Shown: positions 1 through 42,330, numbered from the stretch's first letter. The stretch: 42,330 bases of DNA from Chloroflexota bacterium (GCA_027623795.1 JAQBUX010000004.1:1-42330), one strand, 5' to 3'. The notes: a model not told the origin generated them from the letters alone. A program made the numbers and translations.

Positions 1-897
1 CGTCCGGCTACGTGGGCTCACTACGAATCGCTGCTGCGGGTCCACGTGTTGCCGACGCTGGGGCGGCTGCGCCTCGCCCGGCTCCAGCCGTCGCACCTTC
101 AGCGGTTGTACGCCGACCGCTTGGCGACCGGGTTGTCGCCAACGACCGTCCGGCACGTCCACAAGGTGGCGCACATCATGTTGGAGCGGGCGGTCCGGTG
201 GGGCGCAGTGGTCCGCAACGTTGCACGTCTCGTCGACCCGCCGAGTCCGGCGCGCCGGGACCTGCCGATGATCACCGCGGCGCAGGCCAGCGGCCTGCTG
301 GTCGCAGCGCGCGAACATCGCCTGGAGGCCCTGTTCGTTGTGGCACTCACCACCGGGGCGCGCATGTCTGAGCTGTTGGGCTTGACCTGGGCGGCCGTTG
401 ATCTGGACCGGGGGAGCGTCACCATCCGGGCAACCCTCCATTGGGTAGGCGCACAGGCCCGGCTCATGGAACCCAAGACGGCCAGATCGCGCCGGACGAT
501 TGCGCTAGCGCCGATGGCGGTGGCTGCGCTCCGGCGGCACCGTACAAAGCAGATGGAGGAGTCACTCCGCGTTGGCCCGGGTTGGAACAACGCTCTGGAC
601 CTGTGCTTCACAAGCGAGATCGGGGAGCCGCTCCGGCGGGAGCGTGTACTGCGCCGGGAGTTCCGGCCACTGGCGCGCGACGCCGGGCTGTCCCCGTCAC
701 TAACCTTCCACGATCTCCGCCACATCGCGGCCAGCCTCGCCCTGAGCCATGGCGTGCCGTGGACGCTGGTCTCAGAGATGCTCGGTCACGCCAACGTCAG
801 CACGACCATGAACGTCTACGCCCACACGGTGCCGGGCACGCAGGGGCAGGTCGCCGACGCTATGGAGGCGGTGTTCAACCGGGCCGCGTCAGGTTGA
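1..897 (+). CDS. Tyrosine recombinase / phage-type integrase (5' truncated by window)
   Basis: Site-specific recombinase of the phage integrase family, which cuts and rejoins DNA at an attachment site through a tyrosine intermediate. The reading frame is open from base 1 (reads R-P-A-T-W-A-H-Y-E-S), so the true start lies outside the window; the GTG at 46 is internal. The N-terminal part visible is the SAM-like core-binding domain. The catalytic domain shows the expected set: Arg in A-R-M-S-E (codon 361-363), H-D-L-R-H (His 709, Arg 718), the G-H box, and the nucleophile Tyr in N-V-Y-A-H (codon 817-819). It ends about 120 bp before a 3' tRNA-Leu fragment, as expected for an element integrated in a tRNA gene. 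The family is certain; the element type (island, prophage, ICE) cannot be told from here. Confidence 0.93.
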   Translation, partial: RPATWAHYESLLRVHVLPTLGRLRLARLQPSHLQRLYADRLATGLSPTTVRHVHKVAHIMLERAVRWGAVVRNVARLVDPPSPARRDLPMITAAQASGLLVAAREHRLEALFVVALTTGARMSELLGLTWAAVDLDRGSVTIRATLHWVGAQARLMEPKTARSRRTIALAPMAVAALRRHRTKQMEESLRVGPGWNNALDLCFTSEIGEPLRRERVLRREFRPLARDAGLSPSLTFHDLRHIAASLALSHGVPWTLVSEMLGHANVSTTMNVYAHTVPGTQGQVADAMEAVFNRAASG

Positions 898-1019
898 CAG
901 CAATGACAGCAGTTTTGACAGCAACCGGGGCGGAACAACGGGGAACAGCCGGGGACGATCCGAGGGCATGTGAACGTAAAAACCGTACACTCTGGGACAC
1001 CGCAGAACAGCTCCAGTAA

Positions 1020-1074
1020 GCCTTAGGAGCATGTGCCGCAAGGCGTGCGGGTTCGAATCCCGCCTCCCCCACCA
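1020..1074 (+). other. Attachment site: 3' part of a tRNA-Leu(UAG) gene
   Basis: The sequence matches the 3' half of a type II tRNA. It shows an anticodon loop C-T-TAG-G-A (1022-1028), a variable arm with a GCC/GGC stem (1035-1044), a T arm GCGGG-TTCGAAT-CCCGC (1047-1063), a 3' acceptor strand CTCCCCC (1064-1070), discriminator A and an encoded CCA (1072-1074). No matching 5' acceptor strand (GGGGGAG) or D arm lies upstream, and the 5' anticodon strand pairs imperfectly (A-A mismatch). Identity to a tRNA therefore seems to begin at the anticodon stem-loop, a common crossover point of tyrosine integrases. The element would lie to the left and host DNA would begin at about 1075. The intact tRNA is expected at the other end, outside the window. 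Confidence 0.8.
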
Positions 1075-1195
1075 GGCAGGCTTCGAGTTGGCACTTTCAA
1101 AAAATGGCCTGCGCCTGACTTAACGGCGGAAGTTGTAACCCCCACTTCACCATGGAAGCCCCGCTCACCCTGGCGTCATCGCAGACCCATCCCGT

Positions 1196-1215
1196 CGCCA
1201 GCGTAGAAGCTGGCG
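1196..1215. repeat. Small perfect hairpin in the glpD upstream region
   Basis: CGCCAGC and GCTGGCG form a 7-bp stem around a 6-nt loop, about 60 bp before the dehydrogenase start. No T-run follows, so it is not a standard terminator. It could be a regulator site or a leader hairpin. Nothing else recognisable is present between 1075 and 1273. Confidence 0.35.
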
Positions 1216-1273
1216 GGCTTGATGTGGACAACAATCGTTCCAGAAGGCACTGGGTGAAGCGATCCAATCCCGG

Positions 1274-2884
1274 ATGCCGGTGAACAAGCGATTGCCTTTC
1301 GATCGCCCGTCGATGATCGAATTCATCGGGGCGGCCGAGCAGCCCGTGGACGTGCTGGTCATCGGCGGCGGAGCGACCGGCCTTTCCGTTGCACTTGAAT
1401 CTGCGACACGCGGATATTCAACGGTTCTGCTTGAGAGGGGCGACTTCGCAGGCGGCACCTCCAGCCTGAGTACCAAGCTGATCCACGGCGGGGTCCGTTA
1501 TCTTCGCCAGGGCCGGATAAGACTGGTCCGCGAGTCGCTACGTGAACGCCGATCATTCAGGCGCAACGCGCCGCATCTGGTCCGCCCACTGCCGATCGTG
1601 GTCCCGACCTACTCACGATGGGAGAGCGTCAAGTACGGCGCAGGCCTTTTCGCATACAGCGCAATGTCGCGCGGCGATGGCTTTGGGAGGGCGCGCAACC
1701 TCAGTTCCGATGCGGTACTGAGCGTCGCTCCGGGAATCCAATCCAAAGGCCTGCGCGGAGGAATCGTGTTCCCCGATGGGCAGACCGATGACGCACGGCT
1801 TGCCCTTGCGATCGCAAAAACGGCTGCGTCGCACGGAGCGGCGGTCCTGAACTACGTCGCGGTACGCACACTCCGAACCAACCACGGCCGTGTCACCGGG
1901 GTCGAGGCCGAAGACCTGCGGAACGGCAAGTCCATTGAGATCGACGCCCGTGTCGTGATCAACGCGACAGGCGTCCATACCGATGCCACGCTTGAGTTGG
2001 ACGCTGGCGGAAGCAGCGGTCTCATTCGCTGGAGCCGAGGTACACATATCACGATGGATGGTTCTCTCCTCGGCGAGGGCCACGGACTGCTAATACCGGA
2101 AACGAGTGACGGCAGGGTCGTGTTCGCTCTGCCGTGGCTGCGGAGGACGCTCATCGGTACGACGGATGTGAATGTCGATTCGCCAGACCCTGATCCCAGA
2201 GCGGTTTTGGAAGACGCAGAGTTTCTTATCGACGAGGTGAAGAGGTACTTGCCAGAAGCGGGCCGTTCAAAAGTGCTCTCCACGTTCTCCGGGATCAGAC
2301 CCCTCATCTCCAACGGTTCAGCTTCTCCCACATCCAGCATCTCCCGTTCGCACAGAATCCTGGTGTCCCGCACCGGACTGTTGACGATTGCCGGCGGCAA
2401 GTGGACCACCGCCCGGTTGATGGCGGAACAGGTCGTCTCAAAAGCCGTCGAGATCGCCCGGCTGCGTAACTCCAAAAGCGTCACCTCGGGATTGAAGCTG
2501 GAGGGGCACGACGAAACCCCGGACGAGTCGATACGGTCGCCCTCACATATCGACGAACCCGATACTCTCTACGGGGCTGAGATCGCCGCGATAAAAGACC
2601 TTGAGGGACGATGGCCGGATCTGAAAACACCGCTTTGCGCGGGAGTCCCGTACAGACTTTCACACGCCGTGTACGGTGTGCTGGGCGAGATGGCGCAGAC
2701 GCTTGAAGACGTGTTGAGTAGGCGGACCAGGGCGTCACTTCTGGATGCCGGAGCCACCTCATCCGCCGCTTCACGCGTTGTACAGGCCGTGAGGAGGTAC
2801 GGGGGAGTCGAAGCCGACTGGGCCGCGAACGAGCTTGCAGACATGCAGAGCTCAATAGCCGAGTTTCATGGTCCCCCGGGCTGA
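1274..2884 (+). CDS. glpD: FAD-dependent glycerol-3-phosphate dehydrogenase (GlpA/GlpD family)
   Basis: Oxidises sn-glycerol 3-phosphate to dihydroxyacetone phosphate at the membrane and passes electrons to quinone. The 536-aa protein has the N-terminal FAD dinucleotide fold (G-G-G-A-T-G at residues 31-36, then the family stretch F-A-G-G-T-S-S-L-S-T-K-L-I-H-G-G-V-R-Y-L). The middle shows F-P-D-G-Q and G-T-D conserved blocks, and T-I-A-G-G-K-W-T-T is the C-terminal FAD-binding block. The C-terminal domain (about 400-536) is weakly conserved, as is usual. ATG 1274 is used; ATG 1313 (M-I-E-F-I) is an in-frame alternative, and neither has a clear Shine-Dalgarno. It is the first host gene after the attachment site. 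Together with the following phosphofructokinase it suggests a triose/glycerol metabolism pair, though a 169-bp gap makes a shared transcript uncertain. Confidence 0.9.
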   Translation: MPVNKRLPFDRPSMIEFIGAAEQPVDVLVIGGGATGLSVALESATRGYSTVLLERGDFAGGTSSLSTKLIHGGVRYLRQGRIRLVRESLRERRSFRRNAPHLVRPLPIVVPTYSRWESVKYGAGLFAYSAMSRGDGFGRARNLSSDAVLSVAPGIQSKGLRGGIVFPDGQTDDARLALAIAKTAASHGAAVLNYVAVRTLRTNHGRVTGVEAEDLRNGKSIEIDARVVINATGVHTDATLELDAGGSSGLIRWSRGTHITMDGSLLGEGHGLLIPETSDGRVVFALPWLRRTLIGTTDVNVDSPDPDPRAVLEDAEFLIDEVKRYLPEAGRSKVLSTFSGIRPLISNGSASPTSSISRSHRILVSRTGLLTIAGGKWTTARLMAEQVVSKAVEIARLRNSKSVTSGLKLEGHDETPDESIRSPSHIDEPDTLYGAEIAAIKDLEGRWPDLKTPLCAGVPYRLSHAVYGVLGEMAQTLEDVLSRRTRASLLDAGATSSAASRVVQAVRRYGGVEADWAANELADMQSSIAEFHGPPG

Positions 2885-3053
2885 TGGACGCCTCCGGTTG
2901 TCTGCCGACCGGTCGTGGAACCGGCGGCTCATCGGAGTTGGGCGAATGAGCATTGCCTGTTCACGACAGGCGCCGAATAATCGGGGTGGCCTTCCACGAA
3001 ATCCGCTAACAACGCCGGAGTAGCCGCCTCCCGATGACAAAGCAATTTCGCCC

Positions 3054-4241
3054 GTGACCTCTCGCGCTCGTAACCTATTGGTTTTCCAGTCCGGGGGACC
3101 GACCCCGGTCATCAACCGGAGCCTGTACGGGGTGATCGCCGAGGCGAGCGCCGATCCCCGCGCTGGCCGAATACTTGGTTCACGCCACGGAATCGAAGGC
3201 GTGCTTCGCGGCGAGACGATCGACCTGAGCGGTCAACCATCAGATCTGCTGGATCGCGTGGCTCAGATGCCGGCTGCGGCGCTCGGCTCGAGTCGTCATA
3301 GCCTCGCGTCTGACGACATCGGCATCGTCATCGAAAGGCTTGACGCCCTCGAAATCGGATACCTGTTGCCGATCGGCGGAAACGACTCCGCCGAGACAGG
3401 CCACCGGATCGCCGAGGCCGCTTCCGCGGCCGGCATGAAGCTCAACGTCGTTCATGTCCCGAAGACGATAGATAACGACCTGGTCGGGACCGACCACACG
3501 CCGGGCTACGGCAGCGCCGCACGCTTCGTCGCACTGGCAACGCTCGGGGCAGGGTTGGAGGCCGAGGCCATGGCGCGCGCCGCCCCGATCGCCATCATCG
3601 AGGTGATGGGGCGTGACGCTGGCTGGTTGGCGGCATCGGCCGGGCTCGCCAAATACACCGACCGCGATGCCCCGCATGTGCTGGGCCTGCCGGAGGTCGA
3701 GGTCGACGAGGAGCGTCTGCTCGTCGCGATAGAAGAAGCGTACCGGCGTCACGGCTTTGCGGTCGCGGTCGTTGCGGAGAACATACGGACAGCGGATGGA
3801 GTCGTCGGCGGCGGAGCCGAGCCCTATCACGTCGACTCTTTCGGCCACGAGTACTTCCAGAGCCCGGCCTCGTACCTGGCCCGGCGTCTCATGGAACGTC
3901 TGGGTGTTCGCGTCAGGGACGAGAAGCCGGGCACGATACAACGGTCGTTCATCCCGGCCGTTTCACCGGTAGATGCCCGGGAGGCGGAGGATGTTGGCCG
4001 CGCCGCGGTCCGCTACGCTCTTGAAGGTCAGAGTGACGTCATGGCGGCGATAGAGCGCTCCCCCGGGCGCGCATATTCATGCACCTCGATCACCGTCCCG
4101 CTCGTCGATGTCGCGGGCGCGGTCAAGGCGATGCCGACAGAGTTTCTGGACCGGGAACGGTATCGGGTGACAGACGATTTCCTGGATTACGCCCGCCCGC
4201 TAATCGGCGACCCGATCCCGGCGCCCGCCCGCCTGACCTGA
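3054..4241 (+). CDS. 6-phosphofructokinase, pyrophosphate-dependent type
   Basis: Phosphorylates fructose 6-phosphate in glycolysis, probably with pyrophosphate as donor. The 395-aa protein begins with the donor-binding block S-G-G-P-T-P-V-I-N and carries P-K-T-I-D-N-D-L (136-143); the Lys in this block is the PPi-type signature, where ATP enzymes have Gly. The usual G-G-D-D/G motif reads G-G-N-D (108-111): the specificity Asp is kept but the preceding Asp is Asn. E-V-M-G-R-D-A-G-W (substrate site) is intact. The start is GTG 3054; there is no good Shine-Dalgarno. The length fits bacterial PPi-PFKs of about 400 aa. The donor assignment is inference from motifs. Confidence 0.87.
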   Translation: MTSRARNLLVFQSGGPTPVINRSLYGVIAEASADPRAGRILGSRHGIEGVLRGETIDLSGQPSDLLDRVAQMPAAALGSSRHSLASDDIGIVIERLDALEIGYLLPIGGNDSAETGHRIAEAASAAGMKLNVVHVPKTIDNDLVGTDHTPGYGSAARFVALATLGAGLEAEAMARAAPIAIIEVMGRDAGWLAASAGLAKYTDRDAPHVLGLPEVEVDEERLLVAIEEAYRRHGFAVAVVAENIRTADGVVGGGAEPYHVDSFGHEYFQSPASYLARRLMERLGVRVRDEKPGTIQRSFIPAVSPVDAREAEDVGRAAVRYALEGQSDVMAAIERSPGRAYSCTSITVPLVDVAGAVKAMPTEFLDRERYRVTDDFLDYARPLIGDPIPAPARLT

Positions 4242-4265
4242 AGGTCGTGGCGGAACCCCCGCCGC

Positions 4266-4502
4266 TCAAACCGGTTTGAACCGCTCCGCAAACTCCTCTT
4301 CACGCGTCACCGAGTAGCGCCCGTAAGAGTCGCGAACGATCCAGTCACCGTTGCGCACCGGTTGGCGCCCGCCGCCGAATGTCACGAGGTACGGCCCATC
4401 ACCCGGTCGCGCGTGGTCGTATCGCATCGGGCCGATGAACGGGTCTCCCTCGTTCCACTGCTGTGCGACTACTTTTTCGGGGCTTCTCTGGTATGGATCC
4501 AA
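4266..4502 (-). CDS. Small conserved protein with A-x-Q-W and G-D-W-I-V motifs, function unknown
   Basis: A 78-aa basic/aromatic protein starting at TTG 4502; an in-frame TGA a few codons upstream limits the start. It reads M-D-P-Y-Q-R-S-P-E-K-V-V-A-Q-Q-W near the N-terminus, then N-G-D-W-I-V-R-D and E-E-E-F-A-E-R-F-K-P at the end. This pattern (x-P-x-x-V-x-A-x-Q-W ... G-D-W-I-V ... F-x-x-x-Y/F) resembles a family of small proteins common in phages and bacteria whose role is not known. It lies convergent to the phosphofructokinase with 24 bp between stops. It could be a phage-derived remnant kept by the host. Coding status is supported by the motif pattern rather than by length. Confidence 0.65.
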   Translation of the reverse strand: MDPYQRSPEKVVAQQWNEGDPFIGPMRYDHARPGDGPYLVTFGGGRQPVRNGDWIVRDSYGRYSVTREEEFAERFKPV

Positions 4503-4682
4503 AGTGGGCGGCAGTCAACTTCGGGCTGGCATGAGTACGCCGATCTTGCGGCGCCACTCCCAAGGCGGGAGATGTTAGCCACAGAGGCGTGAAGAACGCA
4601 TGAGTAACCGTAAATCCGGCCCACCGCTCGCCCGGGTTGCTACGGAAACGTATGGCGAGACACGTGGAATGGCCGTTGCCTT

Positions 4683-4697
4683 CCCTAAAATTTAGGG
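4683..4697. terminator. Palindrome overlapping the stop of the PEP-utilizing gene
   Basis: CCCTAAA-A-TTTAGGG is a 7-bp inverted repeat that contains the stop codon of the minus-strand gene ending at 4692. It could act as a weak terminator or protect the 3' end. It is AT-rich compared with its surroundings and lacks a separate T-run. Confidence 0.35.
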
Positions 4698-6323
4698 CCG
4701 GATCTCCACCACACCCGTCGTGCCGTCGACCGTGATGAGCATGCCGTCGGCGATGCGTGCGGTGGCTGACTTTGTGCCCACGACTGCGGGTATCCCGTAC
4801 TCACGTGCGACGACCGCGCAATGAGCGAGCGGGCCGCCTGCATCGGTCACCACGGCGGCGGCGATCGCAAACAGCGGTGTCCACGGTGGAGCGGTGGCGT
4901 AGGTGACCAGAACATCGCCCGGAGAAAGCCGGTGCGCGTCTTCCAGGGAGAGGATGAGCCTTGCAGGTCCAGCGACGCGGCCCGCGCTGGCGGCGAGACC
5001 CTGAATACTGTTTGGAGAGCGCAACCCGTCATCCGATGCTGGCGTCGCTCCGGCGCGAGGGGCGTCTCCCCCGATCACGGGCGGTGGCAGGACATGCATC
5101 CATGACTCGCGGCTGGCCCGTCGTTCCGAGACAAGCGCCTCGTACGTCCGGTCAGGATGACCGGCGTGGCCTTTGATCTCTTCGAGATGGAGGTAAAACA
5201 CGTCGGAGGCGTTGTCGACCGCGCGACCGGCCATCAACCGCTCGCCGATCGCGAGGAATGGGATACGGAGTGTCGAATAGCCCCTCTGGTCGATGTAGAA
5301 GTTGTGATCCTCCATGAGGATCGTGTGCTGTTGTGCACGGCGCTGGCCAGTCAGAAATTCGTTGATTTTGCCTGGACTACTCAGGCGCTTCCGAGCCTCA
5401 TCCGTCCGTGCCACTCGGTTCGCCTCCGCACGCATGTGGAGCACAGCCGGACTGTTTTCATCTGGTGCGTCCAGGTATGCCCGGAGGGCGGATAGCACGA
5501 AACCGGGCTCCTCGCGCCACGTCGGGTAAGCAATCTCGTAGTAGGACTCGTTCCGCTGCCCCCAGACGTCCATGAAACGGGCCAGCAGCAGCCTGATCTC
5601 GGGTCCGTCCTTTACCGAATCGAGGTCTGAGAAGAACTGCTCCGGGGTCCGCGCACGAAGCAGGTCAGCGACTGCGGAGTGTCCAGCGATCTCGCGCGAA
5701 AGTTCCCACAGCGCTTCGGCCGATTCGACCGACTTGTTCGGCATTCCGGTGATCGATTCGACGGCGATCCGGGGCCCATCGTCGCCAAACTCGTCGCGAC
5801 AGAAAGCCTCAAAGTCACGCATAGCGATGCCGGCCAGCCCCGTGGAAAGGGTGTGCAACTCTCCGAGCCGTTGCCATGCCGCTTCGACTTCGTCCAGGCG
5901 TTGCAAAAGATAAGGCAACGAATCGCCCGGGGATGCCCACGTACGGATCGAACGAGTCAGCGCTTCTGATTCCGGCCTGTAACTGGACTCCCACAGTTGT
6001 AACAATCGATCGATTCGCACGGCGGAGTCGCGTTCCGCTATCGCCCGGAAATGTTTCGCGTCCGCCGGATCGCCCTTTAACGATCGTGAGAAGCCGTAGC
6101 CGTTGGAGTACATCCGCTCTTCATTGAACGGTCTGCCGGTCGTCTCACCGCCGCGGTACATACCCCGGCGTTTCAACGAGATCAGGTCCTGGGACAGCGG
6201 TGTCAAAGGTGTGGGGTTGTGGACCTGGTCCCAACGCCACTCGTCCCGAGACAAGTCGGCGTCCGGCCACACGACAGGGAACGGCGCGCCGCCGGGGCAC
6301 TCGTACGCGATTCGCTGTGTCAT
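4692..6323 (-). CDS. PEP-utilizing (phosphohistidine swivelling-domain) protein without ATP-grasp domain
   Basis: A 543-aa cytosolic protein related to the central and C-terminal parts of PEP synthase, pyruvate phosphate dikinase and rifampin phosphotransferase. The last about 110 residues form the mobile domain: L-S-P-G-D-V-L-V, then W-T-P-L-F, then the catalytic-His block D-A-G-G-P-L-A-H-C-A-V-V-A-R-E-Y-G-I-P-A-V-V-G in shortened form. The His that accepts phosphate is present (A-H-C-A-V). A helical domain with D-V-F-Y-L and a P-L-T-P-L-S motif near the N-terminus precede it. No ATP-grasp nucleotide-binding domain is visible and no partner kinase is adjacent. The substrate is therefore unknown; it might pair with a separate ATP-grasp subunit, as in phenylphosphate synthase. 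Start ATG 6323 has no near Shine-Dalgarno. Confidence 0.8.
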   Translation of the reverse strand: MTQRIAYECPGGAPFPVVWPDADLSRDEWRWDQVHNPTPLTPLSQDLISLKRRGMYRGGETTGRPFNEERMYSNGYGFSRSLKGDPADAKHFRAIAERDSAVRIDRLLQLWESSYRPESEALTRSIRTWASPGDSLPYLLQRLDEVEAAWQRLGELHTLSTGLAGIAMRDFEAFCRDEFGDDGPRIAVESITGMPNKSVESAEALWELSREIAGHSAVADLLRARTPEQFFSDLDSVKDGPEIRLLLARFMDVWGQRNESYYEIAYPTWREEPGFVLSALRAYLDAPDENSPAVLHMRAEANRVARTDEARKRLSSPGKINEFLTGQRRAQQHTILMEDHNFYIDQRGYSTLRIPFLAIGERLMAGRAVDNASDVFYLHLEEIKGHAGHPDRTYEALVSERRASRESWMHVLPPPVIGGDAPRAGATPASDDGLRSPNSIQGLAASAGRVAGPARLILSLEDAHRLSPGDVLVTYATAPPWTPLFAIAAAVVTDAGGPLAHCAVVAREYGIPAVVGTKSATARIADGMLITVDGTTGVVEIRP

Positions 6324-6551
6324 CGCGTCAAGCGGGTCCGCGCCAGACGTGTACGGTCATCCAACGATTCCATGCCCTTCACCTGATCTGGCGGTTGCCC
6401 TGGCGCTCCAGAGTCCCCGACCAACCAATGTTCGCGTCGCCCCGGGATGATACAGGCGACATCACATGGCGCCGGGGGCTGACGCCTTTGACGAGACGAT
6501 AGGCGGAAAGACGCTTATAGTGTCCGACTTCAACTACAGTGGAGCAGTCAG

Positions 6552-7079
6552 ATTACGACCGTTAGGCTCCGTCAGTCGCCGATTCCATCCCTCGGAAGGC
6601 TGCTCGCCATAGCGTTTGCCGGGATGGTCGCCGCGGCGTGTGGCAGTTCGCCGACGGGAACCTATTTTGGCGCCGCTGATCCGATCTTCCAACGTCACTC
6701 GCAGACGATGGTGAACGCGGAAACGAAGATGTCCGAGGCGACTTCGACCGACGATCAGGACGTATTCGTTCTGGGAGCCAGAAGTGGGAACGCCTTCCGC
6801 CTCCTTCCGATCTTTCGCGACACAGCGTTGGCGATCGAATCCGATATCGCGGATTGGGACGCGATCGACGTTCCGATCGTGACCAGCGACTACCACTCGC
6901 TGATCCGGGAGGTGATGTCACAAAGGCTTGCCGCCATGCGTGTGGGTATCACCGCCCTTCAAGATATAGCGGCGGGAAATAGCGCCGACGATCCGCTGAC
7001 GCAGGCGGAGTCCGCAATGGATGAGGCGAACGAGATTCTTCGTATGGCGGTTGACGAGGCCAAACGGATAAAGGGCTAA
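6552..7079 (+). CDS. Putative lipoprotein with apparent ATT start, function unknown
   Basis: The first standard start (ATG 6624) would begin inside a signal peptide. Reading upstream in frame gives T-T-V-R-L-R-Q-S-P-I-P-S-L-G-R then L-L-A-I-A-F-A-G-M-V-A-A-A-C, a positive N-region, a hydrophobic core and a lipobox Cys at about residue 30. No ATG, GTG or TTG occurs in frame between the upstream stop (6489) and 6624. ATT at 6552 sits 7 nt after GGAG (6541-6544), so an ATT start is the best explanation, with ATG-to-ATT mutation or sequencing error as alternatives. The mature part (about 145 aa) is mostly helical with no family I recognise. A TATAGT -10-like box lies at 6516-6521. Confidence 0.6.
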   Translation: MTTVRLRQSPIPSLGRLLAIAFAGMVAAACGSSPTGTYFGAADPIFQRHSQTMVNAETKMSEATSTDDQDVFVLGARSGNAFRLLPIFRDTALAIESDIADWDAIDVPIVTSDYHSLIREVMSQRLAAMRVGITALQDIAAGNSADDPLTQAESAMDEANEILRMAVDEAKRIKG

Positions 7080-7457
7080 TCGGCCACCGACGGCACACGG
7101 TCGCAACACGGGTCGCGTCCGCAGTTCAGGTTGTCGTTGGCCCGTCCGATGGCGACTGCACGAGCCAGTTCGGAGTGGCCCGTCCGATTGTGGCCACAGA
7201 CGGTTCGAAGATAGACCCTGCACGTTTTTAAGCGTCCGAAAGACGAGCGAAGAGTCCATATTTGGCCGCTGCCGTCCGGCTGGCTCTCGTATTTCACGCA
7301 ACCAAATTGATGACGTGACCGGGCAATCGTTGACCGGGCGCCCTGACATCGACTTTTCGGGCGAAAAGTCGCCGCGGACTAATTATTGGCACACCCGAAT
7401 CTTCACACGACTGCCCACAGCGTTCGCGCCGCCGCGTCTGCTACATTCGAGACCTTA
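7080..7457. other. Intergenic region before the ferritin-VIT gene
   Basis: No convincing gene is seen. A minus-strand GTG-initiated frame (7076-7297, 73 codons, several Cys) meets the lipoprotein stop tail to tail but has no Shine-Dalgarno or recognisable motif. The right part holds a perfect palindrome (7350-7371) and an AT-rich TAATTAT (7380-7386) that could be a -10 box. Confidence 0.5.
7350..7371. promoter_or_regulatory. Perfect 10-bp inverted repeat, candidate operator
   Basis: The left arm CGACTTTTCG and right arm CGAAAAGTCG are exact reverse complements separated by GG. The site lies just upstream of TAATTAT (7380-7386), a possible -10 box, and 86 bp before ATG 7458 of an iron-type transporter. 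Its placement suits a dimeric regulator covering the -35 region. No T-run follows on either strand, which argues against a terminator. Binding protein unknown. Confidence 0.5.
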
Positions 7458-8579
7458 ATGGCATTGAACCCTGAAACATCCCCGGAGCCGGCCGAACTAC
7501 GAGCGTACCTGCGCCACGAGCTGGAGCTCGCTGCCCTGTACAGGCGAATAGCCGATGCCGAGCGCGATCCGGTGAAGGCGTCCAGCTTTGCCAGACTTGC
7601 CACGGAAGAGCTGGAACACGCACGTGAGTGGGCTGAAAAACTTGGGGTTGACCCGGATACGGTACGTCAGCGCGGGCTCGGGTTGCGGTTGCGGGTTGTG
7701 TGGTGGGCATCGCGCCTCATCGGCTCCGAGCATGCCGTGGCGCTGCCGCTTCTGATGCGGGGTGAAGAGCGCGCCGTCGCCGCGTTCGCAGCGCACCCTT
7801 CCTTGCGTGAGTTGGAGGACGAGGCGCGGATACACGCGGCAGAACTGGCCGAGCTTGGCGGACCGGGAGCGTTCGACGGAATCCGGACGGCCCTGGGACG
7901 GAGTGCGAGCGCCAGCGGAACGCTCAGGGCGGCGGTGTTGGGCGTCAACGACGGCCTGGTGTCCAACTTCAGCCTTGTCATGGGCGTCGCGGGCGGCACG
8001 GATGACTCGCAGATCGTGTTGCTGGCGGGTGTCGCCGGACTGTTTGCTGGAGCGTTTTCCATGGCCGCCGGCGAGTGGATCTCGATGCGCTCGCAACGCG
8101 ATATGTATCAACACCTCATTCGCGTGGAAGAGCGTCTGTTCGACACGCAGCCCGAGATGGCGACGATGCAGATACAAGAAATCTACGTCTTAAAGGGCGT
8201 GGAGAGAGAAGACGCCATCGCCATCGCCCGGCAACTTACGTCCAACCGCGGGGTCGCACTCGACACTTTGTCCCGGGAGAAGCTCGGGGTGAACCCGGCC
8301 CAACTGGGATCCCCGTGGGGGGCGGCGTGGACATCGTTTCTCGCCTTCACGATCGGCGCCGTCTTTCCGGTCGTACCGTTCATTTTTGTCAGCGGCAATT
8401 CGGCGGCCGTTGCTGCCGCAGGAGCCAGTTCGGTGGCACTGCTCGTCGTCGGCGGGGCGATGGCGGGGTTTACGGGCAACGGGGTCTTACGCGGAAGTTT
8501 GCGGATGCTGCTGGTTGGCGCGGTGGCCGCGGCCGTCACCTTCGGCATCGGCAGTGCGGTGGGGGTAACGCTGGACTGA
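7458..8579 (+). CDS. Ferritin-like domain fused to VIT1/CCC1-type metal transporter (MbfA-like)
   Basis: Membrane protein that probably moves Fe(II) or Mn(II) out of the cytosol, with an attached di-iron domain for sensing or oxidation. From ATG 7458 the N-terminal about 150 residues are a four-helix ferritin/rubrerythrin-like bundle carrying E-L-E-L (Glu about 23), E-E-L-E-H (Glu51, His54), R-G-E-E-R and D-E-A-R-I-H, i.e. two E-x-x-H type ligand pairs. The rest is a VIT1 domain: G-V-N-D-G-L-V-S-N-F-S, then G-A-F-S-M-A-A-G-E-W-I-S (metal-binding helix), then three C-terminal membrane helices. TTG 7386 in the same frame would add 24 residues that do not look conserved. The domain order matches the membrane-bound ferritin A family of proteobacteria. 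Confidence 0.85.
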   Translation: MALNPETSPEPAELRAYLRHELELAALYRRIADAERDPVKASSFARLATEELEHAREWAEKLGVDPDTVRQRGLGLRLRVVWWASRLIGSEHAVALPLLMRGEERAVAAFAAHPSLRELEDEARIHAAELAELGGPGAFDGIRTALGRSASASGTLRAAVLGVNDGLVSNFSLVMGVAGGTDDSQIVLLAGVAGLFAGAFSMAAGEWISMRSQRDMYQHLIRVEERLFDTQPEMATMQIQEIYVLKGVEREDAIAIARQLTSNRGVALDTLSREKLGVNPAQLGSPWGAAWTSFLAFTIGAVFPVVPFIFVSGNSAAVAAAGASSVALLVVGGAMAGFTGNGVLRGSLRMLLVGAVAAAVTFGIGSAVGVTLD

Positions 8580-8651
8580 CGGACGCCGGCCACTTGGTCA
8601 CGCGGGGGTCACGCAGGTGTCCGGGGCGCGTCCGATCTATCATTTCACGTA

Positions 8652-10499
8652 ATGGATCCTTCACACATACGCAATTTCTGCATCATCGCCCACATCGACC
8701 ACGGCAAGTCCACACTCGCCGACAGGCTGATGCAGGCGACCGGCGCCGTCTCAGACCGCGATCTGACCGAGCAGCACCTGGATACGATGGCCCTGGAACG
8801 CGAACGCGGCATCACGATCAAGGCGCAGGCGGTCCGGCTGTCTTATGACGCTGCGGACGGAGCGGAGTACCAGCTAAACCTGATCGATACGCCGGGGCAT
8901 GTCGACTTCACCTACGAGGTGTCACGAAGCCTCGCCGCCTCGGACGGGGCGATATTGATCGTCGACGCCACGCAGGGAATTCAGGCCCAAACGCTCGCCA
9001 ATATCTATCTGGCGATGAAGTACGACCTCACGGTTATCCCGGTCGTGAACAAGATCGATCTTCCGGCCGCCGAGCCTGAGCGGGTCGCGGGCGAGATGGC
9101 CGCGGCGTTCGGGTTCTCCGACGACGAGTTCGTATTCGTCTCCGCGAAGACCGGTGAAGGCGTCGACGAGATACTGGAAGCCGTTGTCAAACGCATATCT
9201 CCACCGTCCGGCGATTCCGAGGCGCCGTTCCGGGCGATGATATTTGACAGCAAGTACGACTCGTACAAGGGCGTCGTGGCTTACGTCCGTGTGGTAGATG
9301 GACGGCTCGATCACGCCGGTCGAATTCGCTTGATGGCGACCGGCGCTACCGCCGAAGCCCTGGATATGGGGTACTTCGGCCCGAGTCCGGTGAGTCAGAA
9401 GTCCATCGAGGCCGGCGAGGTCGGCTTCATAGCTACAGGACTGAAAGACGTCGATTCCTGTCGCGTCGGTGACACGGTGACCTCCGCTTCAACGCCAGCT
9501 TCAGAGGCGCTACCGGGTTACGAACAGATGAAGGCGATGGTGTATACCGGCCTGTATCCGGCGGACGGAGAGTCGTTCCCGGAGTTGCGAGACGCGCTTG
9601 AGAAGCTGCGGTTGAACGACCCGGCGCTCACGTTTGAGCCGGAGTCGTCCACAGCGTTGGGGTTCGGGTTCCGTTGCGGATTCCTGGGGCTCCTTCATAT
9701 GGACGTCACACAGGAGAGGCTTGAACGCGAGTACGATCTTTCGCTTATAGCGACGGCTCCGAGCGTCGGATACCGCGTCCTTCTTATGAACGGCGACGAG
9801 ATCGAGGTGGACAACCCGTCGGCGCTGCCGCCCGTGCAGGAGATCGACCAGATCCTTGAGCCCTGGGTGGACCTGAGCATTGTGACGCCATCACGGTACA
9901 TCGGCGCGGTGATGGAGCTGGTGACCTCCCGCCGCGGGGAGTACACGCGGATGGAGTATCTTCAGGCGGCAGATTCGCGATCAAGTATCGGAGCAGAGTC
10001 GGCATCGGGCGATGCCCGTGTCCTGCTTGAGTACAAGATGCCGCTCGCCGAGTTGCTGGTGGATTTCCACAGCCAGCTCAAATCCCGGACCCAGGGTTAT
10101 GCGTCGATGGATTACGCCGTCGGCGAGCCCCGGCGGGGTGACATGGTGAAGTTGGACCTCCTCGTGAATCACCATCCCGTCGATGCGCTTTCGCTGATCC
10201 TCCATCGTGACAACGCCCAGTTTCAAGGGCGGGAGTTGGTCGCCAAGTTGCGCAAACTGATCCCCAGGCAGATGTTCGAGGTGCCCATCCAGTCCGCCGT
10301 CGGCAACAGGGTGATCGCCCGTGAGACGGTCAAGGCGATGCGAAAGAACGTGCTGGCGAAGTGTTACGGCGGCGACGTGTCCCGCAAGCGCAAGCTGCTG
10401 GAAAAACAGGCCGAGGGAAAGAAGCGGATGAAGAAGATCGGCAACGTGGACGTGCCTCAAGAAGCGTTCATGGCCGTGCTGTCGCTGGAGCGCGAGTAG
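8652..10499 (+). CDS. lepA: Elongation factor 4 (LepA), ribosome back-translocase GTPase
   Basis: Translation GTPase that acts on stalled or mis-translocated ribosomes. The 615-aa length is typical. G1 is A-H-I-D-H-G-K-S-T near residue 14, switch I contains R-G-I-T-I-K, G3 is D-T-P-G-H, G4 is N-K-I-D and G5 is S-A-K-T-G. Domain II follows, then the EF-G-like domains III and V ([14 protein letters not shown]), and the LepA-specific C-terminal domain with [19 protein letters not shown] 8652 directly precedes the conserved N-terminus. A TATCAT hexamer at 8638-8643 lies only 8 nt before it, so the transcript may be nearly leaderless. Confidence 0.98.
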
Positions 10500-10533
10500 G
10501 CCGCGCCGGGGGATACGGCCGTGAAGCTCCGCT

Positions 10534-10558
10534 GCGTGCTTCGAGAGCCTCAGCACGC
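10534..10558 (+). repeat. Structured repeat copy 1 (13-nt conserved loop)
   Basis: Stem GCGTGC/GCACGC encloses the loop TTCGAGAGCCTCA; C10532 and T10533 can extend the stem with G59/G60. The same loop occurs on the other strand at 10691-10713 with a different but still self-complementary stem, and a near copy is at 29575-29599. Lies 35 bp after lepA. Confidence 0.6.
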
Positions 10559-10690
10559 GGGTGCCCGGAACGAGGCGCTCTGAAAGAACCGGTCGGACAT
10601 CTCCAACAAATTCGCCCCTGAGCCCACCCGCGCGCTCCGAAGCCCACCTACGGGCCCCGACCCCACCCACCGCCCTGAGCCCAGCCGACG

Positions 10691-10713
10691 CGCCCTGAGG
10701 CTCTCGAAGGGCG
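10691..10713 (-). repeat. Structured repeat copy 2 (inverted relative to copy 1)
   Basis: On the minus strand the stem CGCCC/GGGCG encloses TTCGAGAGCCTCA, a loop identical to copy 1. The two copies form a 15-bp perfect inverted pair about 140 bp apart in a non-coding stretch (10500-10761). Three GCCCTGAG motifs at about 10614, 10672 and 10692 lie in or near this copy and may be remnants of more copies. Confidence 0.6.
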
Positions 10714-10761
10714 TCCGTGCTGCGCACGACGCCCGCGTCCGGCCCAACACGCCTCATCCAG

Positions 10762-11283
10762 TCAGTGCGCGGCGTCGGAGAACGCACGCTCACCTGCGCG
10801 GATAGGCGCCGAGATGCGGTTCTCAGGTGGCGGGATCGGACAAGTCCACATGTCGTTGTACGCGCAGTACGGGTTGTAGGCGTAGTTGAAGTCCAGCCAG
10901 ATATCGCCGTCCTCCAGTATGTGAACTTCTACATACCGTCCGGTGGCGTAACTCTCCTCTCCGGCGGTGGCGTCCCGGAACGGAAGAAACATCGGCCCGT
11001 CCTCTTCCTCGCGGAAGATCGTGAGGGTGGACTGCTGGCCGTCGATGGCAAACGAAACCGTCGCCCACCGGTGGGTAGATGTCGTGCCGCCGGTCGTGAC
11101 CGGGATATCGACCTGCGTGCGGTCGTTGACCGGGTTCGGCGTCAACTTGAAGACCAGCTCGGGCGCCTCATCGAAGTAGCACAGTCCATCGAAAATGGTG
11201 CGCTGGCGGTCGGTGAGCGGTGAGTTCTCGTCCCGGCCGAAAAAGGTGTCTTTCTCAGCCCGGAACTCGGCCAGATGTGACAT
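10762..11283 (-). CDS. DUF1684 family protein
   Basis: A 173-aa soluble protein from ATG 11283; TTG 11289 two codons earlier is possible. It carries the DUF1684 pattern: F-R-A-E-K-D-x-F-F near the start, P-L-T-D-R-Q-R-x-x-F-x-G-L-C-Y-F-D, a middle beta-rich part ending in F-L-P-F-R-D-A-T-A-G-E-E-S-Y, and the C-terminal block D-F-N-Y-A-Y-N-P-Y-C-A-Y-N followed by C-P-I-P-P-P-E-N and R-A-G-E. The family is widespread, thought to be beta-barrel-like, and its biochemical role is not established. It is transcribed in the same direction as galU, 151 bp downstream of it. No signal peptide is seen. Confidence 0.9.
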   Translation of the reverse strand: MSHLAEFRAEKDTFFGRDENSPLTDRQRTIFDGLCYFDEAPELVFKLTPNPVNDRTQVDIPVTTGGTTSTHRWATVSFAIDGQQSTLTIFREEEDGPMFLPFRDATAGEESYATGRYVEVHILEDGDIWLDFNYAYNPYCAYNDMWTCPIPPPENRISAPIRAGERAFSDAAH

Positions 11284-11434
11284 GTCCAAACGCTTTCTCG
11301 GCGAAGTTCACCGGCGACGATGATTTCGCCCGCGGCTGGCATCGCGTTACCTGTGGGCGCCGGATCAGGCCGTTACTTACCGGCTCACTTTTCGATGCCG
11401 CCACCGGGCAATGGGTGCATCGCACCCCGCCACG

Positions 11435-12301
11435 TCAGGCCCGGGTCAGTCCCAGCGCGGCGACGGCGTCCGAAAACTCAGGACGCCGCCGAGCCTCGTA
11501 GATAGTCGCCGCCAGCATACCCGCTGGCGTGCCGGCATCGATGTGGTCGCCCTCAAACTCACAGGCGTGGACAGGTTCGACGCCGATGGCTGCGGCGATG
11601 GCGTCGGTTAGCTGGATCTCGCCGAGCGCCCCGGCCGACCCGTACTCGATCCTGTCGAATACGCCCGGCGTCAGGATGTAACGCCCGATTATCGCCAGGT
11701 CGCTGGGCGCCTTCTCAAGGGGCGGCTTTTCGACCAGGCCGCGGACACGGTGAACTCCATGACCGACGGATTCGGCATCGATGATCCCGAGGTTGGGGAT
11801 CGCTTCTTGTGGCACACGTTTCGCCGCCACGACGCTACCGCCGTGCTCCTCGCTGATACGGGCCAGTTGGGCGATGGCCGGGGTGACTGACCAGATCAGA
11901 TCGTCCGGGAGAAATACGGCGAACGGCTCGTCGCCCACGAAATCGCGTGCCATAAGCACGGCGTGGCCGAGGCCCCTGGCCACCGTCTGTTCAAGAACCG
12001 TGATCTCGGCCAGTCCGTTGATTTCCTTCTGCTGCGCCAGGCGGACGGCGTCCCCGCGCTCCCCGAACGCTCTCTCCAGCCGTACGTTCGGCCGGAAGTA
12101 ATCGGCGATCGCGTCGTCACCCGGCGAAAGCACCATCGCTATCTGATCAATCCCGGCCGCCGCCGCCTCCGCCACCGCGTAGTGGATAAGCGGCCGGTCG
12201 AGTACAGGGAGCAGAGGTTTCGGGACAGCTCGTGTCACCGGGAGGAAACGGGTGCCGAGTCCGGCGGCCGGGATTACGGCTTTGCGTACTTTCTGAGGCA
12301 T
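11435..12301 (-). CDS. galU: UTP--glucose-1-phosphate uridylyltransferase
   Basis: Makes UDP-glucose from UTP and glucose 1-phosphate for cell-envelope glycans. The 288-aa protein starts K-A-V-I-P-A-A-G-L-G-T-R-F-L-P-V-T (nucleotide-binding loop), followed by P-K-P-L-L-P-V-L-D-R-P and the GalU-specific E-Q-T-V-A-R-G-L-G-H-A-V. L-P-D-D is the metal-binding Asp block. L-V-E-K-P and G-E-I-Q-L-T-D-A-I are the sugar-site blocks. The start is ATG 12301; upstream on the minus strand a TAAACT (12313-12308) ends 6 nt before it with no Shine-Dalgarno, suggesting leaderless initiation. It is divergent from the SRP RNA. Confidence 0.95.
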   Translation of the reverse strand: MPQKVRKAVIPAAGLGTRFLPVTRAVPKPLLPVLDRPLIHYAVAEAAAAGIDQIAMVLSPGDDAIADYFRPNVRLERAFGERGDAVRLAQQKEINGLAEITVLEQTVARGLGHAVLMARDFVGDEPFAVFLPDDLIWSVTPAIAQLARISEEHGGSVVAAKRVPQEAIPNLGIIDAESVGHGVHRVRGLVEKPPLEKAPSDLAIIGRYILTPGVFDRIEYGSAGALGEIQLTDAIAAAIGVEPVHACEFEGDHIDAGTPAGMLAATIYEARRRPEFSDAVAALGLTRA

Positions 12302-12380
12302 TTGAACAGTTTACCCAGATGACAAAAGTCCGGCGTTATATCGAGGCCAAATCCTGCCATATGTTTGGGCGACGTAGCCG

Positions 12381-12386
12381 TATACT
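12381..12386 (+). promoter_or_regulatory. -10 box of the SRP RNA gene
   Basis: TATACT sits about 10 bp before the start of the conserved SRP RNA Alu domain. No good -35 hexamer is visible 17 bp upstream. Confidence 0.45.
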
Positions 12387-12392
12387 GGAAAA

Positions 12393-12612
12393 TGGTCGTG
12401 CTAGGCGGGAAGCTAGCGGTGTCCTGTACCTGCAATCCGCTTTAGCAGGGCTTAATTCCTTCCGGAGGTCGGACAAGTTGGTCACTACGTCGTAGATACG
12501 GTGTTGAGAGTCGGGTCCTGCGCGGCGAGGACTCGTGAACCCCGTCAGGTCCGGAAGGAAGCAGCGGTAAGCGGGGCCCCTTGGGCGACGCAGGCCGGCC
12601 TGGCTCGAGTCG
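12393..12612 (+). ncRNA. ffs: Signal recognition particle RNA, large bacterial form with Alu domain
   Basis: Scaffold RNA of the signal recognition particle, binding Ffh and guiding ribosomes to FtsY. The 5' part carries the Alu-domain sequence known from Bacillus-type SRP RNA: GTGCTAGGCGGGAAGCTAGC, then GGTGTCCTGTACCTGCAATC, then CGCTTTAGCAGGGC. The 3' part holds the diagnostic helix-8 loop GTCAGGTCCGGAAGGAAGCA (12543 region) with GGGTCCTGCGC and GACGCAGG flanking. Ends are estimated from the pairing pattern and may shift by 10-15 nt. It lies divergent to galU and about 35 bp before the rsmA start; an upstream rsmA start at 12581 would overlap it. Confidence 0.92.
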
Positions 12613-12646
12613 TAATCTACGCGCATACCGGCGCTGTCCGAACGAA

Positions 12647-13591
12647 ATGAAGGTGCACGACCACTCTCCAACCAAGTCACGGAGACCCCCTCGGCCTGGC
12701 GGCAATCGTCGGCCGAGCGGGTCTCCGAAGAAGTCACTTGGGCAACATTTTCTGCGCGATCCAGAGATAGCCGTCCGCATCGTTGAAGCGGCGCGCATTG
12801 AGCCCGGCGAACTTGTGCTAGAGATCGGCCCCGGCAGGGGCGCGATCACGGAAATGCTTGTGAACCGGGCGGGGCGTATGGTGCTGGTTGAGCTGGACGG
12901 CGCCCTTGCCGACATGCTCACCGAGCGCTACCTCGAAAACCAAAACATCCGCGTGATCGAGTCGGACGCCCGCGATCTTGACCTGTCTGAGTCCGGGGAC
13001 CTTCCGGAGATCCTGGAACGGTCCTACAAGGTTGTCGCGAACCTCCCGTACTACGCGGCATCGCCGATAATCCGACGTTTTTTGGAGGCTGACAATCCCC
13101 CGGCCGAGATGGTCGTGATGGTGCAGCGGGAGGTGGCGCGTGAGATGGCGGCTCCAGAAGGAAGGATGGGGTTACTCTCGGTGGCGACGCAGTATTACGC
13201 CGATGTCGAGGTCGTTTTCGACGTACCAGCTGCGGCATTCATCCCACCTCCTAAAGTTGTCTCGTCCGTGATCAGGCTGGTTAAACGCGCATCGCCGCCG
13301 CTGGAGATCGATGACGAGCCAGCATTTTTCAGTTTTGTGCGCGCTGGATTCAAAGCGCCCCGGAAGCAACTGCACAATTCTTTGGCCCGTGGGCTGTTGA
13401 TCGAAATACCTGAGGCGGCCGGCATCATCGCCAGAGCCGGGCTTGACCCCGTCCGCCGTCCCCGGACGCTCTCCACCGCCGAATGGGGTCGCCTCTACGA
13501 AGCAAGGGCCGGAATGCAAGAACGGGCCGCCTCCGCGGCTCCCGCGCTTGTCGGCGAGGAGGCGGCCGACGACCGACAGGCGGGTGCTTGA
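12647..13591 (+). CDS. rsmA: 16S rRNA (adenine1518/1519-N6)-dimethyltransferase
   Basis: Dimethylates two adjacent adenines in the helix 45 loop of 16S rRNA with SAM during 30S assembly. Hallmarks: K-K-S-L-G-Q-H-F-L near residue 30, the SAM loop E-I-G-P-G-R-G-A-I-T, V-E-L-D, D-A-R-D and the catalytic N-L-P-Y-Y. The C-terminal RNA-binding helical domain reads F-I-P-P-P-K-V-x-S-S-V-I-R and F-x-A-P-R-K-Q-L-H-N. ATG 12647 is chosen since the longer frame from 12581 runs into the SRP RNA. There is a basic N-terminal extension of about 27 residues before the conserved part. It overlaps ispE by 8 nt, and a translationally coupled operon is likely. Confidence 0.95.
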   Translation: MKVHDHSPTKSRRPPRPGGNRRPSGSPKKSLGQHFLRDPEIAVRIVEAARIEPGELVLEIGPGRGAITEMLVNRAGRMVLVELDGALADMLTERYLENQNIRVIESDARDLDLSESGDLPEILERSYKVVANLPYYAASPIIRRFLEADNPPAEMVVMVQREVAREMAAPEGRMGLLSVATQYYADVEVVFDVPAAAFIPPPKVVSSVIRLVKRASPPLEIDDEPAFFSFVRAGFKAPRKQLHNSLARGLLIEIPEAAGIIARAGLDPVRRPRTLSTAEWGRLYEARAGMQERAASAAPALVGEEAADDRQAGA

Positions 13592-14501
13592 GCTTGAGGC
13601 GCACGCGAAGGTCAACCTGACGCTTGAGGTGCTTGGACGCCGGGACGATGGTTACCACGATATCGTGTCGATAATGCAGACGGTCGGCCTTCATGACACG
13701 GTGACGCTGAGCCCGGCGGATGACATTACGCTTGTGTGCGACGATGTCGCTCTCGCCGGGGATGAAAACCTGGCCGTCATCGCCGCTCGACGGCTCCGGG
13801 ACCACGTTGACGCGGGCCATGGCGCCGAGATCCGTTTGGAGAAGCGCATACCCGTGGCCTCCGGACTGGGCGGCGGTTCGAGCGACGCAGCCGCGGTCCT
13901 GACCGGACTCAACCAGCTCTGGGACCTCGATCTTGATCTGCCCGAGCTTGAGAAGATCGCGGTCGAGATAGGGTCAGACGTCCCGTTCTTCCTGAGCGGT
14001 GGTACGGCGCTTGTGCAGGGCAAGGGTGAACACGTCGTCCCTCTGGCCCACGCAAATATCCAGTGGATGGTCGTCGTCTCTCCGGACTCACCAGAGTTTG
14101 TGGTGCCGGACAAGACGGCGCGCCTGTACGACGCTGTGGCCCGGTCTGACTACACCAGAGGCGTTCTGACGCACAAACTTGCCGGGCGGATTCGCGGCGG
14201 AGGCGACGCCCCGGCGCAGTTCTACTTCAACGTCTTCGAGCCGTACGCATCGACCGTTTTCGCGGAGTACGCAGCGGTCCGAAATACCTTCCGAAGCCTC
14301 GGCGCCATGGGCATCCTGATGTCGGGCGCCGGTCCCAGCATGTTCGCGTTGGCCCCGAGTCGCGAAGTCGGGCTGGCCTGGCAACTGATGTTGGAGCGAC
14401 AGCACGGGTTGCGGGCCTACCTAACGCGTCGATGGGACCCTCCCGGCGCACGTCGTCGCCCGACGAACAGGGCGCATGTGAACCGCGGCCCTGCCGGATG
14501 A
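13584..14501 (+). CDS. ispE: 4-diphosphocytidyl-2-C-methyl-D-erythritol kinase
   Basis: GHMP-family kinase of the MEP isoprenoid pathway, phosphorylating CDP-ME at the 2-hydroxyl with ATP. The protein (305 aa from GTG 13584) has A-H-A-K-V-N-L-T-L near the start, D-D-G-Y-H-D-I (substrate Asp and His), the ATP loop P-V-A-S-G-L-G-G-G-S-S-D-A-A-A and the C-terminal M-S-G-A-G-P-S. G-S-D-V-P-F-F is conserved. The GTG start overlaps the rsmA stop by 8 nt; the longer frame from 13443 would run over rsmA. A short basic tail ends the protein. Its position behind rsmA is a common bacterial arrangement. Confidence 0.95.
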   Translation: MLELEAHAKVNLTLEVLGRRDDGYHDIVSIMQTVGLHDTVTLSPADDITLVCDDVALAGDENLAVIAARRLRDHVDAGHGAEIRLEKRIPVASGLGGGSSDAAAVLTGLNQLWDLDLDLPELEKIAVEIGSDVPFFLSGGTALVQGKGEHVVPLAHANIQWMVVVSPDSPEFVVPDKTARLYDAVARSDYTRGVLTHKLAGRIRGGGDAPAQFYFNVFEPYASTVFAEYAAVRNTFRSLGAMGILMSGAGPSMFALAPSREVGLAWQLMLERQHGLRAYLTRRWDPPGARRRPTNRAHVNRGPAG

Positions 14502-14890
14502 CGATCGTCGCGGGATTTCTGGCTGGCACATTGATGGCGCTCATCTTTGTCGCCCACATATCGATCATGTTCGTGTATAACCCGCCGGGATTCGTCAAGA
14601 GCGCGGACTCAGAGGACAACAACATCGCGCGCGTCGTCCTCTACCTGCACGTGGCTGGGCTGTTGACATGGCCGGTAGTCGGGATTCTGGCCGCCGTTGC
14701 GTACGCAGCGGTCCGCGATGACCTGTCTGACGTATTTTTTGTCGCGGGAGTACTCGTGGTCGAACTCGCGATGGCGCCGGTGCTGTTCATTCTCGCGAGA
14801 GGACGCACCCTTCACCTCGTGGGCCAGTTCGCTACTTTCTTTATCATCTTTGGACTGGTGGTTCCGATACTCGTCGCTCGGGCGTCATAA
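14498..14890 (+). CDS. Small integral membrane protein, unknown function
   Basis: A 130-aa protein starting at ATG 14498 in a 4-nt ATGA overlap with ispE. Four hydrophobic segments are visible: about residues 3-25 (I-V-A-G-F-L-A-G-T-L-M-A-L-I-F-V), 45-68 (L-Y-L-H-V-A-G-L-L-T-W-P-V-V-G-I), 76-95 and 105-126. A polar loop with N-P-P-G-F-V-K-S and acidic residues lies between the first two. No family is recognised. Coupling to rsmA-ispE suggests coexpression, not a proven role in isoprenoid synthesis. A longer start at 14432 would overlap ispE by 70 nt and is rejected. Confidence 0.75.
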   Translation: MTIVAGFLAGTLMALIFVAHISIMFVYNPPGFVKSADSEDNNIARVVLYLHVAGLLTWPVVGILAAVAYAAVRDDLSDVFFVAGVLVVELAMAPVLFILARGRTLHLVGQFATFFIIFGLVVPILVARAS

Positions 14891-14931
14891 GCTGCACTGA
14901 TCGCGGCTTACGCTAGGGGAGGCGCGACTAA

Positions 14932-15720
14932 TTGGATGGCTCAACGACTGGACGGCTGTCCGGCAAGGTAGCGCTGGTCACGGGCGGCGCTCAGGGCAGG
15001 CGCGGCCGAAAGCACGGCTTTGGCGGCGCAACCTCGTGGGCGTTCTGCGCCGAAGGCGCCCGCGTCGTTATCGGCGACATCGATGAGGAGAACGGCCGCG
15101 CGACAGTGTCCGACCTGGTCGGGGCGGGCTTCGAGGCGCAGTTCGTTCACCTCGACGTGACGAGCCGAGAGGACTGGGAGCGCGCCGTCAACCTCACGGC
15201 CCAACGCTACGGCCGCGTCGACATCCTGGCGTCGATCGCGGGGTATGGCGACAAGTTCGATGTGATGGAGGTCGACGACCGTTCGTTTGACCTCAACTTC
15301 GACCGCAACCCCCGGGCAATGTTCTACGGCATCCAATCAGTCGTGCCGGAGATGCGCAGGGCGGGGGGCGGTTCGATCATCCAGATGGCGTCGATCAACG
15401 GGCTGGTCGGGAGTACGTCTTCGGCCGCATACCACGCGGCAAAGGGGGCGGTCAGGCTAATCGTCAAAGCCGCAGCGATCCAGCTCGCCCCGGACAAGAT
15501 CCGCGTTAATGGCGTTTTCCCCGGGTACGCCGATACCGTGAGCACGAACGATATGTGGCTTGATCCCGAGATGCGGGAGCCTCGACTGGCTCGTGTTCCT
15601 ATGGGCGAGCTAATCATGGCGGAGGACGTGGCGCCGGCGTTCGTCTATCTGGCAAGCGACGAGGCGAGGTGGGTAACGGGCTCCGAGTTGGTGATCGACG
15701 GAGGAATGACGGCGCAGTAG
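14932..15720 (+). CDS. Short-chain dehydrogenase/reductase with enlarged glycine-rich loop
   Basis: NAD(P)-dependent oxidoreductase of the classical SDR type, 262 aa, from TTG 14932 with a good Shine-Dalgarno (AGGGGAGG, about 10 nt before). The cofactor loop begins T-G-G-A-Q-G (17-22) but is followed by R-R-G-R-K-H before G-F-G-G; the usual T-G-x3-G-x-G is thus extended by about 6 residues. D-I-D after the second strand favours NAD. The catalytic residues are present: Ser in M-A-S-I-N-G and Y-H-A-A-K. The usual N-N-A-G is S-I-A-G. The end matches SDRs: V-T-G-S-E-L-V-I-D-G-G-M. Substrate unknown. Confidence 0.88.
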   Translation: MDGSTTGRLSGKVALVTGGAQGRRGRKHGFGGATSWAFCAEGARVVIGDIDEENGRATVSDLVGAGFEAQFVHLDVTSREDWERAVNLTAQRYGRVDILASIAGYGDKFDVMEVDDRSFDLNFDRNPRAMFYGIQSVVPEMRRAGGGSIIQMASINGLVGSTSSAAYHAAKGAVRLIVKAAAIQLAPDKIRVNGVFPGYADTVSTNDMWLDPEMREPRLARVPMGELIMAEDVAPAFVYLASDEARWVTGSELVIDGGMTAQ

Positions 15721-16153
15721 TCGGGTCCGGGGCGTAACGGCGTGGTTGCCCTGTGATCGGGGACTTCATCCCGAGACGTCGAGGCGATAGCGACGTTTTC
15801 GCGCCCGAACGGGCCGCCGGCCTGACAGATCCCGGAGGAAGGCGCGGTGCGCTCTATCCAGCGGATGGTTCTTGAGACGGGCGAGGCGGCTCATTTCTTC
15901 CGACTGCAGCGTTGCTGCAGGCGGGACGATGGAAAGGCGCGCGCCCGGATCACACGGGTGGAAGCAAGATCGGTTTCACGAGGCTCTGGCACGCATCGCC
16001 AAAATACCATTGCAGGGGAGGAGGTTGTTTTGCTGCGAACGTGTTATTCTTACACTAGGCATAAAAAAACTCGTCCCATGGTTAACCGGCAATGTTCGGA
16101 CACCCGTGATGACCAGTCCGAAATGTCCGAACAAGACCATGGAGAAAATTGAA
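15721..16153. other. Intergenic region upstream of the zinc-ribbon gene
   Basis: A GTG at 15847 preceded by GGAGGAA (15834-15840) opens a 101-codon frame to 16152, but its product is Arg-rich, has no motif and runs into the next gene; I do not call it. The last 130 bp are AT-rich, with TACACT at 16051-16056 as a possible -10 and an A7 run at 16063-16069. Confidence 0.4.
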
Positions 16154-16477
16154 GTGTTCCAAGACCGAGATATCAGGTGCGCAGAGTGCGGACAAGATTT
16201 CGCATTTAGTGCTGACGACCAGCAGTACCATTCCGAGCGCGGCTACTCCGACCCGAAGCGTTGCCCCTCATGTAGGGCCGCACGACGCGCTCAGGGCGGC
16301 GGCGGCGGTGGCGGCGGTGCTGGCGGCGGCGGCGGATTCCGATCCGACCGGCCGATGTTCTCCGCGACATGCGCACAGTGCGGACAAGAGGCCCAGGTTC
16401 CGTTCCAGCCGAGCGGTGACCGACCGGTCTACTGCAACTCCTGCTTCTCTTCGCAGCGGCAGTCGTCCCGGTACTAA
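16154..16477 (+). CDS. Two-zinc-ribbon protein (zf-trcl type plus CxxC-x17-CxxC type)
   Basis: Small protein (107 aa) of two zinc-binding modules joined by a glycine linker. Module 1: F-Q-D-R-D-I-R-C-A-E-C-G-Q-D-F-A-F, then E-R-G-Y and R-C-P-S-C-R, as in the 'probable zinc-ribbon' family. Module 2: C-A-Q-C-G-Q-E-A-x-V-P-F-Q-P and V-Y-C-N-S-C-F, a C-x-x-C-x17-C-x-x-C domain. Between them lie about 15 Gly/Ala residues. GTG 16154 is preferred: GGAG lies 9 nt before it and related proteins begin right at the F-Q-D block. ATG 16139 would add five residues and has no Shine-Dalgarno. Nucleic-acid or protein binding is plausible; the role is unknown. Confidence 0.82.
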   Translation: MFQDRDIRCAECGQDFAFSADDQQYHSERGYSDPKRCPSCRAARRAQGGGGGGGGAGGGGGFRSDRPMFSATCAQCGQEAQVPFQPSGDRPVYCNSCFSSQRQSSRY

Positions 16478-16518
16478 CAGGTACTAAGCGTAATCGCCTG
16501 AAAACCTCAGGTAACGAA

Positions 16519-16557
16519 ACCGCCCCGGTGATCAAAATCATCGGGGCGGTTTTTTTT
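16519..16557 (+). terminator. Rho-independent terminator after the zinc-ribbon gene
   Basis: A 14-bp stem (ACCGCCCCGGTGAT with ATCATCGGGGCGGT, one C-A/G-T type mismatch) around a short CAAA loop is followed by eight T. This is a classical intrinsic terminator 41 bp after the stop. Confidence 0.9.
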
Positions 16558-16745
16558 CGTCCCGATGTTTGCGGCACGCTATGGATCGACGATGTAGGGC
16601 TCGGGCCATACGGTGAATGAACTTCTGCCCATGGCGAAGAGGGCCGGCTCCCGGTCCGCGATCTGACCCCCACAATCTTCACGGCAAAGAGAGCGAGAGC
16701 CTGCGCTGGCGGTCTCACTGCGGAGAACGTATTCGGCTGGCCGGT

Positions 16746-16787
16746 GGTCTCAAAAGGCCCCGGCGATAGCCGGGGCCTTTTGAGACC
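16746..16787. terminator. Perfect 19-bp inverted repeat, bidirectional terminator
   Basis: GGTCTCAAAAGGCCCCGGC and its exact reverse complement flank GATA. The arms hold AAAA and TTTT next to a GGCCCCGGC core, so each strand reads a GC hairpin followed by a T-run. It lies 20 bp after the peroxiredoxin stop (minus strand) and 270 bp after the zinc-ribbon stop. The arm end TTTGAGACC occurs once more at 16796-16804. Confidence 0.75.
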
Positions 16788-16806
16788 AGTCTTGGTTTGA
16801 GACCGG

Positions 16807-17280
16807 TTAACCGATGGCTTTGACAGCCGCCTTGACGGCGTCGTAGTCAGGCTCGATGCCCGGGTTCTCGCCACGCCATGCGTACTGGATTGTGCCAGAG
16901 CCATCGACCACGTACACGGTCCGGTTCGCTGCTGTGTAGCCTGGCATACCGGCGAAATTTTCGATCGCAGTGTCGTAGGCGCGCGCCGTATCTGCCGTGT
17001 GATCGACGAGGATCGGGAAGTTCAGATTGTGCTTAATCTTGAACTCCTTCGCAACGAAGTAGTTATCGACGGCGATGCCGAGCACATCGGCGCCGGCGCC
17101 GTTGAGCTCACTTAGCGAGTCTCGGAACGCGCAGACCTCTGTATCGCACACCCCTGAGAAAGCAGCAGGGTAAAAGGCGAGGACCACGGTCTTGCCCGAA
17201 AAATCGCTGAGGCTGACGTCGCTGCGGTCACTGTCTTTGAGGGAGAAGGCCGGAGCCTTCGTCCCGATGCTGAGTGGCAT
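16807..17280 (-). CDS. Peroxiredoxin (AhpC/TSA family, with PrxQ-like C-x4-C)
   Basis: Thiol peroxidase reducing H2O2 and organic peroxides. From ATG 17280 the protein is 157 aa and begins G-T-K-A-P-A-F-S-L; an AGGAG lies 6 nt upstream, so the longer frame (to 17328) is rejected. The active site reads F-Y-P-A-A-F-S-G-V-C: the peroxidatic Cys is Cys45, and the usual Thr of P-x3-T-x2-C is Ser. Cys50 follows at C-x4-C, the spacing of the resolving Cys in BCP/PrxQ enzymes, while the sequence around resembles AhpE-type proteins. Y-V-V-D is the usual fourth strand. It lies just downstream of the dehydrogenase array, but with its own Shine-Dalgarno and a 94-bp gap. Confidence 0.92.
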   Translation of the reverse strand: MPLSIGTKAPAFSLKDSDRSDVSLSDFSGKTVVLAFYPAAFSGVCDTEVCAFRDSLSELNGAGADVLGIAVDNYFVAKEFKIKHNLNFPILVDHTADTARAYDTAIENFAGMPGYTAANRTVYVVDGSGTIQYAWRGENPGIEPDYDAVKAAVKAIG

Positions 17281-17374
17281 ATTGACTCCTGTGATTTGTC
17301 GCGTGCTTTGCGCGCTTATCCCATTCATACGTTTGGGACGGCGATTATGGCATGTTCATGGTCGGTCCTGTGGC

Positions 17375-18367
17375 CTAGCCGCCGCCGTTCACGGCCATGA
17401 CGGCCTTGATGATGCCGTCCTGCTGCTTGGAGTACATCTCATAGGCCTCGGGGACCTGCTCGAACGTCATTCGGTGCGTGATCAACTTTGCCGGATCCAC
17501 CCATCCGCGATCCATCAACGAGACGAGTTCCTTGATGTCGGCGGTCGGGTCTCCCGAGCCGCGCGACGAGCAGGGGATAATCGTCGCGATCTTCCGCATC
17601 CAATCCATGTGTTTGAACGGGATCACCGACCCCATGCTAATCAGGCTGAAACCCATTACCTTGCCGTATGTGTTGACGAACGAGACGGCCTGGTTGAGGC
17701 CCTCAGGGTCCCCAGATGCATCCACGACAACGTCCAGTCCGTGGCCGTCGGTGATCTCCGGGATGGCCTCAAGCGGGTTGACGTGGTCAGGATTGATCGT
17801 GTCCGTCGCGCCCAACTCCTTCGCCTTGTCGAGCCTGTAGTCAAGCAGATCCATCGCGACCACCTGAGCTGCGCCCTCAAGCGCCGCCAGGTTTGTGAAA
17901 GACAGGCCGATCGCGCCCTGTCCGATCACCCCGATCCGGAGCCCCGCGGTCGGTCCCCAGAGCTTTGTTGCGAACAGTACTGTGCCCATCGGCTGGCACA
18001 TCAACCACTCGTCGAGGGGACGGTCCTCAGGAAGCGGGATCGTGAGCGCCTTGGGAACGTTGATGTACTCAACCAGGCCGCCGAGGCTGTCTGGCTTTAC
18101 GAAGTCCGGTAGGACAATCATGCGCTGACCAACCTCGACGCCGTCCGCACGTGACTCCACGACGGTTCCGGCGATCTCGTGGCAAGGGGCGCCGGCGCGT
18201 CCGGGATACATCTCCTCCGGCAACACCGGGTCGTAGAACATGTGCGTGTCGCTGCCACAGACTGACACCTGTTGGACCTTGAGAAGGATCTCGCCTTCCG
18301 CCGGTTTCGGCGTGTCGATGTCGTAGAACTCGAAGGTCCGCGGGGCGGACATCCTTGCTGCTTTCAT
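17375..18367 (-). CDS. Zinc-binding MDR dehydrogenase, array copy 1 (last in transcription order)
   Basis: Medium-chain alcohol/polyol dehydrogenase fold, 330 aa. GroES-like N-domain: V-C-G-S-D-T-H, P-C-H-E-I-A-G and W-L-M-C-Q-P-M-G-T supply the likely catalytic zinc ligands. The cofactor domain has G-Q-G-A-I-G-L-S and an Asp (A-M-D-L-L-D-Y) that favours NAD(H). The four-cysteine structural zinc lobe is missing. D-W-M-R-K and P-E-A-Y-E-M-Y are family marks shared by all six. This copy diverges in the loop after V-G-Q-R (P-D-F-V-K-P-D-S-L-G-G) and has M-F-Y-D-P after the first ligand motif. It is separated from copy 2 by 74 bp. Substrate unknown. Confidence 0.92.
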   Translation of the reverse strand: MKAARMSAPRTFEFYDIDTPKPAEGEILLKVQQVSVCGSDTHMFYDPVLPEEMYPGRAGAPCHEIAGTVVESRADGVEVGQRMIVLPDFVKPDSLGGLVEYINVPKALTIPLPEDRPLDEWLMCQPMGTVLFATKLWGPTAGLRIGVIGQGAIGLSFTNLAALEGAAQVVAMDLLDYRLDKAKELGATDTINPDHVNPLEAIPEITDGHGLDVVVDASGDPEGLNQAVSFVNTYGKVMGFSLISMGSVIPFKHMDWMRKIATIIPCSSRGSGDPTADIKELVSLMDRGWVDPAKLITHRMTFEQVPEAYEMYSKQQDGIIKAVMAVNGGG

Positions 18368-18441
18368 CGGTCGAAGGCCCTCATTTCGTGGTCGGTTGAG
18401 TTGAAGATAGATGGCCTGTGAGTTGCGGGCGTTGTGGCCGC

Positions 18442-19428
18442 CTACTTCACGGAGATCACGGTTTTGATGATCCCATCAGCCCGATTTGCGTACATCTCGT
18501 AAGCGTCGGGAATCTGGTCCCAGTTGTGGCGGTGGGTGGTCAATCGCGCCGGGTCCATCCAGCCGCGGTCACGCAGGCGCACCATGTCGGCGATACACGA
18601 GGTTGCGTCGGCCGAGCCCGCTGATCCTGTCGGGATGACCCGGATCTCTTTCCGCATCCATTCCTGGTGCCGGAACACCGTCGTCTGGGTGCCAGACTCA
18701 ACCAGGCTGAAGCCGATCACGAGGCCGCGCGGGTTGACAAGGTTTATCGCCTGGTTAATGCCGTCCGGGTCGCCAGAGGCGTCGACAACAACGTCCACCC
18801 CTGCGCCTCCCGTAGCCTCGGCCAGCGCCTCGACGACGTTTTCCTTGTCAGCGTTTATCGTGGCCGTCGCGCCGAACTCGGCGGACTTCGCCAGCCGGTA
18901 GTCCTCAAGATCGATGGCGACGACCTCACGCGCGCCCTGGTTGGCGGCGATCATCGTGAACGATAGGCCGATAGCGCCCTGTCCGAGGACGGCGATGCGC
19001 TTGTCGTCCGTCGTCCCCCAATGTCTCGCGGAGTAGAGGACCGTGCCGGACGGCTGGCACATCAGCCATTCGTCAGTGCCGCCGTAATCCGGGAGCGGAA
19101 TTACACGGCTGGTGGAGATGTACTCCGCCAGTCCGCCGGAAGATATCTCGCCGCCTGGTCCGCGATCGGTGAGTACGATGGCGCGCTGGCCGACTGCGTA
19201 GGCCGGGTTCCTGGACTCTACGATGGTGCCGGCGATCTCATGGCACGGCATTCCCGGCGTAAACGGGTACTCCTCTTCAGCGAAGACCGGCTCGTACCGC
19301 AGGTGGGTGTCGCTGCCGCAGATCGAGACGTGCTCGATCTTAAGGAGCACCTGCCCGTCGTTCACGGTCGGGTCAGGGGCGTCGGCAGCCTCGAGCTTGC
19401 GCGGGCCGGTGAGCTGAAAGGTCTTCAT
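18442..19428 (-). CDS. Zinc-binding MDR dehydrogenase, array copy 2
   Basis: A 328-aa paralog. Likely zinc ligands are Cys37 (C-G-S-D-T-H), His63/Glu64 (P-C-H-E) and Cys124 (L-M-C-Q-P). The Rossmann loop is G-Q-G-A-I-G-L-S-F-T, with A-I-D-L-E-D-Y-R at the cofactor-specificity strand (NAD type). H-Q-E-W-M-R-K is present. After V-G-Q-R-A-I-V-L it has T-D-R-G-P-G-G-E-I-S-S-G-G, a variable loop that differs in each copy and replaces the structural-zinc lobe. A Shine-Dalgarno-like AGAAGGGA lies about 10 nt before ATG 19428. It is most like copies 3, 4 and 5 by eye. Confidence 0.93.
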   Translation of the reverse strand: MKTFQLTGPRKLEAADAPDPTVNDGQVLLKIEHVSICGSDTHLRYEPVFAEEEYPFTPGMPCHEIAGTIVESRNPAYAVGQRAIVLTDRGPGGEISSGGLAEYISTSRVIPLPDYGGTDEWLMCQPSGTVLYSARHWGTTDDKRIAVLGQGAIGLSFTMIAANQGAREVVAIDLEDYRLAKSAEFGATATINADKENVVEALAEATGGAGVDVVVDASGDPDGINQAINLVNPRGLVIGFSLVESGTQTTVFRHQEWMRKEIRVIPTGSAGSADATSCIADMVRLRDRGWMDPARLTTHRHNWDQIPDAYEMYANRADGIIKTVISVK

Positions 19429-19510
19429 TGGTATCGGTTCCCTTCTAAAATGAGTGCCGGTTCTGGTAATGCCATGATGACAACGCCGCCTGCCGGGCGG
19501 GCGTGCTTTG

Positions 19511-20494
19511 TTACTCGATCGCTATCGCCACCTTGATCACCCCATCCTTACGATCTGCGTACATCTCGTAGGCGTCCGGGATCTGGTCCCATCCAACGCG
19601 GTGGGTGATCAGCTCCGCCGGGTCCCACCAACCGCGGTCCCGAAGTCCGACCATGTCGCGGATCGGCGCGATCGGGTCCAGAGCGCCAGCGGCGTTGGTC
19701 GGCAGGATTCGCACCTCTTTCCGCATCCACTCCTGGTGTCTGAACACGGTCGGCTCCAGGCCGGTGACGAGGCTGAATCCGACGATTGTCCCGCGGTTCC
19801 GCACGAGTTGAAGCGCTGCGTTGATGCCATCAGGGTCGCCCGAGGCCTCAACGACGCAGTCAACACCCTCGCCGTTCGTCGCCTCCATCACCGCCTCAAG
19901 GACGTTGTCCCGGTCTGCGTTGATCGTTACCTCGGCGCCAAGCTCGGAGGCTTTGTTGAGGCGGTAGTCCAGGAGGTCGATAGCGATCACTTTTTTTGCG
20001 CCCATGCGGTAGGCGATGGCGGTTGTCGAAAGGCCGATAGCGCCCTGTCCGATGATCGCGAAGGTCTTGTCGTTGGAGATCCCCCACTCGCGGCTGGCCT
20101 GAAGCGCCGTGCCCGCCGGCTGGCACATTACCCAGTCAGAGGTGCTTCCGTAGTCAGGGAGGGGAATGATCTTGTCGCCCGCGATGTACTCGGCCAGCCC
20201 GCCGGAGGTCATGCCGGCGGACGGGGTGAAGCTCGGCAGAATGATGGCCCTCTGGCCAACCGGATGGTCCGGATTTCTACTTTCGACGATGGTGCCGGCG
20301 ATCTCGTGGCAGGGCAGGCCGGGGGCGAGAGGGTAGCTCTCCTCCGGGTTGATTGGCTCGTAGTTTAGGTGGGTGTCGCTGCCGCAGATCGAGACGTGCT
20401 CGATCTTGAGCAGGATCTGGCCGTCTGCTGGCTCCGGGTCCGGGGCCTCCATCGCTTCAAGGCGCCGCGGGCCGGTAAGTTGATACGCCTTCAT
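19511..20494 (-). CDS. Zinc-binding MDR dehydrogenase, array copy 3
   Basis: A 327-aa paralog beginning M-K-A-Y-Q-L-T-G-P-R-R-L-E, nearly the same as copy 4. It keeps C-G-S-D-T-H, P-C-H-E-I-A-G, V-M-C-Q-P-A-G-T, G-Q-G-A-I-G-L-S and H-Q-E-W-M-R-K. It differs in the cofactor-domain helix (T-T-A-I-A-Y-R-M-G-A-K-K) and in A-L-Q-A-S-R-E-W where the others have V-L-Y-S-A-R-x-W, so the pocket near the active site may be altered. V-E-A-S-G-D-P replaces V-D-A-S-G-D-P. The 123-bp gap to copy 4 is the largest in the array and could hold an internal promoter, though none is clear. Confidence 0.93.
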   Translation of the reverse strand: MKAYQLTGPRRLEAMEAPDPEPADGQILLKIEHVSICGSDTHLNYEPINPEESYPLAPGLPCHEIAGTIVESRNPDHPVGQRAIILPSFTPSAGMTSGGLAEYIAGDKIIPLPDYGSTSDWVMCQPAGTALQASREWGISNDKTFAIIGQGAIGLSTTAIAYRMGAKKVIAIDLLDYRLNKASELGAEVTINADRDNVLEAVMEATNGEGVDCVVEASGDPDGINAALQLVRNRGTIVGFSLVTGLEPTVFRHQEWMRKEVRILPTNAAGALDPIAPIRDMVGLRDRGWWDPAELITHRVGWDQIPDAYEMYADRKDGVIKVAIAIE

Positions 20495-20617
20495 GAGCCG
20501 TCTTTCGGACTAGCCGTATTGGATATGTTCATAACAGTCCGGGCTGTGAAGCCATCGAAATCGGCGTGCAGCCCCTTCAACGTCGGCAATTCAGGAACCG
20601 CGTTCGCCGCCGGATAT

Positions 20618-21610
20618 CTATTCCGCATTGATCTCCATCACCACTTTGATGACGTTGTCACGGCGGTGTGAATACATCTCGTAGGCGTCAGGAATGCCGT
20701 CCCAGTTGACGCGATGGGTCGTCAACACAGCCGGATCGAACCAGCCGCGGTCACGAAGCGCCACCATGTCGCGGATCGCTTCGGTCGGGTTTTCGGACCC
20801 GCCGGAGCTGGTGGGAATTACTTTGACCTCTTTGCGCATCCACTCGATGTGGCGGAACACAACCTGCTCCTCCGCCGGGATGAGCGAGAAGCCGACAACC
20901 ATACCCTGATGGTTGACCGCCTGAACCGCCTGGTTGAGCCCATCCGGGTCCGCCGAGGCGTCGACCACGACATCTACACCCGCGCCGCCGGTGGCTTCTT
21001 CCAGCGCCTCGATCAGATTGTCGGTGTCCGGGTTGATAGTGTCGGTTGCGCCGACCTCGGTGGCCTTGTCCAGCCGGTAGTCCAGCAGATCAACTGCGAT
21101 CACCTGTCGCGCGCCCTGCCGGGCGGCGATTGCGGTGAAGGAAAGTCCGATGGCGCCCTGTCCAAGGATCGCTATCCGCTTGTCGTCCGTGGTACCCCAA
21201 CGCCGGGACGAGTAGAGCGCGGTTCCGGCGGGTTGACACATCACCCAGTCCGCCGTGCTGCCGTAGTCCGGCAGGGGAATGACTTTGCTGCTCGTGATGT
21301 AGTCCGCAAGACCGCCGCCACGATGCCCACCGGCGTCAACCGCCGTCTCGGGTAAAACGATGGCCCGCGTGCCGACCTTGTACTTAGAGTTGCGCGACTC
21401 CACGATGGTGCCGGCGATCTCGTGGCATGGCGAGCCATAGAACATCGGGTAGCGTTCTTCAGGGAGCGCCGGCTCGTAGTTCAGGTGGACATCGCTGCCA
21501 CAGATAGAACTGTGCTGGACCTTGAGGACAACCTCGCCGTCCTCAGGAGTCGGGTCGTCCCCCTGAACCAGTTCGAGCCGCCTCGGCCCGGTCAACTGGT
21601 AGGCCTTCAT
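20618..21610 (-). CDS. Zinc-binding MDR dehydrogenase, array copy 4
   Basis: A 330-aa paralog from ATG 21610 (M-K-A-Y-Q-L-T-G-P-R-R-L-E). The longer frame to 21691 adds 27 residues overlapping copy 5 and is rejected. Ligand motifs are S-I-C-G-S-D-V-H, P-C-H-E-I-A-G and V-M-C-Q-P-A-G-T; this copy has Val, not Thr, before the His of C-G-S-D-x-H. D-A-S-A-D-P replaces D-A-S-G-D-P. I-E-W-M-R-K is kept. The variable loop reads P-E-T-A-V-D-A-G-G-H-R-G-G-G. Only 19 bp separate it from copy 5, so the two are surely cotranscribed. Confidence 0.93.
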   Translation of the reverse strand: MKAYQLTGPRRLELVQGDDPTPEDGEVVLKVQHSSICGSDVHLNYEPALPEERYPMFYGSPCHEIAGTIVESRNSKYKVGTRAIVLPETAVDAGGHRGGGLADYITSSKVIPLPDYGSTADWVMCQPAGTALYSSRRWGTTDDKRIAILGQGAIGLSFTAIAARQGARQVIAVDLLDYRLDKATEVGATDTINPDTDNLIEALEEATGGAGVDVVVDASADPDGLNQAVQAVNHQGMVVGFSLIPAEEQVVFRHIEWMRKEVKVIPTSSGGSENPTEAIRDMVALRDRGWFDPAVLTTHRVNWDGIPDAYEMYSHRRDNVIKVVMEINAE

Positions 21611-21629
21611 TCCCGGGTCTCCGATCGGG

Positions 21630-22616
21630 TTAGGGGTTGATCTCCATGACCACCTTGATGACGCCGTCTGTTCGGTTGGAGTACATCTCATAGGCTGCCG
21701 GGATATCGTTCCAGCCCACGCGGTGTGTGATCAGTTTTGCCGGGTCCGCCCACCCGCGCTCTCGCAGATGGACCATCGTCTGAATGGCTTCTGTCGGGGT
21801 TGGGGAGGCGCCTGATACCGTCGGCGCCAGGCGAGCCGCCTTGCGCATCCACGCCTGGTGATTGAAGACGACGGGTTCCGTGGCCGAGATCAGGCTGAAT
21901 CCGACTATGAGTCCGAACCGGTTTACCAGACTGACCGCCTGATTCAGACCCTCGGGGTCGCCAGACGCGTCCGCGACAACGTCCACGCCCTCTCCGCCGG
22001 TTAGCTCCTGGATGGCTTCTGCGACGTTTTCTTTGTCGGCGTTGACCGTGTCGGTCGCGCCCAGCTCTCGCGCCTTGTCGAGGCGGTAGTCCTCGAGGTC
22101 GATCGCGATCACCTGTCGTGCGCCCTGCGCCGCGGCGATCATCGTGAACGACAGTCCGATCGCGCCCTGACCGAGCACGGCGATGCGCTTGTCAGAGGCG
22201 TTGCCCCATTGCCGGGCGGAGTAAAGGACCGTACCGGTCGGCTGGCACATCACCCACTCGTCCAACCCTCCGTGGTCGGGGAGGGCGATGATCCGGCTAC
22301 TTGCGATGTACTCAGCAAGGCCACCGCCGGAAGGGCCCGTTTCCGGGTTGTAGTCCGGCAGGACGATGGCGCGCTGGCCCACCTTGTAATCCGGGTTGCG
22401 CGATTCGACGATCGTGCCCGCAATCTCGTGGCATGGCGCTCCCGGCACCGAGGGGTACCGCTCCTCGGGAAGGACCGGGTCGTAGGACAGGTGGGTGTCA
22501 CTGCCGCAAACCGAAGTCTGCTCGATCTTGAGCAGAACCTGTCCGTCCATCGGAACCGGGTCCGGCGCCTCGACGAATTCGAGTTTGCGGGGGCCGACGA
22601 GTTGTACCGCTTTCAT
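21630..22616 (-). CDS. Zinc-binding MDR dehydrogenase, array copy 5
   Basis: A 328-aa paralog (M-K-A-V-Q-L-V-G-P-R-K-L-E-F-V). It keeps S-V-C-G-S-D-T-H, P-C-H-E-I-A-G, V-M-C-Q-P-T-G-T, G-Q-G-A-I-G-L-S-F-T and H-Q-A-W-M-R-K. The specificity strand reads A-I-D-L-E-D-Y-R as in copy 2. V-A-D-A-S-G-D-P replaces V-V-D-A-S-G-D-P. The variable loop reads P-D-Y-N-P-E-T-G-P-S-G-G-G. It lies 78 bp downstream of copy 6. Substrate unknown; the residues lining the loop differ from the other copies, as expected if each copy has its own substrate. Confidence 0.93.
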   Translation of the reverse strand: MKAVQLVGPRKLEFVEAPDPVPMDGQVLLKIEQTSVCGSDTHLSYDPVLPEERYPSVPGAPCHEIAGTIVESRNPDYKVGQRAIVLPDYNPETGPSGGGLAEYIASSRIIALPDHGGLDEWVMCQPTGTVLYSARQWGNASDKRIAVLGQGAIGLSFTMIAAAQGARQVIAIDLEDYRLDKARELGATDTVNADKENVAEAIQELTGGEGVDVVADASGDPEGLNQAVSLVNRFGLIVGFSLISATEPVVFNHQAWMRKAARLAPTVSGASPTPTEAIQTMVHLRERGWADPAKLITHRVGWNDIPAAYEMYSNRTDGVIKVVMEINP

Positions 22617-22694
22617 GGGGTTGTCTTTATCCCTTCGTGACTCTCGGTTTGCGCATCTCAGAGATCGACGCGCCGCTAAATGCCGGGTCGGGTA

Positions 22695-23669
22695 CTAGTC
22701 CTGTTGCATCACAACCTTGATAACCCCGTCGCTTTGGTCGGAGTACATGTCGTATGCGGTCTGGATGTCCGACACGTCGAAACCCACACGGTGCGACACA
22801 AGTTTCCCGGGGTCGACGTAGCCGGTCTCCTTCATGCGGATCATCTGGCGGATGGTGTCGGTCGGCCGGTCCGTGCCGGCGACTTGAGTCGGGATGATCG
22901 TTGCCGACTTGCGCATCCATGCGGAGTGGTTGAACTGGGTAGAGCGGCCGCCAAGGAGGCTGAAGTTGATGATCGTGCCGTGCCGCCTAACGATAGAGAC
23001 GACGGAGTCCAATCCCTCTGCGGCTCCACTTGCGTCGATGGCAAAGTCCAGTCCCTGTCCGTCCGTTAGCTCCTCGACGGCCTCGACCAGATTTACATCG
23101 TCCGGGTTGATCGTGTCCGTGGCGCCCATCTCCAGCGACTTCTTGCGTCGCGCTTCTACAAGATCGATTCCGATCACCCGCTCCGCGCCCTGGGCAGCCG
23201 CAAGCATCGTGAACGACAGGCCAATTCCGCCCTGGCCGAACACGCCGATCGTTTTACCGGCGGGGTTTCCCCAGTGCGTAGCGGAGTAGAGGACCGTTCC
23301 GGAGTGCTGGCACATGACCCACTCCTCGATCGGGCCCCAGTCCGGCACGGGCATGACCATGTCAGGAGTCTGGACGACGTACTCCTGAAGCCCGCCCGCC
23401 GTGCGACCGGCGAGCACGACGACACGCTGACCGACGTTGATCTCATCCGTTTTGCTGTCCACAACCACGCCCGCGATTTCATGGCATGGACGACCGGGCG
23501 CCTGAGGGTAGTCCTCTTCCGTTAGCTGGCCGTGATAGATCCCGTGAATGTCACTGCCGCAGACAGAAGATGCCTGGACCTTGATGAGAACCTCGCCCTC
23601 ACCCGCGGTCGGCGTTTCGATATCGACCATCTCGAATGTCTGCGGGGAAGTAAGTCGTGCGGCCTTCAT
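22695..23669 (-). CDS. Zinc-binding MDR dehydrogenase, array copy 6 (first in transcription order)
   Basis: The most divergent and shortest copy, 324 aa. It reads S-V-C-G-S-D-I-H, P-C-H-E-I-A-G, V-M-C-Q-H-S-G-T (His where the others have Pro), G-Q-G-G-I-G-L-S-F-T (Gly for Ala) and S-A-W-M-R-K. The loop after V-G-Q-R is the shortest (L-A-G-R-T-A-G-G). D-A-S-G-A-A-E-G replaces D-A-S-G-D-P-x-G. GGAG sits 6 nt before ATG 23669, the best Shine-Dalgarno of the six, consistent with the leading gene of the operon. Divergent from the ketopantoate-reductase-like gene across a 294-bp gap. Confidence 0.92.
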   Translation of the reverse strand: MKAARLTSPQTFEMVDIETPTAGEGEVLIKVQASSVCGSDIHGIYHGQLTEEDYPQAPGRPCHEIAGVVVDSKTDEINVGQRVVVLAGRTAGGLQEYVVQTPDMVMPVPDWGPIEEWVMCQHSGTVLYSATHWGNPAGKTIGVFGQGGIGLSFTMLAAAQGAERVIGIDLVEARRKKSLEMGATDTINPDDVNLVEAVEELTDGQGLDFAIDASGAAEGLDSVVSIVRRHGTIINFSLLGGRSTQFNHSAWMRKSATIIPTQVAGTDRPTDTIRQMIRMKETGYVDPGKLVSHRVGFDVSDIQTAYDMYSDQSDGVIKVVMQQD

Positions 23670-23963
23670 CGCTTCTCCATATTCAGTGGCGTGTATGAGA
23701 GTGTTTTCGTACGCAGCCCGTGTACGGACCGTGCGGGATGATACACCCCCGCGCGTCGTCCGCGCGCCTCACCCGGTCCCAGTCATAACGCGGGAACATC
23801 CGGCGCTCATTGGGGAGGTTCATAGGGGTCCAGAAATCGTCCGCATGTATACTCGGGATCCGGTCTCAGAACGCGCCGCGAGGGCTCTCTCACGCGGCTC
23901 CACTTTCGCCGATGAATGCACCTGATTTCATTTTGGTCTTGATTTTCCCAAAGGGGGGCTCGT
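23670..23963. promoter_or_regulatory. Divergent promoter region between the MDR array and the KPR operon
   Basis: No gene is seen. On the plus strand TATACT (23848-23853) is a good -10 box, about 110 bp before the TTG start at 23964, without a clear -35. On the minus strand TATCAT (23743-23738) lies about 70 bp before array copy 6. The 12-mer CGGGATGATACA around it is also found at 6443-6454, upstream of the minus-strand PEP-utilizing gene. Confidence 0.4.
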
Positions 23964-25034
23964 TTGGTTGCGCCGAGAAAAAAAATAGGATTCATCGGCT
24001 CCGGTGCAATCGCTTGCTACCTCGGGGCGTTCCTGGCGCAAGACGGCCATGACGTGACGTTGATCGACGGCTGGTTCGAGCAGATCGACAAGATCAAGGC
24101 GGACGGCATCTCGGCGAAGGGTCCGCACGCTCCGTTCACGCAGAAGGTCAGGGCGCTACACATCCACGAGGCCCAGTCGCTTGAGCCGGGCGACGAGTTC
24201 GACATCGGTTTCGTGGCGATGAAGGCCTACGACACAAAGTGGGCCGGGGCGTTTATCGACCGTTTCGTCAAGCCCGATGGTTATGTGGTCGCCTCGCAGA
24301 ACTGCTGGACGGACGCGGCTCTGGCGGAAACAGTGGGAGACGGTCGCGCTGTTGGGCTGATCATGTCCGGCATTACGGTCGCCGTCTGGGAACCGGGGAA
24401 GGTCGAGCGGGGCGCTGAGAAAACCGGCCGCGAGCAGGGACATGACGTGTTCCGCGCTGGCGAGCACGACGGCTCGATAACTCCGAGGACGGAGGAGCTC
24501 GCTGAGATACTCTCGGTGGTCGACGGGTCGTTCGCCACGGCGAACCTGTTTGGCGAGCGCTGGACAAAGCTCTGCCAGAACGCCTCCGGCAATCCGGTAC
24601 AGGCGATGACGTTACAGGGCGGGGTCGAGGTTGTCTCGACGCCACGTGGCCGGCAGTTGACGATCATGCTTTTGAACGAGTGCGCCAGGGTGGGATTGGC
24701 CGCGGGGTTTCAACTCGCGAACATTCGGGGCGTCTCCGCGGAGAAGTGGGCCAGCGCAGATCAGGGCGACGTCTACGAAGAGCTGGATGGCATGCTCACG
24801 CCGACCGGTTCCGGGGGAATCAACTGGAAATCGTCGATGGCACAGGACATCACCAAAGGTCGTCGCTCTGAGGTCGAGTTCATGAACGGGTTCGTCGCCG
24901 AAACGGGCGACAAAGCGGGCGTAGACACCCCGGTAACCGACGCGATCATCGAGGTGATGCGCGCTATCGACGACAAGCGTCTCGATCCCTCGCCGGACAA
25001 CATCGAACTCACTCTGCGAAAGGCGGGGCTGTAG
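23964..25034 (+). CDS. Ketopantoate reductase-like NAD(P)-dependent oxidoreductase
   Basis: A 356-aa protein of the ApbA/PanE fold. The N-terminal Rossmann loop is K-I-G-F-I-G-S-G-A-I-A-C-Y-L-G, with L-I-D-G at the specificity strand (Asp, so NAD may be preferred over the NADP of true PanE). V-A-M-K-A-Y-D-T matches the family V-x-x-K-x-x-x-T (Lys of the active site), and Q-N-C-W is in the place of Q-N-G. The C-terminal domain has K-L-C-Q-N-A-S-G-N-P (family K-x-x-x-N) and the end block E-F-M-N-G-F-V. It is longer than PanE (about 300 aa), so a relative with another 2-oxoacid substrate is likely. TTG 23964 follows a G-rich Shine-Dalgarno (23953-23958). First gene of a four-gene operon. Confidence 0.87.
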   Translation: MVAPRKKIGFIGSGAIACYLGAFLAQDGHDVTLIDGWFEQIDKIKADGISAKGPHAPFTQKVRALHIHEAQSLEPGDEFDIGFVAMKAYDTKWAGAFIDRFVKPDGYVVASQNCWTDAALAETVGDGRAVGLIMSGITVAVWEPGKVERGAEKTGREQGHDVFRAGEHDGSITPRTEELAEILSVVDGSFATANLFGERWTKLCQNASGNPVQAMTLQGGVEVVSTPRGRQLTIMLLNECARVGLAAGFQLANIRGVSAEKWASADQGDVYEELDGMLTPTGSGGINWKSSMAQDITKGRRSEVEFMNGFVAETGDKAGVDTPVTDAIIEVMRAIDDKRLDPSPDNIELTLRKAGL

Positions 25035-25041
25035 CCCGCTT

Positions 25042-25815
25042 TTGCTTCTGGATCTGCATGTACATACGACCCGCGGTAGTGGAGACAGCAGCCTTCGGCC
25101 AGAAGAGCTTGTCGAGGAGGCGACGCGGATCGGGCTGGACGGCGTCTGTCTCACCGAGCACACCCATTCCTGGACCGACGACGAGATCGAGCGCGCGACC
25201 GACGACACAGGCCTCCGTTTCTTTCGGGCGCTCGAGGTCGAGACCGACGCCGGGCACGTTCTGGTCATAGGTGAGAACGGTTACTACTCAGAAATGCGCA
25301 GCATCGCCCGGCTTGGTGAACGAGCAAGGAGCTCCGGGGCGGCGATCGTGCTCGCCCATCCGTTCCGCCACCTGTACGCCCCCGGCCCGGAACAACGCTG
25401 CATACTGGCGAAGGATGCCGGGGTAGCTCCCGGAGACGTTCGCGCCGCCGCGAGGATCCCGGCGATACGCCACGCCCACGCCCTCGAGGTCGTGAACGGC
25501 GCGACCCCGGAGGCGGACAACAACTTCACGCTTGAGGTCGCGACGCTGCTTGGCTTTCCATCGACCGGCGGGTCGGACGCTCACTCGGTACACGGCCTTG
25601 CCTCCGGCGTCACCGAGATAGACGGCGACCCGAGAAACTCGAAAGAGCTCGCGGAGATCATCCGAGGTGGCGGCGTGAGGGCCGGTGTCGACATGCATAT
25701 CGGACGGCTGAAATTTCTTGAGACACAGGGCGGGAAACGCCGAGGCCCAATCTCACGCTCCCCGGCGTCGCAAGCGGAAGACACCCGGGACCGGGGAACG
25801 GGGCCGCGCTCGTGA
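25042..25815 (+). CDS. PHP-domain metal-dependent phosphoesterase
   Basis: A 257-aa protein of the polymerase-histidinol-phosphatase superfamily. Metal-binding motifs in order: L-D-L-H-V-H-T (N-terminus), L-T-E-H-T (about 38), E-V-E-T (about 67), L-A-H-P-F (about 108) and G-S-D-A-H (about 179). These are the usual ligands for a three-metal site. A polar, Arg-rich tail of about 30 residues follows. It starts at TTG 25042, 7 nt after the KPR stop, and shares a GTGA overlap with the next gene. Activity toward nucleotides or small phosphates is possible; its place before exonuclease-helicase and glycosylase genes hints at nucleic-acid work, but that is inference. Confidence 0.88.
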   Translation: MLLDLHVHTTRGSGDSSLRPEELVEEATRIGLDGVCLTEHTHSWTDDEIERATDDTGLRFFRALEVETDAGHVLVIGENGYYSEMRSIARLGERARSSGAAIVLAHPFRHLYAPGPEQRCILAKDAGVAPGDVRAAARIPAIRHAHALEVVNGATPEADNNFTLEVATLLGFPSTGGSDAHSVHGLASGVTEIDGDPRNSKELAEIIRGGGVRAGVDMHIGRLKFLETQGGKRRGPISRSPASQAEDTRDRGTGPRS

Positions 25816-28661
25816 CGCAGTCTGCGGGCTGGCAGGCCAGTCTCAACGAACCTCTTGATGAGACCGTAATGGTGGCCCTGGACCTGGAGACGACCGGGCT
25901 CGACGCTCGGTCAGACAAGATCATCGAGATCGGCGCCGTCAAGTTTCGCGGTGAGACGGAGATAGAGCGCTACAGCGCCCTGGTCGACCCGGGCCGGGAT
26001 ATTCCGCCGTTCATCACGGATTTGACCGGTATATCCGATAAGGATCTCGCAGGCGCCCCGTTGATTGAAGAGATCGTCCCCGGCCTGACGGAGTTTCTCG
26101 GGGATCATCCGATGGTCGGCCACAACGTGGCGTTCGATGCCGGGTTCCTCGCACGCAACGGCGTGCCACCGCGCACCCAGACCTTTGACACATATGACCT
26201 CACCTATGCGCTGATGCCAGAGGCGGTCGAGTACAACCTCGGTGGCCTCGGCATCGCCATGGGCCTCGTGCACGACAACCCGCACCGGGCGTTGTCGGAC
26301 GCGCTTGTGACGCGCGATCTGTTCCTTTTGATGTTGAAGAAGCTCGCGGAGCTTCCAGCCGGAATTCTTTCCGAGTTCAGCCGGTTGGCCGCCGCATCGG
26401 GCTGGACGACGGGGGTGTTGGCGGGACGGCTTCTCGATCACATGGACGCCGCGATCACGCTCCAGGCCACGCGCGAAATTGTCCCGAACGCGAGCGAACT
26501 GAGCAGTCGATTGCGCGCTACATCCAGACCCAGCGTGAAGCCCGGAGACGCCGCCGCAGACGATGCCATCGTGCGGCCGGCGATCGCTGACATTTTCGGA
26601 AGCGAGGGTCATCTCTCGCGTGAGTTGGCCGGGTTCGAGCACCGATCCCAGCAGGAGCGGATGGCGGAGGCGGTCGCGACCGCGATCGAGGACGGAGAGC
26701 ACCTTATCGTCGAGGCCGGCACAGGTGTCGGAAAGTCACTTGCCTATCTCGTGCCCGCTGCGCTCCACGCGCTTTCGGGCGGCGGCACCGTTATCGTCTC
26801 GACGAATACGATCAACCTGCAGGAACAGTTGATCGCGAAGGACATCCCGGCGGCGAAGTCGGTGTTGAGCGCCATCGGCTATCCCGAGGACGCACTCACG
26901 GCCGCACAGCTAAAAGGCCGTTCAAACTACCTGTGCTTTAAACGCTGGAGCCACGCAAAATCGGCCGCCGATATGCCGGTCGCGGAAGCCCGGCTCCTCG
27001 CTAAAACGATGGTCTGGTTGGAGTCGACAGCGGCCGGTGATCGCGGTGAGTTGCGTCTGAATCGCGACGACCAGGCCGAGTTCACGCGACTGTCTTCACA
27101 GGGTGCGCGTGGCTGTCCTTCGCCGGACGGCCCCTGTTTTCTCCGCACGGCGCGCGCCCGGGCGCACAGCGCAAACATCGTCGTCATCAACCACTCTCTG
27201 CTACTCGCCGATCTGGTCATGGGAGGGGGTCTTCTCCCCGAGCACGACGCGTTGATCATCGACGAGGCGCACCACCTGGAGTCTGTCGCCACAAACCATC
27301 TCGGATTCCGGGTGGAGCAGCGGCAGATAGAGGCCGACCTGGGCGGCCTGTCCGGGGATCGAGGAACCGTAAGCGACGCCATACGAGGGTTGCGGGCGGC
27401 CGGACAGGCGGACCCGGCGACGGAATCGCTGGCCACCGGCCTTCTTGAGATGGTCGGCAGGACCCGTACAGCGACAACCGAGCTATTCCGCTCCCTACGC
27501 GAGACCATGACGGCGGTCACGCCCGGCCGAGGATTTTCGGGAAGTGACGTCAGGATCACCGAGGGAACCCGGCAGCAACCGGCCTGGTCAGACTTGGAGA
27601 TCGCGTGGGAGAACTTTGATCTCGCCGCATCAACCGTGTCGCTGGGGCTCCGGGATATCGGTATCGCGATCGACAGGGCCCCCGTCTCGCTCGCCACACG
27701 CGAGCTTGAGGCGGTTGGACTGAACGTGGCCGCCCTCCTTGAATCGATGGAACTGTCGAGGAGGGGACTTCGGCAGGGGATACCGGAGCCCGAGCAGGGC
27801 ATGGTTTGCTGGCTGTCCTCGCGCGGTCCCAACGGTCCGATCGCCGTCAGCGGTGCACCCCTGGCCGTGGGTCCTTCGCTAAAAGAGGCGCTGTTTGAAC
27901 GCGAACGATGTGTCGTCCTGACCAGTGGGACGCTCGCCGATGACGGTCGTTTCGACAGAATCAGGTCTACGCTCGGTATCGAGGGTGGGCGTGAGATAGC
28001 TCTCGGCTCGCCGTTCGATTTCAAGAAGGCGGCGCTCGTACTCGTGCCGGGCGACATACCGGAGCCGAATCGTCCCGGGTTTAACGAGGCCGTCGCGCAG
28101 GCGATTACAGAGGTTGCAGCGGCGCTCAACGATCGCGTGCTCGTGTTGTTCACATCCAACTCCGCCCTCAACGCCGCGCGGGGCGCTATCAAACCCGCAC
28201 TCCAGGCGCAGGGCGTAAAGGTCGTCGCGCAGGGGATCGACGGCCCTCCACACCGCGTGATGCGCGCTCTGGACGCAGAGAAAGCGACCGTCGCACTGGG
28301 AGCCGCGAGCCTGTGGGAGGGTGTGGACCTGGAGGAATCTTCGATCGCCGCGTTGATGATCGCCCGGCTGCCGTTCCCCGTTCCGAGCGACCCCGTATTT
28401 GCCGCCCGCTCCGAGCAGTACGACGACGGTTTTGGCGACTACGCCGTTCCGGAAGCGGTCCAGCGGTTCAGGCAGGGATTTGGGCGTCTCATCCGCAGCC
28501 GGTCAGATCGCGGAGTGTTCATCGTCCTCGATTCCCGGATGGCGACGCGTGGGTACGGCGCCGCCTTCCGTGACGCTTTGCCCGGTTGCGATGTCGAGAT
28601 CGTACGTTCGTCTGAACTCGCAGCGCGTGTCACCCGGTGGCACAAAGAGGCGCGTGCGTGA
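25812..28661 (+). CDS. dinG: DEDDh exonuclease fused to DinG/XPD-family helicase
   Basis: A 949-aa two-part protein. Residues about 20-185 are a DnaQ-like 3'-5' exonuclease: D-L-E-T-T-G, H-N-V-A-F-D-A-G-F and H-R-A-L-S-D-A. Then comes a superfamily 2 helicase: Walker A E-A-G-T-G-V-G-K-S near 300, S-T-N-T-I-N-L-Q-E-Q, D-E-A-H at about 484, S-G-T-L, and Q-x-F-G-R-L-I-R-S near the end. Cysteines at 375 (N-Y-L-C), 435 (R-G-C) and 442 (G-P-C-F-L) match three of the four Fe-S ligands of E. coli DinG; the one expected 5 residues before Cys435 is absent. GTG 25812 overlaps the PHP stop. The layout is that of Bacillus-type DinG. Confidence 0.93.
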   Translation: MTQSAGWQASLNEPLDETVMVALDLETTGLDARSDKIIEIGAVKFRGETEIERYSALVDPGRDIPPFITDLTGISDKDLAGAPLIEEIVPGLTEFLGDHPMVGHNVAFDAGFLARNGVPPRTQTFDTYDLTYALMPEAVEYNLGGLGIAMGLVHDNPHRALSDALVTRDLFLLMLKKLAELPAGILSEFSRLAAASGWTTGVLAGRLLDHMDAAITLQATREIVPNASELSSRLRATSRPSVKPGDAAADDAIVRPAIADIFGSEGHLSRELAGFEHRSQQERMAEAVATAIEDGEHLIVEAGTGVGKSLAYLVPAALHALSGGGTVIVSTNTINLQEQLIAKDIPAAKSVLSAIGYPEDALTAAQLKGRSNYLCFKRWSHAKSAADMPVAEARLLAKTMVWLESTAAGDRGELRLNRDDQAEFTRLSSQGARGCPSPDGPCFLRTARARAHSANIVVINHSLLLADLVMGGGLLPEHDALIIDEAHHLESVATNHLGFRVEQRQIEADLGGLSGDRGTVSDAIRGLRAAGQADPATESLATGLLEMVGRTRTATTELFRSLRETMTAVTPGRGFSGSDVRITEGTRQQPAWSDLEIAWENFDLAASTVSLGLRDIGIAIDRAPVSLATRELEAVGLNVAALLESMELSRRGLRQGIPEPEQGMVCWLSSRGPNGPIAVSGAPLAVGPSLKEALFERERCVVLTSGTLADDGRFDRIRSTLGIEGGREIALGSPFDFKKAALVLVPGDIPEPNRPGFNEAVAQAITEVAAALNDRVLVLFTSNSALNAARGAIKPALQAQGVKVVAQGIDGPPHRVMRALDAEKATVALGAASLWEGVDLEESSIAALMIARLPFPVPSDPVFAARSEQYDDGFGDYAVPEAVQRFRQGFGRLIRSRSDRGVFIVLDSRMATRGYGAAFRDALPGCDVEIVRSSELAARVTRWHKEARA

Positions 28662-29551
28662 CCGGCCGCGTTGAAGGGGGAGTCGATCTCCGAAGCGAGA
28701 CGTTTTTGCCGGTCGATGAGTTCGATCTCCCGGGAACCGTGGACGGCGGGCAGGCCTTTCGATGGCGACCGCTCCCGGACGCCGCCGGATATCGTGGCGT
28801 TATCGGTCGCTCCGTTATTGAGGTTAGGGGCGCGGACGGCGGTCTAACGGTTCGTGTCGCGTCGGGCCAGGATTCGACGACGGACCTGATCGGCTTCTAC
28901 CTGGGCCTTGAGGATGACCTCGACGCGCTTCGGGCGAAGTACGCCTCCGACCCCGGCCTTGGGCCGGCGATGTCCGGCTATCTCGGGCTGCGCCTGCTTC
29001 GACAAGACCCGTGGGAGTGCCTCTGCGGCTTCATCTGTTCCGCGACATCCAACATCCCCCGGATCAAGTTGAATATGGGCCGGCTGGCTGCGACGTTCGG
29101 GGAGCGTATCGGACCCGGGGATGACGATTTCGCCTTTCCTGGGCCGGCGGCCGTCGCCGCGGCGGGGGAGCAGGCAGGGCGTGAACTCGGGTGGGGTTTT
29201 CGGGCGCGGTACCTCGAGCGCGCGGCGATCACGGTCGCCTCCGGCAGACTCGCGCTGGATACGCTGCTCGACATGTCGTACGAAGACGCGCGGGAAGCGC
29301 TCGTATCGTTGGATGGAGTTGGGCCAAAGATTGCGGACTGCGTTCTGGCGTTCTCGTTACAAAAGGGAGAGGCGTTTCCGGTCGATCGGTGGGTTCGGCG
29401 GGCGATGGAGGAGTGGTACGGGGCGTCCGAGAAGATGAGTAACGACGAGATCGGCCGGATAGCGCGGGAGCGTTTCGGTGAAGACGCGGCGTACGCCCAG
29501 CAGTACCTGTTCCACCGCCAACGCCTCGCGGCGCGGGCCATGACGCCGTAG
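28658..29551 (+). CDS. OGG1-like 8-oxoguanine DNA glycosylase/AP lyase (HhH-GPD)
   Basis: Base-excision repair enzyme removing oxidised purines. From GTG 28658 (GTGA overlap with dinG) it is 297 aa. The N-terminal part has the OGG domain opening F-D-L-P-G-T-V-D-G-G-Q-A-F-R-W. F-I-C-S-A-T-S-N-I matches the N-N-N-I block of OGG1. The hairpin is L-D-G-V-G-P-K-I-A-D-C with catalytic Lys224, followed 19 residues later by P-V-D (Asp243), the same spacing as Lys249/Asp268 of human OGG1. The bifunctional activity is therefore supported. The longer start at 28637 overlaps dinG by 25 nt and is rejected. Confidence 0.92.
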   Translation: MTGRVEGGVDLRSETFLPVDEFDLPGTVDGGQAFRWRPLPDAAGYRGVIGRSVIEVRGADGGLTVRVASGQDSTTDLIGFYLGLEDDLDALRAKYASDPGLGPAMSGYLGLRLLRQDPWECLCGFICSATSNIPRIKLNMGRLAATFGERIGPGDDDFAFPGPAAVAAAGEQAGRELGWGFRARYLERAAITVASGRLALDTLLDMSYEDAREALVSLDGVGPKIADCVLAFSLQKGEAFPVDRWVRRAMEEWYGASEKMSNDEIGRIARERFGEDAAYAQQYLFHRQRLAARAMTP

Positions 29552-29574
29552 GCGCGGATAGTCCTCGGGCCTCA

Positions 29575-29599
29575 GCGCTCTTCGAGAACATCAGGGCGC
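29575..29599 (+). repeat. Structured repeat copy 3
   Basis: Stem GCGCTC/GGGCGC (one G-U pair) encloses TTCGAGAACATCA, two bases different from the 13-nt loop of copies 1 and 2. It lies between convergent genes, and the loop's TCA is the stop codon (TGA on the minus strand) of the GNAT gene. Confidence 0.5.
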
Positions 29600-30412
29600 G
29601 GGATACCGCCGGGAGAGTGGTGAATCTCGGTCCTGGGCCGGGGTGGAGGCGGGTCGCAGCCACGACGTGTAGTGGCCGATGGGCTCGTACCCGATTCGCC
29701 GGTACATGGGCGCCGCCATGTCTGAAGGTTGGAGCCAGGACGGCAACTCCGGTTCCGCGGCCGCCGCTGCCCGCGTTATAGCCTCTCCGAATCCCTTGCG
29801 ACGGTGCTCCGGCGCCGTTGCGACCCCGTAAACGCCGACGACGTCGCCAGACACGTATGCCATCGCCGCCGTCACGGCCGCGCCATCGACGCGTCCAACG
29901 AAAACGTGCATCCGCGGGTCCTCGAGGACTCCGGGTGCGTGAATCCCGAATGATCCAACCGATTCCAACAACTTCTCGCTGCCGAAACCGCGGGCGCTTA
30001 CATCCTCGAACTCCTTGAGGCCGGCGGCATCACGAACGCGCTCGATAACCAGCCCGGGGGTTGGAAGGGACTCGTCGCCCGCGATAGCCGCCGGCGGTCG
30101 CCAGTACCAGTCGTTCACCGCGCCGTATGGCGACGGCGAAAACCCTCGCTCTCCGAGCTTCAATGAGTCCCACGTATCGGCGACAACGAGCGGGTCTCCA
30201 GACCGGCGACCAACAAATGCGTCCATCTCTTCAGACTGCAGATGACCTTCATCGCGCGATCCCAGCGGGATGGCCATCAGGTAGATGACGCCGGGTCCGG
30301 CTTCGCAGGTCCACAACGCGCCGGTACGCCGTGTCGGCCGCCCCAATGCAATCAGCGAGGCGTCGTGCCAGTCCGCAAGATTGGAGGCGGCGGCCGAAAT
30401 CCGGTCTATCAC
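29591..30412 (-). CDS. GNAT-family N-acetyltransferase
   Basis: A 273-aa protein. The C-terminal half holds the acetyl-CoA fold: V-G-V-Y-G-V-A-T-A-P-E-H-R-R-K-G-F-G-E-A-I-T carries the R-x-x-G-x-G pyrophosphate loop, followed by A-P-M-Y-R-R-I-G-Y, the typical end of GNATs. The N-terminal half (about 1-125) has no clear motif and may be a degenerate second GNAT domain, common in this size class. GTG 30412 follows directly on the TGA of the CCA-enzyme gene (no gap), so translation is coupled. Its stop codon is inside a repeat hairpin. Substrate unknown. Confidence 0.85.
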   Translation of the reverse strand: MIDRISAAASNLADWHDASLIALGRPTRRTGALWTCEAGPGVIYLMAIPLGSRDEGHLQSEEMDAFVGRRSGDPLVVADTWDSLKLGERGFSPSPYGAVNDWYWRPPAAIAGDESLPTPGLVIERVRDAAGLKEFEDVSARGFGSEKLLESVGSFGIHAPGVLEDPRMHVFVGRVDGAAVTAAMAYVSGDVVGVYGVATAPEHRRKGFGEAITRAAAAAEPELPSWLQPSDMAAPMYRRIGYEPIGHYTSWLRPASTPAQDRDSPLSRRYPAP

Positions 30413-31672
30413 TCAGTTGCTCGCTTCACCCTTCGTCAAGATCGGGAGCCGGCGCTTGACCAACATCAACTCGTCGTCACGGGTGCCCACGGCCCTGTCC
30501 AGTCTGGCGCGACGAAGTTCAATAAGCATCTGGCCAACCAGAGGGCCTTCCGGCACCCCGGCCGCGAGCAAGTCATCCCCGGAGAGCAGGGGTTTCTTAA
30601 ACCGCAACTCCCCCAGCCATGACTGGAGCGCGGCCCTCTGACGGGTTGCCGGGGCGAGTTGGAGTTGCGCTTCAAGCGCGGGAACCGGGAAGTCGGCGAG
30701 GAGCTCCGCTATCTCACTTGGTCGCAGGTCAGACCGCTCAAGGACGGTGGCGATCTCCCGGTATGCGGGTCCGGTTTCAAGCGCTTCCCGCCATTCCTGT
30801 GGCGGCTCTATTCGAGCCACCAGGGATATTGCTTCGGCGCGGGTAAGGCCCGCTCCGATCAGCGCGACGTGGAATAGGGCGTCGCGTTCAGGTGTGTCTG
30901 CGATGGCCCTGAGCGATCTCTCGCCGATGCGAAACGCCGGAGAAATACAGCCGAGGACTCCCAGCTCGTCCGCCCGTCTCAGTGCCGGAACGCGGGAAGG
31001 TTCGGCAAGGATGTGGCGTACTTCCGCCAGTACGCGAGCGGCGGAAACGGCGTCGAAATGGGCGCAACCACCACGTAGGTCCTCTTCCGTGCTCGGCTGC
31101 AACCGGAAACCCAGGCGGGCCTCGTAACGCACCGCCCGGAGGGCACGCGTCGGGTCGTCCACAAAGCTGTCGGGGTGGAGGGTCTTCAGGCGGCGCGTCG
31201 TCAGGTCTGACATGCCGTTGTGCAGATCGATCAGTTCGCCCCAGCCGTTTTCAGAAAGGTCGATAGCCATGGCGTTGACTGTGAAATCGCGACGCGCCAG
31301 GTCTTCGGCGATACCGGCGGGCTCGACCTCCGGGAGTGCGCCGGGGTTTGCGTACGTCTCGGACCGCGCCGTTGCGATGTCGATCGATATCGCCGCCGTT
31401 TCGACGACGGCGGTCCCGAACTCGGACAACTTGCTAACCCGGCCGCCCAGCTCATTTGCGAGCGCGGCGGCGAATCCCGGCCCGTCGCCGACCACAGAAA
31501 GATCGACGTCGCCCGCGCCCTCGCCGCGTAAAAGGTCGCGGACGAGACCCCCCACCAGGTACAAATTTTTGACGGCCACAGGCTCCCGCGACGCGACGCG
31601 CGCCCCGGCGCGAATGACCTCCATGACGGGTCTCGGCAGAGAGCGGTCCATAAGCGTGGAGACGTTGGGCAT
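30413..31672 (-). CDS. CCA tRNA nucleotidyltransferase / poly(A) polymerase family
   Basis: Class II nucleotidyltransferase that adds or repairs the CCA end of tRNAs. The 419-aa protein has Y-L-V-G-G-L-V-R-D-L-L and D-V-D-L-S (catalytic Asp pair) at about 38-60, R-R-D-F-T-V-N-A-M-A at about 127, and D-D-P-T-R-A-L-R-A-V-R-Y at about 171 (nucleotide-selecting block), then a helical tRNA-binding tail. It could be a CCA enzyme or an A-adding enzyme; sequence alone does not separate them. ATG 31672 has no Shine-Dalgarno. On the minus strand TAGACT (31723-31718) is a possible -10 box about 45 bp upstream. Confidence 0.9.
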   Translation of the reverse strand: MPNVSTLMDRSLPRPVMEVIRAGARVASREPVAVKNLYLVGGLVRDLLRGEGAGDVDLSVVGDGPGFAAALANELGGRVSKLSEFGTAVVETAAISIDIATARSETYANPGALPEVEPAGIAEDLARRDFTVNAMAIDLSENGWGELIDLHNGMSDLTTRRLKTLHPDSFVDDPTRALRAVRYEARLGFRLQPSTEEDLRGGCAHFDAVSAARVLAEVRHILAEPSRVPALRRADELGVLGCISPAFRIGERSLRAIADTPERDALFHVALIGAGLTRAEAISLVARIEPPQEWREALETGPAYREIATVLERSDLRPSEIAELLADFPVPALEAQLQLAPATRQRAALQSWLGELRFKKPLLSGDDLLAAGVPEGPLVGQMLIELRRARLDRAVGTRDDELMLVKRRLPILTKGEASN

Positions 31673-31775
31673 GGCGAAGGGAAAGCCTGAGCAGGACGGG
31701 GTTTGGGTGGGAGTGTCAGTCTACCGAAGCCGCCCGATCCGGCCGTCCGGAAACCGGGTACCTGTAACCAGACTT

Positions 31776-31804
31776 TTGACCGGGGTTCCGGCCATAACTA
31801 GACT
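31776..31804 (+). promoter_or_regulatory. Sigma70-type promoter of the selenoprotein-rnc operon
   Basis: TTGACC (31776-31781), 17 bp, TAGACT (31799-31804): five of six consensus bases in the -35, and optimal spacing. The start point would be near 31811, giving a leader of about 50 nt before TTG 31861. It is the best promoter match in the window. Confidence 0.7.
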
Positions 31805-31860
31805 GTTGTGGCTTCCGACATTTTTGTGGGTCGGATGCAAGCATGTCTGGAGGGCTCCAG

Positions 31861-32502
31861 TTGGTTACGACCACTCCGATCAAGACCGAGATTTTTATCG
31901 ACTTCACCTGACCGTGGGTCAAACAGGCGGGCAGTTGGCTCGCCGACGTCAAAGAGGCGATGGGTGACGATCTGCAGATCACCTGGCGGAGCTTCGCCCT
32001 CGAACAAGTGAACAGCAAAGAAGGCGACGACTGGAAGGCCTGGGAGCAGGGCCCGGATTACGAGAGCCGTGGATTGCTCGCGCTGTGCGCTGGCGAGGCG
32101 TCAAAGAGTCAAGGCGACAAGCTCCACAACAAGTTCTTCATGAACCTGCTTGAGGCGCGGCACGTGGACCGCAAAGACGTGCGCGATCGTGAGGTCATTC
32201 TCGAGATCGCCCGTGATAGCGGCCTGGATCTGGAAAAGTTCGAGAAGGAACTCGACGATCCGGAGACGCTCAAGAAGGTTGGAGCGGACCACGAACGGGC
32301 CGCCGAGCTTGGAATTTTTGGCACGCCGACTTTCGTGTTCGAAGACGCCCCGCCGACCTTCGTAAAGACTTACACGCCGCCTAAAGAAGAGGCGGTGGAT
32401 ACGTTCAAACACTTCCTGGCCCTGTCGATGGGCAGCAAACTGTTCGGCGAAATCAAGCGCCCGCAGCCGCCGTGGCCGCGTGGCGTTTTCGACGACAAAT
32501 AG
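31861..32502 (+). CDS. DsbA-family thiol oxidoreductase, probable selenoprotein (in-frame TGA = Sec17)
   Basis: Thioredoxin-fold DsbA-like protein, 213 aa if TGA 31909-31911 is read as selenocysteine. In frame upstream of the TGA lies K-T-E-I-F-I-D-F-T, then the TGA, then P-W-V-K-Q-A-G; this is the first strand and active-site motif of DsbA relatives (D-F-T-C-P-W), with TGA exactly at the catalytic Cys. The second motif Cys is Val. The rest matches the family: W-R-S-F-A-L-E-Q-V-N, L-L-E-A-R-H-V-D-R-K-D, and G-I-F-G-T-P-T-F-V-F with the cis-Pro loop. TTG 31861 has GGAGGG 6 nt before; ATG 31843 is an alternative. ATG 31960, the first start after the TGA, would remove the active site. Followed 20 bp later by rnc. 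Confidence 0.82.
31912..31947 (+). promoter_or_regulatory. Candidate bacterial SECIS element
   Basis: GGCGGGC (31926-31932) pairs with GCTCGCC (31938-31944), 7 bp with one G-U, around the loop AGTTG. The loop begins 21 nt after the TGA and has G in its second position; the bSECIS rule asks for a G in the first two loop bases at about 16-37 nt. GTC (31918-31920) and GAC (31945-31947) can form a lower stem below a 5-nt bulge. Confidence 0.75.
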
Positions 32503-32522
32503 ATAGGCGAATAGAGGATCTC

Positions 32523-33254
32523 GTGCTCGGGGATGTGGTCGATGAGGCACGTCTGGACGAGCTTGAGGAGCGACTGGGTGTCCGGTTCAAGGACAGGTCG
32601 CTGCTCAGGCTTGCCCTGACCCACAGTTCGTACCTGAACGAGAATCCTGACGCGGAACTGGAGTCAAACGAACGGCTGGAGTTCCTGGGCGACGCCGTGC
32701 TTGATGCGGCGATAGGGCACCGTTTGTTCCACGAGGTTCCGGAGGCGCCTGAAGGCGAACTCACGGCGATCAGGTCACACGTGGTTCGCGAGCGGGCTCT
32801 GGCCGCTGCCGCCGGCCGGCTGGGTCTTGGCGACTTCCTCACGCTTGGCCGCGGTGAGGCGGCAAACGGCGGTCGTGATAGGCCGTCTATCGCCGCTGAC
32901 GCCTTCGAGGCGGTCGCCGGGGCCGTGATGGAAGATCAGGGATACGAGGTTGTTTCGAGTTTCGTGCTCCGATGCCTGGAACCGGAACTGGCGGCGGCGC
33001 TCAACGCAGAGTCGTCAAAAGACCCGAAATCGCTTCTCCAGGAGCGTGTTCAGGCCGATGGCTCTCCGCCGCCCGAATACAGGCTGCTTGCCGAAGACGA
33101 GCATGACGAAGCCGGCCGATTCACTGTCGAGGTGGTCGTCTCCGGAGTTTCGGTGGCGAGGGGCGTGGGGCGTCGCAAATTGGACGCTGAACGCATAGCG
33201 GCGCGCCGGGCGTTGGAGCTACCTTCGTTAATCGATAGCGCCGAAGCGGAGTGA
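32523..33254 (+). CDS. rnc: Ribonuclease III
   Basis: Double-strand-specific endoribonuclease for rRNA processing and RNA turnover. From GTG 32523 (AGAGGA just upstream) it is 243 aa. The catalytic domain holds the signature N-E-R-L-E-F-L-G-D-A-V-L-D near residue 50 and D-A-F-E-A-V-A-G-A at about 125, with the acidic metal ligands intact. The dsRNA-binding domain begins D-P-K-S-L-L-Q-E and ends with G-R-R-K-L-D-A-E-R-I-A-A-R-R-A-L. The frame open from 32472 overlaps the selenoprotein gene and lacks a conserved N-terminus. It lies between the DsbA-like gene and ftsY; many bacteria have rnc-smc-ftsY, but smc is absent here. Confidence 0.96.
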   Translation: MLGDVVDEARLDELEERLGVRFKDRSLLRLALTHSSYLNENPDAELESNERLEFLGDAVLDAAIGHRLFHEVPEAPEGELTAIRSHVVRERALAAAAGRLGLGDFLTLGRGEAANGGRDRPSIAADAFEAVAGAVMEDQGYEVVSSFVLRCLEPELAAALNAESSKDPKSLLQERVQADGSPPPEYRLLAEDEHDEAGRFTVEVVVSGVSVARGVGRRKLDAERIAARRALELPSLIDSAEAE

Positions 33255-33339
33255 TAGCGGCCGCTCCATCGGCGGCGTAATTCGCAGCCGAAACTTTACG
33301 CGTCTCGACTTTGGTTAGCTTCCAGTACGGCCCGAACGG

Positions 33340-34311
33340 GTGGAGGAGATCGAACTGCTACGACTGTTCCGACGGAAAGGTAAGACGGAAGCCAGCGCAT
33401 CGCGGACCGGGGCGCTCTGGTCGCGGTCGATCGGCGCACTGTTCAGGCGTACCGCGCTCGACGACGACTTCTGGGACGAGCTGGAAGAGTCGCTCATCGT
33501 CGCAGACGTTGGCGCTTCCACAACGATGGAACTGCTTGACGCCGTACGCGACCGCGCCGCGGAGCTGGGCGCGAAAGACCCGTCGGACGTCCGCGGAATC
33601 TTGCGCGATGAGATGACCACAAGACTCCAGACCTCCGTTGAGGGAGCGGGACTGGCCGATGGCCCGGATACGGTCGTGTTGATCGTCGGGGTGAACGGCG
33701 CGGGGAAGACGACGACGATCGCCAAACTGGCGTACACGGCGAAGGCCAACGGTCAGAAGGTGATTCTCGCCGCTGCCGATACGTTTCGGGCCGGAGCCAT
33801 CGAACAGCTTCAGACCTGGGGCGCTCGGGTCGGGGTAGACGTGATCGCACATCAGGCCGGCGGAGACCCGGGAGCGGTGGCTTTCGACGCGATGGAGGCG
33901 GGCAGGGCGCGCGGGGCCAACCTCGTCATCATCGACACGGCGGGGCGGCTGCACACGAAGACCAACCTGATGGACGAGTTGAAAAAAATCAGGGGTATCG
34001 TCGCCCGGCAGGCCGGGGATTTCGACCAGCGTGTGCTACTGGTCATCGACGGCACGACCGGCCAGAACGGACTGCTGCAAGCACGCGCATTCACCGAGGC
34101 GGTCCAGTGCGACGGCGTTATCTTGACCAAGTTGGACGGAACGGCACGCGGAGGCATCGTACTGGCCATCGCAGGCGAGCTTGGTCTGCCGGTCCTGTTC
34201 GTGGGGACCGGCGAGTCTCTCGATGATCTGGCCGCTTTCGACCCGGACGAGTTCGTTGACGCTTTGCTCCCGGAGTTTTCATCGGAAGGTTCAGGGGAAA
34301 ACTCGGGCTAA
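33340..34311 (+). CDS. ftsY: Signal recognition particle receptor FtsY
   Basis: SRP GTPase at the inner membrane that docks Ffh-ribosome complexes. The 323-aa protein has a short N-terminal region (no acidic A domain) then the NG domain: N-domain A-D-V-G-A-S-T-T, G1 G-V-N-G-A-G-K-T-T-T, A-A-D-T-F-R-A-G-A-I-E-Q-L (insertion box), D-T-A-G-R (G3), T-K-L-D-G-T-A-R-G-G (G4/G5) and G-T-G-E-S-L-D-D-L at the end. GTG 33340 is used. Its partner RNA is at 12393 in this window; the Ffh gene is not. Confidence 0.97.
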   Translation: MEEIELLRLFRRKGKTEASASRTGALWSRSIGALFRRTALDDDFWDELEESLIVADVGASTTMELLDAVRDRAAELGAKDPSDVRGILRDEMTTRLQTSVEGAGLADGPDTVVLIVGVNGAGKTTTIAKLAYTAKANGQKVILAAADTFRAGAIEQLQTWGARVGVDVIAHQAGGDPGAVAFDAMEAGRARGANLVIIDTAGRLHTKTNLMDELKKIRGIVARQAGDFDQRVLLVIDGTTGQNGLLQARAFTEAVQCDGVILTKLDGTARGGIVLAIAGELGLPVLFVGTGESLDDLAAFDPDEFVDALLPEFSSEGSGENSG

Positions 34312-34529
34312 TCGGCGCACCCGCGACGAGTCTCCTACTCCTCGATCTTTCGTAATCTAGAAAACGACAAGTCCGGGCCGCCAGGCCACCAGCTGCCGGT
34401 CCACGCCTCAACACTCGTGGTGGAGCCTTAACTCAAGCGGCCACCGCACGGCCGGGCGCTACATCAGGTTTTCCGTACTTCCCTGCAAAACAGGGCGCCG
34501 CGAGATATCGGGAAAGACGCCGACATTCC

Positions 34530-37010
34530 ATGACTGAGACCATGCGTTGGCTTTTGGCCGTGGAGGTTATCGGCCTCGCCGCGTTGCCCATCGCCTGGAT
34601 CGCCTTCCCGTACCTTCGCGACCGGGGCGCGGGGCTCGCGAAGCCACTCGGACTGATCCTGGTCGGCGGAGGGGTGTGGCTCCTTAGCGACATCGGGATT
34701 GAGTCCAATAGCGGCGCCGCTTACTGGCGTCTGACGGCGATAGTCGCCTCGGTCTCGATTTGGATCCTTTCGAGTCGCCGGCGTCGCTTCGGCCGTTTTC
34801 TGCGTAAGGAATGGCCGGCCCTTCTCGTGGGCGAGGCGTTGTTCCTGGCATTCTTCGTCGCCTGGGTCGTCATCAGATCGTTCGAGCCGGACATCGCCGG
34901 CACAGAAAAACCGATGGACTTTTTGATGCTCAACGCTGTGACGGTCGCCGACAGCGCGCCGCCGGCGGACCCGTGGCTGGCCGGCGCCCCGGTCGCTTAC
35001 TACTACTTCGGCTACTGGTTGCTGGGCGGCGTCGGGTTGATGTCTGGTGTGGCGACGGCCATCGGCTTCAATCTGTCCATCGCCCTGATCGCAGGGATGT
35101 CGGCGTCGGCGGTCTTTTCCGTGGCGTACGGAATGATCTCCCCGGGGAGGCTAAGTGACAGGTCGGCGATTCCGATCGCTGCAACCGGCGCCGTGCTGCT
35201 ACTCGTGGCGTCAAACTACGCCGGATTGTGGGAGTTCGCCGCCGCCAGATCGCTGGGCACGGAGGGTTTCTACGACTGGCTTGCGATCGATGGAGTGAAG
35301 GAAGGCGCAGTATCGAACGGATGGCGGCCAGATAGTTTCTGGTGGTGGTGGCACTCGTCGCGCGTGATCAACACCTTCTCAGGTGGCGAAGCGGCGGTCG
35401 CATTGGACTTCACCATCCAGGAGTTTCCATTCTTTAGTTTCCTCCTCGGCGATTTGCACCCGCACCTGATATCGATACCGTTTGTCCTCCTCGCCATGGG
35501 CCTTGGCCTGAACCTGTTTTTGACGCCCGGTGGCGGACGCCCGGGCTGGATACTGGCCCAACCGTTGCGCTGGCTGCTGCTGGCGACGGTTGTCGGCGCC
35601 CTGGGATTTATCAACGCGTGGGATCTGGGATTCGCCACCGCAATCGTGTTCGTCGTCGTCGCCGTCAAGATGTACCGGGATGACGTGATGCCGTTGCCGA
35701 TAGCGGCCCTCAAGGGATTGCTGACGACGGGGCTGACGCTCGCGCTCGGGATTGCGATCTTTGGGCGGTTCTATCTGGGGACCTTCAGCAGCCAGGTTGA
35801 CTGGAGCGCGCCGCTCGGCGCTGCCGAGTATGCGACGCGTCCTGTCCACATGCTCACCGTATGGGGCCTGCTTATCGTCTTGCTGGCGCCTCTGTGGTTG
35901 ACCGTGGCCGGCCGTGTCATCCGGGTCTACGTCGCACGGTTTCGTGCCTTCCTTGAGGTCCGATCCCATGCGACGCCAGAGGAAGCGCCGGCGGGCGATT
36001 TCGAGGTCGCTGTTACCGGAACGCTAGACGAAAAAGAGACCGGCGCCGGAGTGACTCCCTTTGTCGCGGTCTTTCTCGCGATCGTCGTTCCATTCGCAGC
36101 TTGGGCGGTGATCCATCTGAGCGCCAACGACGGGTCGAGCGCGGGAGACCTGCCGGGTCGCGCTCTGAATGTGTTGCCGCTCGCCGTCCTTTCGGGACTC
36201 GCCATGTTGGCGGTATTCCATCTGGCCCGCCGTGCTAGATCGCAAACGCTCGTCTTCGCCGTCGCGATGCTCGCCACTGTTTTGTACATGGTGTACGGGG
36301 CCGAGCTCCTGTATATCAACGATCTGTTCGGCACGCGCATGAACACGGTGTTCAAGTTGTACTACCAGGCGTGGATCGTGCTTGGAGCGGTTGGCGCCTA
36401 CGCCCTACACTTCTGGGTCCGCAGCCATGAGAGTTGGGGGGGTATCCGGCGTTCAGTGAGTGAAACCGGCGCAGTTGTCGTCGCCGTAATGTTTGTAGGA
36501 GCGTTGTACTACCCGGCGGCGGCGGTGGACACCCGGACGGACGGATTCTCCGGGGGACGGAACCTTGATGGGATCGCGTACATCGAGCAGACTCGACCTG
36601 CCGAGTCTCAAGCGATCAAGTGGCTGACGGACAATGCGCGACCGCAATCGGTTCTCCTTGAAGCCGTTGGAGGCAGCTATACCGATTTCGGACGCATATC
36701 GTCTTCGACCGGCATTCCGACGGTGCTCGGATGGCCGTTTCACGAACAGCAGTGGAGGGGTGATCGTTCATCGTTCGCGGGTCGCGAGGGTGAGATCGAT
36801 CGAATCTATTCGACAGGAGAATCTAACGAGGTGAGGACCCTGCTGGCACGCTATCAGGTGGACTACATAGTGGTCGGGCCACGCGAGCGGTCCACATATC
36901 CGGGCGTCGATACCGACCGGTTGTCGCAGTTCGGTGAGCGTGTTTTTTCGACGAGTACGAGTGAACCCGGTCCGCTCGACTACGTGATATTTGACGTTGG
37001 CAGGGGTTAA
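34530..37010 (+). CDS. Chlor_Arch_YYY / DUF2298 polytopic membrane protein
   Basis: An 826-aa protein with many hydrophobic segments (roughly 16) and the name-giving motif A-Y-Y-Y-F-G-Y near residue 155. F-S-F-L-L-G-D-L-H-P-H is a second conserved block (about 305), with acidic and His residues in the place where GT-C glycosyltransferases keep their metal-binding residues. The C-terminal about 150 residues are soluble and end with L-L-A-R-Y-Q-V-D-Y-I-V-V-G, as in oligosaccharyltransferase-like proteins. The family is known from Chloroflexota and archaea, with no proven activity; a lipid-linked sugar transferase is the likely role. It is immediately followed by the Agl23-like gene. Confidence 0.88.
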   Translation: MTETMRWLLAVEVIGLAALPIAWIAFPYLRDRGAGLAKPLGLILVGGGVWLLSDIGIESNSGAAYWRLTAIVASVSIWILSSRRRRFGRFLRKEWPALLVGEALFLAFFVAWVVIRSFEPDIAGTEKPMDFLMLNAVTVADSAPPADPWLAGAPVAYYYFGYWLLGGVGLMSGVATAIGFNLSIALIAGMSASAVFSVAYGMISPGRLSDRSAIPIAATGAVLLLVASNYAGLWEFAAARSLGTEGFYDWLAIDGVKEGAVSNGWRPDSFWWWWHSSRVINTFSGGEAAVALDFTIQEFPFFSFLLGDLHPHLISIPFVLLAMGLGLNLFLTPGGGRPGWILAQPLRWLLLATVVGALGFINAWDLGFATAIVFVVVAVKMYRDDVMPLPIAALKGLLTTGLTLALGIAIFGRFYLGTFSSQVDWSAPLGAAEYATRPVHMLTVWGLLIVLLAPLWLTVAGRVIRVYVARFRAFLEVRSHATPEEAPAGDFEVAVTGTLDEKETGAGVTPFVAVFLAIVVPFAAWAVIHLSANDGSSAGDLPGRALNVLPLAVLSGLAMLAVFHLARRARSQTLVFAVAMLATVLYMVYGAELLYINDLFGTRMNTVFKLYYQAWIVLGAVGAYALHFWVRSHESWGGIRRSVSETGAVVVAVMFVGALYYPAAAVDTRTDGFSGGRNLDGIAYIEQTRPAESQAIKWLTDNARPQSVLLEAVGGSYTDFGRISSSTGIPTVLGWPFHEQQWRGDRSSFAGREGEIDRIYSTGESNEVRTLLARYQVDYIVVGPRERSTYPGVDTDRLSQFGERVFSTSTSEPGPLDYVIFDVGRG

Positions 37011-37014
37011 CGCA

Positions 37015-39261
37015 TTGAACGGCGAGGAGTCTCTGATTCTCCCTGGGACAGGTGTTGGGCCGCCTCCCGCGTCCCCTTTCGCCCCGGCGACGACCTCCCA
37101 CGGACGATGGCTTGGCGGCCGATGGGTCGAGGCCGAGCCGCTCAGCGCTGAGGCCTTCCACCCTCAGGGTGTCGACGGCGACACTCCTGAGTCTCCACCG
37201 GTACGAGGCAGCGGCTGGCGACGCGATCTCCCGTTTCGATGGGAGTTCGGCGCGTACGCCTCGCTGTTCCTCGTTGCGCTGGCGATGCGTTTGTGGGACC
37301 TCGGTGGCCGTGCGGTCCACCACGACGAGAGCCTCCACGGCTATTTTTCGTGGCAGCTCTTCACCGGCGGAGGGTACGAGCACAACCCGCTCATGCACGG
37401 TCCGTTCCAGTTCCACGTAACGGCGGGTTCTTTTTTCCTGTTCGGTGACAGCGAATTCACCATGCGGCTCGCGCCGGCTCTTTTCGGAACGGCGTTAATT
37501 TTGATGCCGTTGCTCCTTCGCAAACGGCTTGGCAACGTTTCGGCGTTGCTGATCGCCGGGATGCTGGCGTTCTCACCATCGCTGCTTTACTTCAGCCGGT
37601 TCGCACGGAACGACATCTTCGTGGCCGTCTGGACGATCGGCCTGGTCGCGATGATCTGGCGATACATGGACGATCAGCGGCCCCGGTATCTTTACCTGGC
37701 GGCGGCATTTGTCGCACTGGGATTCGCCACGAAGGAAACGCAGTACATTGTGGTGGCGCTTGTCGCCATCCCGCTGCTCCTGATCGCCCGTCATGACGTG
37801 CTGGGCTGGATCTGGGGTCGGCGAAAGTTGTCCGAGTGGGGTCCGGCCGGTGGCCTGTTGGTGATCATCGGCACGCTGATGCTGCCGATGATCGGAGCCG
37901 GGTCCGGATTTATTCAGGGTGCGATCGGCCTCACGCTCGCGAACGACGACAGTTCGACCGGCATCCCGCTGGGCAGCGCAGACGGAACGGGCGAAGTCGT
38001 GGCGGTCGTCATCACGGTCGCGCTTCTTGCCCTGGCGGTAGTTATCGGAATGATGTGGAATCGCCGGGTCTGGTTTCTGAGCGCCGCCATCGCCACGGGA
38101 ATATTCGTGGTGCTTTACAGCACCGTGTTTACGAACTGGGGCGGTCTCGCCTCCGGCGTCTGGCAGGGACTCGGCTACTGGATCGCCCAACAGGACGTCG
38201 CCAGAGGCGACCAGCCTGATTACTACTACATCATGTTGACCAGCGTTTACGAGTTCCTCCCGGCGACGATAGGGCTGGTCGGCGCCGTCTACTACGCCTT
38301 CAAGGGAGACGCCTTCACAAGGTTCCTGGCGTACTGGCCGATTGCGACATTTGCGGCCTACTCCGCCGCGGGAGAAAAAATGCCGTGGCTGGAGGTTCAG
38401 GTCGTCCTGCCCTTCATCTTCCTAGGCGGGAAGGCGCTGGGCGATCTCGTAACAGCGTTTGACTGGAAACCTTCTCTGGCTCGCGGCGGCGTGTGGGTGT
38501 TCGCAGGCGTCCCGATCGCAGTCGTCGTACTGTGGCGGCTGATCTTCCTGACCGACGACCAACCCGGACTGGGCGGCCTGAATGCACCATCCGGGGCGAC
38601 CGTTCTCTTCGGCGTCCTGGCGCTACTTGCCGCTGGTTTCTTCTGGCTGATCCGACGTATCGGCTCGCGGCAAGCGTGGGGGGTTATGGGCGCGACCCTG
38701 GCTGGGTTGATGGCGATCATCACCATCAGGACGGGATGGATCGCATCGTTCCAGGACCCCGACGTGCCGAACGAGATACTGGTATACACGCAAACCTCGC
38801 CCGCGTTGGCTGACCTGGCGCATGAGATCGAGGCGGCGGCGAGTTTGACCGGCGACGGGGCCGATCTTCGCGTGACGATCGACGGATCAAGCGGCTTTAC
38901 GTGGCCGTGGACCTGGTATCTGAGGGACTACAACCAGGTCTCGTACCCGAATCTGGGATTTTCCCGCCCGGACGGCCCTTCGGACTCGGCGGTCGCCGTC
39001 GTACATACGCGGAACGAAAACATCGCAAAACCCGCGTATGTGGACAATTTTACGGAGGGGCGTCAGTTCCCCCACCGCCAGTGGTTTCCGGAGACATACA
39101 AGAACACGACATTCAACCAGTTCTTCGACACGCTGATCCGGCCGAGCCGGTGGCGAAATGCGCTCAACTTCTTCCTGTACCGGGAGATGACTCAGGAGAT
39201 CGGATCAGAAGACGCGTTCGTCTATTTCGATCGCAGCATCCCACTTCGGGTGTTCGAGTGA
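37015..39261 (+). CDS. Agl23-like (TIGR03663) membrane protein, GT39/GT-C type
   Basis: A 748-aa polytopic membrane protein. After a soluble N-terminal stretch of about 75 residues comes V-H-H-D-E-S-L-H-G-Y, the GT-C style acidic motif in the first outer loop, then R-L-A-P-A-L-F-G and F-A-R-N-D-I-F-V. A-T-K-E-T-Q-Y is also conserved. About 12 membrane segments follow, then a soluble C-terminal part with W-P-W-T-W-Y-L-R-D-Y. TTG 37015 follows AGGGG by about 8 nt; the longer frame from 36991 overlaps the upstream gene. Archaeal relatives act with a flippase for lipid-linked glycans. Its pairing with DUF2298 supports a shared envelope-glycan task. Confidence 0.88.
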   Translation: MNGEESLILPGTGVGPPPASPFAPATTSHGRWLGGRWVEAEPLSAEAFHPQGVDGDTPESPPVRGSGWRRDLPFRWEFGAYASLFLVALAMRLWDLGGRAVHHDESLHGYFSWQLFTGGGYEHNPLMHGPFQFHVTAGSFFLFGDSEFTMRLAPALFGTALILMPLLLRKRLGNVSALLIAGMLAFSPSLLYFSRFARNDIFVAVWTIGLVAMIWRYMDDQRPRYLYLAAAFVALGFATKETQYIVVALVAIPLLLIARHDVLGWIWGRRKLSEWGPAGGLLVIIGTLMLPMIGAGSGFIQGAIGLTLANDDSSTGIPLGSADGTGEVVAVVITVALLALAVVIGMMWNRRVWFLSAAIATGIFVVLYSTVFTNWGGLASGVWQGLGYWIAQQDVARGDQPDYYYIMLTSVYEFLPATIGLVGAVYYAFKGDAFTRFLAYWPIATFAAYSAAGEKMPWLEVQVVLPFIFLGGKALGDLVTAFDWKPSLARGGVWVFAGVPIAVVVLWRLIFLTDDQPGLGGLNAPSGATVLFGVLALLAAGFFWLIRRIGSRQAWGVMGATLAGLMAIITIRTGWIASFQDPDVPNEILVYTQTSPALADLAHEIEAAASLTGDGADLRVTIDGSSGFTWPWTWYLRDYNQVSYPNLGFSRPDGPSDSAVAVVHTRNENIAKPAYVDNFTEGRQFPHRQWFPETYKNTTFNQFFDTLIRPSRWRNALNFFLYREMTQEIGSEDAFVYFDRSIPLRVFE

Positions 39262-39323
39262 CGGCGGTTTCTTTTGACGGCCTTCCATCCGAATTTCCGC
39301 TGCGCGAGCGGTAGGATGATTCG

Positions 39324-40445
39324 GTGATCTCGCAACGAAGTGTCTGGGCTGGGCTGGCGGTGAGCGTCGGGTTTTTGACCGTGTTCGCTCTCCTGTTTCT
39401 GCCGTTCGATGACGTTGGCGACGTCGTCCGGGAGGCGAACTTCTGGTTCGTCGCGCCGGCGATGGTGTTCTACTTCGCAGCCGTCTACTTCAGGAGTCTG
39501 CGCTGGCGTTACCTGCTCAACCCCCTGATCGGTAAACCGCGACGGGCGCTCTTCCCAGTGGTCGTCGTCGGGTACATGGCGAACAACCTCCTCCCGGTGC
39601 GGCTCGGGGAGTTCGTGCGTTCCTACTACGTCGGGGTGCGTGAGGGCGTAAATCCGGCGGCGGCGTTCGGGACCATCGCCGTCGAACGCGTCTTCGATGT
39701 GTTCACACTTTTCTTCGTGATAGCGGTCGTGTGGGTGCTGCCGGTCGGCGATCTCCTGGAGCGCGTCGCAGACGACCTGCCGGGCGGCACGCCTGCGTTA
39801 CTTGCGCTGTCGGTGCTTCCTTTCATCGGCGTGACGGCGATCATCGGCGCGATCGTTTTGCTGGAGGCGACGACCGCTATCTCCCTGATCGGGCGATTGT
39901 TGTTTTTCGTACCGATCGGGTTTCGCACCAGACTCCTCGGGCTTGCGGCACGCTTGATTGAAGGTCTGACCGTCGTCCGAACGCCCCGGGCCCTCGCGAC
40001 CGTATTGTTGCTTTCGCTCCCGATATGGGCGTCTGAGTTGGCGATGCTCTATGTGATAGCGCTCGGATTTGACATCGAGTCCGCGTTCGGCGGGCACGTC
40101 GAGACTATCGCCGCGCTCGGGTTGTTCATGGCGATCGCCAACCTCGCGCTCGTCGTGCCATCCACAGCGGGCGGAGTCGGCCCGTTCAACTTTTTCGGAG
40201 CCGCGACGCTCGTTGCGCTTGGCGTTGGCGAGGCGGAGGCCGGAACCTACGTGCTGACGGCGCATATCGCGTTGTTGTTGCCGGTGACGCTGCTCGGCTT
40301 TCTGATGATCGTGTCCGACCACATGTCGCTCCGGACCCTGTTATCCCGGACACGCGCCGTGCAGGACGGCGAGGGGGCGGACGCCACCCTGGCGCCATCG
40401 TCCATCCCCGCCCCCAAGCCTGCGCCGGCGGGACCGGTGACTTGA
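39324..40445 (+). CDS. Lysylphosphatidylglycerol synthase TM region / UPF0104 family membrane protein
   Basis: A 373-aa membrane protein with about 8 hydrophobic segments. Family motifs: R-S-L-R-W-R-Y-L-L, then Y-M-A-N-N-L-L-P-V-R-L-G-E-F-V-R-S-Y, then V-E-R-V-F-D, and V-P-S-T-A-G-G-V-G-P-F near the end. Relatives include the flippase-like part of MprF and archaeal AglD. A cytosolic Pro/Ala-rich tail ends the protein. GTG 39324 has TAGGAT 6 nt before it and no Shine-Dalgarno, so the start may be leaderless. It overlaps the next gene by 4 nt (TTGA). Confidence 0.88.
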   Translation: MISQRSVWAGLAVSVGFLTVFALLFLPFDDVGDVVREANFWFVAPAMVFYFAAVYFRSLRWRYLLNPLIGKPRRALFPVVVVGYMANNLLPVRLGEFVRSYYVGVREGVNPAAAFGTIAVERVFDVFTLFFVIAVVWVLPVGDLLERVADDLPGGTPALLALSVLPFIGVTAIIGAIVLLEATTAISLIGRLLFFVPIGFRTRLLGLAARLIEGLTVVRTPRALATVLLLSLPIWASELAMLYVIALGFDIESAFGGHVETIAALGLFMAIANLALVVPSTAGGVGPFNFFGAATLVALGVGEAEAGTYVLTAHIALLLPVTLLGFLMIVSDHMSLRTLLSRTRAVQDGEGADATLAPSSIPAPKPAPAGPVT

Positions 40446-41758
40446 GGATCGGCGTAATCGGGGCAGGCGCCGCGGGACTCGCAGCGGCGTTCGATTTCGC
40501 CCGGGCTGGCCACGGCGTGACGGTGTACGAAGCGGCGCCGTTTGCTGGCGGGCAGGCGTCGACGATCGAAGTCGGTGGCGGCCGTCTGGAGCTCGGTTAT
40601 CACCACCTTTTCACGAACGACTCGGCGATCCTTGGTCTGATGACGGAGCTTGGCATCGACGGCTCGATGCGGTGGATTCCTTCGACCGTGGGGATCTACA
40701 CGGACGGCAAGGTGTACCGTTGGAGTACGCCGCTCGATCTCCTTCGCTTCGGGGCCATTTCTTTACGGGACCGGATTCGTTTCGGGCTGCTCGCGAAGAG
40801 GCTTGAGCGGATGAAAGACTGGCGCAGCCTGGAAGGCGTACCGGCGGCTCAATGGATCCGGGACAACGCCGGAAGCTCGGTCTACGAGAAGGTGTGGGAG
40901 CCGCTGCTACGCGGAAAATTCGGGGACCGCTTCGAGAGCATTGGCATGCCCTGGTTCTGGAGCAAGATCCAGACCCGGTTCGCGTCGCGCGACCGGCTCG
41001 GACGCGAGAAGTTGGGCTACCCGGTCAACAGCTTTGACGAGGTGTTTGAAACCTTGGTAGAGCAAATCCAGGCAAAAGGCGGCCAGGTCCACCTGAATAC
41101 GCCGGTGACGCGCGTGCTTGTCGAGGATGGCGCCGCGAACGGGTTACGAGTCAAGCGGCCGGACGGCAGCGAGGCTGACGAGCCATTCGATCTCGTGCTG
41201 TCGACGACGCCGTCGTTCGCGTTCCCGGAGCTGGTCGATCTTCCTGACGCCTATGTGGAAAAGCTGAACGCCGTTGAGTACATGGGCGCGGTCGTGATGA
41301 TCCTGGAGATGACTCACCCGCTCACCTCGGTCTACTGGATGAACATCGCCGACCATGAAGTGCCATTCCTGGGATTGATCGAGCACACAAACCTGATGCC
41401 GCCTGAAATGTACGGCGGAAGTCACGTCCTTTATCTGACGAACTACCTCGAACGCCACGACGACCTCTACCTGATGTCTGAGGACGATTTGCTGGAGGTT
41501 TATCTTCCCTACCTTGCGCGCTTCAACCCGTCGTTCGATCGCTCGTGGATAAAGCGTGTTCACCACAACCGGGTCAGCGCGGCGCAGCCCGTGATAGGCA
41601 CGAACTACTCCGAGCGCATCCCCGAACATCAGACGCCCGTCCGCAACTTGTTCCTCGCGAACACGACCCAGATCTATCCGGAAGATCGCGGGACGAACTA
41701 CAGCGTTCGCATGGGTCGGGAAGTAGCGGCGATGATGTTGCGGGGCGACGACGAGTAG
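40442..41758 (+). CDS. FAD-dependent oxidoreductase (flavin amine oxidase / protoporphyrinogen oxidase-like)
   Basis: A 438-aa soluble flavoprotein. N-terminus R-I-G-V-I-G-A-G-A-A-G-L-A-A-A (FAD loop), V-Y-E-A ending the second strand, and G-G-Q-A-S-T in the arginine-loop region. The C-terminal FAD block is G-T-N-Y-S-V-R-M-G-R-E-V-A. E-L-G-Y-H-H-L-F shows a His pair close to the flavin. It is the kind of oxidoreductase often found beside UPF0104/glycosyltransferase genes, where an acyl, sugar or isoprenoid substrate is assumed but not shown. TTG 40442 overlaps the upstream stop, so the pair is coupled. Last gene of the envelope cluster. Confidence 0.87.
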   Translation: MRIGVIGAGAAGLAAAFDFARAGHGVTVYEAAPFAGGQASTIEVGGGRLELGYHHLFTNDSAILGLMTELGIDGSMRWIPSTVGIYTDGKVYRWSTPLDLLRFGAISLRDRIRFGLLAKRLERMKDWRSLEGVPAAQWIRDNAGSSVYEKVWEPLLRGKFGDRFESIGMPWFWSKIQTRFASRDRLGREKLGYPVNSFDEVFETLVEQIQAKGGQVHLNTPVTRVLVEDGAANGLRVKRPDGSEADEPFDLVLSTTPSFAFPELVDLPDAYVEKLNAVEYMGAVVMILEMTHPLTSVYWMNIADHEVPFLGLIEHTNLMPPEMYGGSHVLYLTNYLERHDDLYLMSEDDLLEVYLPYLARFNPSFDRSWIKRVHHNRVSAAQPVIGTNYSERIPEHQTPVRNLFLANTTQIYPEDRGTNYSVRMGREVAAMMLRGDDE

Positions 41759-41770
41759 AGACGTATGGCA

Positions 41771-41800
41771 TACGCCCGAGGGCGGGCGAGCCCCGCCCCT
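41771..41800. repeat. GC-rich hairpin repeat downstream of the FAD oxidoreductase gene
   Basis: GGGCGGG (41780-41786) pairs with CCCGCCC (41792-41798) around CGAGC. CGCCC (41773-41777) can instead pair with GGGCG (41780-41784), giving two exclusive hairpins. The layout, ending in CCCCTAC, resembles dispersed GC-rich repeats seen between genes in Chloroflexota and other phyla. It may also stop transcription. Confidence 0.5.
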
Positions 41801-42330
41801 ACAAATACACCGTCTGATCGAGGCTTGCCGCCCAACCCGCGCCCATCCGGAATGCGCGTCCTGATCACATGGACACAAAAATACCAATCAAGTTTGTCAT
41901 GATGGCTGAACTGATCGGACGACTGCCGAACTTCTGAACAAGCTTCCATGAAGTCGTGCAGGTGGACCTGGTGAGACGATAGGTAGAACTCATCGCGACC
42001 ACTTCAACATAGGGTGAATGGTCGCCAACTCAGCATGCCACCGGCGATCCGGCCAATTGACTGTGGGAAGTCGTACGGCACCGAAGCGACGGTTTCCTAA
42101 ACCCCGACGCCAATCGGTGTTTGTGAACACTTTTCGTGCCTGACGGACGCAATCTCAGTCCGTTCTCGTTGAGACTACATCAGTTGGTGTTCACAGTCAG
42201 TGCACGGATGTCTCGATGCGGGGGGGACTCCAGTACACGATCTAGCCTGCAATCGACGGTCTCACCGGACACAGGAAGTCGTCATGGCGGAAGCGCGCCC
42301 GCCACCCTATTGAACCCGCCGCCGCGGCGA
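41801..42330. other. Non-coding stretch at the right edge
   Basis: No credible gene on either strand; all frames are short. Base composition is more AT-rich than the genes before it. Small inverted repeats occur (GTGTT-TGTG-AACAC at about 42117, CAGGT-GG-ACCTG at about 41960), none with a clear role. It may be the edge of an accessory region or the upstream region of a gene outside the window. Confidence 0.45.

Follow-up and report, generated by a model that had tools for sequence, protein, structure and literature searches.

The window analysed here is the whole 42,330-nucleotide stretch JAQBUX010000004.1:1-42330 of a Chloroflexota bacterium (GCA_027623795.1). It carries six tandem genes, A to F, for zinc-dependent medium-chain dehydrogenases (MDR). 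They belong to an array that, judged from gene order and a gene tree, is a genus-specific tandem expansion that added genes B, C, X, D, E and F to an older paralog, A; gene X is found in sister genomes. We hold with moderate confidence that this expansion provides sugar or sugar-acid dehydrogenases of diverged specificity that feed non-phosphorylative pathways. Table 1 gives the positions of the features discussed.

Table 1. The MDR array, its neighbours and related features in other genomes (positions are those of the window unless a locus is named).
Feature	Position	Strand	Remark
MDR gene A	22695..23669	-	324 aa; first gene of the array; paralog of older origin, orthologous to single genes of sister genera
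MDR gene B	21630..22616	-	328 aa
MDR gene C	20618..21610	-	330 aa counted from the MKAYQL start
MDR gene D	19511..20494	-	327 aa
MDR gene E	18442..19428	-	328 aa
MDR gene F	17375..18367	-	330 aa; last gene of the array; adjoins the peroxiredoxin gene
Gap C/D, site of gene X in six sister genomes	20495..20617	-	123 bp
Peroxiredoxin (AhpC-TSA) gene	16807..17328	-	same strand as the array, 46 bp past F
Hairpin beyond the peroxiredoxin gene	16745..16788	.	20-bp stem, GC-rich
Divergent intergenic region, presumed site of the array promoter	23670..23963	.	
Ketopantoate-reductase-like (ApbA/PanE fold) gene	23964..25034	+	divergent neighbour, conserved
Methyltransferase-like gene between E and F	L058:4388-5188; L032:16355-16798		opposite strand
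Divergent galactonate-dehydratase-like enolase-superfamily pair	L151:6210-8806; L154:7112-9739; L153:15773-18443; L162:602-3180		near single or paired MDR genes

An earlier, sequence-only reading of this DNA had described six co-directional minus-strand genes of 324–330 aa between positions 17375 and 23669, and open reading frames were found exactly there. The gaps, given then as 19–123 bp, measure 78, 19, 123, 82 and 74 bp in order from A to F, an identical range. In the case of C the mechanical open reading frame is longer (357 aa) because an upstream ATG sits inside B, and we took the gene from its MKA start. Assignment of the six to one MDR subfamily agrees with the presence of the Pfam domains ADH_N and ADH_zinc_N in every one of them: all six passed the ADH_N cut-off in a search of the genome, and member A scored 82.9 bits (cut-off 31.8) and 58.2 bits (cut-off 23.5) for the two domains. 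The glucose dehydrogenase C-terminal domain PF16912 was matched by five of the six. Pairwise identity among A to F is 46–68%, and the motifs that had been listed as shared, CGSDxH, CHEIAG, MCQ, GQGxIGLS and WMRK, are indeed invariant in all six; the residue after the S of GLS is F or T, and WMRK is local to the array branch, its R being retained in 54 of 110 relatives. The nearest paralog in the same genome scored 167 bits, compared with more than 546 bits for the six. This paralog (G000:C193:1548-2516; L015) likewise carries Gln at the third position of the metal site and lacks the structural-zinc loop, and both features may extend to a wider, uncharacterised MDR group.

No convincing minus-strand terminator was found between the array genes, and no sigma-70-type promoter match was found in 23670..23963. 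The hairpin beyond the peroxiredoxin gene is a likely terminator of the unit and probably acts bidirectionally. The genes from A through the peroxiredoxin gene most likely form one transcription unit, which fits the close spacing of co-directional genes, the lack of a convincing terminator in the gaps and the position of the hairpin. In G026 and G032, two genomes of the genus, E and F are separated by a methyltransferase-like gene on the other strand, which is shortened in one of the two; F therefore does not always belong to the same unit as the rest of the array.

The window corresponds to contig C97 in a metagenome-assembled genome (MAG) of 2.95 Mb in 357 contigs, 83% complete, and orthologs of gene A at 83–85% occur in marine Chloroflexi/Dehalococcoidia MAGs. 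The genome belongs to the same family as Ca. Lucifugimonas marina (G040; complete chromosome CP046147, 3,094,136 bases), which makes it a member of SAR202 and of the family to which the cultured strains belong. Each of the eight genomes in the window's genus has the array, with five to seven members and the order A-B-C-X-D-E-F throughout, although two genomes have it split over two contigs. Four genomes have all seven genes; X is absent from the window's genome and from G029, C is absent from G027 and G030, and where X is present it overlaps D by 4 bp. Elsewhere the subfamily is sparse, with 0–2 copies in other genera of the family and at most two copies per genome outside the window's genus in our sample of the class. 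Ca. Lucifugimonas marina itself has two members that are not arranged in tandem, and none occurs in the eight genomes (G001–G008, several of them near complete) of g2 and g3, two further genera of the family, an absence that is a loss. Synteny in related genomes had been proposed as a check on the sequence-only reading, and seven other genomes, each assembled independently, show the array order. In a MAG as fragmented and incomplete as this one, an artefact of assembly or binning, with collapsed strains or false tandem copies, would be a natural suspicion; we consider its probability negligible, as copies only 46–68% identical are shared in the same order by those seven assemblies, and the syntenic arrays rule it out.

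In a gene tree built on 111 subfamily members, each of the seven positions was monophyletic (support 100/99 or 100/100), and the duplications are therefore older than the split of the genus. Genes B, C, X, D, E and F formed a single clade of 44 rows (support 99/92) with one nested outsider, while A grouped with single-copy genes of other genera. Forcing A into the B–F clade was rejected (p-AU 0.023, or 0.0003 without the nested outsider). The repeated local duplication proposed earlier thus holds for B–F and fails for A, and a single burst yielding all six genes is ruled out for A. The six did not prove to come from distant families, nor did each ortholog turn up in unrelated single-gene settings, the two outcomes named in advance as contradicting that proposal. 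A test of descent of B–F from the S-type gene, which adjoins the peroxiredoxin gene in sister genera, gave p-AU 0.073, which does not reject such an origin. The diversification of the copies is old and has been maintained, as each copy is a separate orthologous lineage and dN/dS is 0.01–0.16 in every lineage, indicating purifying selection; the tree of 111 members gave no sign of large-scale gene conversion. Gene X branches below C, D and E, and its absence from the window and from G029 is for that reason most simply explained as loss. No recognisable remnant of X was found in 20495-20617. We also considered loss of X or C through recombination into chimeric genes and rejected it, since no chimera was found among the neighbouring genes. 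The outsider nested in the array clade is a single MDR gene on a long branch from G356, a genome of another family of the class (L132/L170). It sits on a non-syntenic 8.4-kb contig and could be explained by horizontal transfer, by a genus absent from the sample or by a binning error.

Residues C37 and H63, at the positions of the catalytic zinc ligands, and G149/G151/G154 of the dinucleotide motif GxGxxG are invariant in 110 of 110 relatives, as are Glu64, Gln125 and Asp173. The loop after VGQR is short and free of cysteine in all six array proteins, and the four-cysteine structural-zinc loop is missing; that loop is found in many MDRs, not all, and its absence is permitted within the superfamily. 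The position of Gln125 is occupied by Glu, Asp or Cys in most MDRs. In our alignment it corresponds to Gln150 of the Sulfolobus glucose dehydrogenase (SsGDH), whose sequence, as used here, matched 2CD9 across its full length. Because a review lists the zinc ligands of SsGDH as Cys, His, Glu67 and water (PMC9795676), we treat Gln125 as an equivalent position and not as a proven ligand. Gene product B, modelled with AlphaFold from 25 sequences (pLDDT 87, pTM 0.88), has a normal MDR fold, and Asp173 lies at the end of the second Rossmann strand. An Asp at this place favours NAD over NADP, and the array enzymes are probably NAD-dependent. The best fold matches of the model are threonine, secondary-alcohol and polyol dehydrogenases. 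Neighbours by sequence and by fold comprise threonine and secondary-alcohol dehydrogenases no less than sugar enzymes; fold identifies an MDR and does not discriminate function further. Curated families were likewise of no help: all NCBIfam matches of this uncharacterised subfamily fell far below their cut-offs (for member A and TIGR00692, L-threonine 3-dehydrogenase, 101 bits against 458), and the families nearest to the array genes are of the COG1063 type.

Twenty reference positions are conserved within each lineage yet different between lineages, and these include 41, 89 and 267-268, which are equivalent or adjacent to positions that contact substrate in SsGDH, most of these contact positions being provisional assignments. 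Enrichment of lineage-specific residues around the active site is weak and varies with the distance allowed, with p 0.026 for ±2 residues and 0.33 for ±1. Since the enrichment is weak and the contact positions are mostly provisional, substrate diversification among the copies is plausible, and we put it no more firmly. The same weak enrichment, together with the invariance of the catalytic residues in every copy and the dispensability of C and of X in some genomes, would suit a dosage array in which all copies catalyse one reaction and are kept for enzyme amount or condition-dependent expression. Duplicates kept for dosage usually remain near-identical, however, and here the lineages are 46–68% identical and distinct throughout the genus, with no visible gene conversion; we regard this explanation as rather improbable. 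A still fainter prospect is that the copies are subunits of hetero-oligomers, mixed tetramers of which would broaden or tune activity. MDR enzymes are commonly tetramers (PMC9795676), and the genes are co-directional and closely spaced, with X and D overlapping, but every copy retains its catalytic residues and single members occur alone in other genera, and we think it very improbable that the array is to be explained in this way.

The preferred reading, a set of diverged sugar or sugar-acid dehydrogenases, draws mainly on the neighbourhood of the MDR gene in other genera. In sister genera the syntenic spot holds a single MDR gene (in one genus a tandem pair), flanked by helicase and ketopantoate-reductase-like genes on one side and by a peroxiredoxin gene and rsmA- and ispE-type genes on the other; in most sister genera the peroxiredoxin gene comes after the single MDR gene. 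Divergent enolase-superfamily genes lie beside or near the MDR gene at seven loci (L034, L151, L153, L154, L155, L161 and L162), with two such genes at five of them, one at L155, which is at a contig end, and one called at L161. The pair at L151 matches galactonate dehydratase best, with 253 and 247 bits, below the cut-off of 311. The pair is absent from the locus throughout the array genus, and its closest counterpart across the whole of the window's genome has 39% identity, as against 60–67% for the pair of G070. In another genus an A-type gene is clustered with a further enolase-superfamily gene, a DUF4432 gene, two aldo-keto reductase genes, a 2-hydroxyacid dehydrogenase gene and a Gfo/Idh/MocA protein gene. 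It is mainly because dehydratase-like genes adjoin the MDR gene in other genera that we propose a sugar or sugar-acid substrate, and these conserved neighbours lend support to the sugar option that the sequence-only reading had offered. A similar arrangement is known for the E. coli rspB / L-gulonate 5-dehydrogenase type of MDR (4ILK), a single gene whose product is a hit of the array both by sequence, at about 23% identity, and by fold. In rspA/rspB the MDR is encoded with a ManD-type enolase-superfamily dehydratase. The likeness to the sister-genus loci lies in an MDR gene adjoining a sugar-acid dehydratase gene, and the substrate is not transferable.

A likely course of events can be proposed on this basis. 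The ancestral locus would have held one or two dehydrogenase genes beside the divergent pair of sugar-acid-dehydratase-like genes. In the window's genus the pair would have left the locus, and tandem duplication of the dehydrogenase gene would have produced B, C, X, D, E and F next to A, after which every copy diverged and was retained. In each enzyme the Cys/His zinc site probably binds a hydroxyl group on a sugar, a sugar alcohol or an aldonic acid, and hydride passes to NAD+, with the copies taking different stereo- or chain variants. The products would then enter non-phosphorylative (dehydratase/aldolase) pathways served by the approximately 60 enolase-superfamily genes elsewhere in the genome. 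Of the characterised enzymes compared, SsGDH (PDB 2CD9), an aldose 1-dehydrogenase of a non-phosphorylative pathway, resembles the array proteins in its MDR fold and in the Cys, His, Glu and Gln positions of the metal site. It differs from them in having a cysteine-rich structural-zinc loop and Asn/Arg near the site of the NAD-type Asp; overall similarity is low, and no glucose dehydrogenase is among the 60 best PDB sequence matches or the 50 best fold matches.

The same type of array could instead act on substrates other than sugars, such as secondary alcohols, hydroxy-amino acids or the alcohol groups that degraded organic matter carries. The best sequence and fold matches are to 5VM2 (E. 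coli ECK1772), to threonine dehydrogenase (2DFV/2D8A) and to secondary-alcohol dehydrogenases (2DFV, 5VM2 and 1YKF: about 23–25% identity, TM 0.83–0.87). At the third-ligand position, enzymes of the 2DFV/5VM2/1YKF type have Glu or Asp, the Asp being that of the secondary-alcohol dehydrogenases, whereas the array has Gln, and the sugar-acid-dehydratase-like genes in the conserved neighbourhood of sister genera also argue against a non-sugar substrate. SAR202 enzymes have often been tied to recalcitrant organic matter (PMC5395668), and a role of the array in its use is speculation. On balance we find a non-sugar substrate unlikely.

Sugar and sugar-acid oxidation, the reading we prefer, fits what has been described for SAR202. 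The group is abundant in the ocean, and its enzyme expansions are believed to govern which dissolved organic compounds its members can use. Published paralog expansions in SAR202 include the COG4948 enolase superfamily, COG2141 FMNO and the COG1028 and COG1063 dehydrogenases, and the enolase-superfamily expansion marks groups I and II (PMC6946804, PMC10444878). One account counts COG1063 in a group of seven correlated paralog sets for which a role in non-phosphorylative sugar catabolism is proposed, and has COG1063 and COG4948 paralogs act jointly in sugar use as part of that proposal (PMC10444878). The claim of the sequence-only reading that the array is not part of a standard pathway was accordingly too strong, a non-phosphorylative pathway with COG1063 paralogs having been proposed for SAR202 group I in that text. 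The array resembles these expansions in its clade and in the multiplication of catabolic oxidoreductases; those accounts count families genome-wide, and the array differs in being tandem and confined to one genus. Paralog expansion in SAR202 is thus already published, and this array and its subfamily seem undescribed, as no earlier description of a SAR202 tandem MDR array or of the subfamily was found in the literature searched. More tentatively, and as something possible rather than probable, the SAR202 MDR subfamily with its Cys/His/Gln site and no structural zinc may be a battery of aldose/aldonate dehydrogenases tuned to stereoisomers, its partner dehydratases displaced, and so form the oxidoreductase counterpart of the enolase-superfamily expansion. 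The array makes a compact case study: relatives display the single-gene ancestral state, the partner genes and the sequence in which copies were duplicated and lost. Its seven proteins could be expressed side by side, which would test directly whether paralog expansion in SAR202 is substrate diversification.

The enolase superfamily is itself well represented in the window's genome, with 60 matches to its domain PF13378, and on several contigs (C121, C104 and C153 of G000) these genes also stand in tandem. One of them, C153:4933-6006, reads through an in-frame TGA, and similar interrupted copies occur in related genomes, which suggests turnover of those arrays.
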